From contig SCKI01000006.1 of the NCBI GenBank assembly GCA_004124295.1, positions 62,001-126,000 of the forward strand: 64,000 nt of DNA. Direction: 5' to 3'. Positions 1 through 64,000 of the stretch are shown piece by piece. The position numbers were made by a program, and so were the translations under genes. The notes under the pieces are model-generated. The model was not told where the DNA came from. It worked only from the letters and a program-made list of their open reading frames with translations, and searched no databases. The stretch is from Fidelibacterota bacterium (GTDB lineage Bacteria; Fidelibacterota; Marinisomatia; SCGC-AAA003-L08; TS1B11). Positions within the stretch are counted from its first letter, which is position 1, and every line of letters starts with the position of its first letter.

Positions 1-363
1 GGTGACCGCGAAAATGAAGCCGGTCAGTTCGTCGCAGGCAAACAGAACCTTGGCGGCCAGGCTCTCCCGGGGGATATTCAGGTAGGGGGCGTGGCCCAGG
101 ATGGCGGTGATCACCTCCTCGGGGTAGCCCCTCTCCCGCAGGATTTTCGAGCCCACCATGGGGTGCTCCTCCATGGAGGGATACTTCTCGTAGTCGAAAT
201 CGTGGAGCATCCCGATGATGCCGAAAAGCTCCTCGTCGGCTCCCTGGCTGGCGGCATAGGTGCGCATAACATGTTCCACCGCCCGGGCGTGCCGGCGCAG
301 TGAATCAGATTCGGTGTACTCGCACAGCAGGTCCCAGGCGTCATCGCGGCTTGGCAAATTCAT
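1..363 (-). CDS. HD-domain metal-dependent phosphohydrolase (partial, runs off window start)
   Basis: The reading frame is open from an ATG at 363 to the window edge, 121 codons, so the C-terminus is missing. The product begins MNLPSRDDAWDLL and contains RHARAVEHVM, GMLHDFDYEKYP and EEHPMVGSKIL. This is the H...HD...H pattern of HD-superfamily hydrolases, which hydrolyse phosphate esters with bound divalent metal. Spacing fits the short HDIG-type proteins of about 180-200 residues. Family assignment is firm. The substrate cannot be told from sequence. It is divergent in role from, but on the same strand as, the FGGY kinase that follows upstream. Confidence 0.85.
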   Translation of the reverse strand, partial: MNLPSRDDAWDLLCEYTESDSLRRHARAVEHVMRTYAASQGADEELFGIIGMLHDFDYEKYPSMEEHPMVGSKILRERGYPEEVITAILGHAPYLNIPRESLAAKVLFACDELTGFIFAVT

Positions 364-442
364 CTGCTCTCCTCTCCGGCCGGTTGGAGGAATTTAGGTT
401 GCACGGCGACACCGTCAAACGGTTGATCCGGCCGGGCGGGTC

Positions 443-1921
443 TCAGCGCCCCAACGCTATATCCACGGCAGACTTCCAGCGCCGGCGGTGCCCGGTCCGG
501 TCCTGAGCCGTCATAGCCGGGGTGTAGCGGGTGCCGCCGGCGGGGCTGCCGGCGGCGAAATCGTTCCAGCCGAGGCTCCGGGCCAGGCGCAGGGCCACGC
601 CCCGGGCCGTCGCTTCACGGATCCGGTGCCGGTGCAGGGGGCGCTCCAGCAGATCGGCCTGCAGCTGCAGCAGAGGGGGCTGGGCCATGCCGCCGCCGCA
701 GTGGATGTGGGTCAGCGGGTGATCCGCAAGGGCACCTTCCATGCGCTCCACGATGTCGGTGGTGAGGTGGGCGATGGAGGCGATCCCGGCCCGCAGCCGG
801 TCCCCCAGGGAATGCTCCCCATCGGGCGGCTGGAAGGTGGTCTGCACATCGGGCCGCCAATAGGGGGCCGCCAGCCCGTTGATGCCCGGCACCAGCACCA
901 GGTCCGTGTCCGCCGCGGCGAGCCGGGACCAGCGGCGCACCAGCTCGGGCCGCTTTTCCTCACCGGCGAACCAACTGAACAGGGCCCCCACCGCGTTCAC
1001 GGTCCCTTCCAGCAGATATTCCGCCCGCCCGGCCGTGGACCAGGCCACATTGGACAGGAGACCCTCCACCGGCGCGGGCCGGTCGCCGGTGTGCAGCAGC
1101 ACCGATCCCGAAGTGCCGTAGTTGATGGCCAGCTCTCCGGCGCCGGTGGCCCCAAGGCCCGTCATGGCCGCCTGCTGATCGCCGAGACAGAGGCGCAACG
1201 GCACCTCAAAACCGGCCCGGCGCATGGTTCCGTAGTCGCCGTCAGAAGGGACCAGCTCAGGCAGGGCGGCCCGGGGCCAACCGAAAATATCCAGCAGGCC
1301 GTCATCCCATTTCCGCCGGTGGATGTCGTAGACCAGGGAGCGGCCGGCAATGGTCTCGTCGACCAGCAGGTTGCCGGTGAGGTGCTCGATCAACAGGCTG
1401 GAGAGGGGCACGAACTTTAAGTCCCCTCGGCTCAGCCGTGGCTTCAAGGTCGGGTCGCCCGCGACCAGCCAGGCCAGCTTGGGGCCGCCGAAGTGGGGCG
1501 ACAGGGGCAGGCCCGTCCGGGCGGTGATCTCCCCGGCCCCGGACCTGAAGCGGTCGATGACCGAGGCGGCGCGGGTGTCCTGCCAACTGATGACGGGCCC
1601 GGCAGCTTTGTGCCCACCGGCGGCGCGCCCACTGGCGTCCCAGAGCAGGAAGCTGCTGCGCTGCACCGACAGCCCGAGGCTGACAGGGGTCAGTTCGCCG
1701 CGTCTGCAATCCTTAAGGCAGCGGCCGATGACCTGATCGGTGGCGGCCAGTAGGGCGGCGGGATCGAGCTCGGCGTGGCCCGGCTGGGGCCGCTGGGTGG
1801 TGATGGATCGGCGATGGAGTTTGAGCAGGCGCCCGGCTTCGTCGAACAGGACCGCCCGGATGGAGGCACTGCCGGCGTCGAGGACGAGCAGGACGGGACG
1901 CCAGTGGGCGTGAAGGGGCAT
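443..1921 (-). CDS. FGGY-family carbohydrate kinase
   Basis: This 492-residue protein has the two-domain FGGY layout. The N-terminal phosphate-binding segment is LDAGSASIRAVLFDEAG (about residues 14-30), a variant of the usual D-x-G-T-x-x-x-R. The middle carries SWQDTRA, and the C-terminal domain carries INYGTSGSVLLHTG and a glycine-rich HCGGGMAQPPLLQ stretch. Glycerol kinase and xylulokinase share this fold and phosphorylate a polyol or ketose with ATP. NYGTSGSV resembles glycerol kinase-like members, but the substrate is not settled. The length is normal and the frame intact. A ferredoxin gene lies immediately upstream on the same strand. Confidence 0.85.
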   Translation of the reverse strand: MPLHAHWRPVLLVLDAGSASIRAVLFDEAGRLLKLHRRSITTQRPQPGHAELDPAALLAATDQVIGRCLKDCRRGELTPVSLGLSVQRSSFLLWDASGRAAGGHKAAGPVISWQDTRAASVIDRFRSGAGEITARTGLPLSPHFGGPKLAWLVAGDPTLKPRLSRGDLKFVPLSSLLIEHLTGNLLVDETIAGRSLVYDIHRRKWDDGLLDIFGWPRAALPELVPSDGDYGTMRRAGFEVPLRLCLGDQQAAMTGLGATGAGELAINYGTSGSVLLHTGDRPAPVEGLLSNVAWSTAGRAEYLLEGTVNAVGALFSWFAGEEKRPELVRRWSRLAAADTDLVLVPGINGLAAPYWRPDVQTTFQPPDGEHSLGDRLRAGIASIAHLTTDIVERMEGALADHPLTHIHCGGGMAQPPLLQLQADLLERPLHRHRIREATARGVALRLARSLGWNDFAAGSPAGGTRYTPAMTAQDRTGHRRRWKSAVDIALGR

Positions 1922-1978
1922 GTCTGTTAGAGAAAGTTATCCAGCGAATTCGATGCCGCTGTGGTGTCGCAATGCGAC

Positions 1979-2308
1979 CTAGTCGATGGTGATGCCGTAG
2001 ATTTCCTCGAACTCGTCGGTGGGCAGCATGCGGATGGCGTCCCAGGTGAGGTTCCGGCAGGCCTTTTCGCACAGGGCGCAGCCGATGCACTCGTTGAACC
2101 TGATTTGGACCGGGGGGATAATGATGCCGTACTTGTCGGCCGGGACCACCTCGATGCAGTCCACCGGGCAGAAGGGGATGCAGACCTGGCAACCGGTGCA
2201 GCTGTCCTCGTCCACCACGAACATGCGCTTGGGGCGGATCTTCTTCTTGCTGACCAGCTCCACGACATTGCCGACTTCGTGGTAGTGTGCTTTTACTCTC
2301 GCAGCCAT
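1979..2308 (-). CDS. 4Fe-4S dicluster ferredoxin
   Basis: The 109-residue soluble protein has two complete cluster motifs. The first is CTGCQVCIPFCP (about residues 43-54) and the second CIGCALCEKACR (about residues 75-86). Each gives three cysteines for one 4Fe-4S cluster and a distal cysteine for the other. It has no signal peptide, so it should be a cytoplasmic electron carrier. An N-terminal extension of about 38 residues and an acidic C-terminus (TDEFEEIYGITID) distinguish it from minimal ferredoxins. Its electron donor and acceptor are not evident from the neighbours. Confidence 0.88.
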   Translation of the reverse strand: MAARVKAHYHEVGNVVELVSKKKIRPKRMFVVDEDSCTGCQVCIPFCPVDCIEVVPADKYGIIIPPVQIRFNECIGCALCEKACRNLTWDAIRMLPTDEFEEIYGITID

Positions 2309-2339
2309 CGCGGCCCAATTTAACCGGGTAAAAGCCGGG

Positions 2340-2425
2340 CAGGGAAGGGGGAATGATGAATGTTGAAGGATGAATGAAGAAGGGGGGAGGGAGGTAGGGG
2401 GTGCGATAGGAAGGGAAAAAGCTGG
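2340..2425. repeat. Degenerate low-complexity spacer repeat
   Basis: Purine-rich repeated words (gatgaatgttgaaggatgaatgaag, then gggggagggaggtaggggg) fill the spacer between the ferredoxin and the retron. The same word style (ttggatgttggatgaaggatgaag) recurs near 51520. I see no gene here. Confidence 0.6.
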
Positions 2426-2575
2426 GCGGGGCAGAGAAGTCGATGCCTAGCAATCCTTTGACCTGCCAGGTATCGTCCACCCTCGCGCCTAAAAGGTATT
2501 GCTCTAAGCAATATATTGCGGTAAATTTTGCCATGTCAGACTCTCGGGTGTGGCATCAGTTCTTTGAAAATGCAG

Positions 2576-2797
2576 TTATTTCAGGTTTTTCAGTGGGATC
2601 GCCGGGTGATCAGTATCACCATGAAACAGGCTTAGGCCTGGAGAGCTTCGGCTCTATTCACCCGGTAGCACATCTTTTCGTAAAAAGGTGCGTCCTCCGT
2701 GCGTGGCCTGTTATGTCAGTCTACTTTTGGCTAGCAGGTTTTTTCACCATGGGATGGCCAAGCGAACGTTGTTGTACGGCGACCCGCTGTGAAATGA
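2576..2797 (+). ncRNA. Probable retron msr-msd RNA
   Basis: A structured transcript is predicted just upstream of a retron-type reverse transcriptase. The ends pair as retron a1/a2: TTATTTCA (2576-2583) plus CAGTGGG (2591-2597) pair with CCCGCTGTGAAATGA (2783-2797), 15 pairs including two G-U, with a 7-nt bulge. Inside, CCGGGTGA (2602-2609) pairs with TCACCCGG (2658-2665) around hairpins at 2627-2640 (loop TTAG) and 2642-2655 (UUCG loop). A further hairpin is at 2668-2691. A stem at 2707-2713/2732-2738 lies in the expected msd half. Pairings were worked out by eye. The branching G and the cDNA ends are not determined. Confidence 0.72.
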
Positions 2798-2800
2798 GCA

Positions 2801-2815
2801 GGCACAAAAGGTGCC
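2801..2815 (+). other. Short hairpin after the retron RNA
   Basis: GGCAC-AAAAG-GTGCC forms a perfect 5-bp stem with a 5-nt loop, directly after the a2 arm and 40 nt before the small ORF. It has no T-run, so it is more likely a processing or leader structure than a terminator. Confidence 0.45.
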
Positions 2816-2848
2816 GTTCAAGTTGATAACCCCATAACATATAAGGAA

Positions 2849-3082
2849 ATGTATATGGAATTCGACCCTGAGTCCATGCGGCAAATTTCTGCCGCGCTCG
2901 GAGATGTAGTTCAAAGAAACCAGCGTTCGCTTTCAGTTGCCGACCGCCTCGCCCTCGAAGAGGCGAAGCGTTTCTTGGAAATCCAAGCTTCGAAGCCCTT
3001 GCGAAACCGCGAGATAATCGAAGCGATAGGCTCGGCGATTTCGGTCGTCTTGAGAGTATTTGGAATCTGGGAGAACCGGTGA
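2849..3082 (+). CDS. Small retron-associated protein, function unknown
   Basis: The ORF encodes 77 residues, or 75 if the second ATG at 2855 is used. The second ATG is better placed behind the AAGGAA sequence at 2843-2848. The protein is charged and helical in its first 50 residues. It then ends in a hydrophobic or amphipathic stretch (REIIEAIGSAISVVLRVFGI, about residues 54-73). The stop overlaps the GTG start of the reverse transcriptase (GTGA at 3079-3082), so the two are probably translationally coupled. I recognise no family. By position between the retron RNA and the RT it is the only candidate partner or effector. Confidence 0.65.
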   Translation: MYMEFDPESMRQISAALGDVVQRNQRSLSVADRLALEEAKRFLEIQASKPLRNREIIEAIGSAISVVLRVFGIWENR

Positions 3083-4278
3083 CCCATCTCATGGAAAATT
3101 TCTCAAGCACTATGAAAATCGGCTTAGCCATATCAGATCTCAGAAAGCGAAAGGGCTTCCAACAGAAGCCCTTCGCTCTTTTATGTGGTATTAACCAAGG
3201 CTATCTCAGCCAAGTTGAATCGGGGAAGCGGGAGCCCTCGCAATCCGCCCTCGAAAAAATTGCCGCGGTGCTGTCCGTTCCCCTTCCCCTTATTTACCTC
3301 CATGCAGCTGGTCCTGAAGATATAAAAGGGCCGGAGTATCTTGCCCTCGTAAAAGAAATTGATGAGCTGTTTTTGCACCATACGGTGCTTTCTGCCACCC
3401 GCGAAAAAAAAGGCAGAATCCCAACTTACATCACCAAGCTTCTTGGCATGCCCAGGGATACCATTCTCGAAATAGCCTCAACGGCAGCCTCCTATTATCA
3501 CCCATTCGAACAGCCCAAAACGGATAAACGCGGCAACCCGGTGCTTCAAAATGGTAAGCCAAAACTAAGGAAACTACACAGTGTGGGGGAGCCCCTGAGG
3601 TTCGTACAAGATAAAATAAAGGAAAATATTTTATCGGTAATCGATTTTCCCGACGCTCTTTACGGCGGCATCAAAGGTAAAAACAACATTCTCAATGCGA
3701 AAAGGCACCTTGGCAAGAAATTCGCTTTCATAACAGATATAAAAGATTTCTACCCTTCGATTAAGCCGAAAATGGTGTATGATGTATTTGTGAAACTTGG
3801 ACACCCTCCAAATGCGGCGAGAATCCTCACTTTTTTAACTACCGTGGGCGGTGAATTACCCCAAGGGAGCCCCACCAGCTCCTATTTAGCTAATCTCGCC
3901 TTTATTGAAACAGATGTTTTATTGCTCGATTTCTGCCGTAGGCATAGACTCACATACACTCGGTATGTAGACGACCTCACCTTCAGCTCATCTCAGGATT
4001 TCAAGAAGCATTCCTACGAAATTGTGTCGATCATTAGCAGATCCGGATTTCACATAAACCATAGAAAAACTGCCTACAAAGTCGGCCCAATAGAAATCAC
4101 CGGCATCATCCGCAGAAATAACTCATTGTCTGTACCTGAATATGTGATGGAGAAGATGAATGAGCATGGCCGAGGGGACCGTTCTAGGGAAGGTCTTGCC
4201 AGGTACGCAACAAGAGTAAATGAGAAAAATTCGGCGGCTCAAAAAACACTGGCGGCAACTAAGAAACGCAAGCAGTAA
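3079..4278 (+). CDS. Retron-type reverse transcriptase fused to N-terminal XRE-type HTH
   Basis: The protein has 399 residues. Residues about 12-75 form an XRE-like HTH (LRKRKGFQQKPFALLCGINQ, then SQVESGKREPS). The reverse transcriptase follows from about residue 170. Visible motifs are NAKRH (206-210), FITDIKDFYPSI (217-228), LPQGSPTSS (260-268), the catalytic YVDD (296-299) and ITG (340-342). NAxxH and the VTG-like ITG are hallmarks of retron RTs, which copy the msd part of their own RNA into a branched RNA-DNA. An in-frame HTH replaces the usually separate partner. The GTG start overlaps the preceding stop; ATG 3091 or 3112 are alternatives. Codon use is more AT-rich than in flanking genes, suggesting transfer. 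Confidence 0.9.
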   Translation: MTHLMENFSSTMKIGLAISDLRKRKGFQQKPFALLCGINQGYLSQVESGKREPSQSALEKIAAVLSVPLPLIYLHAAGPEDIKGPEYLALVKEIDELFLHHTVLSATREKKGRIPTYITKLLGMPRDTILEIASTAASYYHPFEQPKTDKRGNPVLQNGKPKLRKLHSVGEPLRFVQDKIKENILSVIDFPDALYGGIKGKNNILNAKRHLGKKFAFITDIKDFYPSIKPKMVYDVFVKLGHPPNAARILTFLTTVGGELPQGSPTSSYLANLAFIETDVLLLDFCRRHRLTYTRYVDDLTFSSSQDFKKHSYEIVSIISRSGFHINHRKTAYKVGPIEITGIIRRNNSLSVPEYVMEKMNEHGRGDRSREGLARYATRVNEKNSAAQKTLAATKKRKQ

Positions 4279-4305
4279 CCTGCCCAGCGGTTTGTGAACT
4301 CACCC

Positions 4306-4376
4306 CCACACTGACGTGTTGCCCCCTCTCTTTGAAGAGAGGGGGAGTCAGGTACTGACCGGGGTGAGTTAGGGGG
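4306..4376. repeat. MITE-like palindromic repeat, copy 1
   Basis: The element is bounded by AACTCACCCCC and GGGGTGAGTT and carries an internal palindrome CCCCTCTCTTTGAAGAGAGGGG. A homologous copy in opposite orientation lies at 33834-33906. It sits directly behind the retron RT. Confidence 0.75.
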
Positions 4377-4471
4377 CCTGCCAACTGCCACTGCTACTGC
4401 CAACTGATTTCCAGCCCCCAGCCCCTTCGACCCTTCGGCTCCGCTCAGGGCCGGCGGCCTCAGGGTGACGG
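4377..4471. repeat. Spacer of degenerate word repeats
   Basis: Contains ccaactgccactgctactgc words and a palindromic phrase (cttcggctccgctcagggc ... ctcagggtgacgg) between the MITE-like copy and the selenoprotein gene. No gene is seen. Confidence 0.5.
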
Positions 4472-4813
4472 CTAATAGGTCAGCGCTTTGTCCGCGGACT
4501 GGACCAGGCTGGCCAGCAGCTCCATGTCGCCGCGCTCGATGCCGTCTGTGGTCCTTCCCGACACCCCCCGGGCGTCGCCGCAGGTGCCTCAGAAATAGAC
4601 TTTCGCGCCCCGCTTCAGCAGTCCCTTGAGCATTCTGGCGATGTTGTAGGTACCGTCGGGTGTCTGCTGGTCATCCAGAGCGCAGAGGACGCCGTCCCCC
4701 ACCATGAAGATGGACAGCGGTTCCTTTTTCTTGGCCAGCGCCAATGCCAGCCGGAGACCGTTGTAGGCGAACTCGGTACCGTAAGGGGCGTAATTGAGGA
4801 TAAAGGTCGTTAT
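4472..4813 (-). CDS. DsrE-like selenoprotein (in-frame UGA read as Sec)
   Basis: One frame, interrupted only by a TGA at 4591-4589, reads TTFILNYAPYGTEFAYNGLR, IFMVGDGVLCA, TYNIARMLKGLLKRGAKVYF, then U-GTCGDARGV, and ends SADKALTY. This is the DsrE/DsrF-like sulfur-carrier or thiol redox fold. Family members have CGTC at this place, so the UGA replaces the first cysteine (U75-G-T-C). A GC-rich hairpin suited to be a bacterial SECIS starts 11 nt after the UGA. No ATG opens the frame: the apparent start is ATA at 4813, so translation may begin at another codon or the 5' end may be damaged. Expected length is about 113 residues. Confidence 0.75.
4559..4577 (-). promoter_or_regulatory. Predicted SECIS hairpin of the DsrE-like gene
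   Basis: CGACGCCC-GGG-GGGTGTCG forms an 8-bp stem (one G-U) with a GGG loop. The loop lies 20-22 nt after the UGA codon, within the bacterial SECIS window, and has the expected Gs at the apex. Confidence 0.7.
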
Positions 4814-4920
4814 GGGGGGAATATAGCCGCCGGGGAGCGGTGTCGGTAGAGGTAAGTCCAGCCTCAGGCCATAGCCCCAGTCGGCTTCTACAAAGTCGCA
4901 CCTGCCGACTAGGGACCTCT

Positions 4921-5040
4921 TGACTCAGGACCCGTCTACGTCCGTCGAGAGCCGGACTACGCCGGGCAAGCTGCCACTGTGGACTAAGGACCCGTCTACG
5001 TCCGTCGAAAGCCGGACTACGCCGGGCAAGCTCTGGACTA
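4921..5040. repeat. Two tandem 60-bp repeats
   Basis: Two successive 60-bp units each contain ggacccgtctacgtccgtcg and ccggactacgccgggcaagc, differing at a few positions. A shortened inverted copy lies at about 10446-10481. The units are partly palindromic. Confidence 0.85.
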
Positions 5041-5072
5041 ATAACTAAGCACTAAAGACTAACGACTACGGA
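5035..5072. repeat. Degenerate ggactaa/taactaa words
   Basis: The run ctggactaataactaagcac, then aaagactaacgactacggac, ends at the 3' end of the esterase gene. It is one of several word-like spacer repeat families in the window. Confidence 0.6.
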
Positions 5073-6083
5073 CTAATGACTATGGGCCAGCGCCCCGGCC
5101 ACCGCCTGCAAACTTTCCCGGTAGCGGTGGTTGATGCCCCGATGGCCGCCGTCGTGTTCCTCGTAATGGTGCGCGATGCCCAGCGCCACCAGCCGCTCCA
5201 CGAAAATGCGCGCCCCCAAATGGAGGCCGTACTCGTCCCGGGTCCCGGCGTCGAGCCACAGGAGGGTCAATGACCCCAGCGCGGCCGCGTGGGCCTGATC
5301 CTCAAGCATGCGGATGGGATCGTGGGCCAGCCAGCGCTCCCACACGGCCTCCCGGATGCGGCCGGAGGGGAGCTCAAAGGGCAGTTCGATTTTCGTGCCG
5401 TCGGGCGAGTAGGCCGCCGCCATGGCGATGATGTTCAGGGCCGGGATCAACGGTCCCTTGTCCCGGGCGGACGAGAACTGCTCCAGGAAAGGGGTCACCC
5501 CGCCGGCCTCATTGAGGGCGTTGACGGCGGCCGGGAAATCCTGCAGATAGCCGTAGGTAAAGTACATATCGCCGCTGTGGCTGGCGGCCGCGCAGAACAG
5601 CTCGGGATGCTTCATCGCCAGGGTCAGGGCGCCATATCCGCCGGACGATTTGCCAAGCACGCCCCGGTGGTCCCCGGTGGGGAGCGTTTTGAGCTGCCCG
5701 TCGATGAAGGGGATGATCTCAACCGTGAGGTAGTCTGCATAGGGACCGGTGGCCGTCGAGTTGAGGTACTGGCTGCCCCCGAGGCGCGTAAAGCAGTCGG
5801 GCATGACCACGATCACGGGCGGAGCCTCGCCGGCAGTGATGAGGCCGTCCATCTGCTCCGGGAGGTTTTCGTCCCACACGCTGAAGCCAGCCATGTTGGG
5901 TCCCGTACCGGTGAAGCCGGCCAGGACGTAGATGACCGGGTAGCGGTCGGCCCCCTGTTCGTAGCCCGGCGGCAGATAGACCGGAAACCGGCGCCGGTGG
6001 GGATCGCCGAGGGGATTGTCGCGGAGCAGGTCGCTGTCGTGCTCCAGCCAGATCAGGGTGCCGTTTAGGGGTCGGTTGTACAG
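5073..6083 (-). CDS. Esterase of the enterochelin esterase-like alpha/beta-hydrolase family, 5' end damaged
   Basis: The continuous frame reads GTLIWLEHDSDLLRDNPLGD, RYPVIYVLAGFTGTGPN, VIVVMPDCFTRLGGSQYLNS, then the nucleophile elbow LGKSSGGYGAL and a late HDGGHRG histidine. This is the serine/histidine arrangement of putative esterases. The only in-frame ATG is internal (5894). A good ATG at 6088 is in another frame that stops at once after MPCTTDP. Adding one C to the CCCC run near 6067-6070 would join MPCTTDP to LNGTLIW. The start therefore looks frameshifted, by mutation or sequencing error; a CTG at 6083 is the alternative used here. The substrate is unknown. Confidence 0.75.
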   Translation of the reverse strand: MYNRPLNGTLIWLEHDSDLLRDNPLGDPHRRRFPVYLPPGYEQGADRYPVIYVLAGFTGTGPNMAGFSVWDENLPEQMDGLITAGEAPPVIVVMPDCFTRLGGSQYLNSTATGPYADYLTVEIIPFIDGQLKTLPTGDHRGVLGKSSGGYGALTLAMKHPELFCAAASHSGDMYFTYGYLQDFPAAVNALNEAGGVTPFLEQFSSARDKGPLIPALNIIAMAAAYSPDGTKIELPFELPSGRIREAVWERWLAHDPIRMLEDQAHAAALGSLTLLWLDAGTRDEYGLHLGARIFVERLVALGIAHHYEEHDGGHRGINHRYRESLQAVAGALAHSH

Positions 6084-6135
6084 GGCATCAGCTCGGGGTT
6101 GGTAAGGGCAAAGTTACGCCCGCGGCCGCTGCAAA

Positions 6136-6160
6136 ACAGCCCGGTGGTGGGCCGGGCTGA
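6136..6160 (-). terminator. Probable terminator of the ArsR/SRPBCC operon
   Basis: AGCCCGG-cccacca-CCGGGCT forms a 7-bp GC-rich stem followed on the minus strand by gttttgc, about 25 bp after the stop of the last operon gene. Confidence 0.6.
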
Positions 6161-6184
6161 TATGGGTAAATAATACCCGTGGCC

Positions 6185-6667
6185 TCAGGCGGGTACGTAG
6201 GTTTTCATATCCATCGCTGTGGGGCGGATATCATCGCCGCCGGCCAGCACCACTTTGAGGTTCTGCAGAAAGGCGGCCCAACCCTTGTCGTGCATTTGAA
6301 AGACTTCATCGGCTTCCGCCGCCGCCGGCCAGCCTGAGTGGATGACGGTGGCCCTGGTACCGGCGTCATCGGCCCTAATCTCGACTGTTACCTGCGTCGC
6401 CGGCTCCATCCCAGGGATATTCCAGGGATAGCTGATGCGCGCGTTAGGCAGCACCTCGAGATAATCGCCCTCACGGACATGGACAGGGGCATCTGCCGGA
6501 TTATTTTCGAAGGTGAATTTGAAATGGCCGCCGGTCTGCGGGTCGGACTCCACACGGCTAGGCCACCAGCGCACCATTTCTTCGGCCACTGTAAAGGCCT
6601 TGAATACCCTATCAATGGGGGCATCGAGGACGATGCTCTGGGTGCTGGTACGGGTCTCGTTCGTCAT
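6185..6667 (-). CDS. SRPBCC (AHSA1/START-like) protein
   Basis: The start ATG at 6667 follows a strong AAAAGGAGCG site. The longer open frame upstream has no support. The 160-residue product begins MTNETRTSTQ and has the SRPBCC signature: SIVLDAPIDRVFKAFTVAEE, WWPSRVESDPQTGGHFKF, and HDKGWAAFLQNLK near the end. These helix-grip proteins bind hydrophobic ligands or act as chaperone co-factors. It is the third gene of a divergently controlled ArsR operon with another SRPBCC gene. Such ArsR/SRPBCC pairs are common, but their ligand is seldom known. No catalytic residues can be assigned. Confidence 0.85.
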   Translation of the reverse strand: MTNETRTSTQSIVLDAPIDRVFKAFTVAEEMVRWWPSRVESDPQTGGHFKFTFENNPADAPVHVREGDYLEVLPNARISYPWNIPGMEPATQVTVEIRADDAGTRATVIHSGWPAAAEADEVFQMHDKGWAAFLQNLKVVLAGGDDIRPTAMDMKTYVPA

Positions 6668-6728
6668 GGGATCGCTCCTTTTGTTGATTGGAAATTGAAA
6701 GTGGGTGGCTTGCTGGCGCCGCCGGATG

Positions 6729-7178
6729 TTATGTCTGACTTGTAAATACGCTGTCGAGCTGCTGGAGGCATCCTTCCCAGCCGCCGATGTGCTCATCGCG
6801 GCGCTGGGCCGATTCAAAGGCGCCGTGCTCGATCACCACTTCCGTCGTCTGGCCGCGATCGAGAAATTCAACCGTCACGATTGATTCCGGTTGCCCTGCG
6901 GGCTCTTCCCAGGCCCAGGTATAGACCAGCCGCTTGGGAGGGTCCACAACCTGATAAACACCGCCGACGATATATAGGTCATCACTGTCGGTGGGCTTCA
7001 TGGCCAGCCGGTACCTGCCGCCAACCCGCAGATCCACTTCGGCAATGGGCGTGGTGGCGTCAGCGCTCATGTGCCACCACTTGCGCAGCAGTTCCGGATC
7101 GGTCCAGGCCCGAAAGACCTGTTCCCGCGACGCCTGAAAGATTCGGGAAATTTTCAAGGCCAGTTCAGGGGCGTTCAT
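6729..7178 (-). CDS. SRPBCC (AHSA1-like) protein
   Basis: The 149-residue protein reads KISRIFQASREQVFRAWTDP, LLRKWWHMS, DLRVGGRYRLAM and EHIGGWEGCLQQLDSVF. This is the standard AHSA1-like order of an N-terminal beta strand and helix, the GG-Y hairpin and a long C-terminal helix. Its ATG overlaps the stop of the ArsR gene (7175-7178), so it is translated from the same message. It is a paralogue of the next gene downstream rather than a copy of it. The bound ligand or client is unknown. Confidence 0.87.
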   Translation of the reverse strand: MNAPELALKISRIFQASREQVFRAWTDPELLRKWWHMSADATTPIAEVDLRVGGRYRLAMKPTDSDDLYIVGGVYQVVDPPKRLVYTWAWEEPAGQPESIVTVEFLDRGQTTEVVIEHGAFESAQRRDEHIGGWEGCLQQLDSVFTSQT

Positions 7179-7525
7179 TCATTGGACTCCTCAGGGGGTG
7201 TTGCTGCCTGCAGATAACGATCCAGGGCGCTGAATTGGGTCTCCCAGAACTGGCGATAATTCCGGATCCACTCGGCGGCGTTGCGGATAGGGCCGGCGAC
7301 AAGATGACAATGCCTCAGGCGTCCCTCGCGCTGCTGCAGCAATAGCCCCGCATTGGCCAGCACCTTCAGGTGCCGGGATATTGCCGGTAATGATATATCA
7401 AATGGCGCGGCCAGCTCCTTGACGGTGGCCGGCCCCTCGGCCAGTTGCTGCAGGACGGATCGTCTTACTGGATCAGCCAGGGCGGCAAAAGTTGTGTTCA
7501 GCGCTTCGTTGTTATAGTTAACCAT
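7175..7525 (-). CDS. ArsR-family winged-helix repressor
   Basis: The start is ATG 7525 (MVNYNNEALNTTFAAL); the 12 extra upstream codons of the open frame cover the operator and are unlikely to be used. The winged helix is typical: LADPVRRSVLQQLAEGPATV, then DISLPAISRHLKVLANAGLL and RLRHCHL. There is no CxC metal site, so this belongs to the ArsR subgroup that controls SRPBCC genes. The C-terminal WIRNYRQFWETQFSALDRYL is the usual partner segment. It heads a three-gene operon and probably represses itself through the palindromes across its own start. Confidence 0.9.
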   Translation of the reverse strand: MVNYNNEALNTTFAALADPVRRSVLQQLAEGPATVKELAAPFDISLPAISRHLKVLANAGLLLQQREGRLRHCHLVAGPIRNAAEWIRNYRQFWETQFSALDRYLQAATPPEESNE

Positions 7526-7545
7526 GTGGTTAAATATAATTAACC
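7518..7545 (-). promoter_or_regulatory. Operator of overlapping TTAACC palindromes
   Basis: Three half-sites alternate: TTAACC (7518-7523), GGTTAA (7528-7533) and TTAACC (7540-7545). Each adjacent pair forms a perfect inverted repeat. The array overlaps the arsR-like start codon, as expected for autoregulation. Confidence 0.7.
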
Positions 7546-7585
7546 TTGCCTGCAATGGCAAGTGTTAAGCCTCTCTCCCTGCACT

Positions 7586-7957
7586 TCCGGGCGGTCAGAT
7601 TTTTGAGTAGCGAGTGTATAGACGGGCCGCCAGCAAAGCGGCCACTGCCGCGCCGTAGACCAGCGGTTCCCGGTGGTCCGATTTTACCTGCCAGGTAAAA
7701 TGAAGCACTGCCAGGGGGGTGACCAGATATACCAGCCGGTGGAGCTTCTTCCAGCTCTGGCCGAGGCGTTTCTGCGAGCGCTTGAACGAGGTGACCGCCA
7801 ACGGCACCAGCAGCAGCCAGGCCGTGAACCCGACCAGCACGTAGCGCTTTTCACTCAGCTCTAGCCAGAGGAGCTGCCAGTCGAAGAAGTAGTCCAGGAC
7901 CAGGTAGATGCCCAGGTGCAGGGAGGCGTAGAAAAAGCCCCACGGGCCGCCCCACGG
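7586..7957 (-). pseudogene. Truncated duplicate of msrQ (3' part)
   Basis: The sequence nearly matches 8459-8825 and encodes the last part of MsrQ from WGFFYASLHLG through MLVGFTAWLLLVPLAVTS to ARLYTRYSK. The homology stops abruptly upstream of WGFFY, where the frame runs into the VOC gene. The first half, including the first two or three membrane helices, is missing, so it cannot be a working heme subunit. The few base differences from the intact copy suggest a recent duplication. Confidence 0.88.
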
Positions 7958-7965
7958 CTGCGAGG

Positions 7966-8346
7966 CTACTTGTCTGTTTCCCCCAGGGCCAATATGTTAC
8001 CCTCGGTATCCTTGAACCAGGCGGCCTTTTGATTGCCAATGGTGGCGATGCCATTTTCGGTTTTCAGGCCCGGCAAATCGTACTCCTCGAAGGTGACGCC
8101 TTTATCCTGCAACTCCGCCACCGCCGCTTCGACGTCGGGCACATCAAAGGAGCAGACGGTATGGTCGGCGGTCGTCGGCCCCCGGGGATAGAGCATGATC
8201 TGACTGCCGGCGCTGGTCCGGAACATGATGTGCGCCTCCATTTCCAATACGATGGTCAGCCCCAGGGTCTCGTGGTAAAATTGCTTGGCCCGGGCCAGAT
8301 CAGTGGCCGGCAGAGTGGTGGTTATTACGGCGTTATTCAGCATCAT
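7966..8346 (-). CDS. VOC-superfamily (glyoxalase/bleomycin-resistance-like) protein
   Basis: The start ATG at 8346 (MMLNNAVITTTLPATDL) follows gaaggaac, so the longer open frame is not needed. The product has about 126 residues, with two beta-alpha-beta-beta-beta halves: LARAKQFYHETLGLTIVLE and SFDVPDVEAAVAELQDKGV, ending AAWFKDTEGNILALGE. The final glutamate is the usual metal ligand; an obvious N-terminal histidine ligand is lacking. The fold is common to glyoxalases, dioxygenases and drug-binding proteins, and the substrate is not determined. The gene sits between the truncated and intact copies of msrQ. Confidence 0.85.
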   Translation of the reverse strand: MMLNNAVITTTLPATDLARAKQFYHETLGLTIVLEMEAHIMFRTSAGSQIMLYPRGPTTADHTVCSFDVPDVEAAVAELQDKGVTFEEYDLPGLKTENGIATIGNQKAAWFKDTEGNILALGETDK

Positions 8347-8469
8347 TGCAAAGTTCCTTCGTGGTTGGCGGGCTTGCCATGGACTGCTTCGCCCGTGGTC
8401 CAAAGCTAAGGCTGCTGTGACTTCTGTTATTAAAACATTTTATCCGATAGATCCGGCCATTCCGGGCGC

Positions 8470-9063
8470 TCAGGTTTTTGAGTAGCGAGTGTATAAACGG
8501 GCCGCCAGCAAAGCGGCCACTGCCGCGCCGTAGACCAGCGGCTCCCGGTAGTCCGATTTTACCTGCCAGGTAAAATGAATCACTGCCAGGGGGGTGACCA
8601 GATATACCAGCCGGTGGAGTTTCTTCCAGCTCTGGCCGAGTCGTTTCTGCGAGCGCTTGAACGAGGTGACCGCCAACGGCACCAGCAGCAGCCAGGCCGT
8701 GAACCCGACCAGCACGTAGCGCTTTTCGCGCAGCTCGAGCCAGAGGAGTTGCCAGTCGAAAAAGTAGTCCAGGACCAGGTAGATGCCCAGGTGCAGGGAG
8801 GCGTAGAAAAAGCCCCACAGCCCGAGCCATTTGCGGAGTGGCGCCAGGGCCGTCAGGTGAGTGGCCCGGCGCAGGGGCGTCACGGCCAGCGAGAGCGCCA
8901 GCAGATTCAGGGCCGTCTTGCCCGTCTTGTGGGTGATAAACTGGATCGGATTGGCAGTGAGATCATCGGCGAACCAGAGCCAGAGGAGCCAGGCCAGCGG
9001 CGCCAGGGCCAGGGGATGAGCCAGCCACCGCAGCCGGCCCAACCATAGATTGACAGGGTTCAA
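8470..9063 (-). CDS. msrQ: MsrQ, heme-binding membrane subunit of periplasmic methionine sulfoxide reductase
   Basis: The 197-residue membrane protein has about six predicted helices in the ferric-reductase-like fold (for example LALAPLAWLLWLWFAD, KWLGLWGFFYASLHLGIYLV, YVLVGFTAWLLLVPLAVTS). Conserved histidines include SLHLGIY, KLHRLVY and IHFTWQ. MsrQ passes electrons from the inner membrane to MsrP, which repairs oxidised methionine in envelope proteins. Its start overlaps the stop of msrP by 4 nt (9060-9063), the usual msrPQ operon. A truncated second copy lies downstream. Confidence 0.92.
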   Translation of the reverse strand: MNPVNLWLGRLRWLAHPLALAPLAWLLWLWFADDLTANPIQFITHKTGKTALNLLALSLAVTPLRRATHLTALAPLRKWLGLWGFFYASLHLGIYLVLDYFFDWQLLWLELREKRYVLVGFTAWLLLVPLAVTSFKRSQKRLGQSWKKLHRLVYLVTPLAVIHFTWQVKSDYREPLVYGAAVAALLAARLYTRYSKT

Positions 9064-9959
9064 AAATTTGCTCTCAGATCCATTCCCTCATAGAGCGAGG
9101 CCACCTGGTCTCCGTAGCCGTTGAACGGCACGGTCCGGCGGCGGCGGAATTCGCCGATGCGCCGCTCCGATGCCTGCGACCAGCGGGGATGGGAGACGTC
9201 GGGATTGACGTTGGCGTAAAAGCCATACTCGCGGGGCGCCGCGGCCATCCACAGACTGGTCGGCTGGCGCTTGACCAGTTCAATGCTCACTATCGACTTG
9301 ATACTCTTGAAGCCGTACTTCCAGGGGACCACCAGCCGCACCGGGGCGCCGTTCTGGGGCAACAGGTCCTTTGCGTAAATACCGGTAGCCAGAATAGCCA
9401 GATCGTTCATGGCCTCATCGAGCCGCAGGCCTTCCACATAGGGCCAGTCGTACCACTTGTTCGACAAGCCCGGCATCTCCGACGGACGATGAACGGTGAC
9501 GAACTTGAGGTAACGGGCCTCAGATGTGGGCGCCACCTCCTGCAGCAGTCTGGAGAGCGGGAATCCGGCCCAGGGGATGACCATGGACCAGGCTTCGACG
9601 CAGCGCAGCCGGTAAATGCGCTCCTCGGGCCGGAACTTTTCGACCAGGTCGGCTACGGAAAATGTGGCCGGTTTGTCCACCAGCCCCGTGACGCTGACTT
9701 CCCACGGCGCAGTGGTGAAATTCCGGGCCAATTTGGCCACCCGCACCTTATCGGTGGAGAACTCGTAATAGTTATTATAATGGGTGATGTCCTCGTAAGG
9801 TGTGAGGGTTTCCTCGCCCGCCATCCTGCGCCCCGCCTTGAGGAGCAAAGCGGGTGTCAGCGCCGCTGCCAGCAGGCCGTTGCCGGCGGTTTTCAGGAAA
9901 CTGCGGCGGTTCTGGTAAAGTTTCTGCGGCGTAACCGCGTCGGGATGGGTCGTCTTCAT
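9060..9959 (-). CDS. msrP: MsrP, molybdopterin catalytic subunit of methionine sulfoxide reductase
   Basis: The 299-residue protein begins with a twin-arginine type signal (YQNRRSFLKTAG, about residues 15-26, followed by a hydrophobic run), so it is exported folded with cofactor. The molybdenum-binding cysteine lies in YRLRCVEAWSMVIPW. Other family marks are THYNNYYEFSTDK, PWKYGFKSIKSI and the C-terminal GYGDQVASLYEGMDLR. It reduces methionine sulfoxide in the periplasm with electrons from MsrQ. It is the first gene of the msrPQ pair and of normal length. Confidence 0.95.
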   Translation of the reverse strand: MKTTHPDAVTPQKLYQNRRSFLKTAGNGLLAAALTPALLLKAGRRMAGEETLTPYEDITHYNNYYEFSTDKVRVAKLARNFTTAPWEVSVTGLVDKPATFSVADLVEKFRPEERIYRLRCVEAWSMVIPWAGFPLSRLLQEVAPTSEARYLKFVTVHRPSEMPGLSNKWYDWPYVEGLRLDEAMNDLAILATGIYAKDLLPQNGAPVRLVVPWKYGFKSIKSIVSIELVKRQPTSLWMAAAPREYGFYANVNPDVSHPRWSQASERRIGEFRRRRTVPFNGYGDQVASLYEGMDLRANF

Positions 9960-10024
9960 TTGGCAGCCAATCTGGTGGTTCAGGTGTCCTATTTCCCTGA
10001 ATGTACGTTTACCCCATTACAAAT

Positions 10025-10057
10025 GTTTCACAAATAGTTTCTGGCAGGTGGTGAAAC
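10025..10057. promoter_or_regulatory. Inverted repeat in the msrP/hpt divergent promoter region
   Basis: GTTTCAC (10025-10031) and GTGAAAC (10051-10057) form a perfect 7-bp inverted repeat between the divergent msrP and Hpt-domain genes. A regulator site is possible; no known consensus is matched. Confidence 0.4.
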
Positions 10058-10141
10058 GGGATCAAGTGCGGGTATGGATTGAACCGCACTGCAGCTTTGC
10101 ATCCGGCCCTGAATATCCGTACCGTTCATGGGCTATATCCC

Positions 10142-10414
10142 ATGGATGATCTTGAGCAATTCTACCGCGCCGCCTTGCCGGCCACGATAGACGCCCTGGA
10201 AACGGCCCGGCGGTCACTGCAGGCAGGCGACCAGGCGGCCCTGGAGTCGATCCGGCGCATTGCCCATACCCTCAAAGGCTCCGGGGGGACCTACGGCTTC
10301 CACAACATCAGCGCTGCCGCCGAGCTGCTGCAGCATACAGGCGCGGAAAATATTACGCAGAATCTCGACAATCTGATCGGCATTCTCCGTGAAGTGGCCT
10401 CGGGGGGTGTGTAG
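10142..10414 (+). CDS. Hpt-domain phosphotransfer protein
   Basis: The start is ATG 10142 (MDDLEQFYRAALPATIDALE), giving 90 residues, which is one Hpt domain. The upstream frame from a TTG has no support. The phosphorylatable histidine is in RRIAHTLKGSGGTYGF, the standard H-x-LKG-S/G motif of four-helix Hpt proteins. These shuttle phosphoryl groups between receiver domains. An NtrC-type receiver protein starts 305 bp downstream on the same strand and is a plausible partner. No full-length histidine kinase with an ATPase domain is seen in the window. Confidence 0.9.
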   Translation: MDDLEQFYRAALPATIDALETARRSLQAGDQAALESIRRIAHTLKGSGGTYGFHNISAAAELLQHTGAENITQNLDNLIGILREVASGGV

Positions 10415-10719
10415 CAGGGTTGCCATCTGCCGGGTGGCCGGAGTCTGGAGCCTGCCCGGCGTAGTGGAGCATAGACGGGTCCCCAGCCCTCAGCCCCCCG
10501 CCGATCCAGGATCCATCGCCCTCCACCCGGGAGTTGGCACAAATTCATACGTCTAGCGGGCAACTGTTTATTTATGGTCAATTTGTCAGTACATTAGCGC
10601 TTAGCCGAATTCTTTTATACCGGACGCTCCCGAACAGGCTAGACGCCGGGTCTGTGCTGGCGCCAGGCAGAGGTCATCCGTGGCATCTGTGAGAACGGGG
10701 GAACGGGGCAGAGGGTTGC
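10415..10719. other. Spacer between Hpt and NtrC-type regulator genes
   Basis: This 305-bp spacer contains a shortened inverted copy (about 10446-10481) of the 60-bp repeat found at 4921-5040: gcccggcgtagtggagcata, then gacgggtcc. An AT-rich stretch follows at 10555-10620 (ttatttatggtcaatttgtc, ttttatacc) and is the likeliest promoter region for the regulator. No gene is seen. Confidence 0.55.
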
Positions 10720-12120
10720 ATGCTGATTGCCATCATAGATGATGATCATACTATTCTGAAGTGGTTTGAACACCTGCTCGAACCCCGGGGCCATGATGTC
10801 ATTACGGCCCTGGATGGTGAGGCCGGGGTCCAGTTGATTGACGACCAAAATCCCGACCTTGCCCTTGTGGATCTGAAAATGCCGGGCATCGATGGCCTCG
10901 AAGTGACCCGCCGGATTCTCGCGACCAACCCGGACACTTTTGTCATCATGATGACGGCCCATGCCTCCATCAGCACGGCCGTTGAAGCCATGAAACTGGG
11001 CGCCGCCGACTACCTTTCCAAGCCCCTCGATGCCGATGAGGTGCTTATCGTGCTGCAGAAAGCGGAGGACAAGCTGGCCCTGCTGCGGGAAAACCGGGCC
11101 CTTAAGCACCAGATGGAACGGATAGACCGGGGGGAGATATTCGCCACCTGTGATCCCAATGTCGAAAAAATGTTGGTGGAGGCGAGAAATGCCGCCAAGA
11201 CCAACACGCCGGTGCTGGTGACCGGTGAAAATGGCACCGGCAAAGAGGTGTTCGCAAAATATATTTACAGGAACAGCGAGCGGGCCAATAAGCAATTTGT
11301 GGTGGTGAACTGTGCGGCCCTGTCGGAGCAGCTGCTGGAAAGCGAGCTGTTTGGCCACTCCAAGGGCTCTTTTACCGGCGCCATTGCCGACCATGCCGGC
11401 TATTTTGAGATTGCTGACGGCGGCACCCTGTTTCTGGACGAAACCGGCGAATTGAGCCCGGCCATGCAGGTGAAGCTGTTGCGCGTGCTGCAAAACGGCG
11501 AGTATTCCCGGGTCGGAGAAACCAAGACTCGCCGGACCGATGTGCGGGTCATTGCCGCCACCAACCGGGACCTCCATGCGCTGATGAAGGAGGAGCGCTT
11601 CCGCGAGGATTTTTATTACCGCATCAATGTGTTCGAGTTCAAGCTGCCGCCCCTGCGTGAGCGGCGCGATGATATCATGCTTTACTTCACCATGTTCATC
11701 AAAGAGTTCGCCAGACAGATGAACAAAGCGGTGCCGGAAATTTCGCCAGGGGTGGAGGAGATACTGTTGCGCTATCGCTGGCCCGGCAACATCCGCGAGC
11801 TGCGCAACGTCGCCGAGCGCACCTCCATTCTTTATGATCCCGAGAAGGGTGTTATCTCCCGGGAACTGATCCCCGACCGCCTGATGTGGAGCGGCGCCAA
11901 CGGCGAAGAGACACCCAACGGGCAGGATTACAAGGCCACCAAGGAAACGGTCGTGCGGGATTTTGAGACCCGCTTCATTACCAGCCACTTGCGCAAGCAG
12001 GGCGGGAACGTTGCCGCCACCGCCCGGGAGATCGGCGTGCATCCGGTATTTCTGCGCCAGAAGCTGTCAGCCTTGGGCATCGACCCGAAGGCCATGAAGC
12101 GTGAGCAGGCCAAGGTCTGA
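10720..12120 (+). CDS. NtrC-family sigma-54-dependent response regulator
   Basis: The 466-residue protein has three domains. The receiver (about 1-120) has IDDD, the phospho-acceptor in LALVDLKMPG, and MMTAHAS. The AAA+ domain (about 145-370) has the Walker A GENGTGKE, the sigma-54 contact loop GSFTGA, Walker B GGTLFLDETGEL and the arginine-rich FREDFYYRINVFEFKLPPLR. The C-terminal Fis-type HTH ends GGNVAATAREIGVHPVFLRQ. It should activate sigma-54 promoters when phosphorylated. The usual DEIGEL is DETGEL here. Its target genes and kinase are not identified. Confidence 0.95.
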   Translation: MLIAIIDDDHTILKWFEHLLEPRGHDVITALDGEAGVQLIDDQNPDLALVDLKMPGIDGLEVTRRILATNPDTFVIMMTAHASISTAVEAMKLGAADYLSKPLDADEVLIVLQKAEDKLALLRENRALKHQMERIDRGEIFATCDPNVEKMLVEARNAAKTNTPVLVTGENGTGKEVFAKYIYRNSERANKQFVVVNCAALSEQLLESELFGHSKGSFTGAIADHAGYFEIADGGTLFLDETGELSPAMQVKLLRVLQNGEYSRVGETKTRRTDVRVIAATNRDLHALMKEERFREDFYYRINVFEFKLPPLRERRDDIMLYFTMFIKEFARQMNKAVPEISPGVEEILLRYRWPGNIRELRNVAERTSILYDPEKGVISRELIPDRLMWSGANGEETPNGQDYKATKETVVRDFETRFITSHLRKQGGNVAATAREIGVHPVFLRQKLSALGIDPKAMKREQAKV

Positions 12121-12140
12121 CCCGCTACCCTCGCAGCAGA

Positions 12141-12866
12141 TTACCCGACCTTCAACTGCTTTTCGAACTGCCTCAACAAGGCCTCACCGTTGGCGGCAGA
12201 TTTTACATACCAGCGCAGCTTGAGTTGCACGGCTTCATCCTCGGACAACTGCCAGGGGCGGTCAGAATCACGCAGCCGCAGGGTCAGGCTCTGCAGCGCC
12301 AGGGCCACACTCACCGATAGATTGAAGCTCTGGCTGAATCCGGCCATGGGGATGCTCACGCGGTAAGCGGCCATTTCCAGGGCGACGGCGGACAGCCCCG
12401 CCTCCTCCCCGCCGAACAGCAGCGCCAGGGGCCGGTCGATGGAAAGTTCCGCCAGGCTGTAGTCCGCGCCCCCGGGGGCAAAGGCCGCCAGGGCGTAGCC
12501 GTCCTCCCGCAGGCCGCTGAGACAGGCGAGCGTGGGATCCTCACCTTTCGCTGCGTACCGCCCGATGTCGACCCATTTTGCGGCCCCCTGGGCCACCGCC
12601 TTGTTGAGCTTGAAGCGGTTGCGCTTCTCGATCACCTCCACCTGCTGGATGCCGAAAAGATCGCAGGAGCGGATAACGGCGCTGGCGTTCTGGGTCTGGT
12701 AGATATCTTCCAGCACCACCCTGATGTAGCGGGTGCGCCAGGGCAGCACCTCTCCGATGCGGGCCTGCTTGCGGTTGCTCACGAAGGGCACCAGCATGTC
12801 GATGAGGGCGGCGGTGCGGGCATTGGCGGCCGGCTGGGGACTTTCAGGCTGCAGGGGAACTGCCAT
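12141..12866 (-). CDS. TrmH/SpoU-family RNA 2'-O-methyltransferase
   Basis: The 241-residue SPOUT methyltransferase carries all three motifs. They are NASAVIRSCDLFGIQQV (motif 1), ALLFGGEEAGLS (motif 2) and IPMAGFSQSFNLSVSVA (motif 3), the knotted SAM site. The N-terminal segment (LPWRTRYIRVVLEDIYQTQN) resembles TrmH, which makes 2'-O-methylguanosine-18 in tRNA. The C-terminal tail of about 45 residues is also TrmH-like. It is convergent with the NtrC-type regulator. Confidence 0.9.
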   Translation of the reverse strand: MAVPLQPESPQPAANARTAALIDMLVPFVSNRKQARIGEVLPWRTRYIRVVLEDIYQTQNASAVIRSCDLFGIQQVEVIEKRNRFKLNKAVAQGAAKWVDIGRYAAKGEDPTLACLSGLREDGYALAAFAPGGADYSLAELSIDRPLALLFGGEEAGLSAVALEMAAYRVSIPMAGFSQSFNLSVSVALALQSLTLRLRDSDRPWQLSEDEAVQLKLRWYVKSAANGEALLRQFEKQLKVG

Positions 12867-12989
12867 CGCGGGCGCAATTTAAGCAACAGCCTCCGGTTCC
12901 GCATGCTGGTAGTGGACGCTCCGGGATGTTGGCCGGAATTGCCGCTGAGGCGTCGCGCGCGGGGCGGTCCCGGGTCGGCTGGCTGGTAT

Positions 12990-13754
12990 TTAAGGCTTGC
13001 GGGACCGGCCGGCAGCCCCACGGATGGGCGCTATCCCGCCACCGCCCGCCTGCTTCTGGCGCTCCTTGTAGGCCAGGTATTCGGTCACCGCCCGGGGACC
13101 GCTCCGTTCCAGTCCCGCCAGAAAACCGTCACGATCCTGGAAGCGGTAGGCCAGCCTGTTGGAGACATAGGGCACCATCGGCTTGTGCTCTACCCGGCGC
13201 CGCTCGGCCAGGTTCAGCAACTGGCTCACCGCCCCGGCCACGTCCTCAGCGTCGGTCCAGTCGGCCTTGTAGACCGGCCGTCCCAACCGGTCAATGATCC
13301 AGCTCATGTTGGGCATGGAGCCGTAGGCCCGGTGGCAGTCCCCCGCCAGGCTATCTACCAGGATGGGGCGCTGAAGGCCGAGCTTGGCCTTCATATCGTG
13401 GGCATGGCGCAGCTTCTGCTCAAAGGACGTATGGTGCGGATAGTTTTCACCCGGGTGGGCCTCGTGGGTATAGATAAAGATGGCCCCGACCTGCTCAGGC
13501 TCGTGCCGCTTGGCCAGGGCATCCATGGATGGCACCGCCATCCCGCAGTAGGGTCAGGTGATGCTGCCGAATTCGATGATGGTGTAGCGGTTGGCTCGCC
13601 AGATATCGGAGAGGGCCACGGTTTCGCCCGCCAGCGTCGTCAGGGGGAAATCGGGCGCCGGTCGGCCCAGCGGAGGACTGGCCTCGAAATTGAGCCACGG
13701 CTCGAACTGCGCTTCGACAAAGTTGGTGTAGTTATAAACGGAATCAGCGGTCAT
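12990..13754 (-). CDS. Deiodinase-like thioredoxin-fold selenoprotein (in-frame UGA = Sec67)
   Basis: The frame begins MTADSVYNYTNFVEAQFEPW and runs through RPAPDFPLTTLAGETVAL to IIEFGSIT. A TGA follows at 13556-13554, then PYCGMAVPSMDALAKR, FIYTHEAHPGE and PILVDSLAGDCHRAYGSMPN to a TAA at 12990. F-G-S-x-T-U-P is the active-site signature of iodothyronine-deiodinase and related peroxiredoxin-like selenoproteins, and the EAHPGE element also matches. The UGA is followed at proper spacing by a perfect hairpin. The full product would have 254 residues with U67 and a nearby cysteine (UPYC). Bacterial members are probably thiol oxidoreductases rather than deiodinases. Treating it as two ORFs or a pseudogene would lose the active site. 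Confidence 0.88.
13527..13543 (-). promoter_or_regulatory. Predicted SECIS hairpin of the deiodinase-like gene
   Basis: GGATGGC-GGT-GCCATCC is a perfect 7-bp stem with loop GGT. It starts 10 nt after the UGA, with the loop 18-20 nt downstream, as for bacterial SECIS elements that bind SelB. Confidence 0.78.
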
Positions 13755-13898
13755 GGGACACCTCCACTGGCGGTCAGCCGGGGCTGACCATGGTCGCGAT
13801 GCGCCCGCACCGCATTCTTCCTGCAGCCACGAGCGCCGGTGACAGTTTAGGGCCGCAAGGCTGCGCTCAAAAGGGCGCTATTGAAGTGCGAGCCGGCG

Positions 13899-14594
13899 CT
13901 ACTTGCCAATGACGAAATCGAGCGTGGCCACCTGCCCGGCCACCACGGTGACGGCCTTGCTGGAGGAACCGAGCCCTTCGTGCCAGATGCGCACCTGCTG
14001 GCTGCCGGGGGCCAGACCCTCCAGGCGAAAGCGCCCCTGGGCGTCGGTAATGGCATAGCGGGAATTCGGCAACGAGATGATCCAGGCGCTCATCCAATCG
14101 TGTACATCACACTGGACGTTGATGATGCGGCTGTCCGGCAGGTCTTTGTCGATCTGCTTTTTGAAGCCCGGTTGGGCGAAGTTAAAGAACGTATTTCCAT
14201 CGTCGTCATAGACGTGAACATTATGCAGGATGCCGTCGTTGTTGAGCACCTGCAGGGTGCCGGCGCCCGCTCCGGCCACCTGGACGTGGGGCTCGTAGCG
14301 GCAGCCTTCCTGGGCCAGGACCACTGTGGGCGGACCGGCGGGGGCCTGTTCCCCCTCGGGCAGCGCCCAGAATATGACGGCATTGGCCAAGCCGTGGCTG
14401 GCGGGATCAATCACAAATTCCTCATCAGGCACGCTGCGGCCGCAGACGACATGGTCCTTGGTGACGGTCAGTTTCTTGGGCGGCGGGAAGTTGTCACCGA
14501 AACCGACGAAACCTTCCACCACGCCGGTTTCCTGTCCCCGGGCCGTTGCAGCCATCAGCATCACCGCCAGGCCCAAAATTTGCCGGCGCCTCAT
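13899..14594 (-). CDS. Exported cupredoxin-like protein with regulatory beta-sandwich
   Basis: The 231-residue protein has a signal peptide (MRRRQILGLAVMLMAATARG). A plastocyanin-like domain follows, with copper ligands likely in LHNVHVYD (histidine) and NVQCDVHDWMSAW (Cys, His, Met). The C-terminal part (YAITDAQGRFRLEGLAPGSQ) is a carboxypeptidase-regulatory-like domain. Proteins of this type are annotated as methylamine-utilisation or plastocyanin-like and sit in the periplasm. It lies directly before a three-heme cytochrome on the same strand, so an electron-transfer role in that cluster is likely, but the reaction is unknown. Confidence 0.8.
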   Translation of the reverse strand: MRRRQILGLAVMLMAATARGQETGVVEGFVGFGDNFPPPKKLTVTKDHVVCGRSVPDEEFVIDPASHGLANAVIFWALPEGEQAPAGPPTVVLAQEGCRYEPHVQVAGAGAGTLQVLNNDGILHNVHVYDDDGNTFFNFAQPGFKKQIDKDLPDSRIINVQCDVHDWMSAWIISLPNSRYAITDAQGRFRLEGLAPGSQQVRIWHEGLGSSSKAVTVVAGQVATLDFVIGK

Positions 14595-14607
14595 TGTTTT
14601 AGAAGCC

Positions 14608-15672
14608 TCATTGAAATTTCCATACCCTCTCCTTGGGTGCCAGCGTGTTGATGTAGGTGATCAGGTTATCCAATTCCCGGCCCGCCAGGTGCGTTCCCCA
14701 GCTGGGGCAGGAAAAGGGCGGCGCCGGTCCGGATGGGTTGAGCCTGCCGGGGATCGCTCCCTCCCGGATCGTGCGGCGGATGGCCGCCTCATCCAGGCGG
14801 TTCTTCACGCCCCACAGGTCGGGTACCCGCTCAGCGGGCGCCGCGTTGGGATTCTTGTCGCCGGCTTTCCCCTGTAGCCCGTGGCAGCCCCAGCAGCCAA
14901 AACGTTTGAACACCATCTCGCCGGCCGCCTGCGCTGAGCCACCCAGGTAGAAGAGGGTCCGGGTTTCCCACCGGCGGCTGGCCTCGTTTTCCTCGCCCTG
15001 CAAGGTGTGCAGGTAGGCCGAGAGGGCCTCGGTTTCTCCGCCGCTGAGGCCGACATTGGGCATGAAGGTGCCCGGCTTCCAGGCCTCCGGGTCGTGGAGC
15101 CAGGTTTGCTCCCAGGCCTCCTGTTTGCGCAACCCCACCCAGGTCAGATCGACGCCGATAAAGCGGCCCTCAGAACCGATACGGTGGCAGGCCAGGCAGT
15201 CGTACGCGGCAAACAGGCGCTGCCCCTTTTCCGCCAGGGTGGCCTCGGAGGCCAGTATTTCGTCCCTGGGGATGTCCTTCCGGAGGCGGGCCATGAATCC
15301 GAGCAGTTCGTCGACTTCTGCCGGTGAGAATTCGAAGTTGGGCATCTTGGTGCCCGGTTTGACATCGTTGGGATTCTTCAGCCAGCGGCGCAGCCACTCC
15401 TCGGACCGGCGATTGAAAAGCTGGTCCAGAATCGGCCCGACGGTCCCGCCCTGATCGCCGATGGTGTGGCAGGAGAGGCAGGACTTTTCCACTACTATCC
15501 GGCTCCCACGAAAGGCCAGCACGGCCTCCATGTGCGGGCTGGCGGGTGTTGCGCCGGGCGCCCCTGCGAACCAGTCTGCGGCGCCCGCGCCGGCTGTCTG
15601 GGAGAGCTCCCCGGTGCAGCCGGCGGCCACGATCAAACTCAGCAACGGCAGCAGCTTGTGGTGGGTCATCAT
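14608..15672 (-). CDS. Lipoprotein c-type cytochrome with three heme sites
   Basis: The 354-residue protein has a lipoprotein signal (LLPLLSLIVAAGCTGE) and three CxxCH heme motifs: CLSCHTIG (about residue 62), CLACHRIG (about residue 159) and CWGCHGLQ (about residue 258). Distal methionine ligands are likely in KPGTKMPNF and KPGTFMPNVG. Three successive cytochrome c domains point to periplasmic electron transfer while membrane-anchored. It is flanked by the cupredoxin-like gene and a further mono-heme cytochrome, all on the minus strand. The terminal acceptor is not encoded here. Confidence 0.9.
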   Translation of the reverse strand: MMTHHKLLPLLSLIVAAGCTGELSQTAGAGAADWFAGAPGATPASPHMEAVLAFRGSRIVVEKSCLSCHTIGDQGGTVGPILDQLFNRRSEEWLRRWLKNPNDVKPGTKMPNFEFSPAEVDELLGFMARLRKDIPRDEILASEATLAEKGQRLFAAYDCLACHRIGSEGRFIGVDLTWVGLRKQEAWEQTWLHDPEAWKPGTFMPNVGLSGGETEALSAYLHTLQGEENEASRRWETRTLFYLGGSAQAAGEMVFKRFGCWGCHGLQGKAGDKNPNAAPAERVPDLWGVKNRLDEAAIRRTIREGAIPGRLNPSGPAPPFSCPSWGTHLAGRELDNLITYINTLAPKERVWKFQ

Positions 15673-15739
15673 CGTCTCAATGCCGGCAACCGGATCAACC
15701 CGGTAGGTGGCACAATCTGCGTCCGCTGAAGGGCAGGAA

Positions 15740-16345
15740 TTACATGCCCATCTTGCCGGGGGCCACTTCGTTGCCCTCGCTTAAAGAGTGGACATACATA
15801 TTCAGGGCGTGGGACTTATCGCCGTTCAACGGCAGACGATACTGGCCGCCCACAAACATGCGTAGGCAGTTATTGTTCATCTGCGCCAGGCTGATCACGC
15901 TGGCATTGGGCACCTTGAACTTGGGGAATGTCGCCGCCGCATTCGTCAGGGAAGGAATTGGAATCTTCCAGCCCGGATAGCCCATCATGGCCGGGATCTC
16001 GGCCTCGCCGCCGGTGGTGCCGCCACTGGGATGGCAACTGTTGCAGCTGAGGCCACGGGTTGCGCCTGCCAGGGCCGGATCGTTGTAAAGTTCCTCACCA
16101 AGCGCCAGGGTCTCCTGCTGCTTCATCATGACGTGCTTCATCATGGCTTCCATGTCACCCATCATCTTCATGCCCATGTCGATGTTGGCCAGGGCCACAT
16201 CCATAGTGAGGGGCGCATCGGCTTCAGCCGGGGGACCCGCCTTAGCCATCTCACCTTTCATAGCGGCCTTGTGCGCCATGCAGCCGCCGGCAAACAGGAT
16301 CGTCAGCCCCATTAGAGTCAGGTTACGTGCGATTCTTCGATTCAT
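15740..16345 (-). CDS. Mono-heme cytochrome c lipoprotein
   Basis: The start ATG at 16345 follows tggaggagcggtctg, a good ribosome site; the longer frame is not supported. The 201-residue protein has a lipobox (ILFAGGCMAHKA). A methionine- and lysine-rich stretch follows (NIDMGMKMMGDMEAMMKHVM). One heme motif, CNSCHPSGG, lies about residue 112. The C-terminal NCLRMFVGGQYRLPLNGDKS and MYVHSLSEG resemble SoxA/thiosulfate-dehydrogenase-type cytochromes. It completes the exported redox cluster with the cytochrome and cupredoxin genes downstream. The methionine-rich segment could bind copper, by inference only. Confidence 0.85.
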   Translation of the reverse strand: MNRRIARNLTLMGLTILFAGGCMAHKAAMKGEMAKAGPPAEADAPLTMDVALANIDMGMKMMGDMEAMMKHVMMKQQETLALGEELYNDPALAGATRGLSCNSCHPSGGTTGGEAEIPAMMGYPGWKIPIPSLTNAAATFPKFKVPNASVISLAQMNNNCLRMFVGGQYRLPLNGDKSHALNMYVHSLSEGNEVAPGKMGM

Positions 16346-16507
16346 CAGACCGCTCCTCCAAAATGTAATTTTATGAACAGACAAGTGTAACACGGCGCCG
16401 GGTGGTCTGGCCGTCACTGCTGCGACAATTTTGCTGATGGCAGCGTTGGAAAATGGAGCCGATCAGCCTTTCCGGCCACCGGCAGCCCGGCAGCAAATCA
16501 GCCTGCC

Positions 16508-17359
16508 CTACGGCTGGGGGTAGACCGGGACGAAATCTTCGGGGTAGACACCGTAGAGCCGCGCGTTTGAAACTGACCCTTCGAGAGGTTTCGGGTTATT
16601 AAAGTAGATGGCGTTCCAGCCGGCCACTTCCATGACGTAGCTCAGCCCCGGCCTGAGCCTGATGCGCTGCCGCGTCCCTTCGGTCAGCGATCCATCACGG
16701 TTGAGGGTGCTTTTGATATATTGGATGGTCCCGGCCGGGAGCTGGTACTTGTAGGCGTAAACGGCATGGCCGTATTGTCGCGTGCCGCTGCGCGAAACTT
16801 CCACCAGGTGATCCTCCAGCGATTCGAGATTTTCGCCGTCCAGCAGAAATACTCCGTGGGCCATCTGCAGCCAGCCGTATAGCCGGTCGAGAAACTGGTA
16901 GCGTTGCTGCAGCCCGTCAGGGGAAGGCACAAGCCAGATCATAATATGGAAGGTGGCCGTCTCAGCCTCCGCGAGAGGCAGGACCGTTTTGACTCTGCCC
17001 ACCAGCACCACCGAGTAGGTGCCGTCCTCACCGTAGCCGTTGTCGATGATCTGGAAGCCGGGCAGCAGGACCGCCTCAGCCTGGGCTTCGACGTAGTCGT
17101 ACACCGCCTGAAAATTTTCGACGGTGGTCTTCGACTCAATTTTGATGCCCGCCCGCTCGCAGGCCTGCCGCTTGGCATCCAGAATAGCCTCGAGGCGGTC
17201 TTTCTGGGCGCCGTCACGCTGGGCGTCGCTGATGCCGCGGACCCCCACATCGATGATTTCCTGGGCCATCAGGCCCGAGGTTAGCAGGATAAGGACCGCC
17301 GCCCGGAAGACCCGCCGCCGGCGCAGCTCGGCAATGAAGGTGGCGAGGGTCGAGGCCAT
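16508..17359 (-). CDS. Exported protein of unknown function with transplanted FIAELRRRRVFR N-terminus
   Basis: The start ATG at 17359 overlaps the stop of the TPR gene upstream (TAATG). The 283-residue product opens MASTLATFIAELRRRRVFRA, the N-terminal module of the neighbouring TPR proteins. It then switches at once to a signal-peptide-like stretch (AVLILLTSGLMAQE) and an LPP20-like segment (RLEAILDAKRQACERAGIKI). The C-terminal beta-rich part is not recognised. It therefore looks like a fusion between the shared 5' cassette and an unrelated exported protein. Function unknown. It is probably the last gene of a three-gene run. Confidence 0.75.
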   Translation of the reverse strand: MASTLATFIAELRRRRVFRAAVLILLTSGLMAQEIIDVGVRGISDAQRDGAQKDRLEAILDAKRQACERAGIKIESKTTVENFQAVYDYVEAQAEAVLLPGFQIIDNGYGEDGTYSVVLVGRVKTVLPLAEAETATFHIMIWLVPSPDGLQQRYQFLDRLYGWLQMAHGVFLLDGENLESLEDHLVEVSRSGTRQYGHAVYAYKYQLPAGTIQYIKSTLNRDGSLTEGTRQRIRLRPGLSYVMEVAGWNAIYFNNPKPLEGSVSNARLYGVYPEDFVPVYPQP

Positions 17360-19770
17360 TATTCCGGCGCCCTTGCCATCTCCGCCAGCCGCTGCCGCGC
17401 GTCTTCCAGCAGGGGGCGCAGCTCCAGATCGCAATCCTGCCATAATTCGACAAAACGGGCATAGTGCTCCCTGGCCGCCGCCGGATCGCCCAGGCGCTCG
17501 TAAATCTCGCCCCTCCGCAGATGGGCTATTGGGCTGAAGACTTGCTCGTAGCCTGAGGTCCCGACCAGATTGTCATACCATTGCAGCGCTTCCTGGTACC
17601 GGCCAACCCGGCCCAACAGTTCTGCCCGTCTGAAACGCTCCAGGGCCTGGGAACCGAACGGTGACGCAAAGGCTAGGTGGTACCACATCTCCGAGCGCAT
17701 CTGCTCGAGAGCCGCCAGGGCTTCCGCTGTATCCTGCTGCTCCATGTGCATAAAAGATAAAATGCCGAGGGTCATGTCGTTCGCCAGGGAGCCGCCGCCC
17801 GGAGGGAGGCTGATGTCGGCCAACTGTCCGGCTATCAGTCCGGCTCGCCGGGTTTCGCCCAACTGAACGTGTATCAGGCCCAGCAGATAGCTTTTCAGCA
17901 TCGGATGAAATTCATTGTGCACGTTGAACCATGAACTGGGGCTATTGCTGGGGGGTATCTCATCCGTATTCAGGCTTTCCAGATCAGCCCTGAGGGATTG
18001 CAGTCTCTGGTGATCCACCGGCAAGAATGGTATCAGCGAAAAGAGGGCCTCAAACTCGAGCGCAGCGACAGCATCAATCGTTTTCAGGGTTTGTAACTGG
18101 GCCCGGGCTGCCTGCCACTGGCCGCGGATCAAATGCAGCTGTGCCAGCGCTACATAACCGACCCGCCGGGCCTCAATGGACCGTGACTCGTTCGTCATGA
18201 GACCGGCCAGCCGCATGGCTCCCGGGACGTTTTCCGTCCAGGTGGTGGCAACCCAGAGGGCGAAGGCGAGCTCAAGATCGCTGGCCCCGGAGAGCTCGGC
18301 GATCATCCGGTCTTCGTCTGGCCGATTCCCGTGAGCTAGAGCCTGGATGGCCAGAATCTCCTGACTTCGATCCCCTGCCGGGCTCAAGGCCATCACCATG
18401 CCAATGACCGAATCCATTGGGGCCAATTCCCCCTTAAGGGAAAACAACCGGATCAGGTGCAGCAGAGCGGTGGTGTGGTTGGGTTCCAGTGCGAGCACGC
18501 GTTCGAACGCTTCCGACGACTCCGCCACGGGGCGGCCGTGGAGTACATTGGTATGAAATTGTATTTCACCCAGCTGCATCCAGGCTTCGATATCTTCCGG
18601 ATAAGTACCCAGGATGGAGCGGTACAGCCGCTCCGCTTTGCCGTGGGCACCCTGCCGCCAGAGAAGGAAAGCCTCCAGCAGTTGCCGGTTATGATCCGAT
18701 AGCCGGTCAGCGTGGCGGTAAGCCCGCTCGGCGGCGGTCTGGGCCAGCGTCATCCGGGTTAGAAAATCCGCCGCAATGCTCAGCCGGTAATCGGCCAAGG
18801 CGTAGAGGCTGTCCTGCGAGAGCGCCAGCTCAAATGCGGACAGGGCGGTTTCGAACAGACCGGCTCGCATGGCGTGCTCGCCTTCAAGGTAAGCTTTGAG
18901 CGCCGGCAGGGAAGCGGTGGTCATACCGGCAACTTGCCTGAAACGACTACCCGGTCCTTCAATCTGGCCCACCAGAAGCTGACTCACTACTTCGTCTACC
19001 ATGGCGAATATCTCGCTTGCGTCGCCCTCTGCCGTCCCCCGGGCCACGGCTTCCACACCCAGCAGGGGGTCGTAAAGTGATGCATCCAGATGCAGCCGTG
19101 CACCTACGGCGACAATGTTACCCAAAACGAAGAGATCAGCGTCAAAATAACGGGCGATGTCCCGGCCCTGCTCCGGGTCGGATTTGGTGGCCCCCCGCTG
19201 GTCCAGATAGCCCAGCACAGCTCTGGGATCAATGCTCCGCCAGTCGCCACCGCCGTCCAGCTTGGTGCTCATCAGGTCGACCATCCCAGCTCCCAGGTAG
19301 GCGTACTCCTCGGCTCCCTGTACCGAGAAGGGGAGTACTGCAACCGACTTGACGAATTCTGCTCCAGTGACAGAGCTTTCATATTTCCCCTCGCCGCCCC
19401 ACCTTCCCCATATGCCGAATGCGATGGCCAGGATCGTGACTGCAACCAAGGCCCGGTTGCTGGTGAATGGCTTGCCGCTGCCGGTTTGAACCGTCCCAAC
19501 CCCGTCACCCGGAGGCTCTCGAAGGGTGTCCTTTGTCCGGACGATCCCCTCGGGGGTGATGTCGAATACCCAGGCCAGGCCCATAGCGACGGGGAAGCCG
19601 AGGGCCAGCAAGGTGATCACCAACCGGCTGACCCAGGCCGGGATGCCCATGACTTCAAAGGTGCCGTCGATGATCTGCACGATGACGAAGGCGATGCCGC
19701 CATAGAAGGCCGCCACCCGGAATACCCGCCGGCGGCGCAGCTCCGCGATGAAGGTGGAGAGGGAGGGCAT
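17359..19770 (-). CDS. Membrane-anchored TPR protein with FlgO/TolB-like domain
   Basis: The protein has 803 residues. The N-terminus MPSLSTFIAELRRRRVFRVA leads into two or three membrane segments (FYGGIAFVIVQIIDGTFEVM, VITLLALGFPVAMGLAWVF). A FlgO/TolB-like domain follows from about residue 135 (SVAVLPFSVQGAEEYAYLGA), then many TPR helices (about 300-790, for example YRSILGTYPEDIEAWMQLGE). Paralogues here carry a cyclase domain in front; this one does not. The topology suggests a membrane sensor or scaffold. Its stop overlaps the next gene, and its own start overlaps the stop of the upstream TPR gene, so the three are co-translated. Confidence 0.85.
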   Translation of the reverse strand: MPSLSTFIAELRRRRVFRVAAFYGGIAFVIVQIIDGTFEVMGIPAWVSRLVITLLALGFPVAMGLAWVFDITPEGIVRTKDTLREPPGDGVGTVQTGSGKPFTSNRALVAVTILAIAFGIWGRWGGEGKYESSVTGAEFVKSVAVLPFSVQGAEEYAYLGAGMVDLMSTKLDGGGDWRSIDPRAVLGYLDQRGATKSDPEQGRDIARYFDADLFVLGNIVAVGARLHLDASLYDPLLGVEAVARGTAEGDASEIFAMVDEVVSQLLVGQIEGPGSRFRQVAGMTTASLPALKAYLEGEHAMRAGLFETALSAFELALSQDSLYALADYRLSIAADFLTRMTLAQTAAERAYRHADRLSDHNRQLLEAFLLWRQGAHGKAERLYRSILGTYPEDIEAWMQLGEIQFHTNVLHGRPVAESSEAFERVLALEPNHTTALLHLIRLFSLKGELAPMDSVIGMVMALSPAGDRSQEILAIQALAHGNRPDEDRMIAELSGASDLELAFALWVATTWTENVPGAMRLAGLMTNESRSIEARRVGYVALAQLHLIRGQWQAARAQLQTLKTIDAVAALEFEALFSLIPFLPVDHQRLQSLRADLESLNTDEIPPSNSPSSWFNVHNEFHPMLKSYLLGLIHVQLGETRRAGLIAGQLADISLPPGGGSLANDMTLGILSFMHMEQQDTAEALAALEQMRSEMWYHLAFASPFGSQALERFRRAELLGRVGRYQEALQWYDNLVGTSGYEQVFSPIAHLRRGEIYERLGDPAAAREHYARFVELWQDCDLELRPLLEDARQRLAEMARAPE

Positions 19771-21599
19771 TAGCGGTTTGGATAATTCATTTTTTCGAGA
19801 AGACGCTCAAACCGGGGATGATCGCGCAAGCCTTCATACTCGATACCTAGCGGCTCGAATGCCATGCTCGTATCGTGCTCTCTCAGCCCCCGCTCCAGCC
19901 AATTCAATGCTTTCTCATTTTGCCCCAACCATGCATATAGCCGCGCGAATCGGGTGGGATGAACGTAACCTGTTAATGAATCTGCAGTAGCCCATTCCAA
20001 ATGCGTAAGCCAATAACCTTCCTTCCCACTCTCCCTTACTCTCAATTCCAGTTCCGCCCGCTTCGCTGAATCCTGATAGGTTCCGGCGGCCTCTTGGAAC
20101 ATTTCGCTCTCCTGGTAGGCCACTCGCAAAACAACAAACGCCCGGGTAAAATCAGGATCGGTATCCAACACACCCCTGCATATTTCGATGGCGCGTTCAA
20201 ATTGACGGGCACTGATGTATTGCTCTGCCCATGCCGTCTTCTTGCCAAGCTCTAATGGATTTCTGCGTACGTCCTCTTCGCCATGGGAGATGGCTTTATC
20301 GTACTGCCCAAGTGCCGAATGAAAAAATTTATCCCCGAGATAGTTCCCCAATTCCTCGGCCTTATCAAAATAGCGCCGGGCCAGGGCCCAATCAAGATCA
20401 TAGAGAAATGCCACCCATCCCAACATTATGTGCCCCAGAATATTATCCGGGTCCAGCTCAATGGCCTTGGTGGCATATTCCCTTACAAGTGGAAATCCAT
20501 CACTGGAGCGGATATGGTCTAACGGCTGGGAAAGCGTAAAATACGCACCTGCCAGTGCGGCGTAGGCTTCCGCATAGGTACTATCAATGCTGATGGCCCT
20601 GAGATAATCGTCCTTAGCCCCTTCATTTGCTTTAATGGTGAATTTTCGTTTCTTGTAATGCCCCCTATACAAAGCATCTACGGCATCCGGATGGACCACG
20701 GACTCCGGCGCAGCAGGCGCAGCCTCCTCTGGAGAGAGGGTTACCTTAATCTCAGTCGCAATGGCCTTGGCCATCTCACTGTGCAGTTTCAATATATCGC
20801 GCAGGTTTCGATCATAACTGTCGGTCCACAGATGGCGCTCAGGCCGGGTGGCCACCAGCTGGATGGTGATGCGCACTCTATCGCCAGCTCGCAATACCGA
20901 GCCCTCGATGACGGCATCGACGTTCAGCTCGGCGGCTATTTCCGGAATAGGTTTGGGGTTGGCTTTGTACCTCATGGTGGAGGTTCGTCCAGTGACCCGC
21001 AGGGCACTGATCTTTGATAGTTCTGCTGTCAATGCCTCCTGCATACCGTCAACGAAGTAGTCCTGCTCCGGGTCGCCGCTGAGATTATCCAGCGGCAGCA
21101 CGGCAATAGTCCGGATAAGACTCGTTCTATCCCGGCCGTCCCGCATCCCGCCCCAGATGCCAAATACGAAAGCGACAGCAATCGTCACTACCAGCATGAT
21201 CGCCAGAGCCCGGTTGCTGATTTCGAGACGGCGAAAAGCCCACGCCAAGCCCATGGCGACGGGGAAGCCGAGGCCCAGCAGGATGATCAGTAGTCGGCTG
21301 ACCCAAGGCGGGATACCCATGACCTCGAAGGTGCTGTCGATGATCTGGATGACGATGAAGGCGATGCCCGCATATACCACGGCCACGCGGATCACCCGGC
21401 GGAGCCTGCCCTCGGCGATAAAAAGGAGTAGAATGATGACCAAGCTGCTGACCCAATCGGGGATGTGGAGAAGCTCAGAGGTGGCGCCCACGGCCTGGAA
21501 CAGGATGAAGGCGACCCCGGCGTACACCGCCGCCACCCGGAAGACCCGCCGGCGGCGGAGCTCGGCGATGAAGGCCGTTAGTCTGGGCTGTTGTGCCAT
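19770..21599 (-). CDS. Membrane TPR/FlgO-domain protein with duplicated N-terminal module
   Basis: The 609-residue protein has the N-terminal membrane module twice. The first copy is AFIAELRRRRVFRVAAVYAG to IPDWVSSLVIILL. The second is FIAEGRLRRVIRVAVVYAGI to IPPWVSRLLIILLGLG. The FlgO/TolB-like domain follows (TIAVLPLDNLSGDPEQDYFV; TGRTSTMRYKANPK; VIEGSVLRAGDRVRI), then TPR repeats to the end. The duplication is in frame and probably adds a membrane hairpin. It is the first gene of the TPR run and starts right after the conserved upstream element shared with other members of this family. Confidence 0.87.
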   Translation of the reverse strand: MAQQPRLTAFIAELRRRRVFRVAAVYAGVAFILFQAVGATSELLHIPDWVSSLVIILLLFIAEGRLRRVIRVAVVYAGIAFIVIQIIDSTFEVMGIPPWVSRLLIILLGLGFPVAMGLAWAFRRLEISNRALAIMLVVTIAVAFVFGIWGGMRDGRDRTSLIRTIAVLPLDNLSGDPEQDYFVDGMQEALTAELSKISALRVTGRTSTMRYKANPKPIPEIAAELNVDAVIEGSVLRAGDRVRITIQLVATRPERHLWTDSYDRNLRDILKLHSEMAKAIATEIKVTLSPEEAAPAAPESVVHPDAVDALYRGHYKKRKFTIKANEGAKDDYLRAISIDSTYAEAYAALAGAYFTLSQPLDHIRSSDGFPLVREYATKAIELDPDNILGHIMLGWVAFLYDLDWALARRYFDKAEELGNYLGDKFFHSALGQYDKAISHGEEDVRRNPLELGKKTAWAEQYISARQFERAIEICRGVLDTDPDFTRAFVVLRVAYQESEMFQEAAGTYQDSAKRAELELRVRESGKEGYWLTHLEWATADSLTGYVHPTRFARLYAWLGQNEKALNWLERGLREHDTSMAFEPLGIEYEGLRDHPRFERLLEKMNYPNR

Positions 21600-21633
21600 C
21601 GTGCTGCGGTGGTAAACCGACGGAATGTAACGG
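21600..21633 (-). promoter_or_regulatory. Conserved upstream element of TPR/cyclase genes, copy A
   Basis: On the minus strand it reads TTACATTCCGTCGGTTTACC, then ACCGCAGCACG directly before the ATG. Near-identical copies stand at 27128-27160 and 33747-33776, with a looser copy at 29431-29462. Confidence 0.6.
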
Positions 21634-21677
21634 TTGGCCGAGGGAAGTGCAAATTGCCGGCCCGGCGGCCGGCAGAA

Positions 21678-22964
21678 CTACCGCGTCAGGCGGTAGATGA
21701 GCAGGGCCGAGAGCTCGATGGAGCGGCCAAACTCGGGAATATCGAGGCTTTCGCCAGGGGTGTGGCCACCCGACCCCACGGCGCCCAGGCCGTCGAGTCC
21801 ATCGACCAGGTCGGCGACGAAGGCAATATCGGCGGCGCCCCGTTCACCGGGATCGAACGGTTCCGCCGGCCCGTACCCCAAGGCCCGGCTGATGCGGTCC
21901 AGCTCGGCCAGCAGCGCGTAGTTGCCCGGCACAGGCGGCATGGCAGGGTAGCGGTCCTCGAAGAATATCTCGGCCGAGGTCTGGGGCAGGCTCCGGGCGA
22001 CGATCCGGCGCATTTTCTCCCGGGCCGCCTCCTTCTGTTCCTCGGTGATAAAGCGCAAACCCCCATCCACGATCACCTTCCGGGCGATGATGTTGGTCTT
22101 GCCGTAGGCACTGCCGGTGGTGGTGGGCGGATCGTAAGCCACATCGGTCCCGCCGACGATTGAGCCGGGATTGAAGGTCAGATATTGCTCCCCCCGGACC
22201 TGTTCGTAAAAGGCGTTCAGGATGCGGCTGGCTTCGAAGATGGCGCCGGCCCCGTAGCGCTTCCCGAATATGTCTGATGAGTGGCCCTGAACACCGGCTA
22301 CCTCCAAGCGCCAGTTGCTGGAGCCCCGGCGGGCGATGGTTCCCGTACCGGGAATGCGGGCCTCGTACCCCAGGGCAATATCGCTCTGTTCGGCGGCGGT
22401 ACGGATATCCCGGCGGGATATGGACAGGGGATAGCCGGGCTTTTCCTCATCCCCATGGAAGGCGATGGTAATCGTGACGCCGTCAAGGTGGCCGGTCTGC
22501 TGCAGGGCCTTGAGGGCATACAGAATGATCACATTGCCGCCGTGCATGTCGTTGACGCCGGGGCCGGTGGCCTGGTCGCCTGCGCGGCGGAATTTCTGGA
22601 AAGGGCTGCGCTTCTCGAAGACGGTATCCAGGTGGCCGATGAGCAGCAGCCGTTTGCCCCGGTTGCCCTTGCGGGTGGCAAACAGGTGGCCGGCCCGCTG
22701 CATGTCGCGGGGCATATCGATCCAGCGGGTATCGAAGCCCAGGCGCCGCAACGGTTTGTCGAAGGCCTTGCCCGACCGCCGGACCCCCTTGAGGTTCAGG
22801 GTGCCGCTGTTGATGTTCACCACCCTCTCCAGGAAGGTGAGGGCCTCGGCGGAGAGGTCCCGGGCGGCCGCGGCAATGCGCTCCTCCTCAGGCGAAAGAG
22901 ACTGGGCGGTGGCGGTGGTCAACAGGACGAGCAGCGCAGTGATAGTGCGGGAAAACTTCAGCAT
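21678..22964 (-). CDS. M20-family metallopeptidase (glutamate carboxypeptidase-like), exported
   Basis: The 428-residue protein has a signal peptide (FSRTITALLVLLTTATAQ). The M20 metal site is visible as LLLIGHLDTVFEKRSPF (His and catalytic Asp), GVNDMHGGNVI (bridging Asp), HGDEEKPG (Glu pair), YEARIPGTG and the final GVGSGGHTPGES-like AVGSGGHTPGES (His). A dimerisation domain lies in the middle (VQGHSSDIFGKRYGAGAI). These zinc exopeptidases release C-terminal residues from peptides or folates, probably here in the periplasm. It is transcribed alone, away from the cyclase gene at 23243. Confidence 0.9.
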   Translation of the reverse strand: MLKFSRTITALLVLLTTATAQSLSPEEERIAAAARDLSAEALTFLERVVNINSGTLNLKGVRRSGKAFDKPLRRLGFDTRWIDMPRDMQRAGHLFATRKGNRGKRLLLIGHLDTVFEKRSPFQKFRRAGDQATGPGVNDMHGGNVIILYALKALQQTGHLDGVTITIAFHGDEEKPGYPLSISRRDIRTAAEQSDIALGYEARIPGTGTIARRGSSNWRLEVAGVQGHSSDIFGKRYGAGAIFEASRILNAFYEQVRGEQYLTFNPGSIVGGTDVAYDPPTTTGSAYGKTNIIARKVIVDGGLRFITEEQKEAAREKMRRIVARSLPQTSAEIFFEDRYPAMPPVPGNYALLAELDRISRALGYGPAEPFDPGERGAADIAFVADLVDGLDGLGAVGSGGHTPGESLDIPEFGRSIELSALLIYRLTR

Positions 22965-23130
22965 ATTTACTGGCCTTCACTGGTTGGGTGGTGGTAAAGC
23001 GGCTGAATATAGGGGCTGGATAGCCTGTCGGCAAAGAGTGGCATGGCCGGCTGAGGTGCTGGGGCGCCTGCTCCATAGCAGTGCGCAGAGTTGCCGAGAC
23101 GTGTTACCCCTTGCAAACTTCATTAATATG

Positions 23131-23210
23131 GGGGCAGATTTATGGTGGCCCCAGCGCAGCGAAACCTGCTCCTGCCAGGATAGTGGAAACCACCATATTG
23201 GGGCTGCCCC
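23131..23210 (+). promoter_or_regulatory. Long imperfect hairpin in the leader of the DUF4242-cyclase gene
   Basis: GGGGCAG (23131-23137) pairs with CTGCCCC (23204-23210), and TATGGTGG (23141-23148) pairs with CCACCATA (23190-23197), separated by small internal loops. It lies 33 nt before the start codon. It could be an attenuator, RNA leader or operator; no known riboswitch class is recognised. Confidence 0.45.
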
Positions 23211-23242
23211 GTAGCGGGTCAATACCGGAGGATAAACAGTAA

Positions 23243-24067
23243 ATGCCGCTTTACATGGATATGCATGAGACCCCCGGCGCGACGGAGGAGGATTTGAAGA
23301 AGGCCCACCTGGCCGATATTGCCATTCAGGATCAATATGGTTGCAACAGTCTGACTTACTGGTTCAATAAGGAGACCGGCACCGCCAACTGCCTTGTGGA
23401 AGCGCCCAATGCGGAGCAGGCCGAAGCCTTGCATAGAGCTTCACACGGGCTTGTGGCCACCAAAATGATTGAGGTCAACAGGGCGGTGGTCGAATCCTTT
23501 ATGGGGCACATTGACCAGACTGCCGCAGCTATTGACCCGGCAACCACCCAAACCGGCTCATCGTTACGCGTCATTCTGTTCACCGATATGGTCGGGTCCA
23601 CGAAAATGACCCAGGCATTAGGTGACGAAGGGGCCATGCAGGTCCTGGAGGTCCACGACACCATTGTCCGGGCGGCTCTCGACACTCATAGGGGCCGCGA
23701 AGTCAAACATACCGGCGATGGCATCATGGCCTCTTTTGCCTCAGTGGCCGGATCGGTAAACAGCGCCATCGAGATGCAGCGCGGCATCAGGGATCATAAC
23801 CAGGCCAGCAGCGGCACGAATCTCCAGGTGAGAATCGGGCTGTCCGCAGGTGAGCCGGTGGAACAGAATCGGGACCTTTTCGGCACGTCCGTCCAACTGG
23901 CGGCACGCATTTGCGACCATGCCGCTGCTGATGAAATACTGGTGTCTCACACTGTTCAGGAATTGAGCGCCGGCAAAGGCTTCGAGTTTGGCCCAACCGA
24001 TGATGTGTTGTTCAAAGGTTTTGATGCGCCCACGAAATTGAGCCTGGTCGTCTGGCGGGCCAACTAG
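23243..24067 (+). CDS. Class III nucleotidyl cyclase with N-terminal DUF4242 domain
   Basis: The 274-residue protein joins two domains. Residues 1-85 (MPLYMDMHETPGATEEDLKK ... TYWFNKETGTANCLVEAPNA) are a DUF4242 domain, a fold whose studied members can bind nickel. Residues about 105-270 form a class III cyclase catalytic domain: VILFTDMVGSTKMTQALGDE with the metal-binding aspartates (FTDMVGS, KHTGDGIMASF). AVRIGLSAGEP-like VRIGLSAGEP and the substrate region follow. It has no membrane segment, so the product should be a cytoplasmic cyclase with its own sensor. It is preceded by a good GGAG site and a hairpin leader. Whether it makes cAMP or cGMP, or whether metal controls it, is not shown by sequence. 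Confidence 0.88.
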   Translation: MPLYMDMHETPGATEEDLKKAHLADIAIQDQYGCNSLTYWFNKETGTANCLVEAPNAEQAEALHRASHGLVATKMIEVNRAVVESFMGHIDQTAAAIDPATTQTGSSLRVILFTDMVGSTKMTQALGDEGAMQVLEVHDTIVRAALDTHRGREVKHTGDGIMASFASVAGSVNSAIEMQRGIRDHNQASSGTNLQVRIGLSAGEPVEQNRDLFGTSVQLAARICDHAAADEILVSHTVQELSAGKGFEFGPTDDVLFKGFDAPTKLSLVVWRAN

Positions 24068-24082
24068 GGCGGGGGCGGCGCG

Positions 24083-24925
24083 ATGCAGGGCCGGACCGTG
24101 ATTATCACCGGCGCCAACACGGGCATCGGTAAAGAGACCGCCCGGGAGCTGGCCCGCATGGGGGCCGGGGTGGCCCTGGTTTGCCGCAGTGCATCGAGGG
24201 GCGCAGCGGCCCGGCAGGAGATCAGCGCCGATACAGGCAGCGACAAGATCACGTTGCACCTGGCGGATTTTGGCTCACTTGCGCAGGTGCGCAGCCTGGC
24301 CACGGAGCTGCAGGCCGCCTATCCGGTCATTGACGTCCTGGTGAACAATGCCGGGCTTGTCCTGCCCAAGCGGATGACCTCAGAAGATGGGCACGAGATG
24401 ACGTTTGCAGTGAACCATCTGGCGCCGTTCCTGCTGACCAACCTGCTGCTGGAAAATATCCAGGCGGCCCCGGCCGGCAGGATTATCAATGTTTCCTCGA
24501 CGTCTCACAAGTCGGGGACGATCCATCGCGATGATTTGAACCTCTCCCCGAAGTATAGCGCCATGCAGGCATATAGCCAGTCCAAACTGGCGAATGTGCT
24601 CTTCACCCGCGAATTGGCGCGCCGCCTGGGGGGCCACGGGGTGACCGCCAACGCCCTGCATCCGGGGGTGGTGGCGACCGATTTTGGCCGCGATTTCACC
24701 GGTGTGGTGAAAATACTATTCCGGTTTTTCCGTCTATTTTTCATCGGAGCGGCCAAAGGGGCGCGCACCAGCATCTATCTGGCATCCTCAACCGAGGTCG
24801 ATGGCATCACAGGTGAATATTTCGATAAGTGCAAGGTAGCCAAAACCGCGCCGTTGGCCCGGGACATGGACCTGGCCGCCTGGCTATGGGCGGAAAGTGA
24901 GCGGCTGGTAGGGCTGGAACAGTAG
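24083..24925 (+). CDS. Short-chain dehydrogenase/reductase (retinol dehydrogenase-like)
   Basis: The 280-residue Rossmann oxidoreductase has the cofactor motif TGANTGIGKE near the N-terminus. NNAG appears as VLVNNAGLVLPKR, the catalytic Ser in NVSSTSHKSG, and the catalytic YxxxK in AYSQSKLAN. HPGVVATDF follows. The pattern matches the retinol-dehydrogenase/WW-oxidoreductase type of classical SDRs, which use NADP(H). It starts 15 bp after the cyclase gene on the same strand, so they are probably cotranscribed. The substrate is unknown. Confidence 0.92.
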   Translation: MQGRTVIITGANTGIGKETARELARMGAGVALVCRSASRGAAARQEISADTGSDKITLHLADFGSLAQVRSLATELQAAYPVIDVLVNNAGLVLPKRMTSEDGHEMTFAVNHLAPFLLTNLLLENIQAAPAGRIINVSSTSHKSGTIHRDDLNLSPKYSAMQAYSQSKLANVLFTRELARRLGGHGVTANALHPGVVATDFGRDFTGVVKILFRFFRLFFIGAAKGARTSIYLASSTEVDGITGEYFDKCKVAKTAPLARDMDLAAWLWAESERLVGLEQ

Positions 24926-25047
24926 CAGTTGGCAGTGGCAGACGCAGCGTGGCCAAGCGCCTACCCCGCCTCCGCTAGGTGGCGGACAAATAGTGGGGGC
25001 ACCCGTTGGCCGGAGAGCGGCGCTGAATCGGACGGGAGCTGTGGGAT
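24923..25047. repeat. Degenerate gcagttggcagt spacer
   Basis: The spacer between convergent genes starts with agtagcagttggcagtggca, a word family also seen near 4385, 51350, 53580 and 55735, followed by a palindromic ccgcctccgctaggtggcgg stretch. No gene is seen. Confidence 0.55.
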
Positions 25048-27048
25048 TTAATCGCCTCCAGGAAGATTTAATCTGGCATAGAACCCCTTAATGTGTGGAT
25101 CGGCATGGAGCAGCTCCAGCTCTGGATAAATGGTGATCCACGCCACGAAAGCGTGGTGAGGGTCATACTCCAGCCGTTGGGAAGCTGCCTCCATATTGCC
25201 TAAGGCCCCGTTGAGGATAGCCAGGCCATACGCCTGCCAGGAGGAAGGGGGCTGAGCCTCCATTGCTGCTAGCACACCGGTTGCCTTGTCCCGCATGCCA
25301 GCCCTCACATAGGTGACGCCCAGGGCATATCCCCACCAGGGCGCGACAGCGACCATATCTTCATGCGCCTTAATCGCTTTGTCGTAATCCCCCATGTCCG
25401 CATATGTATTCCCCATAATTAACATGGGGACACCGAATTTCGGGTTTAGATCGAGCCCAGCCCTGGCCTGTGCTATGGCCTTTTCATACTGCCCGTTGTA
25501 CCGGTACAGGGCGCCAAGCCAGGCCGTGTACAAAGGTAGAAACGGGTCGAGCTCCTTCGCCCTGATATGTTCAACTATGCCCTCATCCAGGCGACCCATG
25601 AGCACGAGATACCAGGCATAGTGGTAATGAGACCCGGCCAAATTATCGTTGATCTGGAAGGCGCGTTGAAAGGATGCTTCCGCCCCCTCCCAGTCCCACT
25701 CATAGTAGAGCTTGACGAGTGCGAGCGCGGCATGCGCCTCGGCCATGGTCGAATCGAGCTTCAGCGCCCGGTCAACTGCTGCCCTGGCCTTCGACCGGAT
25801 CCCCGGGGGCGGCGCGGGACCGTGGCCCATGTTGATATACCCCTCCGCGAGTCCCGTATAGGCCAACGGGTCGGCAGGGTTTAATTCAACGGCCTCAAGG
25901 AGATAGGCCATCCCCTCTTCAAATTTTCCCGGATCTTCCTTGCTCAGATTGTACATGCCCTTCAGGTAGGCCTCGTAGGTCTCACGGTTAACCTTTCTAA
26001 CCGTGGATAGCCGGGCCTCTTCCTGCTGGGTCAGCGAGATATTTAATTCCCCGGCGATGGCCCGCACGATGTCCTTGTACATTGTCAGCACATCGGCGAT
26101 ATCCCGTTCAAACGCCTGACCCCAGAGGGTGCTTTCATCCGGGCGCGCCTGGATCAAATTGACCTGGAGGTGCATGTTCTCCCCCATGCCGAGCACCGAT
26201 GCCTCCACCACTGCATCGACGTCGAGCTCAGTGGCAATCTCGAGCAGAGATTTGTCGCTGTCCTGGTACTGCATGGCCGACCGGCGCGAAATCACCCGCA
26301 AGGCGCCGAGCTGGGACAGCTCCCGGAGCAGTCCATCATACATGCCTGCGACCATGTATTCCATTTGCGGATTACCTGATTGATTCTCAAATGGTAATAT
26401 CGCTATAGAATTTATACCGCTGCCACCGGGTGGGAAAATTAAGAACCAGGCGACGATTGCCGCAGCCAAACCGGCGCCGTATTTTTTCCAGGGGACAGGC
26501 TCCCGCTCAAGTTTTGCCGACACATCCGCCAGCCGGGTCTCCGGGAGGCCATGCGAAGTGATGCTGTAAACCTTGACCTCCTGCTGGACCCCTTTGAGTT
26601 TGGGCTGACCGATATAGGTTGCGGAGAACTCCGGGTCGCCTGAAATATCGCGGTAGACCTTGTCTGAAACCGCGATCCCGCCGACTGCCGCAAACGCCTC
26701 GATCCTGGAGGCAATGTTTACATCGTCCCCAAACACATCGCCGTCTTGCTCAATAATGTCGCCCTGGTGGATGCCGATACGGAGGTTGAGATTATCAATT
26801 TCCCGCACTGCCTCTTGAATGCGTATGGCGCAGTCAAGCGCGCGGTGGGAACTGGAAAAACTGATCAGCAGGCCGTCGCCCATTTCCTTGAGCCAACGGC
26901 CTCCAGACTCTTCTACAATGGGCTTGAGAAGCTCGCGCTGTGTGTTGAGCAGGGCCAATGCTCCTGGCTCATCCTTTGCCGACAAGGCAGTGAAATCGGC
27001 AATGTCCGTAAACATAATCGCGGCGAGTTTGTGCTTCGATTCAGTCAT
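25048..27048 (-). CDS. Class III cyclase - FlgO/TolB-like - TPR protein
   Basis: The protein has 666 residues in three parts. The cyclase catalytic domain (about 1-165) has AAIMFTDIADFTALSAKDEP, EMGDGLLISFSS and LRIGIHQGDI. One membrane helix follows (AAAIVAWFLIFPPG), then a FlgO/TolB-like domain (SIAILPFENQSGNPQMEYMV; RRSAMQYQDSD; VVEASVLGMGENMHL). TPR repeats run from about residue 360. The likely job is nucleotide signalling tuned by an extracytoplasmic ligand-sensing part. Its start codon overlaps the end of a short upstream ORF that copies the N-terminus of the TPR family. Confidence 0.9.
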   Translation of the reverse strand: MTESKHKLAAIMFTDIADFTALSAKDEPGALALLNTQRELLKPIVEESGGRWLKEMGDGLLISFSSSHRALDCAIRIQEAVREIDNLNLRIGIHQGDIIEQDGDVFGDDVNIASRIEAFAAVGGIAVSDKVYRDISGDPEFSATYIGQPKLKGVQQEVKVYSITSHGLPETRLADVSAKLEREPVPWKKYGAGLAAAIVAWFLIFPPGGSGINSIAILPFENQSGNPQMEYMVAGMYDGLLRELSQLGALRVISRRSAMQYQDSDKSLLEIATELDVDAVVEASVLGMGENMHLQVNLIQARPDESTLWGQAFERDIADVLTMYKDIVRAIAGELNISLTQQEEARLSTVRKVNRETYEAYLKGMYNLSKEDPGKFEEGMAYLLEAVELNPADPLAYTGLAEGYINMGHGPAPPPGIRSKARAAVDRALKLDSTMAEAHAALALVKLYYEWDWEGAEASFQRAFQINDNLAGSHYHYAWYLVLMGRLDEGIVEHIRAKELDPFLPLYTAWLGALYRYNGQYEKAIAQARAGLDLNPKFGVPMLIMGNTYADMGDYDKAIKAHEDMVAVAPWWGYALGVTYVRAGMRDKATGVLAAMEAQPPSSWQAYGLAILNGALGNMEAASQRLEYDPHHAFVAWITIYPELELLHADPHIKGFYARLNLPGGD

Positions 27049-27127
27049 GGTACGTCCTCTCGATACGGAGAACCCTCTTGTGGCGGGGTTCGGCGATGAA
27101 AGCGGATAGTCTGGGCTGTTGTTTCAT
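27041..27127 (-). pseudogene. Remnant 5' cassette of a TPR-family gene, possible leader ORF
   Basis: A 28-codon frame beginning MKQQPRLSAFIAEPRHKRVL matches the N-terminus of the 609-residue TPR protein, then diverges and stops 8 nt inside the cyclase gene (...YHD stop). It is preceded by the same conserved upstream element. It may be a dead remnant, or a leader peptide coupled to cyclase translation. Confidence 0.65.
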
Positions 27128-27160
27128 CGTGATGTTGTGGTGAACCGTGGGAATGTAAGG
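27128..27160 (-). promoter_or_regulatory. Conserved upstream element of TPR/cyclase genes, copy B
   Basis: On the minus strand it reads TTACATTCCCACGGTTCACC, then ACAACATCACG before the remnant ATG. It is the closest match to copies A and D. Confidence 0.6.
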
Positions 27161-27180
27161 GATAGGGGGCGGGATAGCAA

Positions 27181-27203
27181 AAGCTCTCCGTGAGAGAGGG
27201 CTT
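27181..27203 (-). terminator. Hairpin terminator-like repeat
   Basis: AAGCCCTCTCTCACGGAGAG, then CTTTTGCT on the minus strand, makes a stem followed by a T-rich tail, downstream of the 27388 gene's stop. A sister copy is at 29484-29506. Confidence 0.55.
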
Positions 27204-27387
27204 GTGTGGGGCCGCTGTGTGACGCGCCAGTGCAACCCTCCGCGCGAGCCGAAGGGGTGGACGTGCCGCCCGCTCTCAGCGGTGGATGGCTGAGAATGGC
27301 TGGACTGGAACTGAGTTGGCCCGGCAGGGCTCGCCGGAGGCGCTGCGGGGGCTGCACCGGGCAAGGGGTGGGTGAGCCCCCTGGGGC

Positions 27388-29430
27388 TCAGGGCTCCAGG
27401 CCCATTTTATTCAGCAATGCGATGTACCGGGAGTCCTCATGCAAGGAGTCAAAGGACCTATTCATCTTAATTGAATGAAGTTCACTATCCCGCTCCACAT
27501 AGGCCTTTTCCAGCCATTCGAAGGCCCCATCCCGGTCTCCCAGCGCTAAGGTGAGCTCTGCAATTCCAACCAGCGAAACATACTGGACTTCGGATTCTTC
27601 ATGTATTCGGTCAAGTACCCTCCGCGCCGCATCAATTTGACCTGACTTCACGTAAATGTTGCCAAAGACGACGCCTTCCTTCTCGGGGGTCCCAGCCAGT
27701 CTCGCCGCTATGCGGTATTCCGCCAAGGCTTTTTCATACTCTCCTTTTGCCCCGTAAATATGGCCGAGATACCTGTGCGCAGGGTAGAAGTCCGGATCCA
27801 ACTCAAGGGTTTTCAGGCACACTTCAACGGCCTTGTCATATTGGTGTAATACATAGTAAGTATAGCCCACGTTAACGGCGTTAATGAGGGCCAGGGGATC
27901 AAGTTCCTGAGCTTTTATCATGTGGAAAAGGGCCTCATCAAGACGGCCAACATCCCTTAAATATTCGGAATACCAGCGGTGGGCTGTCGCATAGTTCGGG
28001 TTGAGGCTGAGCGCCCGCTTGTATCCCTCTTCAGCCCCATTCCAGTCCCATTCAAACCGCTGCTTAATCGCCGCGAGGGCGCAATGGGCCTCGGCCAGAT
28101 CCTCATCTATCGCCAGGGCCGCTTCGGCAGCCCGCTTTGCTTTGGGGTAGGCTTCGGTGGCTTTTAGATTTTCCCAGTTCCCGAGGGTGATGTAAGCGTT
28201 GGCTATGCCCGTGTGCGCCAGGGCATAGTCTGGCTCCCGGGCCAGCGCCTGCTGAAAATATTGGATAGCCGTCACCATGTCAGCATTCGTTCGCTTGTTC
28301 CAGAAATGGCGGCCTTTGAGATAGGCCTCGTAGGCTTTCGGGTCGATCTGCTTTTTCCCGGTCAGCCGGATTTCTTCCTGGGGGGTCAGCTCCACTTCGA
28401 TCTCCCTGGCGATGGCCCGGGCGATATCAGCCTGCAGGGTCAGAATGTCCCGCAGGTCCCGTTCATAGTCCTCCACCCACAGGTGTTTATCGGAGGCGCC
28501 GTGAATGAGCTGGGCAGTGATGCGCACCCGATCTCCGGCCCGGAGCACCGACCCCTCCACGATGGCATCGACCCCCAGCTCCCTGGCGATCTGCGGCACC
28601 CCCTTGTTGGAGTTCTTGTAACGCATAGTCGATGTCCGGGAGATCACTTTCAGTGCGCCGATGCGGGCCAGATTGCTGATGATGGCTTCGTGCATGCCGT
28701 CCACGAAATAGTCCTGGTCAGGATCGCCCATCAAGTTGTCCAGGGGCAACACGGCGATGGAGGTAATCTCACCCGGTTTTCCGACTGGCTCGTCCCGGAT
28801 CGCCAGCCACCATACAACCGCCACGAGTAACAGGGCCGCCGCGCCGGCGCCGATCCAGCGCAACTTGCCCGGCTTCCACAGCACAAGCTTTGAGGGTGCT
28901 TTGGCTGCATCCCAGGGCAGGATGATGCGGTAGACCGTTACGGGCTTCTCAATATTCTTGAGTTTCCGCTCACCCAACTTTTCCAGGGGAGTGTCAATCT
29001 TGTTGCGTACCTGCTCAGCCACCGCTTCGGTTACGCAGATGCCCCCCGGTTCCGCCAACGGTTCAATCCGGGATGCGATGTTCACCCCGTCGCCGAGAAC
29101 ATCATCGCCATCAAGGACGATATCGCCTATATGGAGACCGATACGCAGCATGATGTGGCGCTCGGCCGGGGCCGATGCATTGTGCTCCACCAGCATCTTT
29201 TGAATGGCGATTGCGCAACGGGTCGCCTCCACAGCGCTGGCAAACTCCACCAGGAAAGCGTCGCCGATAGTCTTGATCTCGGTTCCGTTGTGCGGGGCGA
29301 ACAGGGCCCGCAGCAGCTGGCGGTGTTCTGCCAGCAGCTCCAGGGCCAGGGCCTCGTTTTTCTGTGAAAGGGCGCTGTACCCCACCAGGTCAGTGAACAT
29401 GATGGCGGCGAGTTTGCGCTTAGGTGTCAT
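27388..29430 (-). CDS. Class III cyclase - FlgO/TolB-like - TPR protein
   Basis: The 680-residue paralogue of the gene at 25048 starts MTPKRKLAAIMFTDLVGYSA, with a complete cyclase domain (ENVIKTIGDAF-like EIKTIGDAFLVEFASA; LRIGLHIGDIVLDGDDVLGD). A membrane helix (IGAGAAALLLVAVVWWLAIR) precedes the FlgO/TolB-like part (SIAVLPLDNLMGDPDQDYFV; VEGSVLRAGDRVRITAQLI). TPR repeats run from about residue 345. It contains the D...D metal pair needed for activity. It is preceded by a looser copy of the family upstream element and by a terminator hairpin. The extracytoplasmic signal is unknown. Confidence 0.92.
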   Translation of the reverse strand: MTPKRKLAAIMFTDLVGYSALSQKNEALALELLAEHRQLLRALFAPHNGTEIKTIGDAFLVEFASAVEATRCAIAIQKMLVEHNASAPAERHIMLRIGLHIGDIVLDGDDVLGDGVNIASRIEPLAEPGGICVTEAVAEQVRNKIDTPLEKLGERKLKNIEKPVTVYRIILPWDAAKAPSKLVLWKPGKLRWIGAGAAALLLVAVVWWLAIRDEPVGKPGEITSIAVLPLDNLMGDPDQDYFVDGMHEAIISNLARIGALKVISRTSTMRYKNSNKGVPQIARELGVDAIVEGSVLRAGDRVRITAQLIHGASDKHLWVEDYERDLRDILTLQADIARAIAREIEVELTPQEEIRLTGKKQIDPKAYEAYLKGRHFWNKRTNADMVTAIQYFQQALAREPDYALAHTGIANAYITLGNWENLKATEAYPKAKRAAEAALAIDEDLAEAHCALAAIKQRFEWDWNGAEEGYKRALSLNPNYATAHRWYSEYLRDVGRLDEALFHMIKAQELDPLALINAVNVGYTYYVLHQYDKAVEVCLKTLELDPDFYPAHRYLGHIYGAKGEYEKALAEYRIAARLAGTPEKEGVVFGNIYVKSGQIDAARRVLDRIHEESEVQYVSLVGIAELTLALGDRDGAFEWLEKAYVERDSELHSIKMNRSFDSLHEDSRYIALLNKMGLEP

Positions 29431-29462
29431 GGTGGGGGTTCAACGGACCGAGGGAATGTAAG
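29431..29462 (-). promoter_or_regulatory. Conserved upstream element of TPR/cyclase genes, copy C
   Basis: The minus strand reads CCTTACATTCCCTCGGTCCG before the ATG of the 680-residue cyclase, a diverged version of copies A, B and D. Confidence 0.5.
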
Positions 29463-29483
29463 GGGGAATCGGCGGGATAGCAA

Positions 29484-29506
29484 AAGCCCTCCGTATGAGA
29501 GGGCTT
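29484..29506 (-). terminator. Terminator-like hairpin after tRNA-Asn
   Basis: AAGCCCTC-loop-GAGGGCTT followed on the minus strand by TTGCT; it lies about 80 bp after the tRNA and before the cyclase gene. Confidence 0.6.
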
Positions 29507-29574
29507 GGGTGGGGCCGCTTAGCGACACGCCACCGGAACGCTCGGGTCCCGACGTTCGCTGCACTCCTTCGGGA

Positions 29575-29590
29575 TAACAGCCACCCGCTC
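29575..29590. repeat. 16-nt partial duplicate of tRNA-Asn
   Basis: TAACAGCCACCCGCTC (29575-29590) exactly repeats 29624-29639 in the anticodon arm of the adjacent tRNA-Asn. It may be a remnant attachment site or a small slippage duplication. Confidence 0.7.
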
Positions 29591-29660
29591 CGGAGGAGGG
29601 ACTCGAACCCCCAACCTAGTGGTTAACAGCCACCCGCTCTACCAATTGAGCTACTCCGGA
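29588..29660 (-). tRNA. tRNA-Asn (anticodon GTT)
   Basis: The minus strand folds as a standard cloverleaf. The acceptor TCCGGAG pairs with CTCCGGA, the D arm contains AGCTCAATTGGTAGAGC, the anticodon loop is CTGTTAA and the T arm GGGGGTTCGAGTCCCTC. CCA is not encoded. A 16-nt part of the anticodon arm is repeated just after the 3' end. Confidence 0.96.
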
Positions 29661-29759
29661 CTAAAAAGCGCGGGAAATTACCTGTGGGCCGTTGGCGAAT
29701 CAAGCCCATGCCGCGTGTTACGGCCTTACCGCCGCCTAGCCTGCCGCCGGATTGCTCCC

Positions 29760-30407
29760 CTATAGCGCCTCGCCCCGGTTGATATCGAGGATCCGATCCC
29801 CGCCTTCGTAAGGAATCAATTCCACCGGCCCGGACCCGCTCAGGTTTTGCAGCTTGCGGATCAGCGCGCCCATATTGGTCACGGACTCCTCGATGATGGC
29901 CAGCCTCTCCCGGACCGCATCGGGCAGCTCCGCGGCGCATCCCGTGAGCAGGCTTACGTTGGCCAATACGATCTGCAGCGGCTGGGTCAGCTCGTGGGAC
30001 ACAGCGCCGACGGTTTCGGTGATGGCCTTCTGCCGGGCACGCTCCCGCAGGTCGGTAATATCCTTGAATGTATGCACCAAGGCGGCAATTTTGCCGTCCA
30101 AAAAAATCGGATGGGCTGTGGTGGCATAGGTCCGCTTGAAACGGCTGAATTCGGATTTCTCATGGATAGTGGAGACCAGCGCAACGGTGCAGGAGCAGTC
30201 CTCCTTCGCGATATCATGCCCGTGAACGATCCGGTAGTAGGGCACGCCGATTACTTCATCGTTTTCCAAGCCGTAGTTATGGCAAAACTCCCGGTTGACC
30301 AGCAGGATTCGGTACTCCGGGTCGATAATGATCACCATGTCCGGGATGGCATCGAGAACCTCCTGCAGCACATCCGGTTCTTTGAACAGCGAACTGTCCC
30401 GGTGCAT
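29760..30407 (-). CDS. PAS and histidine-kinase dimerisation domain protein lacking an ATPase domain
   Basis: The 215-residue protein has a PAS domain (about 15-130: LDAIPDMVIIIDPEYRILLV; AHPIFLDGKIAALVHTFKDI). A DHp helix with the phospho-histidine box follows (GAVSHELTQPLQIVLANVSL, about 145-165). It then ends after a second helix (IRKLQNLS) with no HATPase domain. Normal kinases would have about 150 more residues with N, G1 and G2 boxes. Either it is truncated or it works as a PAS sensor phosphorylated by another kinase. An unusual CSC (DIAKEDCSCTVALV) sits in the PAS domain and could bind a cofactor. Confidence 0.82.
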   Translation of the reverse strand: MHRDSSLFKEPDVLQEVLDAIPDMVIIIDPEYRILLVNREFCHNYGLENDEVIGVPYYRIVHGHDIAKEDCSCTVALVSTIHEKSEFSRFKRTYATTAHPIFLDGKIAALVHTFKDITDLRERARQKAITETVGAVSHELTQPLQIVLANVSLLTGCAAELPDAVRERLAIIEESVTNMGALIRKLQNLSGSGPVELIPYEGGDRILDINRGEAL

Positions 30408-30730
30408 CTCTATTAGGTATCCTCGGTCTTAAGGGTGGTTTGCCGATTGTCGCTACTCTACCGGCCAGCCGGTGGTGCAGCGACTTGGCTGAAATCAAAT
30501 TCAGCCGTCCTAAATTACGCCGCAAGGGTAGTGTTAGCCAGCGAGTTGGGGCCGGGGCCGGCCTCTCTGCCGGCCTGCCGGCCGATAGGCACCCCCCCCC
30601 CGAGGCACCCTAAGGCAGACCGCCCCAATCGCAGACATGTTGCCCTGGCCCTGGCTAGACTTAAATTGTCCGCCACCGGTTGGTCGCCGGGGTCGGCTTA
30701 GGAACCATCACGAAATTCAGGAGCCATCAA
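30408..30730. other. Intergenic region without recognised gene
   Basis: This 323-bp spacer between divergent genes contains a gccggcctctctgccggcct palindrome and a run of ten C at about 30592-30601. No ORF with a credible start and family match is seen. Confidence 0.5.
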
Positions 30731-31471
30731 GTGTCCCGTTCAAGCAGGCAGAAATTCATCCGTATCTGGCACCGCCGGTTGGGCCCCATTGTCGGCATTC
30801 AGCTGCTCCTCTGGTCCCTGGGCGGACTCTACTTCTCGTGGGTCCATCTGACTCTGGTGCGCAGCGAAACCGATATGGCCATCATCGATCCGCCCGATCT
30901 GAAGCAGGCCCGTTACACCGCCGACATCCAGTCGATCATCGCCAACAGCAGACTCACCCATCTCGAAGCGATCAGCTTGGCCAGCCTGTTGGGCGACCCG
31001 GTCTACCGGCTGGTGCAGGATGATGCCCATGCCGAACTCTACCATGCCGTCACCGGCGAACGGCTCAGCCCCATCAGCGAGGCCACTGCCATCGCCCTGG
31101 CCGAAGCCGATTTCGCCCCTGCCGTGCCGGTTCTCAATGCGCTGCTGGTGGAGGAGGTAAGCCCCGGCGAGGAATACCGTGGACCGTTGCCCGCCTGGCG
31201 GGTGAACTTCGATAACTGGAAGAAGTCGGCCTTGTATGTCAGCGCCAACGAGGGCTGGGTGGTCTCCCGGCGCAGCACCATCTGGCGGGCCTTTGATTTT
31301 CTGTGGATGCTCCACATCATGGATTATAAGGAGCGGGATAACTTCAACAATTGGCTCATTCGCATCGTCTCCCTGCTGGGAGTGGTAACGGTGTTCTCCG
31401 GCTATTACCTGTTTTATCTGACCAGCTCCATCGGCCGGCCCAGCCGCAAGAAGAGCCCCGCCCGGAGTTAG
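30731..31471 (+). CDS. PepSY-associated membrane protein
   Basis: The start GTG at 30731 follows a GGAGCC site 8 nt away; the longer frame is not supported. The 246-residue protein has an N-terminal helix in WHRRLGPIVGIQLLLWSLGG, a large extracytoplasmic part (about 40-190) with PepSY-like repeats, and a second helix pair near the C-terminus (FDFLWMLHIMDY; VSLLGVVTVFSGYYLFYLTS). This matches PepSY-TM proteins that often accompany iron reduction or siderophore systems. Its own partner is not visible here. Single-gene transcription unit. Confidence 0.8.
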   Translation: MSRSSRQKFIRIWHRRLGPIVGIQLLLWSLGGLYFSWVHLTLVRSETDMAIIDPPDLKQARYTADIQSIIANSRLTHLEAISLASLLGDPVYRLVQDDAHAELYHAVTGERLSPISEATAIALAEADFAPAVPVLNALLVEEVSPGEEYRGPLPAWRVNFDNWKKSALYVSANEGWVVSRRSTIWRAFDFLWMLHIMDYKERDNFNNWLIRIVSLLGVVTVFSGYYLFYLTSSIGRPSRKKSPARS

Positions 31472-31485
31472 CGGGTCCGCTCGAT

Positions 31486-31776
31486 TTAATCCGCCGTCCG
31501 CCAGCGGCGGTATAAGGTGCGGCCGGTGATGGCATAGATCACGTAGAGCGTCAGGGCTCCCCAGAACATGGCATTCTCCAGCAGGGCTGCCGGCTCATTC
31601 CCGATGCTGGCAATGGCCCCGGCCAGGGCGATGTTACAGATACTGTAGCCGATGTTGGCCCGGCTGCCATAGCCGAAGCCGGCAAAGAAGCGCACCTTCA
31701 TCAGCCCGAGAACCAGGTGGGCAATGGCGTTGGCCATGAAAAAACCTACCAGGAAATCTACACTACTGAATCGCAT
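31486..31776 (-). CDS. Small membrane protein, unknown function
   Basis: The 96-residue protein has three or four predicted helices: FLVGFFMANAIAHLVLGLM, ICNIALAGAIASIG and MFWGALTLYVIYAITG. No catalytic motif is visible. It starts about 15 bp after the stop of the winged-helix regulator gene and probably belongs to the same transcription unit. A family name could not be assigned. Confidence 0.7.
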   Translation of the reverse strand: MRFSSVDFLVGFFMANAIAHLVLGLMKVRFFAGFGYGSRANIGYSICNIALAGAIASIGNEPAALLENAMFWGALTLYVIYAITGRTLYRRWRTAD

Positions 31777-31792
31777 CGGTTGATCCTCTCAA

Positions 31793-32122
31793 TTAGTCGG
31801 GAATGTCGCTGAGCATTTTCTGCAGTTGGCTGCGGTACTCATTGAATGCCGACCGGCCCAGCTCGGTAAGGCGCAGCCTCGTACGGGGTTTCTTGCCCAC
31901 GAAGGACTTCTCCACCGCCACGTAGCCGGCCTTTTCCAGCTTGGTCAGGTGCGCTGAAAGATTCCCCCAGGTGAGTCCCGTATGGTGGATCAGGAACACG
32001 AAGTCGGCTTCGCTGACCACATACAAATGGGCCATGACCATCATCCGCGCCGGTTCGTGAATCAATTTGTCAATCTCGAGATGCTCCATCCCTGCGGTGC
32101 TGCTGCCGCGCCCTGGCGTCAT
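31793..32122 (-). CDS. Winged-helix transcriptional regulator (HTH_34-like)
   Basis: The 109-residue protein reads LIHEPARMMVMAHLYVVSEA, HHTGLTWGNLSAHLTKLEKA and GYVAVEKSFVGKKPRTRLRL, ending LGRSAFNEYRSQL. This is the single winged-helix domain of the small ArsR/PadR-like group, often paired with a membrane protein. Its start overlaps the stop of the upstream membrane gene (32119-32122, ATGA). An inverted repeat before that gene is the likely operator. Confidence 0.85.
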   Translation of the reverse strand: MTPGRGSSTAGMEHLEIDKLIHEPARMMVMAHLYVVSEADFVFLIHHTGLTWGNLSAHLTKLEKAGYVAVEKSFVGKKPRTRLRLTELGRSAFNEYRSQLQKMLSDIPD

Positions 32123-32751
32123 GCTTCCTCCTCCGGCACCGGGGTAGCGCGCAGGAACCTGACAAAGGCCATCTCGCCCATGACCAATATGATCAGTGCC
32201 GGCACACCAAAGGCGACCAATGAGGCCGCGACAGGAGAGTAGAGGGTCTCCAGAAAGCGCAGCAGGGGAACGGTGGCGGCATACAGGACGCCGATAAAAT
32301 AAAGGCGGCGATACTCAAAGAGGTAGGCAGACAGCCCGAACGTAATCAGCGCCGCAACGGCCCACAACGCGGGCATAGCCTGCTGAAGGTAAATGGACAG
32401 GCCGGTAGATTTCTCCATGCCCACCCAGAGCGCCGCCCCTAGAAGCACCGCCAGAGCCGAGATAATCTCCACCTTGCCCAGTTTGGCCCTCCGCTTGGCA
32501 TTGAATTTCACATGACCGATGCGGGGCAACGTAAACAGCCTTTTCCCCGCCCCTACCACCAATATAGCGGCGAGCTCCAGACCGACGAATATGGACATGC
32601 GTACCGATTCGGCGACTGGAAAGTGGACCAGTGTTTTCTCCGCGGTGAGCGCCAGCAGGAACAGCCCCAGGGCCATATCCCACAAGCCATCGTCAAAAGT
32701 AGCCCGCCAGGCTCGCCGTTCCAGCGCGATCAGATCCAGTGTTTGTTCCAT
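32119..32751 (-). CDS. Multi-pass membrane protein paired with winged-helix regulator
   Basis: Start ATG 32751 after gagaggt; 210 residues. About six helices are visible, among them MALGLFLLALTAEKT, FVGLELAAILVVGAG, IISALAVLLGAALWVG, ALWAVAALITFGLSAYLF and ALIILVMGEMAFVRFL. No transporter signature can be named. The stop is coupled to the regulator start downstream. Such membrane-protein/winged-helix pairs are common but mostly uncharacterised. Confidence 0.78.
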   Translation of the reverse strand: MEQTLDLIALERRAWRATFDDGLWDMALGLFLLALTAEKTLVHFPVAESVRMSIFVGLELAAILVVGAGKRLFTLPRIGHVKFNAKRRAKLGKVEIISALAVLLGAALWVGMEKSTGLSIYLQQAMPALWAVAALITFGLSAYLFEYRRLYFIGVLYAATVPLLRFLETLYSPVAASLVAFGVPALIILVMGEMAFVRFLRATPVPEEEA

Positions 32752-32792
32752 GATACCTCTCAATTATTGCAATGATAATTATTACACTAAGT

Positions 32793-32809
32793 ACTTTGCA
32801 ATACAAAGT
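32793..32809 (-). promoter_or_regulatory. Inverted repeat upstream of the membrane/regulator operon
   Basis: ACTTTG-CAATA-CAAAGT is a perfect 6-bp inverted repeat in an AT-rich promoter region, 42 bp before the operon start; a candidate site for the winged-helix protein. Confidence 0.5.
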
Positions 32810-32870
32810 TATGCTGAGCGGTTGGCGTAAACCAAGCTTTTCTCACCCGCCTATACCGGCAGGCTGCGGG

Positions 32871-33590
32871 CTATTCCGGCTTGCGGCCGTGGATCAGGAT
32901 GGCGGTGGCCAGGAACGGCAGGTGGGTGGTGTCGCCCCGGAAGATGAGTCCCTGTAGCAGCCGTTTCAGCAGACCGTTACCCAGCACATCCAGGGGGGCG
33001 GTGATGTACCGGCGGGCGCCGATCGCCAGCCCGTGGCGCTCCAGCAGGCGCGTGATACGCCGGCGGGTGTAGATGCGGGCCCGGGCCCAACGCCGGTGCA
33101 GGGGGGCCGGTAGCCATGAAAAAAACGGCACCCGGTTCCAGGGCAGGAGGGGCAGGTTGGCGCCGTGGGTCTCGAATAGCCACCACTTGTTGGGCACCGA
33201 TATCAGCAGTTCGCCACCGGGCCTGAGCACCCGCAGCAGTTCGGCCAGCGCGGCCCCCTCGTCCGGCACATGCTCCAGCACATCGTAGCTCATCACCAGG
33301 TCGAATTCGCCGGCGCTGAACGGCAAGGTCCCGCCGCCGTAATGCAGAGCGTTGACGCCGGTGATGCCGTTGGCGGCCAGGTAGCTCTGGAATTCCGCGA
33401 TGCGGGAGGCCGACACGTCCACGGCAGTGATGCGGCAGCCCGGTTCGACGAAGGCCACCGTCTGGGCGCCGTTGCCGCAGCCGAAATCGAGGATGTTCCG
33501 GCCCGAGAAATCGGCCAGAGCAGTGGCCAACCGGTGGCGGCGCTGGATGATCTCCTGGCCGAATTCGGCCGGCTCACCCGGTGCTACCAT
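32871..33590 (-). CDS. Class I SAM-dependent methyltransferase
   Basis: The start ATG at 33590 follows gggagggcagc; the preceding 59 codons of the open frame are spurious. The 239-residue protein has motif I NILDFGCGNGAQTVAF, the acidic AVDVSASRI, and post-motif regions FDLVMSYDVLEHVPDE and LRVLRPGGELLISVPN. This is the methyltransf_11/25 type seen in lipid, quinone or sugar methylation. The C-terminal part (WLPAPLHRRWARARIYTRRR) is basic and hydrophobic and may touch membrane or glycan substrates. The substrate is unknown. Confidence 0.85.
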   Translation of the reverse strand: MVAPGEPAEFGQEIIQRRHRLATALADFSGRNILDFGCGNGAQTVAFVEPGCRITAVDVSASRIAEFQSYLAANGITGVNALHYGGGTLPFSAGEFDLVMSYDVLEHVPDEGAALAELLRVLRPGGELLISVPNKWWLFETHGANLPLLPWNRVPFFSWLPAPLHRRWARARIYTRRRITRLLERHGLAIGARRYITAPLDVLGNGLLKRLLQGLIFRGDTTHLPFLATAILIHGRKPE

Positions 33591-33746
33591 GCTGCCCTCC
33601 CAGCGTCGAGAGGGGGGATGCCGCTTGGGTGACCGCTGCACATGGATCAAAATAGCCTGCCGTGCGCCGCACTGTAAAGGGTTACCGCCCATCCCCTGGC
33701 CGGGGCAACAGGGCCGCCGGTTTTTGCTACTCCCCCGACGCACCCG

Positions 33747-33776
33747 TACATTCCGCCGGTTCACCACAGCAACACG
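33747..33776 (+). promoter_or_regulatory. Conserved upstream element of TPR/cyclase genes, copy D
   Basis: TACATTCCGCCGGTTCACCA, then CAGCAACACG, stands directly before the remnant ATG at 33777, on the plus strand this time. Confidence 0.6.
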
Positions 33777-33836
33777 ATGGCAAAACAGTCCAAACTTTCG
33801 GCCTTGATTAATGAACTCCGCCGCCGGCGGGTGTTA
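33777..33836 (+). pseudogene. Remnant TPR-family N-terminus cut by a MITE-like element
   Basis: The frame MAKQSKLSALINELRRRRV matches the TPR-family N-terminus (compare FIAELRRRRVFRV). It is interrupted exactly where a 70-bp palindromic repeat begins. Nothing of the remaining gene is found downstream. Confidence 0.75.
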
Positions 33837-33906
33837 ACTCACCCCGGTCCCGCAGCTGCCGGACTCCCCCTCACTTCAAAGAGAGGGGGTGGGGGGGTGA
33901 GTTCAG
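33834..33906. repeat. MITE-like palindromic repeat, copy 2
   Basis: TAACTCACCCC ... GGGGTGAGTT bound an element whose reverse complement matches 4306-4376, including the CCCCTCTCTTTGAAG core. It terminates the coding remnant at 33777. Confidence 0.75.
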
Positions 33907-33963
33907 TCCCAGCTCCCTCGTCGTCACCTGCTCACCGGGCCCATGCAGAGCAGTTCGCCAAAA

Positions 33964-33996
33964 GACAAAGCCCGGCCAATCTGGCCGGGCTTTGTC
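33964..33996 (-). terminator. Strong terminator of the M16 peptidase gene
   Basis: GACAAAGCCCGGCCA pairs perfectly over 15 bp with TGGCCGGGCTTTGTC around a 3-nt loop. On the minus strand it is followed by TTTT, 28 bp after the peptidase stop. Confidence 0.85.
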
Positions 33997-34023
33997 ACAA
34001 TCAGGTGGCGATGGAGCCGTCGA

Positions 34024-36852
34024 TCAGAAGCCGTCGATGAGCATCGGCTCGCCCAGACCGAGCTCCTTGAGGCGTTCCAGCTGGGTCTCTGCGTCACCGA
34101 CCACCAGGTAGAGCATATTGCTGGTGGGCAGGTTTTGCCAAGCCAGCATCTTATGCTGCTCATTGGTGAGACCGAGAATGAACCGCTCCTGCCGCTTGAT
34201 GTAATCTTCAGGCTTGCCGTAGCGGGCAATCTGGTTGATCATACCCATCAGGGCGCCCAACGTCTCGAACCGGCGGGCGTTCGATTTTACCAGGGCATCC
34301 TTGGTGAACTGCAGGTCCTCGTCGCTGATGCCGTTGCGGTAGTTGGCCAGCTCATCCCGGAAGATTTCCATCGACTCGTAGGTGACGTTGGAGCGCACCC
34401 CCGAAGAGGCGGTAAACAGGCCGTAGTGCAGGCCGCCGGCGAAGTTGGACCGGGCGCCGTAGGTGTAGCCCTTATCTTCCCTGAGAATCATGTTCAGGAA
34501 GCTGTTGAAGCTCCCGCCCAGCTTATAGTTCATCACCGATAACGAGTGGAAGTTCTCGTTGGTGGCCGCGGGACTGGCGTAACCGATCCTGATCTGCGAC
34601 TGCTTCGCGCCGGGCACATCGACGAAATAGAGGCCCGTTTTCTCGATCACCGGCGGCTCGGGCAGCAGCGGCATGGCCACATCCTGGGCGGCCCAGCCCT
34701 TCTCCAGCCGCTTGAAGACAGCCACGGCCTCAGCCTTGGTGATATCCCCGGCGATACTGATCCAGGCCTGGCTCGGGGAGAAATTGGCCTCGTAGTAGGC
34801 CTGCAGATCGGCCAGCTCAATGCCGCCGACCGCTTCGGCAGTGCCGCCGGTGGGATAGGCCAGAATATTGTCATCACCCAATATCAACCGGTAGTAGGTG
34901 TTGGTGGCCACGGCCGAGGGATTCGCCGAGGCCCGGTTAATCCCTTCCAGGGCCTGGGCCTTCAGCCTGTCGAACTCGGTGGCATCCCAGCGGGGCTCCA
35001 GCAGAATTTCCTCCATCAGATCGAAGGTCTCCTTGAATTTGGAGGCCAGCATGTTGGCCGAGATGCCCATCGTCTCCCGGCCGGAGAAAGTGCGGATGCT
35101 CGACCCGAGCAGCTCGATGGCCTCCTCCAGCTCCACCGGCGTCCGGTTTACCGTCCCCTCCAGCAGCATATCGGCGACCAGAGCGGCGCTGCCTACCTGG
35201 TCCATCGGATCCAGTAGCAGGCCCCCGGGCATAGTCAGGGAAAAGGTGATGAGCGGCAGTTCATGCTGCTCAATGCCGACGATCTGCAGGCCGTTGGAGA
35301 GCCGGTGCCGCCACACTTTCGGCAGCGCCAGCACCGGGTCGCGGCCCAGCGGGGGCATCACCGACCGGTCGAAGCTGGACGGGGTCGGCTGGGGCGTGTA
35401 CGTCCCGGAGCCACTGCTGAGGGCAGTGCCCATCTCAATGCTCTCCTCAGCGATGGGATAGACCTCGGAACCGTCAGCGATGAGCTCGGGCTGCCCCTTG
35501 GGCACGAAGCTGGTCAGCACGTAGTGCTTGTCCTTGATATAGGTGTTGTAAACCCGCCAGATATCCTCCTGGGTGATGGCCAGGTAGCGGCCGATATCCT
35601 CGGTGACGAAACCGGGCCCGCCGTAGAACTCGTTGTAGAAGGCGAGCTGGAACGATTTGCTGAGGATGCTGGCGATACCGTTGTAGAAGCTGCGCTCGAT
35701 ATTGGCTTTGACCCGGGCCAGGTCCTGATCGCTGAAGCCGTCGGTCTCAAAGCGGGTGAAAGCTTCCTTGATGCCGGCCTCCACGCCGCTCAGGTTGATG
35801 TTGGGGAAGGTCCGAATCCTGAACCGGAAATAGCCGGCCAGCTCTTCCGTATTGCTGAAGGCCGACACCGTGGGAGCCAGCTTCTGCTCTTCCACCAGCA
35901 CCTTGTAAAGGGGCGCCTTCTTGCCATCGGCAATCAGGTCCGCTAGCGCCGCCAGTGCCCAGGCATCAGGATGGAGCTGATCCACCGTGGCGAAGACCAT
36001 GTTCAGCTCCGGTGACTTGGCAAAGTTGTCCTCGTGCGACAGGCGCTTGGTGGCGTCCAGGGTCACATGCTGGGGCTCGAGATTGGTGACCTCCCCCCGG
36101 CGCTTGATCTCGCCAAAGTATCGCTCAATCCAGGCCTTGGTCTCGGCCACGTCAAAATCGCCGGCCACCACCAGGGTGGCATTATTGGGACCGTACCATT
36201 TCTTGTAGAAATCGACCACGTCATCCAGGCTGGCGTTGGCCAGGTCTTCCATCTCGCCGATCACCTGCCAGTTGTAGGGATGGCCATCGGGATAGAGGGC
36301 CTTGTCGATGATGTAGCTTGTATTGCCATAGGGCACATTGTCGACCCGCTGACGCTTCTCGTTCTGCACCACATCCTGCTGATTGGCGAAGGCCTCCTGC
36401 GTGACGGTACCCAGCAGGAAGCCCATCCGGTCCGACTCCATCCAGAGCACCATTTCCAGGGCGTTTTTCGGCACGACCTCAAAATAGACCGTAGCATCGG
36501 ACTGGGTAAAGCCGTTCAACGTGCCGCCGGCCCCTTGAATGTTCTTGAAGAACTGATCCTGCCCCACATGCTCCGATTCCTGGAACAGGATGTGCTCAAA
36601 CAGGTGGGCGAAACCGGTGCGGCCGGTGGTCTCCCGGTTTGAACCGACATGCAGGATAATAGCCACGGAGGCGATGGGATCTGACCGGTCCACATGGAGG
36701 ATCACCTCCAGGCCGTTGTCCAGGGTGTATTTCTCATAATCGATGGTCAGCGGCTTGGGACCCGCCTCCATGTCCCCAGGCATGGGCGCACAAGCGCCGG
36801 TAAGCAACACCAGGACGGCGCCGACTGCCCGACCCCACGTTAGAACTTTCAT
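34024..36852 (-). CDS. M16-family zinc metallopeptidase lipoprotein (full-length, duplicated)
   Basis: The start ATG at 36852 (MKVLTWGRAVGAVLVLL) follows acaggagtctgtc. The 942-residue protein has a lipobox LLTGAC (Cys21). It has the inverted zinc motif HLFEH (residues 83-87) with the downstream glutamate region (QDVVQNEKRQRVDN). The second half repeats the fold (GLQIVGIEQHELPLITFSLT onward) without an HxxEH site, as is usual for the regulatory half of M16 proteins. It should be a periplasmic or membrane-anchored peptidase cutting small peptides. It is monocistronic and ends at a strong terminator. Confidence 0.92.
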   Translation of the reverse strand: MKVLTWGRAVGAVLVLLTGACAPMPGDMEAGPKPLTIDYEKYTLDNGLEVILHVDRSDPIASVAIILHVGSNRETTGRTGFAHLFEHILFQESEHVGQDQFFKNIQGAGGTLNGFTQSDATVYFEVVPKNALEMVLWMESDRMGFLLGTVTQEAFANQQDVVQNEKRQRVDNVPYGNTSYIIDKALYPDGHPYNWQVIGEMEDLANASLDDVVDFYKKWYGPNNATLVVAGDFDVAETKAWIERYFGEIKRRGEVTNLEPQHVTLDATKRLSHEDNFAKSPELNMVFATVDQLHPDAWALAALADLIADGKKAPLYKVLVEEQKLAPTVSAFSNTEELAGYFRFRIRTFPNINLSGVEAGIKEAFTRFETDGFSDQDLARVKANIERSFYNGIASILSKSFQLAFYNEFYGGPGFVTEDIGRYLAITQEDIWRVYNTYIKDKHYVLTSFVPKGQPELIADGSEVYPIAEESIEMGTALSSGSGTYTPQPTPSSFDRSVMPPLGRDPVLALPKVWRHRLSNGLQIVGIEQHELPLITFSLTMPGGLLLDPMDQVGSAALVADMLLEGTVNRTPVELEEAIELLGSSIRTFSGRETMGISANMLASKFKETFDLMEEILLEPRWDATEFDRLKAQALEGINRASANPSAVATNTYYRLILGDDNILAYPTGGTAEAVGGIELADLQAYYEANFSPSQAWISIAGDITKAEAVAVFKRLEKGWAAQDVAMPLLPEPPVIEKTGLYFVDVPGAKQSQIRIGYASPAATNENFHSLSVMNYKLGGSFNSFLNMILREDKGYTYGARSNFAGGLHYGLFTASSGVRSNVTYESMEIFRDELANYRNGISDEDLQFTKDALVKSNARRFETLGALMGMINQIARYGKPEDYIKRQERFILGLTNEQHKMLAWQNLPTSNMLYLVVGDAETQLERLKELGLGEPMLIDGF

Positions 36853-37052
36853 GACAGACTCCTGTTTGGGTAATTCGTTCAAGGTTCAGAAAATGGGCTT
36901 GCCGAGTAGTGCAAGGGCATCAACCACGGCACAGCTGCAGGCGGACCGCGGCGGAGGCGGCTGTTGCCGGATATACGCGTCCCTTTCCATCAGCATGATG
37001 TGCTCATTAGACGAAGCCAATGACAGATGGTTGCCAGCCAATTTGATTTTGT

Positions 37053-37544
37053 TCACTCCTCCGGTTCGGCCAGGGCACGGGCCAGCAGGTCGCGGGTCTC
37101 GCGCAAGCCCTGTACCTGCACCTTGGTATGCCCGAGCACCGGCATGAAGTTGGTATCCCCTACCCAGCGGGGCACCACGTGCAGGTGGACATGCTCCGCA
37201 ATGCCTGCCCCGGCCGCTGAGCCGAGATTGGCGCCGAAGTTGAATCCGGTGGCCTGCATCGCCTCCCGGATGACCTTCATGCAGCGGGTGGACAGGGTGA
37301 GCATTTCCTGCTGCGTGGCCGGGTCCAGCCGGTCCAGCTGCGCCTCGTGGTCGTAGGGTGCGATCAGGAGGTGACCATTGTTGTAGGGGTAAAGATTCAG
37401 CATTGCGTAGGCCAGTTCGCCCCGCAGGACAATGAGATATTCCTCGTCATCCCCGGCTGCCGGCCGCGTGCAGAAAATACAACCGTCTGCGTCCTTGGGG
37501 GACTGCACGTAGTCCATCCGCCACGGTGCCCACAAGTTCTCCAA
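37053..37544 (-). CDS. HIT-family nucleotide hydrolase
   Basis: The 163-residue protein has the histidine triad EHVHLHVVPRW (H-x-H-x-H, about residues 116-123) and NNGHLLIAPYDHEAQL upstream. FCTRPA near the N-terminus holds a possible zinc ligand (IFCTRP). The family hydrolyses adenosine polyphosphates such as ApnA. The first half reads MENLWAPWRMDYVQSPKDAD, typical for HIT proteins of the Ap4A phosphorylase-like branch. The gene is almost adjacent to the EF-G-like gene and is likely cotranscribed with it. Confidence 0.92.
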   Translation of the reverse strand: MENLWAPWRMDYVQSPKDADGCIFCTRPAAGDDEEYLIVLRGELAYAMLNLYPYNNGHLLIAPYDHEAQLDRLDPATQQEMLTLSTRCMKVIREAMQATGFNFGANLGSAAGAGIAEHVHLHVVPRWVGDTNFMPVLGHTKVQVQGLRETRDLLARALAEPEE

Positions 37545-37546
37545 AG

Positions 37547-39643
37547 CTATTTGCCTTCCTCTCCAGCATCTGATCTGGCCGCCGCCACTACTTTCTGCTC
37601 CTGGTCCCGGGGCACCGGTTCATAGCTGTTGAAACGCTGGGTATGGATCCCGCGCCCCGCCGTCATCGACCGCAGGGTGGTGGCATACTTGTCCAGGTTT
37701 GCCAGGGGAATCTGGGCGCTGACTCGCTGCAGCCGGCCTTCCGTCTCCATCCCCAGCACCTTGCCGCGGCGGGCCGACACGTCGCCCATCACGTCGCCCA
37801 TATATTCCTCCGGCACCAGCACATCCACGTCATAGATCGGCTCCAGCAACTTCGGTTTGGCATTCTTGAAGGCTTCCTTGAATGCTTCCCGGCCGGCAAT
37901 CTGGAAGGCGATATCCTTCGAATCCACCGGGTGCTGTTTGCCATCATAAACCACGGCTTTGACATCCACGCAACGGTAGCCGGCCACCACCCCCGACTCA
38001 GCGGCAGCCATGACCCCTCTCTCGATAGAGGGGATGAACACCCGGTCAATGGCCATGCCGACCAGCTTGCTCTCGAACTGCACACCCGAGCCCGGCGGAA
38101 GCGGTTCCACATACATCCAGACCTCGGCGAACTGGCCGGCGCCGCCGCTCTGTTTCTTGTGCCGGTATTTCGATTCGCCCTTGGCTCCGATGGTCTCCCG
38201 GTAGGGCACGCGGGGGGCCACCATGTCGACCTCCACCTTGAAGCGCTGGCTCAACCGCTTGACGGCGGCGGCCAGTTGCAGCTCCCCCTGCCCGGAGATA
38301 ACCGTCTGCTGGAGCTCCGGGTCGAACTCGTAGACGAAGGTGGGATCCTCTTCGTGCAGGGTCGCCAGACCGGTGCTGATTTTCTCCTCGTCGCCCTTGG
38401 CCTTGGGTATGATGGCGGCGCGAATCTTGTGTTCCGGCAGATTGAGCCCCGGCAGCACGATGGGGGCATTTTTTGCCGCCAGCGTATCACCGGTATGGGT
38501 GTTTTTGAGTTTCACCACCGCCGCAATATCGCCGGCGGAGACCTGGGCCACCTCCGCGCGCTGCTTGCCGCTCATGGAATAGAGCGAGCCGAGCCGCTCG
38601 TCCCGTTGGCGGGTGGTATTGCGCAGGTCGATGCCCGACTTGATGCTGCCGCAGTAGATGCGGACAAAGGAAAGTTCGCCCAGGTGCGCCTCGCTCACGG
38701 TCTTGAACACCAGCGCCGCCGTCGGGCTGTCGGCTGTCGCGGGACGGCTTACTTCCTGGTCGTCATTGGGGCCGAGGGTGCCGGTCACGGTTTTGAAATC
38801 CGCCGCACAGGGGCCATACCGGGCCAGCACGTCCATGAACCTGCTGACCCCGATGTTGTTGCTGGCACTCACCGGAAATACCGGAATCAGGCTGTGGTTC
38901 ATAAACGCCCCGTGCAGCCCGCCGCGGAGTTCCGCTTCAGTAAGTTTATCCTGCTCGAAGAACTTTTCCAGCAATGTGTCGTCAGACTCGGCCACCAGTT
39001 CGATGAGCTCGCCGTGGAGTTTGGCGCAGCGCTCGGCCCAGTCTCCCTCGAGGGGCGTCTGGCTCACCTTCCCCGAGCCATCGGTCAGGTAGGTGAAGAG
39101 CTCGTTGCGCAGGACGTCGGCCACCTGGTTGAAGCCGGGGCCGGGATTGACCGGCAGCCCCAGGGGGAACACCTTGGCGCCGAAGCGTTCCCGGGCCTCA
39201 TTGACCACGGCGTCAAAATTGGCGCTCTCCTTGTCCAGCATGTTGACCACGATGAGATGGGGGATGCCGCTTGCGTTGGCGGCCTTCCAGACCTGCTCGG
39301 TGCCTACTTCGATATTGGCGACCCCGCTGACCACGACGACGGCGAAATCGGCAACCCGCAGGGCGCCCAGCACTTCACCGTGGAAATCGGCGTATCCGGG
39401 TGTATCGAGAATGTTGAATTTTTTCTCGGCGTGGTTCAGCGATAGAAGCGAGGTACTGATGGATATCTGGCGCTCGATTTCGTCGGCATGGTAATCAGAG
39501 ACCGTGTTGCCCTCCCCGATGCTGCCCAGGCGGTTCGTAACCCCGGCATTAAATAGCATGGCCTCGGAAAGGGTGGTCTTGCCTACGGTGCCATGCCCCA
39601 CCAGGGCGAAATTGAGAATATCTTCAGATGTCATACTTGCCAT
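37547..39643 (-). CDS. EF-G-like translational GTPase
   Basis: The 698-residue protein has a GTPase domain with the P-loop GHGTVGKTTLSEAM, the DTPGYADF motif and VVNMLDKESANF (NKxD as NMLD). Domains II-V follow, including the C-terminal VPEEYMGDVMGDVSARRGKV typical of EF-G. It is the second, divergent EF-G type (FusA2-like) that many bacteria keep beside FusA. Its exact role, elongation, recycling or stress, is not settled. NMLD instead of NKxD is a notable difference in the base-recognition motif. HIT gene downstream, small ORF and guanylyltransferase genes upstream, all minus strand. Confidence 0.88.
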   Translation of the reverse strand: MASMTSEDILNFALVGHGTVGKTTLSEAMLFNAGVTNRLGSIGEGNTVSDYHADEIERQISISTSLLSLNHAEKKFNILDTPGYADFHGEVLGALRVADFAVVVVSGVANIEVGTEQVWKAANASGIPHLIVVNMLDKESANFDAVVNEARERFGAKVFPLGLPVNPGPGFNQVADVLRNELFTYLTDGSGKVSQTPLEGDWAERCAKLHGELIELVAESDDTLLEKFFEQDKLTEAELRGGLHGAFMNHSLIPVFPVSASNNIGVSRFMDVLARYGPCAADFKTVTGTLGPNDDQEVSRPATADSPTAALVFKTVSEAHLGELSFVRIYCGSIKSGIDLRNTTRQRDERLGSLYSMSGKQRAEVAQVSAGDIAAVVKLKNTHTGDTLAAKNAPIVLPGLNLPEHKIRAAIIPKAKGDEEKISTGLATLHEEDPTFVYEFDPELQQTVISGQGELQLAAAVKRLSQRFKVEVDMVAPRVPYRETIGAKGESKYRHKKQSGGAGQFAEVWMYVEPLPPGSGVQFESKLVGMAIDRVFIPSIERGVMAAAESGVVAGYRCVDVKAVVYDGKQHPVDSKDIAFQIAGREAFKEAFKNAKPKLLEPIYDVDVLVPEEYMGDVMGDVSARRGKVLGMETEGRLQRVSAQIPLANLDKYATTLRSMTAGRGIHTQRFNSYEPVPRDQEQKVVAAARSDAGEEGK

Positions 39644-39714
39644 GGGGCCAGCTCCTTATGTTGAAAAACTTCCGGTGCGCCGCGAAATTGGCGCATATTC
39701 GCAAGGCTCGCTCC

Positions 39715-39978
39715 TCAACTGGGCGCCATGATCTGATAACGTTCCAGGGCGCTGCGGACCCCCGGCTTGATGTAGACATTGCTTAAGTCTCTGGCGGCCA
39801 GTGTTTCGGCCAGCTGGCGGGTGCGCTGGGCCAGGGAAGCCGACATGTTGAGGACCAGCAGCTCCTGCCCCTCGAACCGGCACAGGCCCCCGATGAACGA
39901 GCCCCGGTCCAGCACCACCGACAGGCCCAGTGCCTCGGCCAAAGCTTCGAGCTCGCTGTAGAATTTCGGCAGCTTCAT
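39715..39978 (-). CDS. Small conserved protein, unknown function
   Basis: The start ATG at 39978 lies 1 nt beyond the stop of the guanylyltransferase gene, so the two genes are coupled. The 87-residue product reads MKLPKFYSELEALAEALGLS, DRGSFIGGLCRFEGQELLVL and SNVYIKPGVRSALERY. It is acidic-basic mixed, soluble and has no signal. It resembles short proteins found next to sugar-nucleotide or translation genes, but I cannot name a family. Confidence 0.7.
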   Translation of the reverse strand: MKLPKFYSELEALAEALGLSVVLDRGSFIGGLCRFEGQELLVLNMSASLAQRTRQLAETLAARDLSNVYIKPGVRSALERYQIMAPS

Positions 39979-39979
39979 T

Positions 39980-41038
39980 TTAGAGCAACTCGTCCCGATT
40001 CCGGCTGCGCAGCCAGGTGATGATCTCCCCCACCCGATCGGCCTGCGACCGGGGCACCACCAGCGTGGCATCTGCGGTGCTCACGACCACCAGATCGTCG
40101 GCGCCGATAACGGCGGTAAATCTGCCTTCGCTCACCACCAGCGTGTTGCGGCTGTCCAGCAGGGCCACATCACCCTGGGTCGCATTGCCGCCTTTCTGCT
40201 TGGGCAGCAGGTCGTAGAGGGCGCGCCAACCGCCCAGATCGTACCATTCGAAACGGGCCTCCACGGTGTAAATATCGCTGGCGTGCTCCAGGACACCGTA
40301 GTCAATGCTGATGGCGTCAACCTCCGGCCAGACCTGCTCCAGCGCCGGCTGGAATTCGGGCGTGTCGATGAGCTCTTCCAGGGCGGCCAGCCGCTCGTAG
40401 GTCCGTGGCAGGTGCTTGGCCAACCGGTCCAGGATGGTGCTCACCTTCCAGATGAACATGCCCCCGTTCCACAGATGGCGGCCCCCCTCCAGGAAGCCCT
40501 TGGCCTTTTCCAGGCCCGGCTTTTCGGTGAAGGTGACCACCGGATGGACATCCCCCGGCCCGTCGCGGTCGAACTCCACATAGCCGTAGCCGGTGGCAGG
40601 ATAGGTTGGCTGGATGCCCAGCGTGATCAGGTATTCACCGGTAGCGGTTTTCTCCGCAGCCGCATCCAGCGCCTTGTAAAATCGGGTCTCTTTACGGATC
40701 AGATGGTCTGCCGGGAAGACCCCCATGACCACATCGCCGTGGCGTTTGCGCAGCACCAGGGCGGCCAGGGCGATGGCCGGAGCCGTACTCCTCGCTGCCG
40801 GCTCGAGAAGCATCCTTTCGGGGGGCACCTCGGGCAACTGCTCGGCCAGACCGTCCGCCAGGGCGGGGCCGGCGATGGTGTAGAGTCCTTCCAGGCCGGG
40901 ATATTTGTTGAGCCGTTGCCAGGTCTGCCGGATAAGGGAAGTCCCATTCAGCAGTTCCAGCAACTGCTTGGGTTTGGCTGTCCGGCTGTGGGGCCAGAAG
41001 CGGGTACCGGCGCCTCCTGCCAAAATCAGGGCGTACAT
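39980..41038 (-). CDS. manC: Mannose-1-phosphate guanylyltransferase
   Basis: The 352-residue nucleotidyltransferase begins MYALILAGGAGTRFWPHSRT, the GGxGTRxWP signature, followed by KPKQLLELLN. FPADHLI (the H-containing nucleotide-sugar loop), ATGYGYVEFD and FTEKPGLEKAKGFLEGGRHLW, then NGGMFIW, complete the GDP-mannose pyrophosphorylase pattern. It makes GDP-mannose for glycans. The bifunctional isomerase domain is absent, as in single-domain ManC. The next small gene is nearly overlapping, and a large Ig-like lipoprotein is upstream on the same strand. Confidence 0.92.
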   Translation of the reverse strand: MYALILAGGAGTRFWPHSRTAKPKQLLELLNGTSLIRQTWQRLNKYPGLEGLYTIAGPALADGLAEQLPEVPPERMLLEPAARSTAPAIALAALVLRKRHGDVVMGVFPADHLIRKETRFYKALDAAAEKTATGEYLITLGIQPTYPATGYGYVEFDRDGPGDVHPVVTFTEKPGLEKAKGFLEGGRHLWNGGMFIWKVSTILDRLAKHLPRTYERLAALEELIDTPEFQPALEQVWPEVDAISIDYGVLEHASDIYTVEARFEWYDLGGWRALYDLLPKQKGGNATQGDVALLDSRNTLVVSEGRFTAVIGADDLVVVSTADATLVVPRSQADRVGEIITWLRSRNRDELL

Positions 41039-42796
41039 CTAGTCCCCGACGGCTCCCGTATCACTCTCGGTGATGAAATTGGTCACAGCATAAAATTTAA
41101 TATCAATTCCATCCACTTCCCAGCGGGGCCGCACCTCTATCTCTCCGGGATAATCGCCAAACAGGGCCGCGGGCTGGTACGGTTCCCAGCGGCCGCCATA
41201 GTAGGGCAGCGGCAGGGGACCGCCCTGTTCATGGGCCGTAACCCGGTACTGGCCCGGAGGGAGGTTTTCCAGGAGGTAGCGGCTGGAGTCGGTGACCGTC
41301 CAGGCGATGCGCCGGCCCTCGCCGGCATCCAGGGCCTCCACCACAACCGCTCCCTGCGCGCCGCTTATGCGGCCCCTGATCTGCCCGCTGGCCTCGGGAC
41401 GCCGGAAGGTAAGGTTGAGGATGATGACCGAGTCTGACAGGGCATTCCCGGCCAGATCGGCGATGCCGGCCGTCAGCAGGGACAGCTTGCTCAACAGCTC
41501 CGGCTGGGGGACGCTGAACGAAAATTCCATCGCCGAGCGGGCTCGCAACAGTGCGCTGACCGTATCCTTGCCGGTGAGCAGCACCCTGTGGTCGGGCGGC
41601 AGGACGACCGGTTCGGAAAAGCGTAGCCTGCCCGCCGCTCCGGCAATGCCCGGCAGCAGTCTCAGTTCGATTTTCTGGCGCTCCAGCAGCACGGGCGCCG
41701 TGGTATCCTGCAGAGTCTCGACCGGGAGATAGAACGGCTGTATGGCGTATTCGTCACCCAGCGGGTTGCGGCCGTTGCCCAGGTCGATGGTTATGCTGTC
41801 GGCGCCGGCCGGGTCGACCAGCAGACCGAACTGCAGCGGATTTTCGCCCGGGAGCAGTATCTCAGGCGGCATGATCTCCCCGAAGGACTGGTCGAAGGTC
41901 AGGGTGAGGAATTGTGGCGTCACCCACTCGACCGACTGAATCTGCGGTTCGGCCAACGGCGCCGACATTTGCATAAACAGCTGCGTCGTGTCGCCCTTGA
42001 CCGGCAGCGTGCTGACCGTGGCCAGGGCATAGGGCCGCAGCCCCATGCCGGCGGGGAAATCGGTCAGACTGCCGCTCACCGCAGCCAGGCGGTAGGTGCC
42101 GTCCAGCAGGTAGTTGAAATCGAAAGTCCCGGTTTCCGTTGCGCCAAGGGATTGGTAATGGGTGAATCCCTCGGCCGTCTCCCGGTACAGCCCCACCTCA
42201 ACGAATTCGCCCTCGTTTTGGCCGATGATCTGGCCCCGGATGCGGCCGACAGGAATGCTTGTGCCGGTGCTGAACACCAGTTGCCGGGCTTCCGCAAGGG
42301 TATTGCTTTGGTAGTCCCGGATACCGCGCTGCAGAGTGAGCACATAGGCCTGATCAGGTTTGAGGGGCTCGTTGGGGCGGATGCGCACCCGGCGTCCCCG
42401 GATCCGGGTCTCGAACGGGACGGTGGGCAGAAACTCGATGGAGCCGGGCACCGAAACCGGATCGACCAGTTCATCGAACAGCAGTTCGAAATCGGTCAGC
42501 GTATCAATGCCTGTGCTCCCGTTGGGCGGGGTCACCTGCATGATGACCGGCCCGCGCAGATCCCGTGGCCCGCCGCTGGGGGGTCCCTCGGCGGCGCAAC
42601 CCAGGGCGGTGAGGAAAGCGCAGTAGAGGACACAAGTCCGCTGCTGGAGATGGAGGCGGAGGGAAACCACGGAGCCGAATTTAGGGGCTGGCCGGCGCCG
42701 ATGCCATACAGGGGCACATTCCCCCGCGGGGCAACATTCACCTTGGTTCTGCAGCGGACCGGGGCTGACCTTTGCAAGTGATTTGAGGTCCTTCAA
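41039..42796 (-). CDS. Large exported Ig-like/carboxypeptidase-regulatory lipoprotein
   Basis: The open frame has 585 codons, but a signal peptide only appears after about 45 residues (LHLQQRTCVLYCAFLTALGC, then AAEGPPSG). The true start is therefore probably the GTG at 42670 or near it. A Big_5-type Ig domain follows (PVIMQVTPPNGSTGIDTLTD). Several beta-sandwich segments come next, ending in a carboxypeptidase-regulatory-like domain (YLLENLPPGQYRVTAHEQGG). No catalytic residues are seen. It is probably a surface or periplasmic structural protein anchored by a lipid. The stop touches the start of manC, so both may share a message. Confidence 0.75.
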   Translation of the reverse strand: MKDLKSLAKVSPGPLQNQGECCPAGECAPVWHRRRPAPKFGSVVSLRLHLQQRTCVLYCAFLTALGCAAEGPPSGGPRDLRGPVIMQVTPPNGSTGIDTLTDFELLFDELVDPVSVPGSIEFLPTVPFETRIRGRRVRIRPNEPLKPDQAYVLTLQRGIRDYQSNTLAEARQLVFSTGTSIPVGRIRGQIIGQNEGEFVEVGLYRETAEGFTHYQSLGATETGTFDFNYLLDGTYRLAAVSGSLTDFPAGMGLRPYALATVSTLPVKGDTTQLFMQMSAPLAEPQIQSVEWVTPQFLTLTFDQSFGEIMPPEILLPGENPLQFGLLVDPAGADSITIDLGNGRNPLGDEYAIQPFYLPVETLQDTTAPVLLERQKIELRLLPGIAGAAGRLRFSEPVVLPPDHRVLLTGKDTVSALLRARSAMEFSFSVPQPELLSKLSLLTAGIADLAGNALSDSVIILNLTFRRPEASGQIRGRISGAQGAVVVEALDAGEGRRIAWTVTDSSRYLLENLPPGQYRVTAHEQGGPLPLPYYGGRWEPYQPAALFGDYPGEIEVRPRWEVDGIDIKFYAVTNFITESDTGAVGD

Positions 42797-42825
42797 AACG
42801 GTTCACTCAGGAGGGTCGGAGTACC

Positions 42826-44058
42826 ATGTCCAAACTACCGTCATCCTACGGGCTGGCGTCCCACGCCTTGCATGCCGGCGAGCTTGAAGGCGACGCCCAG
42901 CATAGCCATGTGGCGCCTATTTATCAAACGTCCACTTTTTCCTTTGCCGATGTCGCCCATGGCCAGGCCCTCTTTTCCGGGGAGCAGGAAGGCAACATTT
43001 ACACGCGCTGGGGGAATCCCACTATCCGTGCCCTGGAGCAGAAAATCGCCGCCCTGGAAGCCCACGATCTGCGCCGGAACGGAGGGCCGGAACTGCCCCT
43101 GGCCGGCATGGCTTTTTCCTCGGGGATGGGGGCCATCAGCAGCCTGCTGCTGACCCTCCTGCGGCCCGGGGATACCCTGCTGACCCACGGCGGCCTGTAT
43201 GGCGGCACGGACGAACTCATGGCCAAAGTGCTGACCGACCTGGGCATCATTACGGTGGTCCTCGATCTGAACGATACGCCGGCCCTGGAGCGGGCCATCG
43301 CTGCGGCCCAGCGGCCCCGCGTGGTCTATATCGAAAGTCCCGCCAACCCGGCCCTGCAGATGACCGACATTGCCCAGGTGGCCAGTCTGGCCCACCAGCA
43401 TGGCCTGCAGGTGATCACCGATAACACTTTCGCTACACCGATCCTGCAGCAGCCGCTGGCCCTGGGGGCCGATTTTGTGATCCACAGCACCACCAAGTAT
43501 CTCAACGGCCACGGCACCACGGTCGGCGGTATGGTGGTTGCCCGGGACGCTGAATTCGTGCGCGGCGATCTGTGGACCCGCATGAAACTGCTGGGGACCA
43601 GCCCCAGCCCGTTCGACGCCTGGCTCATCAACCAGGGCATCAAGACCCTCGCCCTGCGCATGCAGCAGCACTGTGCCAACGCCCAGGCGGTAGCGGAGTG
43701 GCTGTCTGGCCAGGCCAAGGTGGATGCCGTCCATTACCCGGGGCTGCCCGATTTTCCGCAGCACGAACTGGCCCGGCGGCAGATGAAAGGTTTCGGCGGC
43801 ATGGTGGCATTTGAGCTCAAAGGGGGACTGGAGGCCGGCGCCGGCATGATGAACCGGGTCCGGCTGGCCACGCTGGCCGTCAGCCTGGGGGTGGTGGACA
43901 CGCTCATCCAGCATCCTGCCAGCATGACCCACGTGATGATTCCCACGCAGCAGCGCCGGGCCAACGGCATCAGCGACGGGTTGGTGCGGCTATCGGTAGG
44001 GATCGAAGAGGCCGCCGATATTATCGACGACCTGGACCAGGCTTTAAACGGCGCTTAA
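42826..44058 (+). CDS. Cys/Met-metabolism PLP enzyme (gamma-lyase or gamma-synthase type)
   Basis: The 410-residue aminotransferase-fold enzyme has YQTSTFSFADVAHG, YTRWGNPT, the PLP-binding DNTFATPILQQPL and the lysine in HSTTKYLNGHGTTVGG. These are the marks of the cystathionine gamma-synthase, methionine gamma-lyase and O-acetylhomoserine sulfhydrylase group. The exact reaction cannot be fixed by sequence alone. A strong GGAGG precedes the ATG. It is followed in opposite direction by sfsA, whose 3' end it overlaps by 4 nt. Confidence 0.9.
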   Translation: MSKLPSSYGLASHALHAGELEGDAQHSHVAPIYQTSTFSFADVAHGQALFSGEQEGNIYTRWGNPTIRALEQKIAALEAHDLRRNGGPELPLAGMAFSSGMGAISSLLLTLLRPGDTLLTHGGLYGGTDELMAKVLTDLGIITVVLDLNDTPALERAIAAAQRPRVVYIESPANPALQMTDIAQVASLAHQHGLQVITDNTFATPILQQPLALGADFVIHSTTKYLNGHGTTVGGMVVARDAEFVRGDLWTRMKLLGTSPSPFDAWLINQGIKTLALRMQQHCANAQAVAEWLSGQAKVDAVHYPGLPDFPQHELARRQMKGFGGMVAFELKGGLEAGAGMMNRVRLATLAVSLGVVDTLIQHPASMTHVMIPTQQRRANGISDGLVRLSVGIEEAADIIDDLDQALNGA

Positions 44059-44759
44059 CCGGCCGGCGGGGAGAGATCAATGGGCACCTCGCCCCGGTAG
44101 GCAAAGGTTTCGGGCGATACGGCAGTGCGGATGGCATGGACGGCTACGCCGGCCTTGCGGGCGGCCACCAGGGCGTGTCCCAGGGCCGGGTCCCGGTCCC
44201 ACATGGGCCTGAACCGGTCTGCATCGTCCCGCTGGATCACGAACAGGATCATGGTCCGCTGCCCCTGCCGGGCGAGCTCGGCCAGGTGCCGGGCGTGGCG
44301 GGCGCCCCGCTCGGTAACAGCATCGGGGAACTGGGCCAGGCCGTCCTCGGCATAAGTGACCGATTTGACCTCCAGGAACATGCGCTCGGCGCCCTTGGCC
44401 AACAAAAAATCGAAGCGGCTGGCGCCTTCCTTCACTTCCCGTCGCTCCACGGTCCAGCCGGATAAAAACGGCAAATGGCCCCCGTTGATCAGGAAATCCG
44501 TGAAGCGGTTGGGCAGCAATGTGTTGATGCAGATCCACACGTTGCCCCGCTGGACCAGGTGGGTGGTATAGTCGGTCTTACGCTTGGGGCCGGGCGTATG
44601 CTGAACGCGCAACGCCACACCGGGCAGCAGCAGTTCCTTGAGGCGCCCGGGATCGGGCAAGTGGGCCCGCAGAACTTCTCCATCCAGGCGGATTTGGGTC
44701 ACGAACCGGTTGGGCCGGTTGATGAAAGTCGCCGCCAGCAGCTCCCAGGGAATCTGCAT
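44055..44759 (-). CDS. sfsA: SfsA-type sugar fermentation stimulation protein
   Basis: The start ATG at 44759 (MQIPWELLAATFINRPNRFV) is chosen; 43 codons of open frame upstream have no family match. The 234-residue product has the SfsA signature: RAHLPDPGRLKELLLPG, VWICINTLLPNR, RFDFLLAKG and MFLEVKSVTYAEDGLAQFPD. The D...E-x-K pattern makes it a nuclease-like fold able to bind DNA; its cellular role is unclear. It is convergent with the PLP enzyme. Confidence 0.92.
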   Translation of the reverse strand: MQIPWELLAATFINRPNRFVTQIRLDGEVLRAHLPDPGRLKELLLPGVALRVQHTPGPKRKTDYTTHLVQRGNVWICINTLLPNRFTDFLINGGHLPFLSGWTVERREVKEGASRFDFLLAKGAERMFLEVKSVTYAEDGLAQFPDAVTERGARHARHLAELARQGQRTMILFVIQRDDADRFRPMWDRDPALGHALVAARKAGVAVHAIRTAVSPETFAYRGEVPIDLSPPAG

Positions 44760-44938
44760 GGCGGGATCGTTCAAACCGGGTTCGATAGTGCCACTGCCCA
44801 TACTGGGGTGAATATGCTTGTGCGGCTGCCACAGTGCCAGCCTAAAGCGGTAAATTGGCGCATGGTTGACAGACCTGTCATTGTCCACAATAGAATACCG
44901 GTCCCTGGGGCAGGCGCCCGGCGGCCGGGTGAGCGCTG

Positions 44939-46066
44939 ATGGCCCTCGTCCCGCCGCATATCCAGCAGCTGGCCCCCTACAAGGCCGGCAAACCGGCCGA
45001 GGAACTGGCCCGGGAGCTGGGCCTGGAGCGGATCGTAAAACTGGCTTCCAATGAGAATCCCCTCGGTCCCTCGCCCAAGGCGCTGGCCGCAGCCGCCACG
45101 GCCCTGGCCCAGAGCCACCGCTACCCCGATCCAGCGGCCTACGAACTTCGCTCTGCCCTGGCGGACCGGTTCCAAGTGGACCTGGAGAACGTGATCACCG
45201 GCAGCGGCAGCGAAGGGATCATGGCCACCATTCTGCGGACCTTCCTGTTCAGTGACGACGAGATGATATCCGCCGCCAACAGCTTCATCGGCTTCCGGGT
45301 GCTGGCCCACGCCAGCGGCCGCCGGGTGCACTGGATACCGATGCGGGACTACCACTACGATCTGCCGAGGCTGGTGCAGGCCATCAACGACCATACCAAA
45401 ATCATCTACCTGGCCAATCCGGACAACCCTACCGGGACCTGTTTTAGCAGCGCGGAATTTGAAGCCTTCATGGCCGCAGTACCGGAGCGGGTGCTGGTGA
45501 TTCTCGATGAAGCCTACTTTGAATACGCCCGCGACCGGGACGATTATCCCGATTCGATGCGCTACCGGTTCGACAACGTCATCACCTTGCGGACCTTCTC
45601 CAAGGCCTACGGCCTGGCCGGGCTGCGGGTCGGCTACGGCTTCGGCCACCGGGACCTGATCGGCAACCTGCTCAAGGTGAAACTGCCCTTTGAGCCTTCC
45701 CGCGTGGCACAGTCGGCGGCGCTGGCGGCACTGGGGGATCACCCGTTTCTGGAGTCCACGCTGGAGGCCAACCGGACCGGCATGGCCATGCTCACCGAGG
45801 CCCTGGCCGGGCTGGGACTGGAACTGATACCCTCGAAGGCGAACTTTGTGACCCTGGTCCTGCCCAGCGAGGCGCAGGCTGTGGCGCTGGCCGGGGAGCT
45901 GTTGAAGCGGGGCGTGATCCTGCGCCACCTGGGGGCCTTCGGCTGGCCGACACTGGTGCGGGCCAGCATTGGTTTGGCGGAGGAAAATGAATACCTTATT
46001 GAGCAACTGGTAGACGTGCTGGGGGAGATCAGCAATCAGCGATCAGCGATCAGCGGTCAGCCTTAA
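44939..46066 (+). CDS. hisC: HisC-type histidinol-phosphate/aromatic aminotransferase
   Basis: The 375-residue class I/II aminotransferase has LASNENPLGPSPKA, the PLP motif DEAYFEYA, NPDNPTGTCF and the lysine in TFSKAYGLAGLRVGYG. HisC enzymes often also transaminate tyrosine and phenylalanine. Standing directly before the 4-hydroxyphenylpyruvate dioxygenase gene, it may supply that enzyme's substrate. The C-terminal residues EISNQRSAISGQP are coded by a degenerate repeat of the spacer and are not part of the conserved family. About 30 nt of the gene's 3' end (45980-46008) reappear at 46527-46555. Confidence 0.9.
   Translation: MALVPPHIQQLAPYKAGKPAEELARELGLERIVKLASNENPLGPSPKALAAAATALAQSHRYPDPAAYELRSALADRFQVDLENVITGSGSEGIMATILRTFLFSDDEMISAANSFIGFRVLAHASGRRVHWIPMRDYHYDLPRLVQAINDHTKIIYLANPDNPTGTCFSSAEFEAFMAAVPERVLVILDEAYFEYARDRDDYPDSMRYRFDNVITLRTFSKAYGLAGLRVGYGFGHRDLIGNLLKVKLPFEPSRVAQSAALAALGDHPFLESTLEANRTGMAMLTEALAGLGLELIPSKANFVTLVLPSEAQAVALAGELLKRGVILRHLGAFGWPTLVRASIGLAEENEYLIEQLVDVLGEISNQRSAISGQP
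45980..46008 (+). repeat. 29-bp direct repeat, left copy (hisC 3' end)
   Basis: gaggaaaatgaataccttat, then tgagcaact, occurs identically at 46527-46555. The two copies bracket the S23-like gene and its repeats. Confidence 0.9.
46027..46062 (+). repeat. Left degenerate repeat of S23 cassette 1
   Basis: atcagcaatcagcgatcagc, then gatcagcggtcagcc: seven-letter words atcagcg repeated. It codes the tail of HisC and is matched in inverted orientation by 46479-46505. Confidence 0.75.
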
Positions 46067-46083
46067 AGAGGAAATGGAATCGA

Positions 46084-46443
46084 TTGAAGAACTTCCGTGA
46101 TCTGAAGGTATGGGGGAAGGCGCACAGCCTTACCTTAAATATTTATAGTGCGACGGGAAAATTTCCGCAGCGGGAGATTTACGGCCTCACCAGTCAACTG
46201 CGCAGGGCAGCGGCATCCATACCCACGAACATTGCTGAAGGATGTGGTCGCGGCTCCGACCGTGAATTGGCCCATTTCGCGCAGATAGCCGCTGGATCGA
46301 CAAGTGAGGTCGACTACCTGCTTCAATTGGCCCATGACTTGGGATATTTGACATCCGAGACTTATCAGGACCTCCAAAGCCAAGCTGTGGAGTCGAGAAA
46401 AATGTTGGCCGCCTTTATCGGAACCCTGAGGTCTGCAGATTGA
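46084..46443 (+). CDS. Four-helix-bundle (S23 ribosomal intervening-sequence-like) protein 1
   Basis: The start is TTG 46084 after gaggaaat; no nearby ATG fits. The 119-residue product has the S23/bL12-type bundle marks FRDLKVWGKAHSLTLNIY, QLRRAAASIPTNIAEGCGRG (the conserved NIAEG) and an amphipathic C-terminus. These proteins occur as insertions in 23S rRNA genes and as free-standing genes; their molecular job is unknown. It is bracketed by degenerate repeats in inverted orientation and by a duplication of the hisC tail, suggesting insertion as a unit. Confidence 0.88.
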   Translation: MKNFRDLKVWGKAHSLTLNIYSATGKFPQREIYGLTSQLRRAAASIPTNIAEGCGRGSDRELAHFAQIAAGSTSEVDYLLQLAHDLGYLTSETYQDLQSQAVESRKMLAAFIGTLRSAD

Positions 46444-46478
46444 TCAAGCATCAAGGGGCAATTTTTAGCACTCTTTTT

Positions 46479-46505
46479 GGCTGAACGCTGACGGCTGAAG
46501 CCTGA
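46479..46505 (-). repeat. Right degenerate repeat of S23 cassette 1
   Basis: On the minus strand it reads tcaggcttcagccgtcagcg, then ttcagcc, the same word family as the left side but inverted. Confidence 0.7.
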
Positions 46506-46526
46506 TTACCGGCCATTGGTTCGGCT

Positions 46527-46555
46527 GAGGAAAATGAATACCTTATTGAGCAACT
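46527..46555 (+). repeat. 29-bp direct repeat, right copy
   Basis: Exact copy of hisC positions 45980-46008, now in the leader of the HPPD gene. Confidence 0.9.
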
Positions 46556-46578
46556 CGGAGAGGTTTGGAGAGAAATCA

Positions 46579-47673
46579 ATGACTGATGCCAGCAAGCTTA
46601 CCGGCTTCCACCACGTCGAATTTTTCGTCAGCAATGTACTCCAGGCGGCCTACTACTACCAGCGGGTCTGGGGTTTTAAGGTGCAGGCCTACCAGGGACT
46701 GGAGACCGGTGTCCGGGACCGGGCCAGCCTGGTTCTTCAGCAGGGCAAGGTGCGCCTGGTGCTAACGGCGCCGCTGCAGCCGGACGGCGAGATAAACAGC
46801 TTTATCAACCGCCACGGAGATGGCGTGCGGAATGTCGCCTTCGGCACCGACGATGCCGCCGCGGCTTACAGCATGGCCTTGGCCGGCGGGGCCGAATCGG
46901 TGGCGGCCCCGGAGCCGCGGTCCGACGAGCATGGCTCGGTGGTCATCGCCACCATCCGGGCCTATGATAATGTGCTGCACTCCTTCGTCCAGTCTAACGG
47001 CTACACGGGTCCCTTTCTGCCCGGCTTCGGCGAGTATTCCGGCCCGGATATTTCCTCCGGCGACGTGGGGCTGAAGATCATTGACCATGTGGTCCACAAC
47101 ATGCCCGATGGCAGGATGGAATCCCAGGTTCAGTTTTACCAGGATACCCTGGGGATGCACCGCTTCTGGACCGTGGACGACAAGGATATCCGCACCGAGT
47201 ACACTTCCCTGCGGTCCATCGTGGTGGCCAACGGCAACGAAGTGGTGAAAATGCCGGTCAACGAACCGGCGGAGGGGCTCAAGAAGAGCCAGATCCAGGA
47301 ATTCATCGATTTCAACATCGATGCCGGGGTGCAACATGTGGCCCTGCTGACCGGCGACATCATCGCCACCATTGGGCAGTTGCGGGCCAACGGGGTCGAT
47401 TTCCTGGAGGTCCCCGATACCTACTACGAGGAGTTGGCCGACCGGGTCGGCCCCCTGGATGAGGATATGGATGTGCTGCGCAAACTGCGCATCCTGGTGG
47501 ACCGTGACGAGGACGGCTACCTGCTGCAGCTCTTTACCAAGCCGGTGCAGGGGCGGCCCACCTTCTTTTTCGAAGTGATCCAGCGGAAAGGGAGCCGATC
47601 CTTCGGCAAAGGGAATTTCAAGGCCCTGTTCGAGGCCATTGAGCAGGAGCAGGCCCGGCGGGGAAATTTGTAG
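46579..47673 (+). CDS. hpd: 4-hydroxyphenylpyruvate dioxygenase
   Basis: The start ATG at 46579 follows ggagagaaatc; the upstream frame is in the duplicated hisC tail. The 364-residue enzyme has two VOC-type halves. Iron ligands are likely the histidines in IIDHVVHNM and DAGVQHVALLT and the glutamate of FFFEVIQRKG. It converts 4-hydroxyphenylpyruvate to homogentisate in tyrosine breakdown. Homogentisate dioxygenase and fumarylacetoacetase genes follow in order, supporting the assignment. Confidence 0.95.
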   Translation: MTDASKLTGFHHVEFFVSNVLQAAYYYQRVWGFKVQAYQGLETGVRDRASLVLQQGKVRLVLTAPLQPDGEINSFINRHGDGVRNVAFGTDDAAAAYSMALAGGAESVAAPEPRSDEHGSVVIATIRAYDNVLHSFVQSNGYTGPFLPGFGEYSGPDISSGDVGLKIIDHVVHNMPDGRMESQVQFYQDTLGMHRFWTVDDKDIRTEYTSLRSIVVANGNEVVKMPVNEPAEGLKKSQIQEFIDFNIDAGVQHVALLTGDIIATIGQLRANGVDFLEVPDTYYEELADRVGPLDEDMDVLRKLRILVDRDEDGYLLQLFTKPVQGRPTFFFEVIQRKGSRSFGKGNFKALFEAIEQEQARRGNL

Positions 47674-47689
47674 GCCCCCTACGTCACCT

Positions 47690-47779
47690 CTACAAGAGTC
47701 CGCAGTCCATCAATGTTGAGGATAGCACGATAGTTGAAACCAGTAACCAGAAACTTGAAACTGAAAAGTAGACCGAATC
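47690..47779. repeat. Spacer with degenerate gaaac words
   Basis: gatagttgaaaccagtaacc, then agaaacttgaaactgaaaag, between the HPPD and homogentisate dioxygenase genes; same family as 51497-51607 and 53700-53755. Confidence 0.55.
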
Positions 47780-48931
47780 ATGCCCCACTATATTGAACGG
47801 GGGTCCATACCCCCCAAACGCCACACCCAGTTCCGGGACGCGGGCGGAAATCTGCGCTATGAGGAGCTCCTCAGCAGGCAAGGATTCTCTGGCGATCACA
47901 CCAACATGTACCATCTGCGGATGCCGACCCGCATGGCGGCGGTGGGACGCTACATGGACCGGCCCCTCAAGCGGGCTGGGGAGGTCCCCCATCGCCACCG
48001 CCATCTGCGTACCGCCGTGGTCAACAGCACCGGCGGACCGGTCGGCAGCCGGCGGGTGCTGCTCTACAACCAGGACGTGGTCATTTCCAAGGCCCATCCC
48101 AACGAGGACCTGAACAGTTTCTACCGCAACGGGCAGGCGGACGAACTGATCTACGTCCAGACCGGCGCGGGAACCCTGAGCACCAACCTGGGCCTGATCC
48201 GCTTCAAACCCGGTGACTACCTGGTGATTCCCCGGGGCATCATCTGGCAGATGACCTTCGACTCGACGCCGAGGCTGCTGGTGATCGAGACCCGGGGGCC
48301 GCTGGAACTGCCGGACAAATACCTCAGCCGTCACGGCCAGTTGCTGGAGCACGCCCCCTACTGTGAGCGTGACATCCGGACCCCGGAGTTCCAGCCTCCC
48401 AACGATGAGGAAGGGGAGTTCATGGTGATGCTGCACATGGGGGAGGGCATCCAGGAGTACATCTACGCCCAGCATCCGTTCGATCTGGTGGGTTGGGCCG
48501 GACAGTGCTATCCCTGGGCCTTCAGCATCCACGATTTTGAACCCATTACCGGACGCATCCACCAACCGCCGCCGGTGCACCAGACCTTCCAGGCGCCGGG
48601 CCTGGTGATCTGTTCCTTCGTGCCCCGGCTGTTCGATTACCACCCCGACGCCATCCCGACGCCGTATTACCACAGCAACGTCGATTCGGAGGAGGTCATT
48701 TTCTACAGCAAGGGAGAGTTCATGAGCCGCCAGGGAATCGAGGAGGAGTCGATCACCTACCATCCTATGGGCCTGCCGCACGGACCCCAGCCGGGCAAGT
48801 ATGAAGGGTCCATCGGTGTAAAGGCGACCGATGAGCTGGCGGTGATGATCGACACCTTTGCCCCCCTCACCCTGGCCGCTGCGGCCCTGGGCATCGATGA
48901 CGAGGACTACCCCATGTCGTGGTCAGTCTGA
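47780..48931 (+). CDS. hmgA: Homogentisate 1,2-dioxygenase
   Basis: The 383-residue cupin-type dioxygenase has YQTGFGNE-like regions replaced here by IERGSIPPKRHTQFRD. The diagnostic parts are HRHRHLRT, EDLNSFYRNGQADELIYVQT and MGLPHGPQPG with HSNVDSEEVIFYS for the iron site (His, Glu, His). It opens the homogentisate ring to maleylacetoacetate. Its neighbours HPPD and fumarylacetoacetase place it in tyrosine catabolism. Length is somewhat short against the 430-450 residues of many HmgA proteins, as in the bacterial short form. Confidence 0.9.
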   Translation: MPHYIERGSIPPKRHTQFRDAGGNLRYEELLSRQGFSGDHTNMYHLRMPTRMAAVGRYMDRPLKRAGEVPHRHRHLRTAVVNSTGGPVGSRRVLLYNQDVVISKAHPNEDLNSFYRNGQADELIYVQTGAGTLSTNLGLIRFKPGDYLVIPRGIIWQMTFDSTPRLLVIETRGPLELPDKYLSRHGQLLEHAPYCERDIRTPEFQPPNDEEGEFMVMLHMGEGIQEYIYAQHPFDLVGWAGQCYPWAFSIHDFEPITGRIHQPPPVHQTFQAPGLVICSFVPRLFDYHPDAIPTPYYHSNVDSEEVIFYSKGEFMSRQGIEEESITYHPMGLPHGPQPGKYEGSIGVKATDELAVMIDTFAPLTLAAAALGIDDEDYPMSWSV

Positions 48932-48947
48932 TGGGCGGGCGCACAGC

Positions 48948-49943
48948 ATGAAACTGGTCAGCTTTAAATCTGCCGGACGGCCCCGGCTGGGGGCCATCAA
49001 GGATGGGGCGGTGGTGGACCTGGCCCTGGCAGCGGGTGAGCTGGGCGCCACTTTGCCGGACGACATTATGGCCCTGCTGAAGCTCGGCGAGGGGGGCCTG
49101 ACCGCCGCCCGGGAACTGCTCGAGCGCGCCGATCCGGGGGCTCCCTACGCCCAGCCCCTGGAAACCGTGCCGCTCATGGCGCCCGTCCCCAGGCCGGCCT
49201 CGGTCAGGGACGGCTACGCCTTCCGGCAGCACGTGGCCACGGCCCGCCGCAACCGGGGCCTGGAGATGATCCCCGAGTTCGACCAGTTCCCGGTATTCTA
49301 CTTTACCAACCACCAGGCCATCTTCGGGCCGGGCCCGGTGCAGGTCCGGGAGCGCCACCTGGAGCATCTCGACTTCGAGCTGGAATGCGCCATCGTCATC
49401 GGCAGGGAGGGACGCGATATCCCGGCAGGTAAGGCAGATGACTACATCGCCGGCTACATGATCATGAACGACCTGTCGGCCCGGGTGATGCAGATGGAGG
49501 AGATGAAGCTCAATCTCGGCCCGGCCAAGGGCAAGGACTTCGCCACCACCCTCGGCCCCTGGCTGGTGACCCGGGACGAACTGGCCGGCCAGCGCATTGC
49601 AGGTCCCGACGGCGAGCGCTACAATCTGAAGATGACGGCCCAAGTGAACGGTGTGCAGGTATCTGAGGACAATTTGCAGAACATGAACTGGACTTTCGGG
49701 CAGATCATCGAACGGGCGAGCTACGGTGTCAATCTGCACCCTGGCGACGTCATCGGGTCGGGGACCTGCGGCACCGGCTGTTTCCTGGAGCTCAACGGCA
49801 GCGGCATCACCGACAACCAATGGCTGCAGGACGGGGACACGGTCGAACTGGAGATCGAAGGGTTGGGACGGTTGAAAAATGACATAGTTTTCCGGGATAT
49901 GGATGATGTCAAGAGTCCAGAGTCCAGAGTCGGAGAGACTTAG
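48948..49943 (+). CDS. Fumarylacetoacetate hydrolase-family protein (fumarylacetoacetase)
   Basis: The start ATG at 48948 (MKLVSFKSAGRPRLGAIKDG) is 16 bp after the hmgA stop; the open frame upstream overlaps hmgA and is spurious. The 331-residue protein has the FAH fold marks: FYFTNHQAIFGPG, ELECAIVIGREGRDIP with the metal-binding ELE, GYMIMNDLSARVMQ and SGTCGTGCFLELNG. It cleaves fumarylacetoacetate to fumarate and acetoacetate. The last residues SPESRVGET are encoded by the degenerate agtccagagtc repeat that runs into the gene. Confidence 0.9.
   Translation: MKLVSFKSAGRPRLGAIKDGAVVDLALAAGELGATLPDDIMALLKLGEGGLTAARELLERADPGAPYAQPLETVPLMAPVPRPASVRDGYAFRQHVATARRNRGLEMIPEFDQFPVFYFTNHQAIFGPGPVQVRERHLEHLDFELECAIVIGREGRDIPAGKADDYIAGYMIMNDLSARVMQMEEMKLNLGPAKGKDFATTLGPWLVTRDELAGQRIAGPDGERYNLKMTAQVNGVQVSEDNLQNMNWTFGQIIERASYGVNLHPGDVIGSGTCGTGCFLELNGSGITDNQWLQDGDTVELEIEGLGRLKNDIVFRDMDDVKSPESRVGET
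49911..49940 (+). repeat. Left degenerate repeat of S23 cassette 2
   Basis: caagagtccagagtccagag, then tcggagagac, overlaps the 3' end of the fumarylacetoacetase gene and is matched in inverted orientation after the S23-like gene. Confidence 0.75.
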
Positions 49944-49966
49944 CCAGTGGCATTGGGCTAGCGGAT

Positions 49967-50356
49967 TTGGCAGTTTTCGAAAGTTTCGAGGATATTGAAG
50001 CTTGGCGAAAGGGACGCGAGCTTGTTAAAAAGATTTACACAATGACATCCAAGGGTGATTTTGCTAAAGATTTCGGGCTGAAAGACCAGATTCAACGAGC
50101 CTCAATTTCTATCATTTCGAATATTGCAGAGGGTTTTGATCGAGGTGGCGATAAGGAATTTATCCAGTTTCTCTCTGTGGCCAAAGGCTCGGCCGGCGAA
50201 GTCAACGCACAGCTTTATGCCGCAATTGACCTGGGCTATATTACCAGGGCAGAATTCGAGAAGGCGAGCAAACTGGTGAATGATATTCGACAATTAATTG
50301 GCGGGTTGATCATGTATTTGAAGGGCTCAACCCTTAAAGGGTATAAGTTCAAGTAG
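49967..50356 (+). CDS. Four-helix-bundle (S23 ribosomal intervening-sequence-like) protein 2
   Basis: The 129-residue protein reads FEDIEAWRKGRELVKKIYTM, DQIQRASISIISNIAEGFDR and SAGEVNAQLYAAIDLGYITR, again with the conserved NIAEG. It is a homologue, not a recent copy, of the gene at 46084. Its codon use is AT-richer than that of the catabolic genes around it. It lies between degenerate repeats in inverted orientation, inserted between the fumarylacetoacetase and the flavin reductase-like gene. The start, possibly a TTG at 49967, is weak. Function unknown. Confidence 0.88.
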   Translation: MAVFESFEDIEAWRKGRELVKKIYTMTSKGDFAKDFGLKDQIQRASISIISNIAEGFDRGGDKEFIQFLSVAKGSAGEVNAQLYAAIDLGYITRAEFEKASKLVNDIRQLIGGLIMYLKGSTLKGYKFK

Positions 50357-50389
50357 GCCTTTTTCAGACATATCAGGACTTGATTTGCC

Positions 50390-50472
50390 GGACTCTGGAC
50401 CCGGGACTCCGGACTCTGGACCCTGGACTTTTGACTCCGGACTCTGGACCCTGGACTCTTGACTCCGGACTG
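50390..50472 (-). repeat. Right degenerate repeat of S23 cassette 2
   Basis: On the minus strand agtccggagtcaagagtcca, then gggtccagagtccggagtca and on, is a 12-13 bp imperfect tandem repeat. It matches the left copy in reverse and ends 2 bp before the next ATG. Confidence 0.8.
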
Positions 50473-50474
50473 TT

Positions 50475-51344
50475 ATGCCATATAGAAACCTAACCCCCTC
50501 CGCCCTCCCGCTAAAAGACCGCCACCAGTATCTCCTGGGCGGCGTCGGTCCCCGGCCCATCGCATTTGTCGGCAGCCTGAGTGCCGCTGGCCTCCCGAAC
50601 CTGGCGCCGTTCAGCTTCTTCAACGCCTTTGGCGCCAACCCGGTGATCATCGGCATCTCGCCGGCCTACAGCGGCCGCACCGGGGAGCCGAAGGACACCA
50701 TGCTCAACATCCAGGCCACCGGCGAGTTCACTGTGTCCATTGTGAGCTATCCGATGGTCCGGCAGATGCAGTTGGCCGCCGGCGAGTATCCGCCAGGGGT
50801 GAGCGAGTTCGAGGTATCGGGCCTGACTCCGCTGCCGAGCCTGAAGGTGTCCCCGCCGGCGGTGGCCGAGTCGCCCTTCGTCATGGAGTGCACATTCGAC
50901 CGGCACATCGAGCTCGGCGGCGATAAAGGCAGCGGCAACCTGTTGCTGGGCGAGGTGGTGCAGTACCGCATCAAGGAGGAGGTGTTCGGCGACGACGGGC
51001 ATATCGATCCCTATAAGATGGACCAGGTTGGGCGGCACAATCTGGGCTGGTATTCCCGCTCCCGGGAAGGGCTGTTCAGCATCGACCGCCGCCAGACCGA
51101 CCAGGCCGTTGGTTTTCAGGCGCTGCCCGCCGATTTGCTGACCTCCACGGTGCTCACCGGCAACGATCTGGCCCTGCTGGCCGGTGTGCCGGAAGTGCCC
51201 CAGGATGCCGAGGTGCCGGGGGACTTGAACGCCCGGCTTGAGGGGATGTCCACCGGGGACCGGCACCGGGAGATCAAGGGTCTCATTGAGGCCGGAGATT
51301 TGGAAGGAGCCTGGGCGGTTGGGCTGATGGAGGATGCAGGATAA
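50475..51344 (+). CDS. Flavin reductase-like FMN-binding split-barrel protein
   Basis: The 289-residue protein has YLLGGVGPRPIAFVGSLSAA, NLAPFSFFNAFGANPVIIGI and MLNIQATGEFTVSIVSYPMV. These are the FMN-binding split barrel shared by flavin reductases and pyridoxamine oxidase relatives. It is commonly found beside FAH and homogentisate genes, where it may supply reduced flavin or act on a pathway intermediate. No ribosome site precedes the ATG; the start is immediately after the spacer repeat. Its role in this tyrosine cluster is inferred. Confidence 0.85.
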   Translation: MPYRNLTPSALPLKDRHQYLLGGVGPRPIAFVGSLSAAGLPNLAPFSFFNAFGANPVIIGISPAYSGRTGEPKDTMLNIQATGEFTVSIVSYPMVRQMQLAAGEYPPGVSEFEVSGLTPLPSLKVSPPAVAESPFVMECTFDRHIELGGDKGSGNLLLGEVVQYRIKEEVFGDDGHIDPYKMDQVGRHNLGWYSRSREGLFSIDRRQTDQAVGFQALPADLLTSTVLTGNDLALLAGVPEVPQDAEVPGDLNARLEGMSTGDRHREIKGLIEAGDLEGAWAVGLMEDAG

Positions 51345-51607
51345 AAACAGTGGCAGTAGCAGTACCAGTTGGCAGTAATCTGCCTTACTGAGCTGGCTTG
51401 CCCTGAGTCCGCCAGCTGGCGGACCGAAGAACCTCCAGCATTGGCTCGTAAGATTCCTCGTTCCACTCGGAATGACAGAGGTGGTAAGACGGATCGTAAC
51501 TCGAAACTCGAAACGGGTTATTGGATGTTGGATGAAGGATGAAGATGCCGGGCAGGCCCGTAAATCGTAACTCGTAACTCGTAACTCGAAACCTGAAACC
51601 TGAAACC
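51345..51607. repeat. Spacer of mixed degenerate repeats
   Basis: Four word families follow one another: cagtggcagtagcagtacca (51351-51370), a cgccagctggcg palindrome, attggatgttggatgaagga, and taactcgtaactcgtaactc with cctgaaacctgaaacc (51555-51605). It abuts the TTG start of the acetoacetyl-CoA synthetase. No gene is seen. Confidence 0.65.
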
Positions 51608-53587
<1,980 letters not shown>

Positions 53588-53795
53588 CAGTGGGCATTGC
53601 CGGGGGACTGCCGGGTAATGAAAATTGTAAATTGTCGAATGAATATCGGAGCGCGTGGATTCTTGGCCTTTACAAGGAAGAGCAGAGCAAGCCCGGAACG
53701 CGAAACCCGAAACCCGTAACTCGTAACTCGAAACCCGAAACCTGAAACGAAACCCTCATGCCCCCTGACCCCAAAATGACCATCGCGGTTCGCCC
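53588..53795. repeat. Spacer with cgaaacccgaaac repeats
   Basis: The stretch 53695-53755 repeats cgaaacccgaaacccgtaac, then tcgtaactcgaaacccgaaa, and 53580-53605 shows cagtgggtagcagtgggcat. No gene is seen apart from the start of the next one. Confidence 0.6.
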
Positions 53796-54239
53796 ATGAA
53801 AGCCCACTACCTGGGACATATCGTCTTCTACGTCCGGGATATGGACCGCTCCCTGGCCTTCTACCGGGACCTGCTTGGTTTTGGGGAGGTCGGTTCCTGG
53901 GGCCGGCAGGCGGTGGCCCTCACCTCGGGACGCACGCATCACGAAATTCTGCTGATCGAGGTCGGCGCTGCCCCGGGCCCGCTGCAGGGGCAACGGCTCG
54001 GGCTGTATCACGTCGGCATCAAGGTGGGCGACAGCCTCGACGAACTCCGGGCCGCCCGGGACGAACTGCTGGAGCACGGCATTACCATCGACGGCGCCAG
54101 CGACCATACCGTCACCCAGAGCCTCTACCTGAAGGATCCGGACGGCAACGAGGTGGAGCTCTACGTCGATGCCGACCCGGCCATCTGGGAGAACGATCCC
54201 TCCGCCGTCATGGCCCGGATCAAGCCCCTCAAGCTGTAA
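53796..54239 (+). CDS. VOC-superfamily dioxygenase/glyoxalase-like protein
   Basis: The 147-residue protein starts MKAHYLGHIVFYVRDMDRSL and has GLYHVGIKVGDSLDELRAAR and LYLKDPDGNEVELYVDADPA. The His, His and Glu (GHIVFYV, YHVGIKV, EVELYVD) form the metal site of the extradiol dioxygenase/glyoxalase I type. The neighbourhood (tyrosine and ring-cleavage genes, then an AhpD-like CMD protein) suggests a small aromatic or keto substrate, but this is not proven. Confidence 0.87.
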   Translation: MKAHYLGHIVFYVRDMDRSLAFYRDLLGFGEVGSWGRQAVALTSGRTHHEILLIEVGAAPGPLQGQRLGLYHVGIKVGDSLDELRAARDELLEHGITIDGASDHTVTQSLYLKDPDGNEVELYVDADPAIWENDPSAVMARIKPLKL

Positions 54240-54270
54240 GCTTCGCAAGTCAATAAAAGGAACCATCACT

Positions 54271-54642
54271 ATGGGCCGGTTGGACGACTTTCAACATTTC
54301 CGCGAGCATATGAACGAGAAAATCCTCGCCGAGGGAAACCTGGACACCAAGCGGTTCTGGGGCCTGGACAGCAGGGTCTACGAGCCGGGGCGCGTCGATG
54401 GGCGCACCAAGGAGATGATGGGGCTGGTGGCTTCGCTGGTGCTGCGCTGCGACGACTGCATCGCTTACCACATGATCGAGTGCCACGGCCACGGCGTGGA
54501 CCGGGAGACGTTCTACGAAGTGCTCAACATCGGTCTGGTGGTGGGGGGCTCCATCGTTATCCCCCACATGCGCCGGGCGGTGGCCGTGCTGGACGAGCTG
54601 GAAGGGGTATCGACCGCGCCCCCGCAACCGGAAGGGGACTGA
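54271..54642 (+). CDS. Carboxymuconolactone decarboxylase-family (AhpD-like) protein
   Basis: The start ATG at 54271 (MGRLDDFQHFREHMNEKILA) is chosen; the upstream codons overlap the VOC gene. The 123-residue protein has VASLVLRCDDCIAYHMIECH, the CxxC-x-x-x-H redox motif of AhpD-like CMD proteins. GLVVGGSIVIPHMRRAV follows. Such proteins either reduce peroxiredoxin or decarboxylate lactones. The CxxC argues for the redox type. It is followed after 1 bp by the SnoaL-like gene. Confidence 0.9.
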   Translation: MGRLDDFQHFREHMNEKILAEGNLDTKRFWGLDSRVYEPGRVDGRTKEMMGLVASLVLRCDDCIAYHMIECHGHGVDRETFYEVLNIGLVVGGSIVIPHMRRAVAVLDELEGVSTAPPQPEGD

Positions 54643-54643
54643 C

Positions 54644-55084
54644 ATGGGCAGACTGATCGGCATCGGCCAGTCTTTCGAGGCGGCCCTGTTCAGCGGCGAT
54701 ACGGCTGGCCTGAAAAAGGTGCTCCATGAGAGCCTGGTGTACGAGGTCCTCGGCGAGCCCCCTACCGGCGGCAGCTTTCAGGGCCGTGAGCGGGTGCTGG
54801 AGGCCTTCGAGAAGCGCGAGACCGGGCTGGGTCCCGGCTTCGATTACCAGGAGCTGGGCCGCAGTTGGCATGAGGACCGTTCCGGCGGCAAGGTGTTCGT
54901 GGAGATCCACGAGCGGAGCTGGCTGCCCGACTTTCCCGATGACATCCTGGAGGTCCGCACCTGCTCGGTGCTCACCTTTGTGGGGGACGTCATCGTCAGC
55001 ATCATCGACTACACCGACAGCCAGGCCTACGCCGAGTTCCTGGCCCGGCACCGGGAGCACATTCCGAAGTTTCAGGTCACGTAG
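54644..55084 (+). CDS. SnoaL/NTF2-like protein
   Basis: The 146-residue cone-fold protein reads IGQSFEAALFSGDTAGLKKV, VYEVLGEPPTGGSFQGRERV, FVEIHERSWLPDFPDDI and FVGDVIVSIIDYTDS. The pattern fits polyketide-cyclase/NTF2-like small enzymes or binding proteins. The gene follows the CMD gene at a distance of 1 bp and is cotranscribed with it. Its last 8 bp overlap the end of the convergent GHxH-repeat lipoprotein gene. Reaction unknown. Confidence 0.82.
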   Translation: MGRLIGIGQSFEAALFSGDTAGLKKVLHESLVYEVLGEPPTGGSFQGRERVLEAFEKRETGLGPGFDYQELGRSWHEDRSGGKVFVEIHERSWLPDFPDDILEVRTCSVLTFVGDVIVSIIDYTDSQAYAEFLARHREHIPKFQVT

Positions 55085-55475
55085 CCTGGTAATTGCTGTC
55101 GCCGCTGGACTGTTCGGCATCGGCAATGGTAAAGGTAAAGGTATGCAGGTGGCCGCTGTTGCTGGTGGTGCTGCGGACCAGCGTCTCGCTTGCCTCCAGG
55201 GCGACGAAATCGCTCTGCGACAGTGTCACCGAATGGGTGTGTCCGGTGGAGGAGGTGGACAGGGTGCGGCCACCTTCCGGCGGCTGGCTGAGATCGGTAA
55301 TCTTGATCTCGACGGTGTGGGAGTGGCCGCTATTGACGCTCGAGGTGAAGAGGTAGCCGTTGGAAGTAGTGGTCGGCCGCGGCTCCGTGGAGGTGCTGCA
55401 GCCGATCTGGGTGATGACCAGCGGCATGAGGCCGGCGGCAGTCATGATGGTGACGATGAATTCCTTGCGTTGCAT
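55077..55475 (-). CDS. Small lipoprotein with three G-H-x-H repeats
   Basis: The 132-residue protein has a lipoprotein-like signal (VTIMTAAGLMPLVITQIGCS, Cys26). Three similar repeats then follow: SSVNSGHSHTVEIKI, SSTGHTHSVTLSQSDF and TTSNSGHLHTFTFTIAD. Each ends an exposed beta strand and carries His-x-His, a likely metal-binding pair. No enzymatic motif is visible. The regular repeats suggest a surface or periplasmic metal (zinc, copper or nickel) binding role, but that is inference. Confidence 0.8.
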   Translation of the reverse strand: MQRKEFIVTIMTAAGLMPLVITQIGCSTSTEPRPTTTSNGYLFTSSVNSGHSHTVEIKITDLSQPPEGGRTLSTSSTGHTHSVTLSQSDFVALEASETLVRSTTSNSGHLHTFTFTIADAEQSSGDSNYQAT

Positions 55476-55646
55476 ACCGTGGCGCTTTCCAGTGGCGGAG
55501 TGATGTTCAAGTTAGGCGCTGACCCGGCGGCCATTTGTCGCCCCGGCGACAGTTTACCCCTTGACTGGGGCCGGCGGTTTTGCCCTGCGCGGCCAGCGGG
55601 CCTTGCCGCCGTTGGGGAGGCAGCCTAAATTCCGCCGCCAAAAAAA

Positions 55647-55718
55647 GGCCCGTTCGTCTAGTGGTGAGGACTCCAGGTTTTCAACCTGGCAACAGGAGTT
55701 CGATTCTCCTACGGGCTA
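55647..55718 (+). tRNA. tRNA-Glu (anticodon TTC)
   Basis: Cloverleaf: acceptor GGCCCGT pairs with ACGGGCT, D arm GTCTAGTGGTGAGGAC, anticodon stem CCAGG-TTTTCAA-CCTGG with anticodon TTC, T arm AGGAGTTCGATTCTCCT. CCA is not encoded. It borders the AT-rich island that begins just downstream and is a possible integration site. Confidence 0.95.
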
Positions 55719-55989
55719 CTTGAGGAAGTTGCAGTCGGCAGTGGCAGTTGGCAAGGGGGGAGTAGCCAGCATCCAATATCCACCATCCACCATCCAGGTG
55801 ACCAAACTCCTACCAAGATCGACTAAGATTGACACTATTTGCCGGATACGGCGTGGATACGGGATTGAAAAAGTCGGGGTGGGGACGTTTATCCCAAAGG
55901 CATAGCTGAAGGAAGCCCCCCGATACGTTGACTTCCCGACCAGAAAAGCGTCCGCCTGACATATCCTTTGGTGCGAAAATATCATGGGG
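55719..55989. other. Spacer between tRNA-Glu and the Avs-like gene
   Basis: It holds gcagtcggcagtggcagttg (55732-55751) and atccaccatccaccatccag (55780-55799) word repeats, then about 190 bp with no recognised gene or attachment-site copy of the tRNA. Confidence 0.55.
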
Positions 55990-58900
55990 CTACCTGCCAG
56001 AATCAGGCTGTTCATAGAATTTTCTGGAACCCAAGGGATTCCCGTCCTTGAGCAGATAGACTTCTGAATATTCAACCCATCTACTAGGTGAAATCGGCAT
56101 ATCGATATACTCTTCTTTTTCACCCATTACTGTCCAAATGAGCGAATAGCCATTATTTGACAAATATTGGTCGAACATATCTTTTCTAACTAGTAGTCCC
56201 TGATAGTGGTGTCCCTTCAAAGCCGGATCAAATACGATACAAAGACCGTTCTTATCCTCCCATTGGCTATTGTCAGGATGCCACCTTAACCCCATCCCCT
56301 CAATAATCTCCGGATTAGGAAGCATACAAGACACCCCCTCTCCAACAGAATTATCATAATCGTTGGCAGCATTGTGATAGTTTTCTACCGTAATTCGCAC
56401 CCTGGTTGGTAGTGTATGGTAGTTCGTCTCGTCGGTCCAGCCTTTGTGCCCATAGTAGGGCGTGTTTCGGGCTGCATAGGAATTCGCCCAAGGGTATTCG
56501 CCGAGATACATTTGGCCTAGGTTGCCAGATTCGGGCATCCACCTCCCATAGATATTCTTACTCTTGGCCCACTGAAATAGATCGTCACTATTTTCCTCTG
56601 CCACGAGATAACTCCGAAGCTGATACCATATTCGTCGGTCCGGTTTCTGCTTTCTCGCCTCATGTGGAAGATGAGGTTCTACCCACTCAAAATTTGCCTC
56701 AAGAGCATAATAATCCGCTCCATCAACAGGGTCAGATACTTTGAGGAGGGGCGCAGTATCAGGAAAATCATCTTTTCTAAGCCGCCAGTCTTGTGTCATA
56801 GGATTCGAGCTCCAATCGTATCCTACAGGAGCAAGCCATTCATCGGTGTGGCCTTCTCCATAGAGACGTGGTGATGTGGAAACAAGCGTATGCGATGGAT
56901 CAATATCTCGCACATTGAGTCCCCAAGGACCGTCATATGTGATTGGTCCAGAATCGCCGTACTCGGGCATCATGTAAAAATTATCGCTGAGTCGTGCGAT
57001 TGCCTCATGGTAGCCAACCCATTGGTATTTCTTTCCGATTCTCTCAATTCTAGCACTCTCTCCTCGATGGATCGAATAACCTGAATCAAATTCACCAAAA
57101 CGCTCGTTCGTATATCCCATTTCAATTACTCGCCGAAAAATAAAGCGTGATACCAAATCGCTACTCATCCGTCTATCATCTTGAGATGGCAGGGCTTCGA
57201 AGTAGCGCACCACAATATCCTCATATGCTTGGCGTTTCTTTGTACGTAGAGATTTCAGGAATTTTTCCTCTACAGCTGATATTTCCTCAACAGATGGAGT
57301 GTCAGAAAGATCATCCTCCTCGTTCGTGTCAGGGAGAAATCGGATTCCAGTAAAACGAACCTGTTGAAATTCGCTCCATAATAGTTCCTGCCGCTTTGTT
57401 AGACTAGTGATAAACTTGTCATACTTTTCTCTCAAACTCGGTTTCCATTCCTCAGACAGAGGGGTTGATGACCAAGGCTGACGGGATCCTACAACGTATT
57501 TTCCAAAATCACCGATCCACCCAAGAAGCGAGTTATACACCTTGTATAATCCTCTTTCCGTTCTGGGTGTATTGTCTTTCAATTCTACGAGTTTTTTTAA
57601 ATCATCCGCGCTTGGTATATCATTGGGCCATTCCGAACTATAGGGGGGGCGAATCTTCTTTTTTGACAGGCGAAGCTTAAGCCCGCGATGAAGGGCGACC
57701 TCGATTACCCCTCTTGCATAATCTCTAAGCAGGATGTGCGGAGGTGGACTGCCATTCTTAAAAACAGTGTTATAAACGTCCTGGGCCAGCACCTTGATAT
57801 TCTCATTATCGTTGCTTCGAAGGGAGCAGCCGTACGCTACTGCATAGACCCGTTCGGCCACATAGGGATCATTTACTTCTCTGAAGTCCTTCAGAACTTC
57901 ACGCAGCACGGCGATCCTAGGGGTTAAAAGATTGACAAGGGCCTTGGTGGTCCGATCTCGCAAGGCGCGGTTGGTCGAAGTGAGAAACCAACAGAGTGTA
58001 ACAGCAAGTAATCGTATTGTTTCGTTGCTGACTTCGGATTTGTCCATAGGTAATAATGCCCAGTCGACTATACGACTGATCGGATACCCCTCGTAGTAGT
58101 TTTCCTGAAGAAAAATTGTCCACCATGCATCACGCTCAGCAATCCCAAACTTGCTCAGATGTTGATGCAACAGAGTCGCATTAAAAGGGTGATCGGGATT
58201 TGAGGAAATGGTAAGTAGCGCATTTACGAATTCATCGTGAGTATCTCTATGATTAATGACAACGCTATTAACATAACTACGCGCATTCTCAAAATCGAGA
58301 TTAGCGGGGTTTCTCCAAATGAGACTAGCTACGAAAGCTGATCTTACCGCGCCAAATGAACGAGCATGAGGAGCAACTTGAAAAAATTCCTGTTCCACCC
58401 GTTCAGGTAGTTGAATAGAGAGGGCTTCAATGAGCCCTCTTTTCCAAGAAGACCTGGCTTCATCGGGGAATCGGTTTCCTATTTTTCCGTTCGGCAGGAA
58501 TGCTGCTTGAGGATTCGCCTCATCCAAATAGGTATCAAGGAGATATTCAGCAACTAGATGATCCGAAAATCTTTCATAAGTAAATCGTACGATATGTTTG
58601 ATTGTCGTCTTGTCCCACTGATAAGCATCCTCAATAATGACCCCTTGATCGACCATGTGAAAATATAAAGACTCTTGGTAATTCGTTCCTGGGTGCAGCG
58701 AATCAAGAATTGACTTTGCCGTGTCCACATCGATCCAAGATACGTCTTCTTCTGCTAGTTTTTTTGCTAACCCCAAGGATGCTTTCCATACTAGCTGGTT
58801 CCGCTCGTCATACCCCAGAGCAGGTGCCAGAATCTTATCAACGGAGGCTATGTAGTATTTTAGAAGTTGATGTATACCATTCACGCCAGATGGAATCTCC

Positions 58901-60528
58901 CTAGCGCCACTATTTCTAATAGCTTGGCAGAAAGTGTACAGGAAAAGAGGATTAGTGAAATCCGGGAGAAGGGTGGGTATTCGTGGCGCATTCAAGCCGA
59001 AATATTCAAAGTACTTGTTTATGGCTTCCTGTGGTACTTCCGAAAACCCAGTATGGATTATTTCGACAAGTACTGTCTCGTCCAACCCTTCAGGAAGGAT
59101 AGTTGTTCGGTAGGTTGACCGAAAACTTACGACTATGCCAACCCAAGGGAATCTTTCTAGGGCAGTCAGCATTCCACTCAGGTGGTTCTTCCACATAGAC
59201 TTATCTTGGCTCTCGTTTAAAGCATCGATCATTAGTAGCACTCGATGCCCTTTGGCTTCACCTAGGGCATCCAATGCCCCAAGAAATTCATCTCTTTCCC
59301 CCCGTACGTGGAGGGTTGTTAAAATCTGAGCCCATGGATCGCCGCTATTAAAATGATTACCATGTAGTAATATTGTTGGTAGGCCAATCTCTGCCCTCTT
59401 TTCGGCTACATCGCAGAGCAAATGTGTTTTCCCCTGGCCAGCATCCCCAGTGATAAGCAGCGCCCCTGTGTTCGCGGATTCGGCTTCCGCCGACTCAAGG
59501 AACCTAATCAATGTCTGTGTGGCTCCAGCGATCCGGTATAATGCCGAACGCTGGCTACGGTACTTATCTAAATTGTGTTGCTGGTCGCTGGGGGTATCTT
59601 CTCCCTTTAATTTTCTTCTTTCCTGGTTCTCAAGATCGCGGAGAGAATCCACATATTTTTCAGCGGTCTCTATTAATTCATAACCGAACTGAATAATTCC
59701 TTCAAATAGTAATTGGTCTGGTCCTCGAGATAAATAGACGAGGTTGGCGACGGCAGCGCCCATTGTTTGCTTCATTTTAAACAGTTCGTCAACAATGCCC
59801 TTAAGATCAGGATCATCTTTTGTGAACGTGCCAATTCGAAACGCATCCTCAAATTCTACCAATTGCTCGCTTAATCTGTGTTGAAAGGCCTCCGTCCGGC
59901 CAACTCCATCAAATACATCCGCAATGGGTAAATCCACATTGAGGAGTGGTAAATATCGTTTCCCCGCATCGCTGATAGCCTCGTCCAATCGTCCCTTTAA
60001 CCAATCAGTTGTGAAGTATTCCTGATTAAAAAAGAAAAAGACCCGCCCCCGGTGACGGTCCTCAGTTAGTCGTGTCGTTAGATCGTGATTGCCCCAATAC
60101 ACGAACTCGACGGACATGCCTTTTGCTGCTGCCCATCCCTCCCATCTCGCAACACGATTATTCCATTTATCCATCATGGACTGCCGTCCTTTAATATGGG
60201 CATCGGGTCGGCCAATAGGCAGACAGACAAAATACTTAACTAATTTTGGCCGCTTCTCAAGGGCTGTTTTAACAGAATGATCAATTTGATCCCACTGACC
60301 ATTTGTCAGGGATTGTAGAAAGTACTTTGCTTGCCAGCCCCACTCGTTACCATTGGAAAGAGTCCAATAGCATTCAACGCCCGCATCGGGGTTGCCCACA
60401 CGAGTGAATTCAGCTCCAACTTGCGGAGATTCAGCCCTGGCGAGTTGGCAACAGAGCTCTTCGAATGCGTCGGACTGCATGCCGTTAAGGGTGCGTATTG
60501 TTGACCAGTTAAAGACGGTGCTAGGCAT
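55990..60528 (-). CDS. Avs-like STAND NTPase with N-terminal PD-(D/E)xK nuclease domain
   Basis: The single 1512-residue protein has an Mrr-like nuclease domain (about 1-200): helix FEELCCQLA, then NPDAGVECYW (D48, E52) and WGWQAK (Q66-x-K68). A linker follows (RGRVFFFFNQEYFTTDWLKG). The STAND NTPase carries Walker A ALLITGDAGQGKTHLLCDVA (about 362) and Walker B HRVLLMIDALNE (about 432). The C-terminal 900 residues are helical repeat-like and not otherwise recognised, as in Avs proteins, which sense phage proteins there and then cut DNA. Base composition is clearly AT-richer than the rest of the window, indicating transfer. Standing alone, without a separate nuclease gene, fits single-gene Avs systems. 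Confidence 0.87.
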   Translation of the reverse strand: MPSTVFNWSTIRTLNGMQSDAFEELCCQLARAESPQVGAEFTRVGNPDAGVECYWTLSNGNEWGWQAKYFLQSLTNGQWDQIDHSVKTALEKRPKLVKYFVCLPIGRPDAHIKGRQSMMDKWNNRVARWEGWAAAKGMSVEFVYWGNHDLTTRLTEDRHRGRVFFFFNQEYFTTDWLKGRLDEAISDAGKRYLPLLNVDLPIADVFDGVGRTEAFQHRLSEQLVEFEDAFRIGTFTKDDPDLKGIVDELFKMKQTMGAAVANLVYLSRGPDQLLFEGIIQFGYELIETAEKYVDSLRDLENQERRKLKGEDTPSDQQHNLDKYRSQRSALYRIAGATQTLIRFLESAEAESANTGALLITGDAGQGKTHLLCDVAEKRAEIGLPTILLHGNHFNSGDPWAQILTTLHVRGERDEFLGALDALGEAKGHRVLLMIDALNESQDKSMWKNHLSGMLTALERFPWVGIVVSFRSTYRTTILPEGLDETVLVEIIHTGFSEVPQEAINKYFEYFGLNAPRIPTLLPDFTNPLFLYTFCQAIRNSGAREIPSGVNGIHQLLKYYIASVDKILAPALGYDERNQLVWKASLGLAKKLAEEDVSWIDVDTAKSILDSLHPGTNYQESLYFHMVDQGVIIEDAYQWDKTTIKHIVRFTYERFSDHLVAEYLLDTYLDEANPQAAFLPNGKIGNRFPDEARSSWKRGLIEALSIQLPERVEQEFFQVAPHARSFGAVRSAFVASLIWRNPANLDFENARSYVNSVVINHRDTHDEFVNALLTISSNPDHPFNATLLHQHLSKFGIAERDAWWTIFLQENYYEGYPISRIVDWALLPMDKSEVSNETIRLLAVTLCWFLTSTNRALRDRTTKALVNLLTPRIAVLREVLKDFREVNDPYVAERVYAVAYGCSLRSNDNENIKVLAQDVYNTVFKNGSPPPHILLRDYARGVIEVALHRGLKLRLSKKKIRPPYSSEWPNDIPSADDLKKLVELKDNTPRTERGLYKVYNSLLGWIGDFGKYVVGSRQPWSSTPLSEEWKPSLREKYDKFITSLTKRQELLWSEFQQVRFTGIRFLPDTNEEDDLSDTPSVEEISAVEEKFLKSLRTKKRQAYEDIVVRYFEALPSQDDRRMSSDLVSRFIFRRVIEMGYTNERFGEFDSGYSIHRGESARIERIGKKYQWVGYHEAIARLSDNFYMMPEYGDSGPITYDGPWGLNVRDIDPSHTLVSTSPRLYGEGHTDEWLAPVGYDWSSNPMTQDWRLRKDDFPDTAPLLKVSDPVDGADYYALEANFEWVEPHLPHEARKQKPDRRIWYQLRSYLVAEENSDDLFQWAKSKNIYGRWMPESGNLGQMYLGEYPWANSYAARNTPYYGHKGWTDETNYHTLPTRVRITVENYHNAANDYDNSVGEGVSCMLPNPEIIEGMGLRWHPDNSQWEDKNGLCIVFDPALKGHHYQGLLVRKDMFDQYLSNNGYSLIWTVMGEKEEYIDMPISPSRWVEYSEVYLLKDGNPLGSRKFYEQPDSGR

Positions 60529-60953
60529 TTTGGGGCATCCGACTTTTCAATTAAGCATTGACAAATGAAATAAACTTGAAGTCTAATTTAGCGGAATAGT
60601 CCTATACAACCATAGAGTCAAGAGCAACGACCGTAGGTTACTTTACTAGACTGCAATTCCGCCACTTCAATAGGGTGTTGCTTGTCTACGCTCCTCCCCT
60701 GAGCTAACTTTCCTTTGCTAGCCAACACTGCTAATGGTGTATTACCAAAAGCGACACCCATGTCCAATCGGACAATTAGGGCAGGAAATCTATTTCCCCC
60801 CTGAATATGTCCGTCATGGATGTCTGGCGGTGTTGGCTAGCACTAATGCCCTAGTCCTTCAGGGGGGATTTTGTGCCCCTCTGAGGACTTGGAGAACATG
60901 GGTATGAGGTTTAGCAGGCCTCCATCCCAAATCAACAAGCGACGGGGGAAACC
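60529..60953. other. AT-rich spacer with MITE-like inverted repeat element
   Basis: The spacer upstream of the Avs-like gene contains several interlocking inverted repeats (described separately) and no recognised gene. The promoter of the Avs-like gene should lie at its left end: the AT-rich ttcaattaagcattgacaaa is around 60547-60566. Confidence 0.55.
60717..60841. repeat. 125-bp MITE-like element with 12-bp terminal inverted repeats
   Basis: GCTAGCCAACAC (60717-60728) and GTGTTGGCTAGC (60830-60841) are perfect inverted repeats. Inside is a TGTCC-AATC-GGACA hairpin. Two more inverted pairs straddle the right border: CCCCCCTGAA (60796-60805) with TTCAGGGGGG (60858-60867), and TAGGGCA (60777-60783) with TGCCCTA (60847-60853). 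An 11-bp pair GGGTGTTGCTT (60673-60683) / AAGCGACACCC (60749-60759) crosses the left border. Confidence 0.65.
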
Positions 60954-61427
60954 ATGAGACAATCCAGTTTACTGCTCATCCTGGCAGCTATCTTAGCAAG
61001 CGGCTGCGCCTACATCCTTAGCACCGACAGCCAGGATATATCCATCTCATCAAGTCCTGCCGGGGCGCAGGTGGTGATTAAGACCACGGGTGGCATCGAG
61101 GTATTCAGCGGCACGACGCCGGCACAGGCTCATTTGAAAAGGAAGAATGAGTACATCGTCGATGTTACCCTGGATGGCCACGCCCCAAAGCAAATCCACT
61201 TGTCACACTCCATCAATCCGGCGACGTTCTGGAATCTGCTGATAGGCGGAATTCCCGGCTGGATCATTGATGGCGTCACCGGGGCCATCTGGAAGCTTGA
61301 ACCGGAGACGATCACCATCACCCTGCAAACGGCCAGCATTGATGGTGAGGACCACCAGGTGCTTGTGTTCTCCTGGCTGGATAGCAATGGGGAGCCAGTG
61401 CATCAGGCGGTGGATGTATCTGATTAG
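60954..61427 (+). CDS. PEGA-like lipoprotein
   Basis: The 157-residue protein has a lipobox ILASGC (Cys18) and then SISSSPAGAQVVIKTTGGIE, a PEGA-like beta segment, and YIVDVTLDGHAPKQIHL. A hydrophobic helix-like FWNLLIGGIPGWIIDGVTGA is unusual after a lipid anchor and could contact the membrane. The C-terminus SWLDSNGEPVHQAVDVSD is closely copied downstream as a gene fragment at about 62398. A strong terminator follows. Function unknown. Confidence 0.82.
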   Translation: MRQSSLLLILAAILASGCAYILSTDSQDISISSSPAGAQVVIKTTGGIEVFSGTTPAQAHLKRKNEYIVDVTLDGHAPKQIHLSHSINPATFWNLLIGGIPGWIIDGVTGAIWKLEPETITITLQTASIDGEDHQVLVFSWLDSNGEPVHQAVDVSD

Positions 61428-61883
61428 GGTACATGGCCTTCCGAGGCGGTGGACTTACTTGATATACTCGAAAAGGAAGGGCTGCATTTATTTGCAGCCC
61501 TTTTTGTTTCAGATTAATGTCACGCCCTCCCGCCACCTATTTTTGTCAATGGAGTGACGCTGTTCTGAAAATACACTGCTATGTTCGCTTGGCGGGATAA
61601 ACTATCTTGCAACCCATGAGAGTACTCGTTGAATCAAGGAGGATATCAACCCGATTGGGACAAAGCTCAGAATATAATCGTGGTTATCTGGTGAGTTTCA
61701 TGAGCCGGGAAAAGAGCAAGCGAAGGACGTTTCAACTGAGACATCAGTTAAGCCTTGGAAACACGAATTATGTCACTTAGTTTTAGATAAATGGAGATCA
61801 CATTACTTTGGCGACGTACAGTTCGATGCTATTGATGAGTACATTTTAACGGCTACCAAAATGTTTCTACTATAGGTGGTATC
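61428..61883 (+). other. Spacer with terminator and an unsupported small ORF
   Basis: Apart from the terminator at 61479-61505 this stretch shows only a 53-codon frame (ATG at 61617, MRVLVESRRISTRLGQ) with no family match and poor start context. I see no recognised gene. Confidence 0.45.
61479..61505 (+). terminator. Rho-independent terminator of the PEGA-like lipoprotein gene
   Basis: GGGCTGCA-TTTATT-TGCAGCCC followed by TTTTT. A nearly identical copy is at 62545-62571. Confidence 0.93.
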
Positions 61884-62366
61884 ATGAAGTTCACACGAAA
61901 CTACGTGTCGAGCCTAATAATGGTGGCTCTATTCACTGGCTGCCTCACTCCGCCGGAAGAATCATCATATGAAATAGATGATCTACTGGCCGCGCCCGAA
62001 GTTGTATCGATCGGTGGGCAGAACTATGCTCTAGAGACATTTATGTGGCGGGATTTTATGCCAATAACTCCGCCTGGTGGGCAACCGCTTATTACGATCA
62101 TTTGGGTGACTGAGGTGGATTCGCTATCAATACCCCAAGAATTGAATGCTACGACCTTATACGTGATCAATGATGACGAGGTTTGGGAAACACCCTTCTC
62201 TGATGAAGATAGCCCGCCAACTCCAGAGCACAAATTAGAAAAAGTTGCCCGTGATGGCCCGAAGTGGGGACCCGATATCCTCGTGACAGTGGTTGTCCAG
62301 ATTAAATTTGACGGTAGCACATATCTGCTGAAAGCGTCAGACCAGTATATTGGGAGGACAGATTAG
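61884..62366 (+). CDS. Lipoprotein of unknown function
   Basis: The 160-residue product has a signal and lipobox (MVALFTGCLTPP, Cys20), then EIDDLLAAPEVVSIGGQNYA, RDFMPITPPGG and DILVTVVVQIKFDGSTYLLK. No family can be named. It follows the PEGA-like lipoprotein gene in the same AT-richer segment and is flanked by a copy of that gene's 3' end and terminator. It may thus have been inserted into a duplication of the neighbour. Confidence 0.75.
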   Translation: MKFTRNYVSSLIMVALFTGCLTPPEESSYEIDDLLAAPEVVSIGGQNYALETFMWRDFMPITPPGGQPLITIIWVTEVDSLSIPQELNATTLYVINDDEVWETPFSDEDSPPTPEHKLEKVARDGPKWGPDILVTVVVQIKFDGSTYLLKASDQYIGRTD

Positions 62367-62397
62367 GTTACACCGCCAACCACGCCTGGCTCATGTA

Positions 62398-62494
62398 GGC
62401 CAGCATTGATGGAGGGGAGCACCAGCTTCTAGTGTTTTCCTGGCTGGATGCGCAAGGTTATCCGATACATCAGGCGGTGGATATTTCTGATTAG
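62398..62494 (+). pseudogene. Copied 3' end of the PEGA-like lipoprotein gene
   Basis: The sequence encodes SIDGGEHQLLVFSWLDAQGY and PIHQAVDISD stop, matching SIDGEDHQVLVFSWLDSNGE to the end at 61427 at about 75% identity. The 5' part is absent. The copied unit includes the terminator. Confidence 0.85.
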
Positions 62495-62544
62495 CGTCCA
62501 GGGCCTTGCGAGGCGTTGGACTATTTGGATCGTATTGATAGGAA

Positions 62545-62571
62545 GGGCTGCATTCATTTGCAGCCCTTTTT
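62545..62571 (+). terminator. Second copy of the lipoprotein terminator
   Basis: GGGCTGCA-ttcatt-TGCAGCCC followed by TTTTT, paralogous to 61479-61505. Confidence 0.92.
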
Positions 62572-62579
62572 GATGCAGA

Positions 62580-63287
62580 TTATTGTCACCCTTTTTTGTC
62601 ATCATTTTTCTTTTGTAAACAAACTGAAAACGGCCTTCTATTTCGTTCACTTTAATGTTTGTTTTCTACCCCTATTTTCATTCTACCCTTATAAGATGTG
62701 TGGGATTTGTCGTTTGATTCTTTTGGATCAGATTCTTCTTGTATTTCTCATTACGTGCAGTTACCTTACCTCACATTGCGCTTCTTTGCAGCCAATGTTG
62801 TGCTTGCTAAGAAGCACATATGCTAAACAAAAAAAGGTGGCCAGATTGATGGAATAATTGATTCAGGATCAAAATAGCACCGCTTCCCTCATTGGCGCTC
62901 AGATATTTCCCCTATACAATTTATTCCCACGCACAGTAAAAACATGAATATCCATGATATTATTCCAGATAATAAATAAATTGATTAAGAAGAGCAAAAA
63001 CTATAAGATATTGATAATACGGGAGTTACATAATCGCAATAAACGGGAATTTAATTCGGGAATTAATACTAATAAGTCAAAAATACTGAGTTTTTAATTA
63101 CTTATTAAGTGGAAATAATTCAATTTAAATACTAAATAAAGTAGCAGGCGAAACGGATAAACAATAAATAGTCGAGGGGAAATACTAAAATGTTGAGGGA
63201 GAAAGTATAAATGGGAAAAGAAAGAACAATTAAAGTCAAGCGAGCAGAAATACAAGTAATAATAATGGGTTTTAGAGGAGAATCGTT
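62580..63287. other. AT-rich non-coding region
   Basis: The region is strongly AT-rich (especially 62870-63280) with no supported ORF. AATTTAATTCGGG (63048-63060) is repeated exactly at 63348-63360, inside the next gene. It could hold the promoter and operator of the HTH gene or be a remnant of a mobile element end. Confidence 0.5.
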
Positions 63288-63608
63288 GTGGCAAATCAAT
63301 TACCAGATAAATTAAGCGCCATTTTAAATAGACTGGATAATATCGAAAATTTAATTCGGGGTGAATTTAACTCGCCCTGGATGACAGCTAAAGAAGCAGC
63401 CCGCTTCCTCAGATGTTCGGTTACACAGGTTAATCGACTGGCCAGCGCGGGTTTAATACCCTACAGCAGGCAGGACTCCACCGCCCCGAAGTCTGCCCGG
63501 CTATTTAATCGAAGGGATTTAACAGCCTACCTGGTCACGGGGCGCAATCCGGTGAAAAAACCTTTGTCTCAGGCAGAAAGGCGCATGGTGGAGGATTTAT
63601 TGAAGTGA
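63288..63608 (+). CDS. Excisionase-like HTH DNA-binding protein
   Basis: The start is GTG 63288 after a gaggag site. The 106-residue product has an HTH_17-type MerR/excisionase fold: SPWMTAKEAARFLRCSVTQV, NRLASAGLIPYSRQ and RLFNRRDLTAYLV. A leading coiled-coil-like part (DKLSAILNRLDNIENLI) precedes it. Such proteins act as recombination directionality factors or as transcription regulators in mobile islands. Its AT-rich surroundings fit the island interpretation. No integrase is in the window, but the record ends soon after. Confidence 0.87.
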   Translation: MANQLPDKLSAILNRLDNIENLIRGEFNSPWMTAKEAARFLRCSVTQVNRLASAGLIPYSRQDSTAPKSARLFNRRDLTAYLVTGRNPVKKPLSQAERRMVEDLLK

Positions 63609-63613
63609 GGGCG

Positions 63614-63880
63614 TCAAGTAGAGCGATAAATGTCTTTGCGGTGGCCGATGCGGATCACCAGGATGAACAGTTTATCCCTGTGCACCTCGTAAATGACCCG
63701 GTAGTCGCCAACCCGGAGGCGGTAATAGTCGGAGCCTGCAAGTTTGCGGACTCCCTTGGGGAAAGGGTTCTTGGCAAGCCGCCGGACAGCCCTAATGATC
63801 CGCCACTTGATGGCCTGGGGAAGCTTGTCGCCTTGCCGCTGGGCGTGGGCGGAAAATTCGATCCCGAAGGTCCGGGACAC
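63614..63880 (-). CDS. RelE/ParE-type toxin
   Basis: The GTG start at 63880 lies just after the antitoxin stop. The 88-residue protein has FSAHAQRQGDKLPQAIKWRI and KLAGSDYYRLRVGDYRVIYE, then VIRIGHRKDIYR. This is the RelE fold (basic surface, R-x-x-x-Y-R-V-I-Y motif). RelE toxins cut mRNA on the ribosome, while ParE types block gyrase; sequence marks favour RelE. It is transcribed with the antitoxin gene, which runs off the window. Confidence 0.92.
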   Translation of the reverse strand: MSRTFGIEFSAHAQRQGDKLPQAIKWRIIRAVRRLAKNPFPKGVRKLAGSDYYRLRVGDYRVIYEVHRDKLFILVIRIGHRKDIYRST

Positions 63881-63883
63881 CCG

Positions 63884-64000
63884 CTAGCCGATGCCCCAAG
63901 CCTTGGCCACCTCATCCAGTGGAATGGTCGGTTCCCCCGCTTCGATATTCTTTTTCACCGCATCGGCCAGCTTGATGTCGAGCTGATCGGCCAGGCTCTC
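63884..64000 (-). CDS. Antitoxin of the RelE system (partial, runs off window end)
   Basis: The open frame of 39 codons, entering from the window edge, reads ESLADQLDIKLADAVKKNIE, then PTIPLDEVAKAWGIG stop. It resembles the C-terminal half of short antitoxins with an acidic, helical toxin-binding segment. The N-terminal DNA-binding part is outside the window. It directly precedes the toxin gene with no overlap, in the classic antitoxin-toxin order. Confidence 0.75.
   Translation of the reverse strand, partial: ESLADQLDIKLADAVKKNIEAGEPTIPLDEVAKAWGIG

Follow-up and report, generated by a model that had tools for sequence, protein, structure and literature searches.

MITE-like elements and RAYT/REPIN systems are short elements with inverted ends. 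The S23 protein family is known from another setting: intervening sequences (IVSs) carrying an S23 ORF occur in the 23S rRNA of Leptospira, Coxiella and others. The terminal stem measures 28 bp in Coxiella, rRNA IVSs were long ago proposed to be mobile, and a Xanthomonas S23 protein has been reported as a toroidal pentamer (PMC4990558). Heptamer repeats have also been described. GGGAATC heptamers form 70–75 convergent inverted pairs per Xanthomonas genome and GGGGATT arrays are found in Nostoc (PMC4692102); the TAACTGA heptamers of Beggiatoaceae, Cyanobacteria and Bacteroidetes are 7-nt tandem repeats in intergenic DNA, scattered across the phylogeny (PMC4679880). Our literature search, which had subscription journals outside its coverage, found no paper linking S23/four-helix-bundle genes to heptamer repeats or to mobility.

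We analyzed the window, a stretch of 64,000 nt of contig SCKI01000006.1 from a Fidelibacterota bacterium (genome G000), in which an S23 gene cassette (cassette 2) lies between the genes for a fumarylacetoacetate-hydrolase-family (FAA-hydrolase) protein and a flavin-reductase-like protein, that is, outside rRNA. We consider it probable (roughly 0.75) that cassette 2, at ~560 bp, is a small mobile element whose family is spread across bacterial phyla and some archaea; the unit would consist of an S23/IVP gene between convergent, ~7-nt arrays that are G-rich on the inward strand and act as terminal inverted repeats. Such cassettes share with rRNA IVSs the protein family and the position of an ORF between complementary ends (PMC4990558). 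However, IVSs reside in rRNA, whereas S23 cassettes reside at the ends of protein genes and have arms made of heptad tandem arrays; moreover, the cassettes show no signal of selection for an RNA stem, and a 5-bp target duplication was seen in a homologous element. No 23S motif was present in any fetched S23 locus, and positions 45500–52000 of the window gave no Rfam match. Seen in this way, the rRNA IVS is perhaps a particular form of a more widespread element.

The Xanthomonas GGGAATC pairs resemble S23 arms in their G-rich 7-nt period and convergent polarity; that study ties the GGGAATC and GGGGATT arrays to neither S23 nor mobile elements (PMC4692102), whereas here a gene family lies between the arms and the word varies per locus. 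The TAACTGA repeats differ from S23 arms in being direct repeats of a single word, with S23 unmentioned (PMC4679880). The likeness to MITE-like and RAYT/REPIN systems lies in S23-less relatives with the same arms on Nostocales plasmids, but the S23 element encodes S23 and no Y1 transposase, and its ends are tandem words that differ between lineages. MITEs are non-coding, whereas this element has an S23 ORF under purifying selection. In common with insertion sequences and transposons it has terminal inverted repeats and, in the homologous plasmid element, a target duplication (GTAAT), but it lacks a transposase or recombinase of its own. With respect to Avd, the accessory protein of diversity-generating retroelements, the family model is not passed (the cassette 2 protein gives no match to it), and a linked reverse transcriptase with template and variable repeats is absent; the window ORF list has no reverse-transcriptase ORF adjoining cassette 2. 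The S23 element thus behaves as a small transposable element would and has its gene in common with the IVSs, but it has the full defining features of neither.

Cassette 2 and the other S23 genes of the genome

The coordinates of the features are given in Table 1. An earlier note, made from the letters of the window alone, had reported an S23-like gene bracketed by inverted repeats at the end of the FAA-hydrolase gene, and this description was confirmed: the best arms of cassette 2, GTCAAGAGTCCAGAGTCCAGAGTC and GACTCTGGACCCTGGACTCTTGAC, are 24 nt long, mutually inverted and 96% complementary, and the last codons of the FAA-hydrolase ORF lie within the 5′ arm. The repeats are inverted as stated; however, the word had been given as the 11-mer agtccagagtc, and the unit is really 7 nt (AGTCCAG), with the 3′ array longer than the 5′ array. 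Only the S23 four-helix-bundle ORF is encoded between the arms, with no transposase or recombinase. Among solved structures, the nearest to its product was 2gsc_A (E = 3.7e-16), which is XCC0516, the Xanthomonas S23 homolog; 2rld is also among the nearest.

Table 1. Positions of the S23 cassettes, their neighbors and the repeat arrays within the window
Feature	Position	Strand	Remarks
Upstream gene, FAA-hydrolase family	48948..49943	+	PF01557; stop at 49941-49943
Cassette 2, 5′ arm	49908..49931	+	~3.4 copies of heptad AGTCCAG, 7-nt period
Cassette 2, S23/IVP four-helix-bundle protein gene	49967..50356	+	129 aa from TTG start; PF05635 118 bits, TIGR02436 113.6 bits
Cassette 2, 3′ arm	50390..50471	+	~11.7 heptads GGACTCT/GGACCCT/TGACTCC; inverted relative to 5′ arm
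Downstream gene, flavin-reductase-like protein	50475..51344	+	PF01613; start 4 nt past cassette 2 3′ arm
Direct repeat GAAAATGAATACCTTATTGAGCAACT, copy 1	45983..46008	+	outside cassette 1
Cassette 1, 5′ arm, GATCAGC heptads	46027..46061	+	inside 3′ end of aminotransferase (hisC-like) ORF
Cassette 1, S23/IVP gene	46084..46443	+	119 aa; PF05635 131 bits
Cassette 1, 3′ arm, GGCTGAA heptads	46479..46505	+	inverted
Direct repeat GAAAATGAATACCTTATTGAGCAACT, copy 2	46530..46555	+	outside cassette 1
Solo heptad arrays	2351-2381, 5035-5082, 47736-47754, 51494-51608, 53692-53755, 55727-55796		many words; away from S23

Cassette 1 (46027–46505) has the same geometry with another word (GATCAGC/GGCTGAA), as had been noticed from the letters, and the S23 proteins of the two cassettes are 34% identical. 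The genome has five S23 genes, four of which are bracketed by inverted arrays; the exception is L005. We also observed a 26-mer direct repeat, GAAAATGAATACCTTATTGAGCAACT, outside cassette 1. Two further copies lie at the orthologous site in G001, a genome of the same genus (L065), and all four copies are identical, despite an identity of only ~75% in the DNA around the two sites. Elsewhere in 60 relatives the 26-mer was not found at up to three mismatches. As it occurs only at cassette 1 and the orthologous G001 site, direct-repeat flanking was rejected as a general feature of S23 genes.

To quantify the geometry, the 5′ flank of each S23 gene was aligned to the reverse complement of its own 3′ flank, with mispaired flanks as the null. 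Cassette 2 scored 45, a value reached by only 30 of 39,006 mispaired S23 flanks. In the class of the window, 78 of 98 S23 loci exceeded the 95% point of the null (paired mean 30.1; permuted 17.7, sd 0.37), compared with 14 of 98 for the direct orientation. The inverted signal was also present in 70 of 78 S23 loci of an independent set of named genomes from many phyla (Cyanobacteria, Clostridia, Planctomycetes, candidate-phyla bacteria and Methanophagales archaea, among others) and in 170 of 198 loci (86%) of a non-redundant many-phyla set. The geometry that cassettes 1 and 2 share therefore characterizes the S23 family in many phyla. No S23 gene was found in an annotated phage collection; IMG/VR contigs do carry some, with inverted arms at 28 of 32 loci. 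The earlier note had proposed that such arrangements be set against controls: a score of 24 was reached by 86% of S23 genes and by 8% of the remaining ORFs of these loci. When every ORF was scanned for inverted periodic arms, almost all of those returned were S23 genes or their neighbors. Approximately 14% of S23 genes, L005 among them, had no clear inverted pair.

Some individual loci showed additional structures. On a Phormidium contig, a non-S23 ORF located 2 kb from an S23 gene, with no Pfam family above cut-off, is bracketed by inverted GGGAGTA-type arrays (L182, 171–822). In the Clostridia loci L178 and L173 the inverted repeat continues inward past the heptads; L178 has an inner hairpin at both ends, in which the stem sequence differs and the pairing is kept.

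The best period was 7 nt in 119 and 8 nt in 24 of 160 arms, and the inward strand was G-rich in 152 of 159 loci. The 5′ arm starts at a median of 4 nt from the end of the co-directional upstream gene; both neighbors were co-directional with S23 at 129 loci and opposed at 21. Examples are the spacers nuoM-like/nuoN-like (L003), cas6/cas4 and, on the opposed strand, nrdA/nrdB. Entry would thus be at the stop codon, the 3′ end, of a gene, usually within an operon and with S23 reading in the direction of its neighbors. Because of this placement, S23 is probably translated from host transcripts. The protein is constrained (median dN/dS of 0.07 over related pairs). Once linked to heptad arrays, the genes annotated as "four helix bundle" or "S23 ribosomal" (PF05635/TIGR02436) in many phyla gain a testable job, as a component of a stop-codon-targeted mobile element, and heptamer arrays, long a separate puzzle in bacterial genomes, gain a candidate source.

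In L003, a ~40-bp segment with the 3′ arm is directly duplicated past the S23 gene (1913–2008). On plasmids of several cyanobacteria, elements have landed repeatedly between cas6 and cas4 of type I-D CRISPR loci (L334, L345, L346 and L341); this spacer holds two distinct S23 elements, each with its own word, as well as a solo AATTACG array and one further inverted-repeat element.

Words, arms and solo arrays

The word proved specific to the locus, a point that the earlier note had marked for checking. The 5′ flank of an S23 gene scored 30.3 against its own 3′ flank and 18.4 against other S23 loci of the same genome, the latter being the level found between genomes. At unlinked sites, a word was shared by 45% of S23 pairs with at least 65% protein identity and by 0.2–0.5% of pairs below 35%. 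Since arm similarity rises with S23 protein identity at unlinked sites, the arms travel with the gene; that is, the word belongs to the S23 lineage.

At orthologous sites with a different word in each species, the two arms of a locus nevertheless agree with one another. Both arms of cassette 2, for example, use the unit AGTCCAG/AGTCCGG in the window and AGTCCTG in G003. The arms thus remain alike as the word drifts, indicating that some process or constraint links them. In some close orthologous pairs the same-side arms are as alike as the two arms of one locus, which is expected under slow drift, and the comparison is weaker at low S23 identity because some of the "same sites" may be chance neighbors. 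These results bear on the proposal that unrelated words in one architecture reflect a process rather than common ancestry of the flanks. The process half is supported, in that arms remain matched while the word changes; the other half is not, as related S23 genes share words at unlinked sites and words are therefore not independent of ancestry.

The matching suggests that DNA-level copying between the arms keeps them alike; one arm might serve as template for the other, by way of a hairpin or template-switch intermediate or of gene conversion. At positions where the units vary, the 3′ arm has the in-register letter in 67% of cases and the letter of the neighboring unit in 20%, a result that is only suggestive because the register was chosen by best alignment, which biases it. 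A more speculative extension is that the ends are rewritten by the S23 element itself: a reaction that depends on S23 would extend the 7-nt units on one arm and copy them to the other via a hairpin intermediate, each lineage would drift to its own word, and many unexplained heptamer arrays of bacteria would be products or remnants. We regard this extension as doubtful.

Solo heptad arrays are frequent in the window genome, in which 464 kb were used for the repeat counts: 4.5–10.9 per 100 kb at lag 7, compared with 0–0.5 at lag 8. Their words, e.g., GAAACCT and GGATGTT, are used by none of its five S23 genes, and none of the solo arrays tested there had an inverted partner. A few GGATGTT arrays are also present in two S23-free genomes of the same family. 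Solo arrays therefore need no nearby S23 gene, and we do not claim that S23 makes them. The number of S23 genes was rejected as the driver of solo-array density: G049, with 26 S23 genes, has ~1 lag-7 array per 100 kb, versus the above density in the window genome with five. Consequently, the expectation that such words would concentrate near S23 genes failed for the words themselves, solo arrays being frequent and also present in S23-free relatives, but not for the inverted pairing, which was seen only at S23 loci in the stretches examined.

The complementarity of the arms could instead reflect an RNA stem as in rRNA IVSs, in which RNase III would cut the S23 message from the operon transcript and selection for pairing would keep the arms complementary. 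RNase III does cut the complementary ends on either side of the S23 ORFs of rRNA IVSs (PMC4990558), the cassettes are mostly co-directional within operons, and cassette 2 RNA folds with the arms paired (z = −3.1); however, such a value arises because the arms are complementary anyway. The arm mismatches spoke against the stem. Across 160 loci, 142 were G.U-compatible versus 187 A.C transitions on the sense strand, the opposite of pairing selection, and an RNA stem leaves both the heptad units and the one-sided G richness unexplained. The arms show no sign of being maintained as an RNA stem, and we consider this explanation unlikely. A new question follows, namely by what means two separated arrays hold on to one drifting word if RNA pairing is not involved.

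Filled and empty sites

We compared sites with and without the cassette. In relatives of the same order, the FAA-hydrolase/flavin-reductase pair has neither S23 nor arrays between the genes. At the same site, G001 has only unrelated solo arrays and no cassette 2, and G003 has an orthologous cassette 2. Since G003 has the cassette and other relatives lack it at that site, the window copy may itself have been mobile. In this lineage, the cassettes are old and mostly vertically inherited: cassette 1 is also found in G001, and cassette 2 in G003 and not in G001.

A homologous plasmid element shows S23 and its two arms entering together, with a target duplication of 5 bp. S23 with its arms occurs on plasmid C of Trichormus variabilis and on one Scytonema plasmid, at a place where several otherwise 97–98% identical plasmids have none. 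The site is clean between Trichormus plasmid C and a Microchaete plasmid; the insert of 428 bp (414 bp in Scytonema) is bounded by the arms and, in Trichormus, flanked by GTAAT twice, i.e., a 5-bp target duplication over the TAA stop of the upstream gene. The closely related filled Scytonema site and further empty plasmids agree with the insertion of a unit. At the same site, a Nostoc plasmid has a decayed copy and a Brasilonema plasmid has an S23-less hairpin with the same word, and the same S23 gene with its arms was found at other plasmid sites. Further plasmid sites, not resolved to the base, also carry the element in one plasmid and lack it in another; a possible second target duplication, TTCTA (L353), may belong to the array, and only GTAAT is unambiguous. 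In the class of the window, a 584-bp S23 unit, 96% identical, occupies different sites in G049 and G095. G049 was rejected as an empty site for the copy at site Y of G095, as the flanks are not homologous. Of the alternatives offered in the earlier note, "mobile or repeat-generating", the first holds for the homologous elements, since S23 and arms were inserted as one unit on plasmids; the second was not borne out.

A less probable explanation than the RNA stem is that S23 genes drop into pre-existing heptad arrays, which would be ordinary slippage products, the inverted geometry being supplied by the site. Solo heptad arrays are indeed common in the window genome, and many bacteria have heptamer arrays (PMC4679880, PMC4692102). 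However, insertion into an array predicts direct flanks, which were far rarer than inverted ones in the class loci, and the solo arrays here lack an inverted partner. In addition, empty sites have no arrays, and related S23 genes bring their own word to unlinked sites. The direct-orientation controls, the empty sites and the solo arrays together led us to reject this explanation.

For the mobile element that we favor, the S23 protein may bind or bridge the arms. No transposase was linked to the S23 element, and strand cutting and joining would be performed by an enzyme in trans, as S23 has no recognized nuclease domain. That S23 acts like its distant relative Avd, with a reverse transcriptase in trans copying the element (retro-mobility) and reverse transcription writing the arms, is very improbable: the operon-strand bias, a weak NCBIfam Avd match of the cassette 1 protein that fails the model (20.4 bits, cut-off 80) and an HTH-reverse-transcriptase ORF within the window are in its favor, but the PF00078 family search found a match in only 14 of 171 class genomes, with none in the S23-rich G049, G090 and G061, so that most S23-bearing genomes of the class have no reverse transcriptase. 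The ORF in question (3079–4278, + strand) has an N-terminal helix-turn-helix (HTH_3) followed by RVT_1 and is the only PF00078 match of its genome.

A further observation concerns a ~200-bp S23-less element with the same GAATTCA/GGAGTCA arms, inner hairpins and TTGA-like borders (L348, 1501–2101; L350–L352). One copy interrupts an S23 gene in Nostoc N6, and others lie at further places on Nostocales plasmids.

Follow-up and report, generated by a model that had tools for sequence, protein, structure and literature searches.

The description of Avs1–4 is reportedly due to Gao et al. 2022, and Avs2 (AVAST type 2) is an already known anti-phage family. In the parts of PMC12931631 consulted, the nuclease effectors of Avs1–4 are described as cutting phage and host genomes upon sensing terminase, portal or Ksap1, while those of PMC12724215 describe Avs2 as a single-protein system, report that an Escherichia coli Avs2 is activated by ATP-dependent trimerization, and state that an Avs2 from Klebsiella binds terminase and seemed also to bind Ksap1. 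Passages in both sources indicate that Avs2 may have more than one phage protein as its ligand. A literature search on AVAST systems with Mrr and STAND domains gave no related title among the matches listed.

The 1512-aa protein analyzed here is encoded in a 64,000-nt stretch of DNA (the window) from a Fidelibacterota bacterium and resembles Avs2 (NF041813, PDLC02164, PDB: 9o4e) at full length, from the linker through the NTPase and sensor. The solved Avs2 9o4e has a different N-terminus of its own, so that its match to our protein starts only at residue 172, and an Mrr-like nuclease takes that place here. The N-terminal Mrr-like nuclease is held in common with Avs4 (NF041815; PDB: 8dgf), with nothing shared beyond the N-terminus. 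The sensor fold is alike, by predicted model, to that of Avs3 (PDB: 8dgc), a resemblance and not a membership, and the Avs3 chain runs to ~2000 residues versus 1512 here. With integrative elements at tRNA sites, the locus has in common an att repeat within the 3′ portion of the tRNA, an integrase by one end, and a small excisionase-like gene; it differs in carrying Avs2, a toxin–antitoxin (TA) pair and a methyltransferase. We consider it highly probable that the gene is Avs2 anti-phage cargo on an integrative element inserted into tRNA-Glu at its 3′ end, with the sensing, cutting and mobility proposed below; the protein is a new member of this family.

Family and domain organization of the 1512-aa protein

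The avs2 gene (55990..60528, minus strand), identified from the ORF call, family models and structure models, is a single uninterrupted ORF of 1512 aa read from 60528 to 55990, which confirms the ORF of the original prediction, and is present in one copy in the source genome. The NCBIfam Avs2 equivalog NF041813 matches residues 185–1497 with 1306.2 bits (cut-off 1000), the best PADLOC Avs2 model (PDLC02164) covers the protein end to end (residues 6–1508, 1596 bits), and the nearest solved structure by sequence is Avs2 9o4e (residues 172–1503, E 9.4e-221). We assign the protein to Avs2, and not merely to an Avs-like group; judged by sequence, its family and domain order are ordinary for Avs2 and its sequence is divergent. 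The original prediction had called it Avs-like, which was right as to Avs kinship and imprecise as to family, since the curated NCBIfam model gives Avs2. Avs3 families were absent among the PADLOC and NCBIfam matches listed for the protein. Avs4 membership was rejected, as NF041815 reaches 21.4 bits on the whole protein against a cut-off of 1500, with the N-terminus alone matching.

The domain layout comprises an Mrr-like PD-(D/E)xK nuclease (approximately residues 1–168), a linker, a STAND NTPase, and a C-terminal sensor (approximately residues 545–1512). Residues 15–99 resemble the Avs4 N-terminus (NF041815, E 3e-5), and in the nuclease model (pLDDT 89.6, predicted on 58 sequences) residues 4–168 superpose on Avs4 8dgf with a Z score of 14.0 and an rmsd of 2.8 over 143 aligned residues. 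Restriction enzymes come next in the fold ranking at Z ~9 for the same segment, well below Avs4 8dgf, and Foldseek alone gives E 2.2e-3 for this model. An Mrr-like nuclease is also the commonest N-terminus among the 100 collected Avs2 relatives (77/100, in a collection skewed toward the query); the remaining 23 include proteins with a helical N-terminus (first in L014), four with almost no N-terminus, one that appears trypsin-like, and fragments. Across the 77 proteins with the Mrr-like N-terminus, the columns likely to hold the active site are E23 (77/77), D48 (75/77) and E52 (77/77), together with Q66 (77/77) and K68 (76/77). All five are retained in our protein, giving a D-x-G-x-E ... Q-x-K pattern that we take to be like that of Mrr. 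In the NTPase, a Walker A motif (GDAGQGKTH, near 361–369) and an acidic motif (LLMIDALNE, near 432–439) are present, with G361, G364, G366, K367, D435 and E439 invariant in nine aligned proteins. The conserved active-site columns and the Avs4-like predicted fold thus bear out the Mrr-like nuclease of the original prediction, and the two motifs with their invariant residues its STAND NTPase.

The sensor half fared differently, having been described as unusual and largely unrecognized, a description that the analysis does not support. A profile of residues 545–1512 built from 49 proteins matches 9o4e 528–1483 over its whole length (E 0), in addition to the alignment of residues 172–1503 with 9o4e given above. 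Pfam yields only a NACHT match just short of its cut-off (E 1.6e-5) and weaker matches to other ATPases, which is why this half had looked unrecognized. The structure comparison against Avs proteins that had been proposed as a check placed residues 217–958 of the sensor model (pLDDT 88.6, pTM 0.88) on residues 1532–2082 of terminase-bound Avs3 8dgc (Z 14.1, rmsd 6.5, 457 aligned). The Foldseek and VIA-align listings for the sensor model do not contain 9o4e, though the sequences match. Given the whole-length 9o4e match and the fit to Avs3 8dgc, we assign the sensor to the known Avs2 kind, its predicted fold being akin to that of a known terminase sensor; this modeled fold supports terminase as the probable trigger. 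Of the relatives listed, the structure alignments included 57 of 65 for the N-terminus and 48 of 80 for the sensor.

Distribution and divergence of Avs2 relatives

By the terms of the original prediction, a gene present in every relative and alike in composition would have spoken against it; instead, a match to the protein occurs in one of the 100 relatives' genomes searched, the source genome itself. A survey of the phylum revealed two genomes out of 245 passing the Avs2 cut-off (the source genome and G219) and six with any match at E 0.001. The locus supplies an Avs2 carrier that is complete and has defined borders, in a lineage poor in Avs2. Beyond the phylum survey, the plasmid search gave 81 records, every one below 60% identity, the phage search two records with partial matches, and the viral contigs 11 Avs2-related loci. 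Scanning genome contigs with a profile found at least 368 relatives among at least 590 pattern matches; a scan with the single protein found none in seven pattern matches, an empty result that reflects a limit of the method, because the profile scan found many.

The collected set of 100 proteins is biased, as 80 are those ranked best against the query among the at least 368 relatives; the rest are 11 from viral contigs, eight from plasmids or G219, and the protein itself. Seven of the 100 have broken frames of which one piece only was read (L085, L087, L109, L136, L147, L153 and L155), L091 is incomplete at its start, and fragments of this kind account for several of the 23 proteins that lack the nuclease. 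Core identity of our protein to any relative collected is at most ~39%, and its placement is weak in a quick tree built from the 94 of the 100 proteins with a core of more than 1000 aa.

The integrative element at tRNA-Glu and related elements in the genus

On its left, the element is bordered by a tRNA-Glu gene (anticodon ttc; 55647..55719, plus strand; ARAGORN, Rfam RF00005). A 75-nt direct repeat starting inside this gene (attL, 55678..55752; E 4.5e-30) has a 97% identical partner on the same contig (attR, window-equivalent 66326–66400; L002:13326–13400), and the two bound an element of 10.6 kb that extends past the window to approximately window-equivalent 66400; the contig ends at window-equivalent 67204, 804 bases past attR. 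To the right of avs2 lie two putative lipoprotein-like cargo ORFs on the plus strand, one of 157 aa (60954..61427; weak PEGA, phrog_6823) and one of 160 aa without a family match (61884..62366). These are followed by a gene for an excisionase-like HTH_17 protein (63288..63608, plus strand; phrog_2907 excisionase, E 1.1e-6), a ParE/RelE-type toxin gene (63614..63880, minus strand; phrog_1213, E 3.7e-21) and a Phd/YefM antitoxin gene cut by the window end (63884..64000, on to window-equivalent 64168, minus strand; PF02604). The right end holds an N6/N4 DNA methyltransferase gene (window-equivalent 64224–65135, plus strand; PF01555) and a tyrosine integrase gene (window-equivalent 65175–66239, plus strand; PF00589 Phage_integrase, E 7.1e-13) that ends 86 bases short of attR. 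No conjugation or capsid genes were recognized among the scanned ORFs of the element, and its promoter-like sites (16 found versus 14.5 expected) and terminator-like sites (10 versus 11.5) are at shuffled level. Some of the att repeat beyond the tRNA end is similar to a short sequence scattered through these genomes; the 42 nt inside tRNA-Glu are independent of this likeness.

The GC content of the element is 0.480 versus 0.608 on both sides (window 1–55646 at the left, just 804 bases at the right), and GC3 of avs2 is 0.437 versus 0.827 for an acetoacetyl-CoA-synthetase-like gene at the left. Within the element, GC is 0.46 for avs2 against 0.571 for the integrase and 0.58 for the TA pair, and therefore the composition of the cargo differs from that of the backbone too. 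The mobile defense island that had been predicted, with tRNA-Glu at its left border, a composition contrasting with the flanks, and an excisionase-like gene and toxin system to the right, is recovered in all these points; att repeats, integrase and Avs2 add to it, and it is larger than the window.

The same site in a same-genus genome (G001) permits a direct comparison, as a single contig carries, in this order, the genes of the left flank, tRNA-Glu, an insert of ~2.9 kb, another copy of att and a homologous right flank. The insert has 89.7% identity to the TA region over 923 columns versus 71–74% in the flanks, and the proteins follow suit (antitoxin 96.7%, toxin 87.5%, three flank proteins 74–76%). 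That the element DNA is more alike than the surrounding chromosome is the best evidence for movement. The insert retains a match to methyltransferase residues 1–64 and a fragment of the excisionase-like gene, has no integrase match and no Avs2, and carries as other cargo a 460-aa ORF whose product matched nothing in PADLOC, NCBIfam or PHROGs under the limits applied and gave just one sub-threshold match in Pfam. We read it as a decayed relative of the Avs2 element with a different cargo, so that part of the carrier has been kept and the cargo changed. No empty tRNA-Glu site was seen within the genus, the G001 site being filled by this other, decayed insert, and in five other family members tRNA-Glu is present with no second att copy in the stretch examined.

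Integrases with 55–64% identity occur on contig C16 of the source genome, on contig C17 of G001, in G004 (two) and in G005. In the C16 and C17 copies, an excisionase-like gene and a methyltransferase gene precede the integrase, Avs2 is absent, and no att-like direct repeats or tRNA were found around them. A DnaG-like primase gene adjoins the C16 copy, and HsdR-like and PLD-type genes further left may fall outside it. Among Avs2 loci, at least five of 91 have a related integrase nearby, a lower bound obtained with a profile built from four integrases only. We tentatively suggest, as a possible rather than a probable reading, that small integrative elements of the genus share a backbone (excisionase-like gene, methyltransferase and tyrosine integrase, sometimes with a TA pair or DnaG-like primase) and swap anti-phage cargo, which would be Avs2 here, the 460-aa protein at the same tRNA in the sister species and, near the C16 copy, perhaps genes of restriction type. 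That the elements exchange defense cargo is a reasonable hypothesis; only at tRNA-Glu is a change of cargo demonstrated.

Proposed mechanism and alternative explanations

This analysis shows the family, the order of domains, the conserved motifs of the nuclease and of the NTPase, the att repeats with the integrase, and a related insertion with other cargo at the same tRNA; from the family we infer the trigger, oligomerization, DNA cutting, abortive infection and current mobility. The C-terminal sensor would bind a conserved protein that the phage makes as it infects, with the large terminase subunit as the likeliest candidate, whereupon the STAND NTPase would bind ATP and oligomerize. The oligomerized NTPase would activate the N-terminal Mrr-like nuclease, and cutting of phage and host DNA would abort the infection. 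The element would move by its tyrosine integrase and excisionase-like protein, and the TA pair perhaps stabilizes it.

Since the protein is deeply divergent, its trigger may differ from that of the family, and the sensor could respond to some other conserved phage protein, either in place of terminase or in addition to it, as described for a Klebsiella Avs2 and Ksap1. The distance from all collected relatives, the weak placement in the tree, and the multi-trigger Avs2 reported in passages of PMC12931631 and PMC12724215 are consistent with this; the predicted match to terminase-bound Avs3 over 457 residues and the whole-length profile match to a solved Avs2 argue against it, bearing respectively on the fold and on the family and not on the trigger itself, and we regard such a trigger as rather unlikely. 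The predicted structure of this divergent Avs2 sensor is of use in exploring the limits of terminase recognition.

If terminase sensing by a mobile Avs2 is the preferred reading, two further explanations concern its surroundings. That avs2 is a normal chromosomal gene of this lineage that happens to lie in AT-rich DNA, with no mobile element, is compatible with composition and little else; the lack of a match in 99 of the 100 relatives, the att repeats and integrase, and the different cargo at the same site in G001 make it hardly conceivable. Mrr-like nucleases may depend on DNA methylation, and the methyltransferase gene lies on the same element, so that its product might be a partner shielding host or element DNA from the nuclease in a two-component system. 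This seems very improbable given that the relevant passages of PMC12724215 describe Avs2 as a single-protein system, and that Avs2 occurs once in the source genome and is absent from G001. The excisionase–methyltransferase–integrase cassette recurs without Avs2 in the C16 and G001 C17 copies, and for this reason the methyltransferase looks like part of the backbone and not a partner of Avs2.

N-termini of Avs2 relatives

The Avs2 of genome G219 (L070:5685-9866) is almost devoid of the N-terminal effector, and ~100 bases separate it from a preceding ORF (L070:4412-5584) that by eye looks like a serine hydrolase. A quick tree of 94 rows placed it in one clade with three further Avs2 proteins possessing a short N-terminus (L094, L113, and L124). 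The cyanobacterial Avs2 proteins at loci L090 and L093 display a short N-terminus of a different type, and upstream of both lies an adjoining ORF of ~160 aa that is alike in appearance between the two loci. Another relative (L112:6389-10981) has an N-terminus that appears trypsin-like and is immediately preceded by an ORF resembling an MBL-fold hydrolase, both likenesses being judged by eye.

Insert in the sister species and a possible remnant

In the sister species (G001, contig C10), the insert at the same tRNA-Glu carries a 460-aa cargo ORF (L044:5692-7074, minus strand) without a family match in PADLOC, NCBIfam, or PHROGs at the limits used, and with only one sub-threshold match in Pfam. 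In its C-terminus, a GIEVK stretch appears by eye to resemble PD-(D/E)xK nucleases. In a third species (G003), one small contig (C109, L066) combines a copy of the 3' part of tRNA-Glu (88%) with a fragment of a related integrase and is perhaps a remnant.

Repeats within the element

A repeat of ~194 bases with 80% identity (window 61331-61523 and 62398-62589) is found at the ends of the two putative lipoprotein-like units, which suggests a duplication. Upstream of the Avs2 start lies an inverted repeat with 16-nt arms that are 94% complementary (window 60716-60731 and 60827-60842), which could be regulatory.
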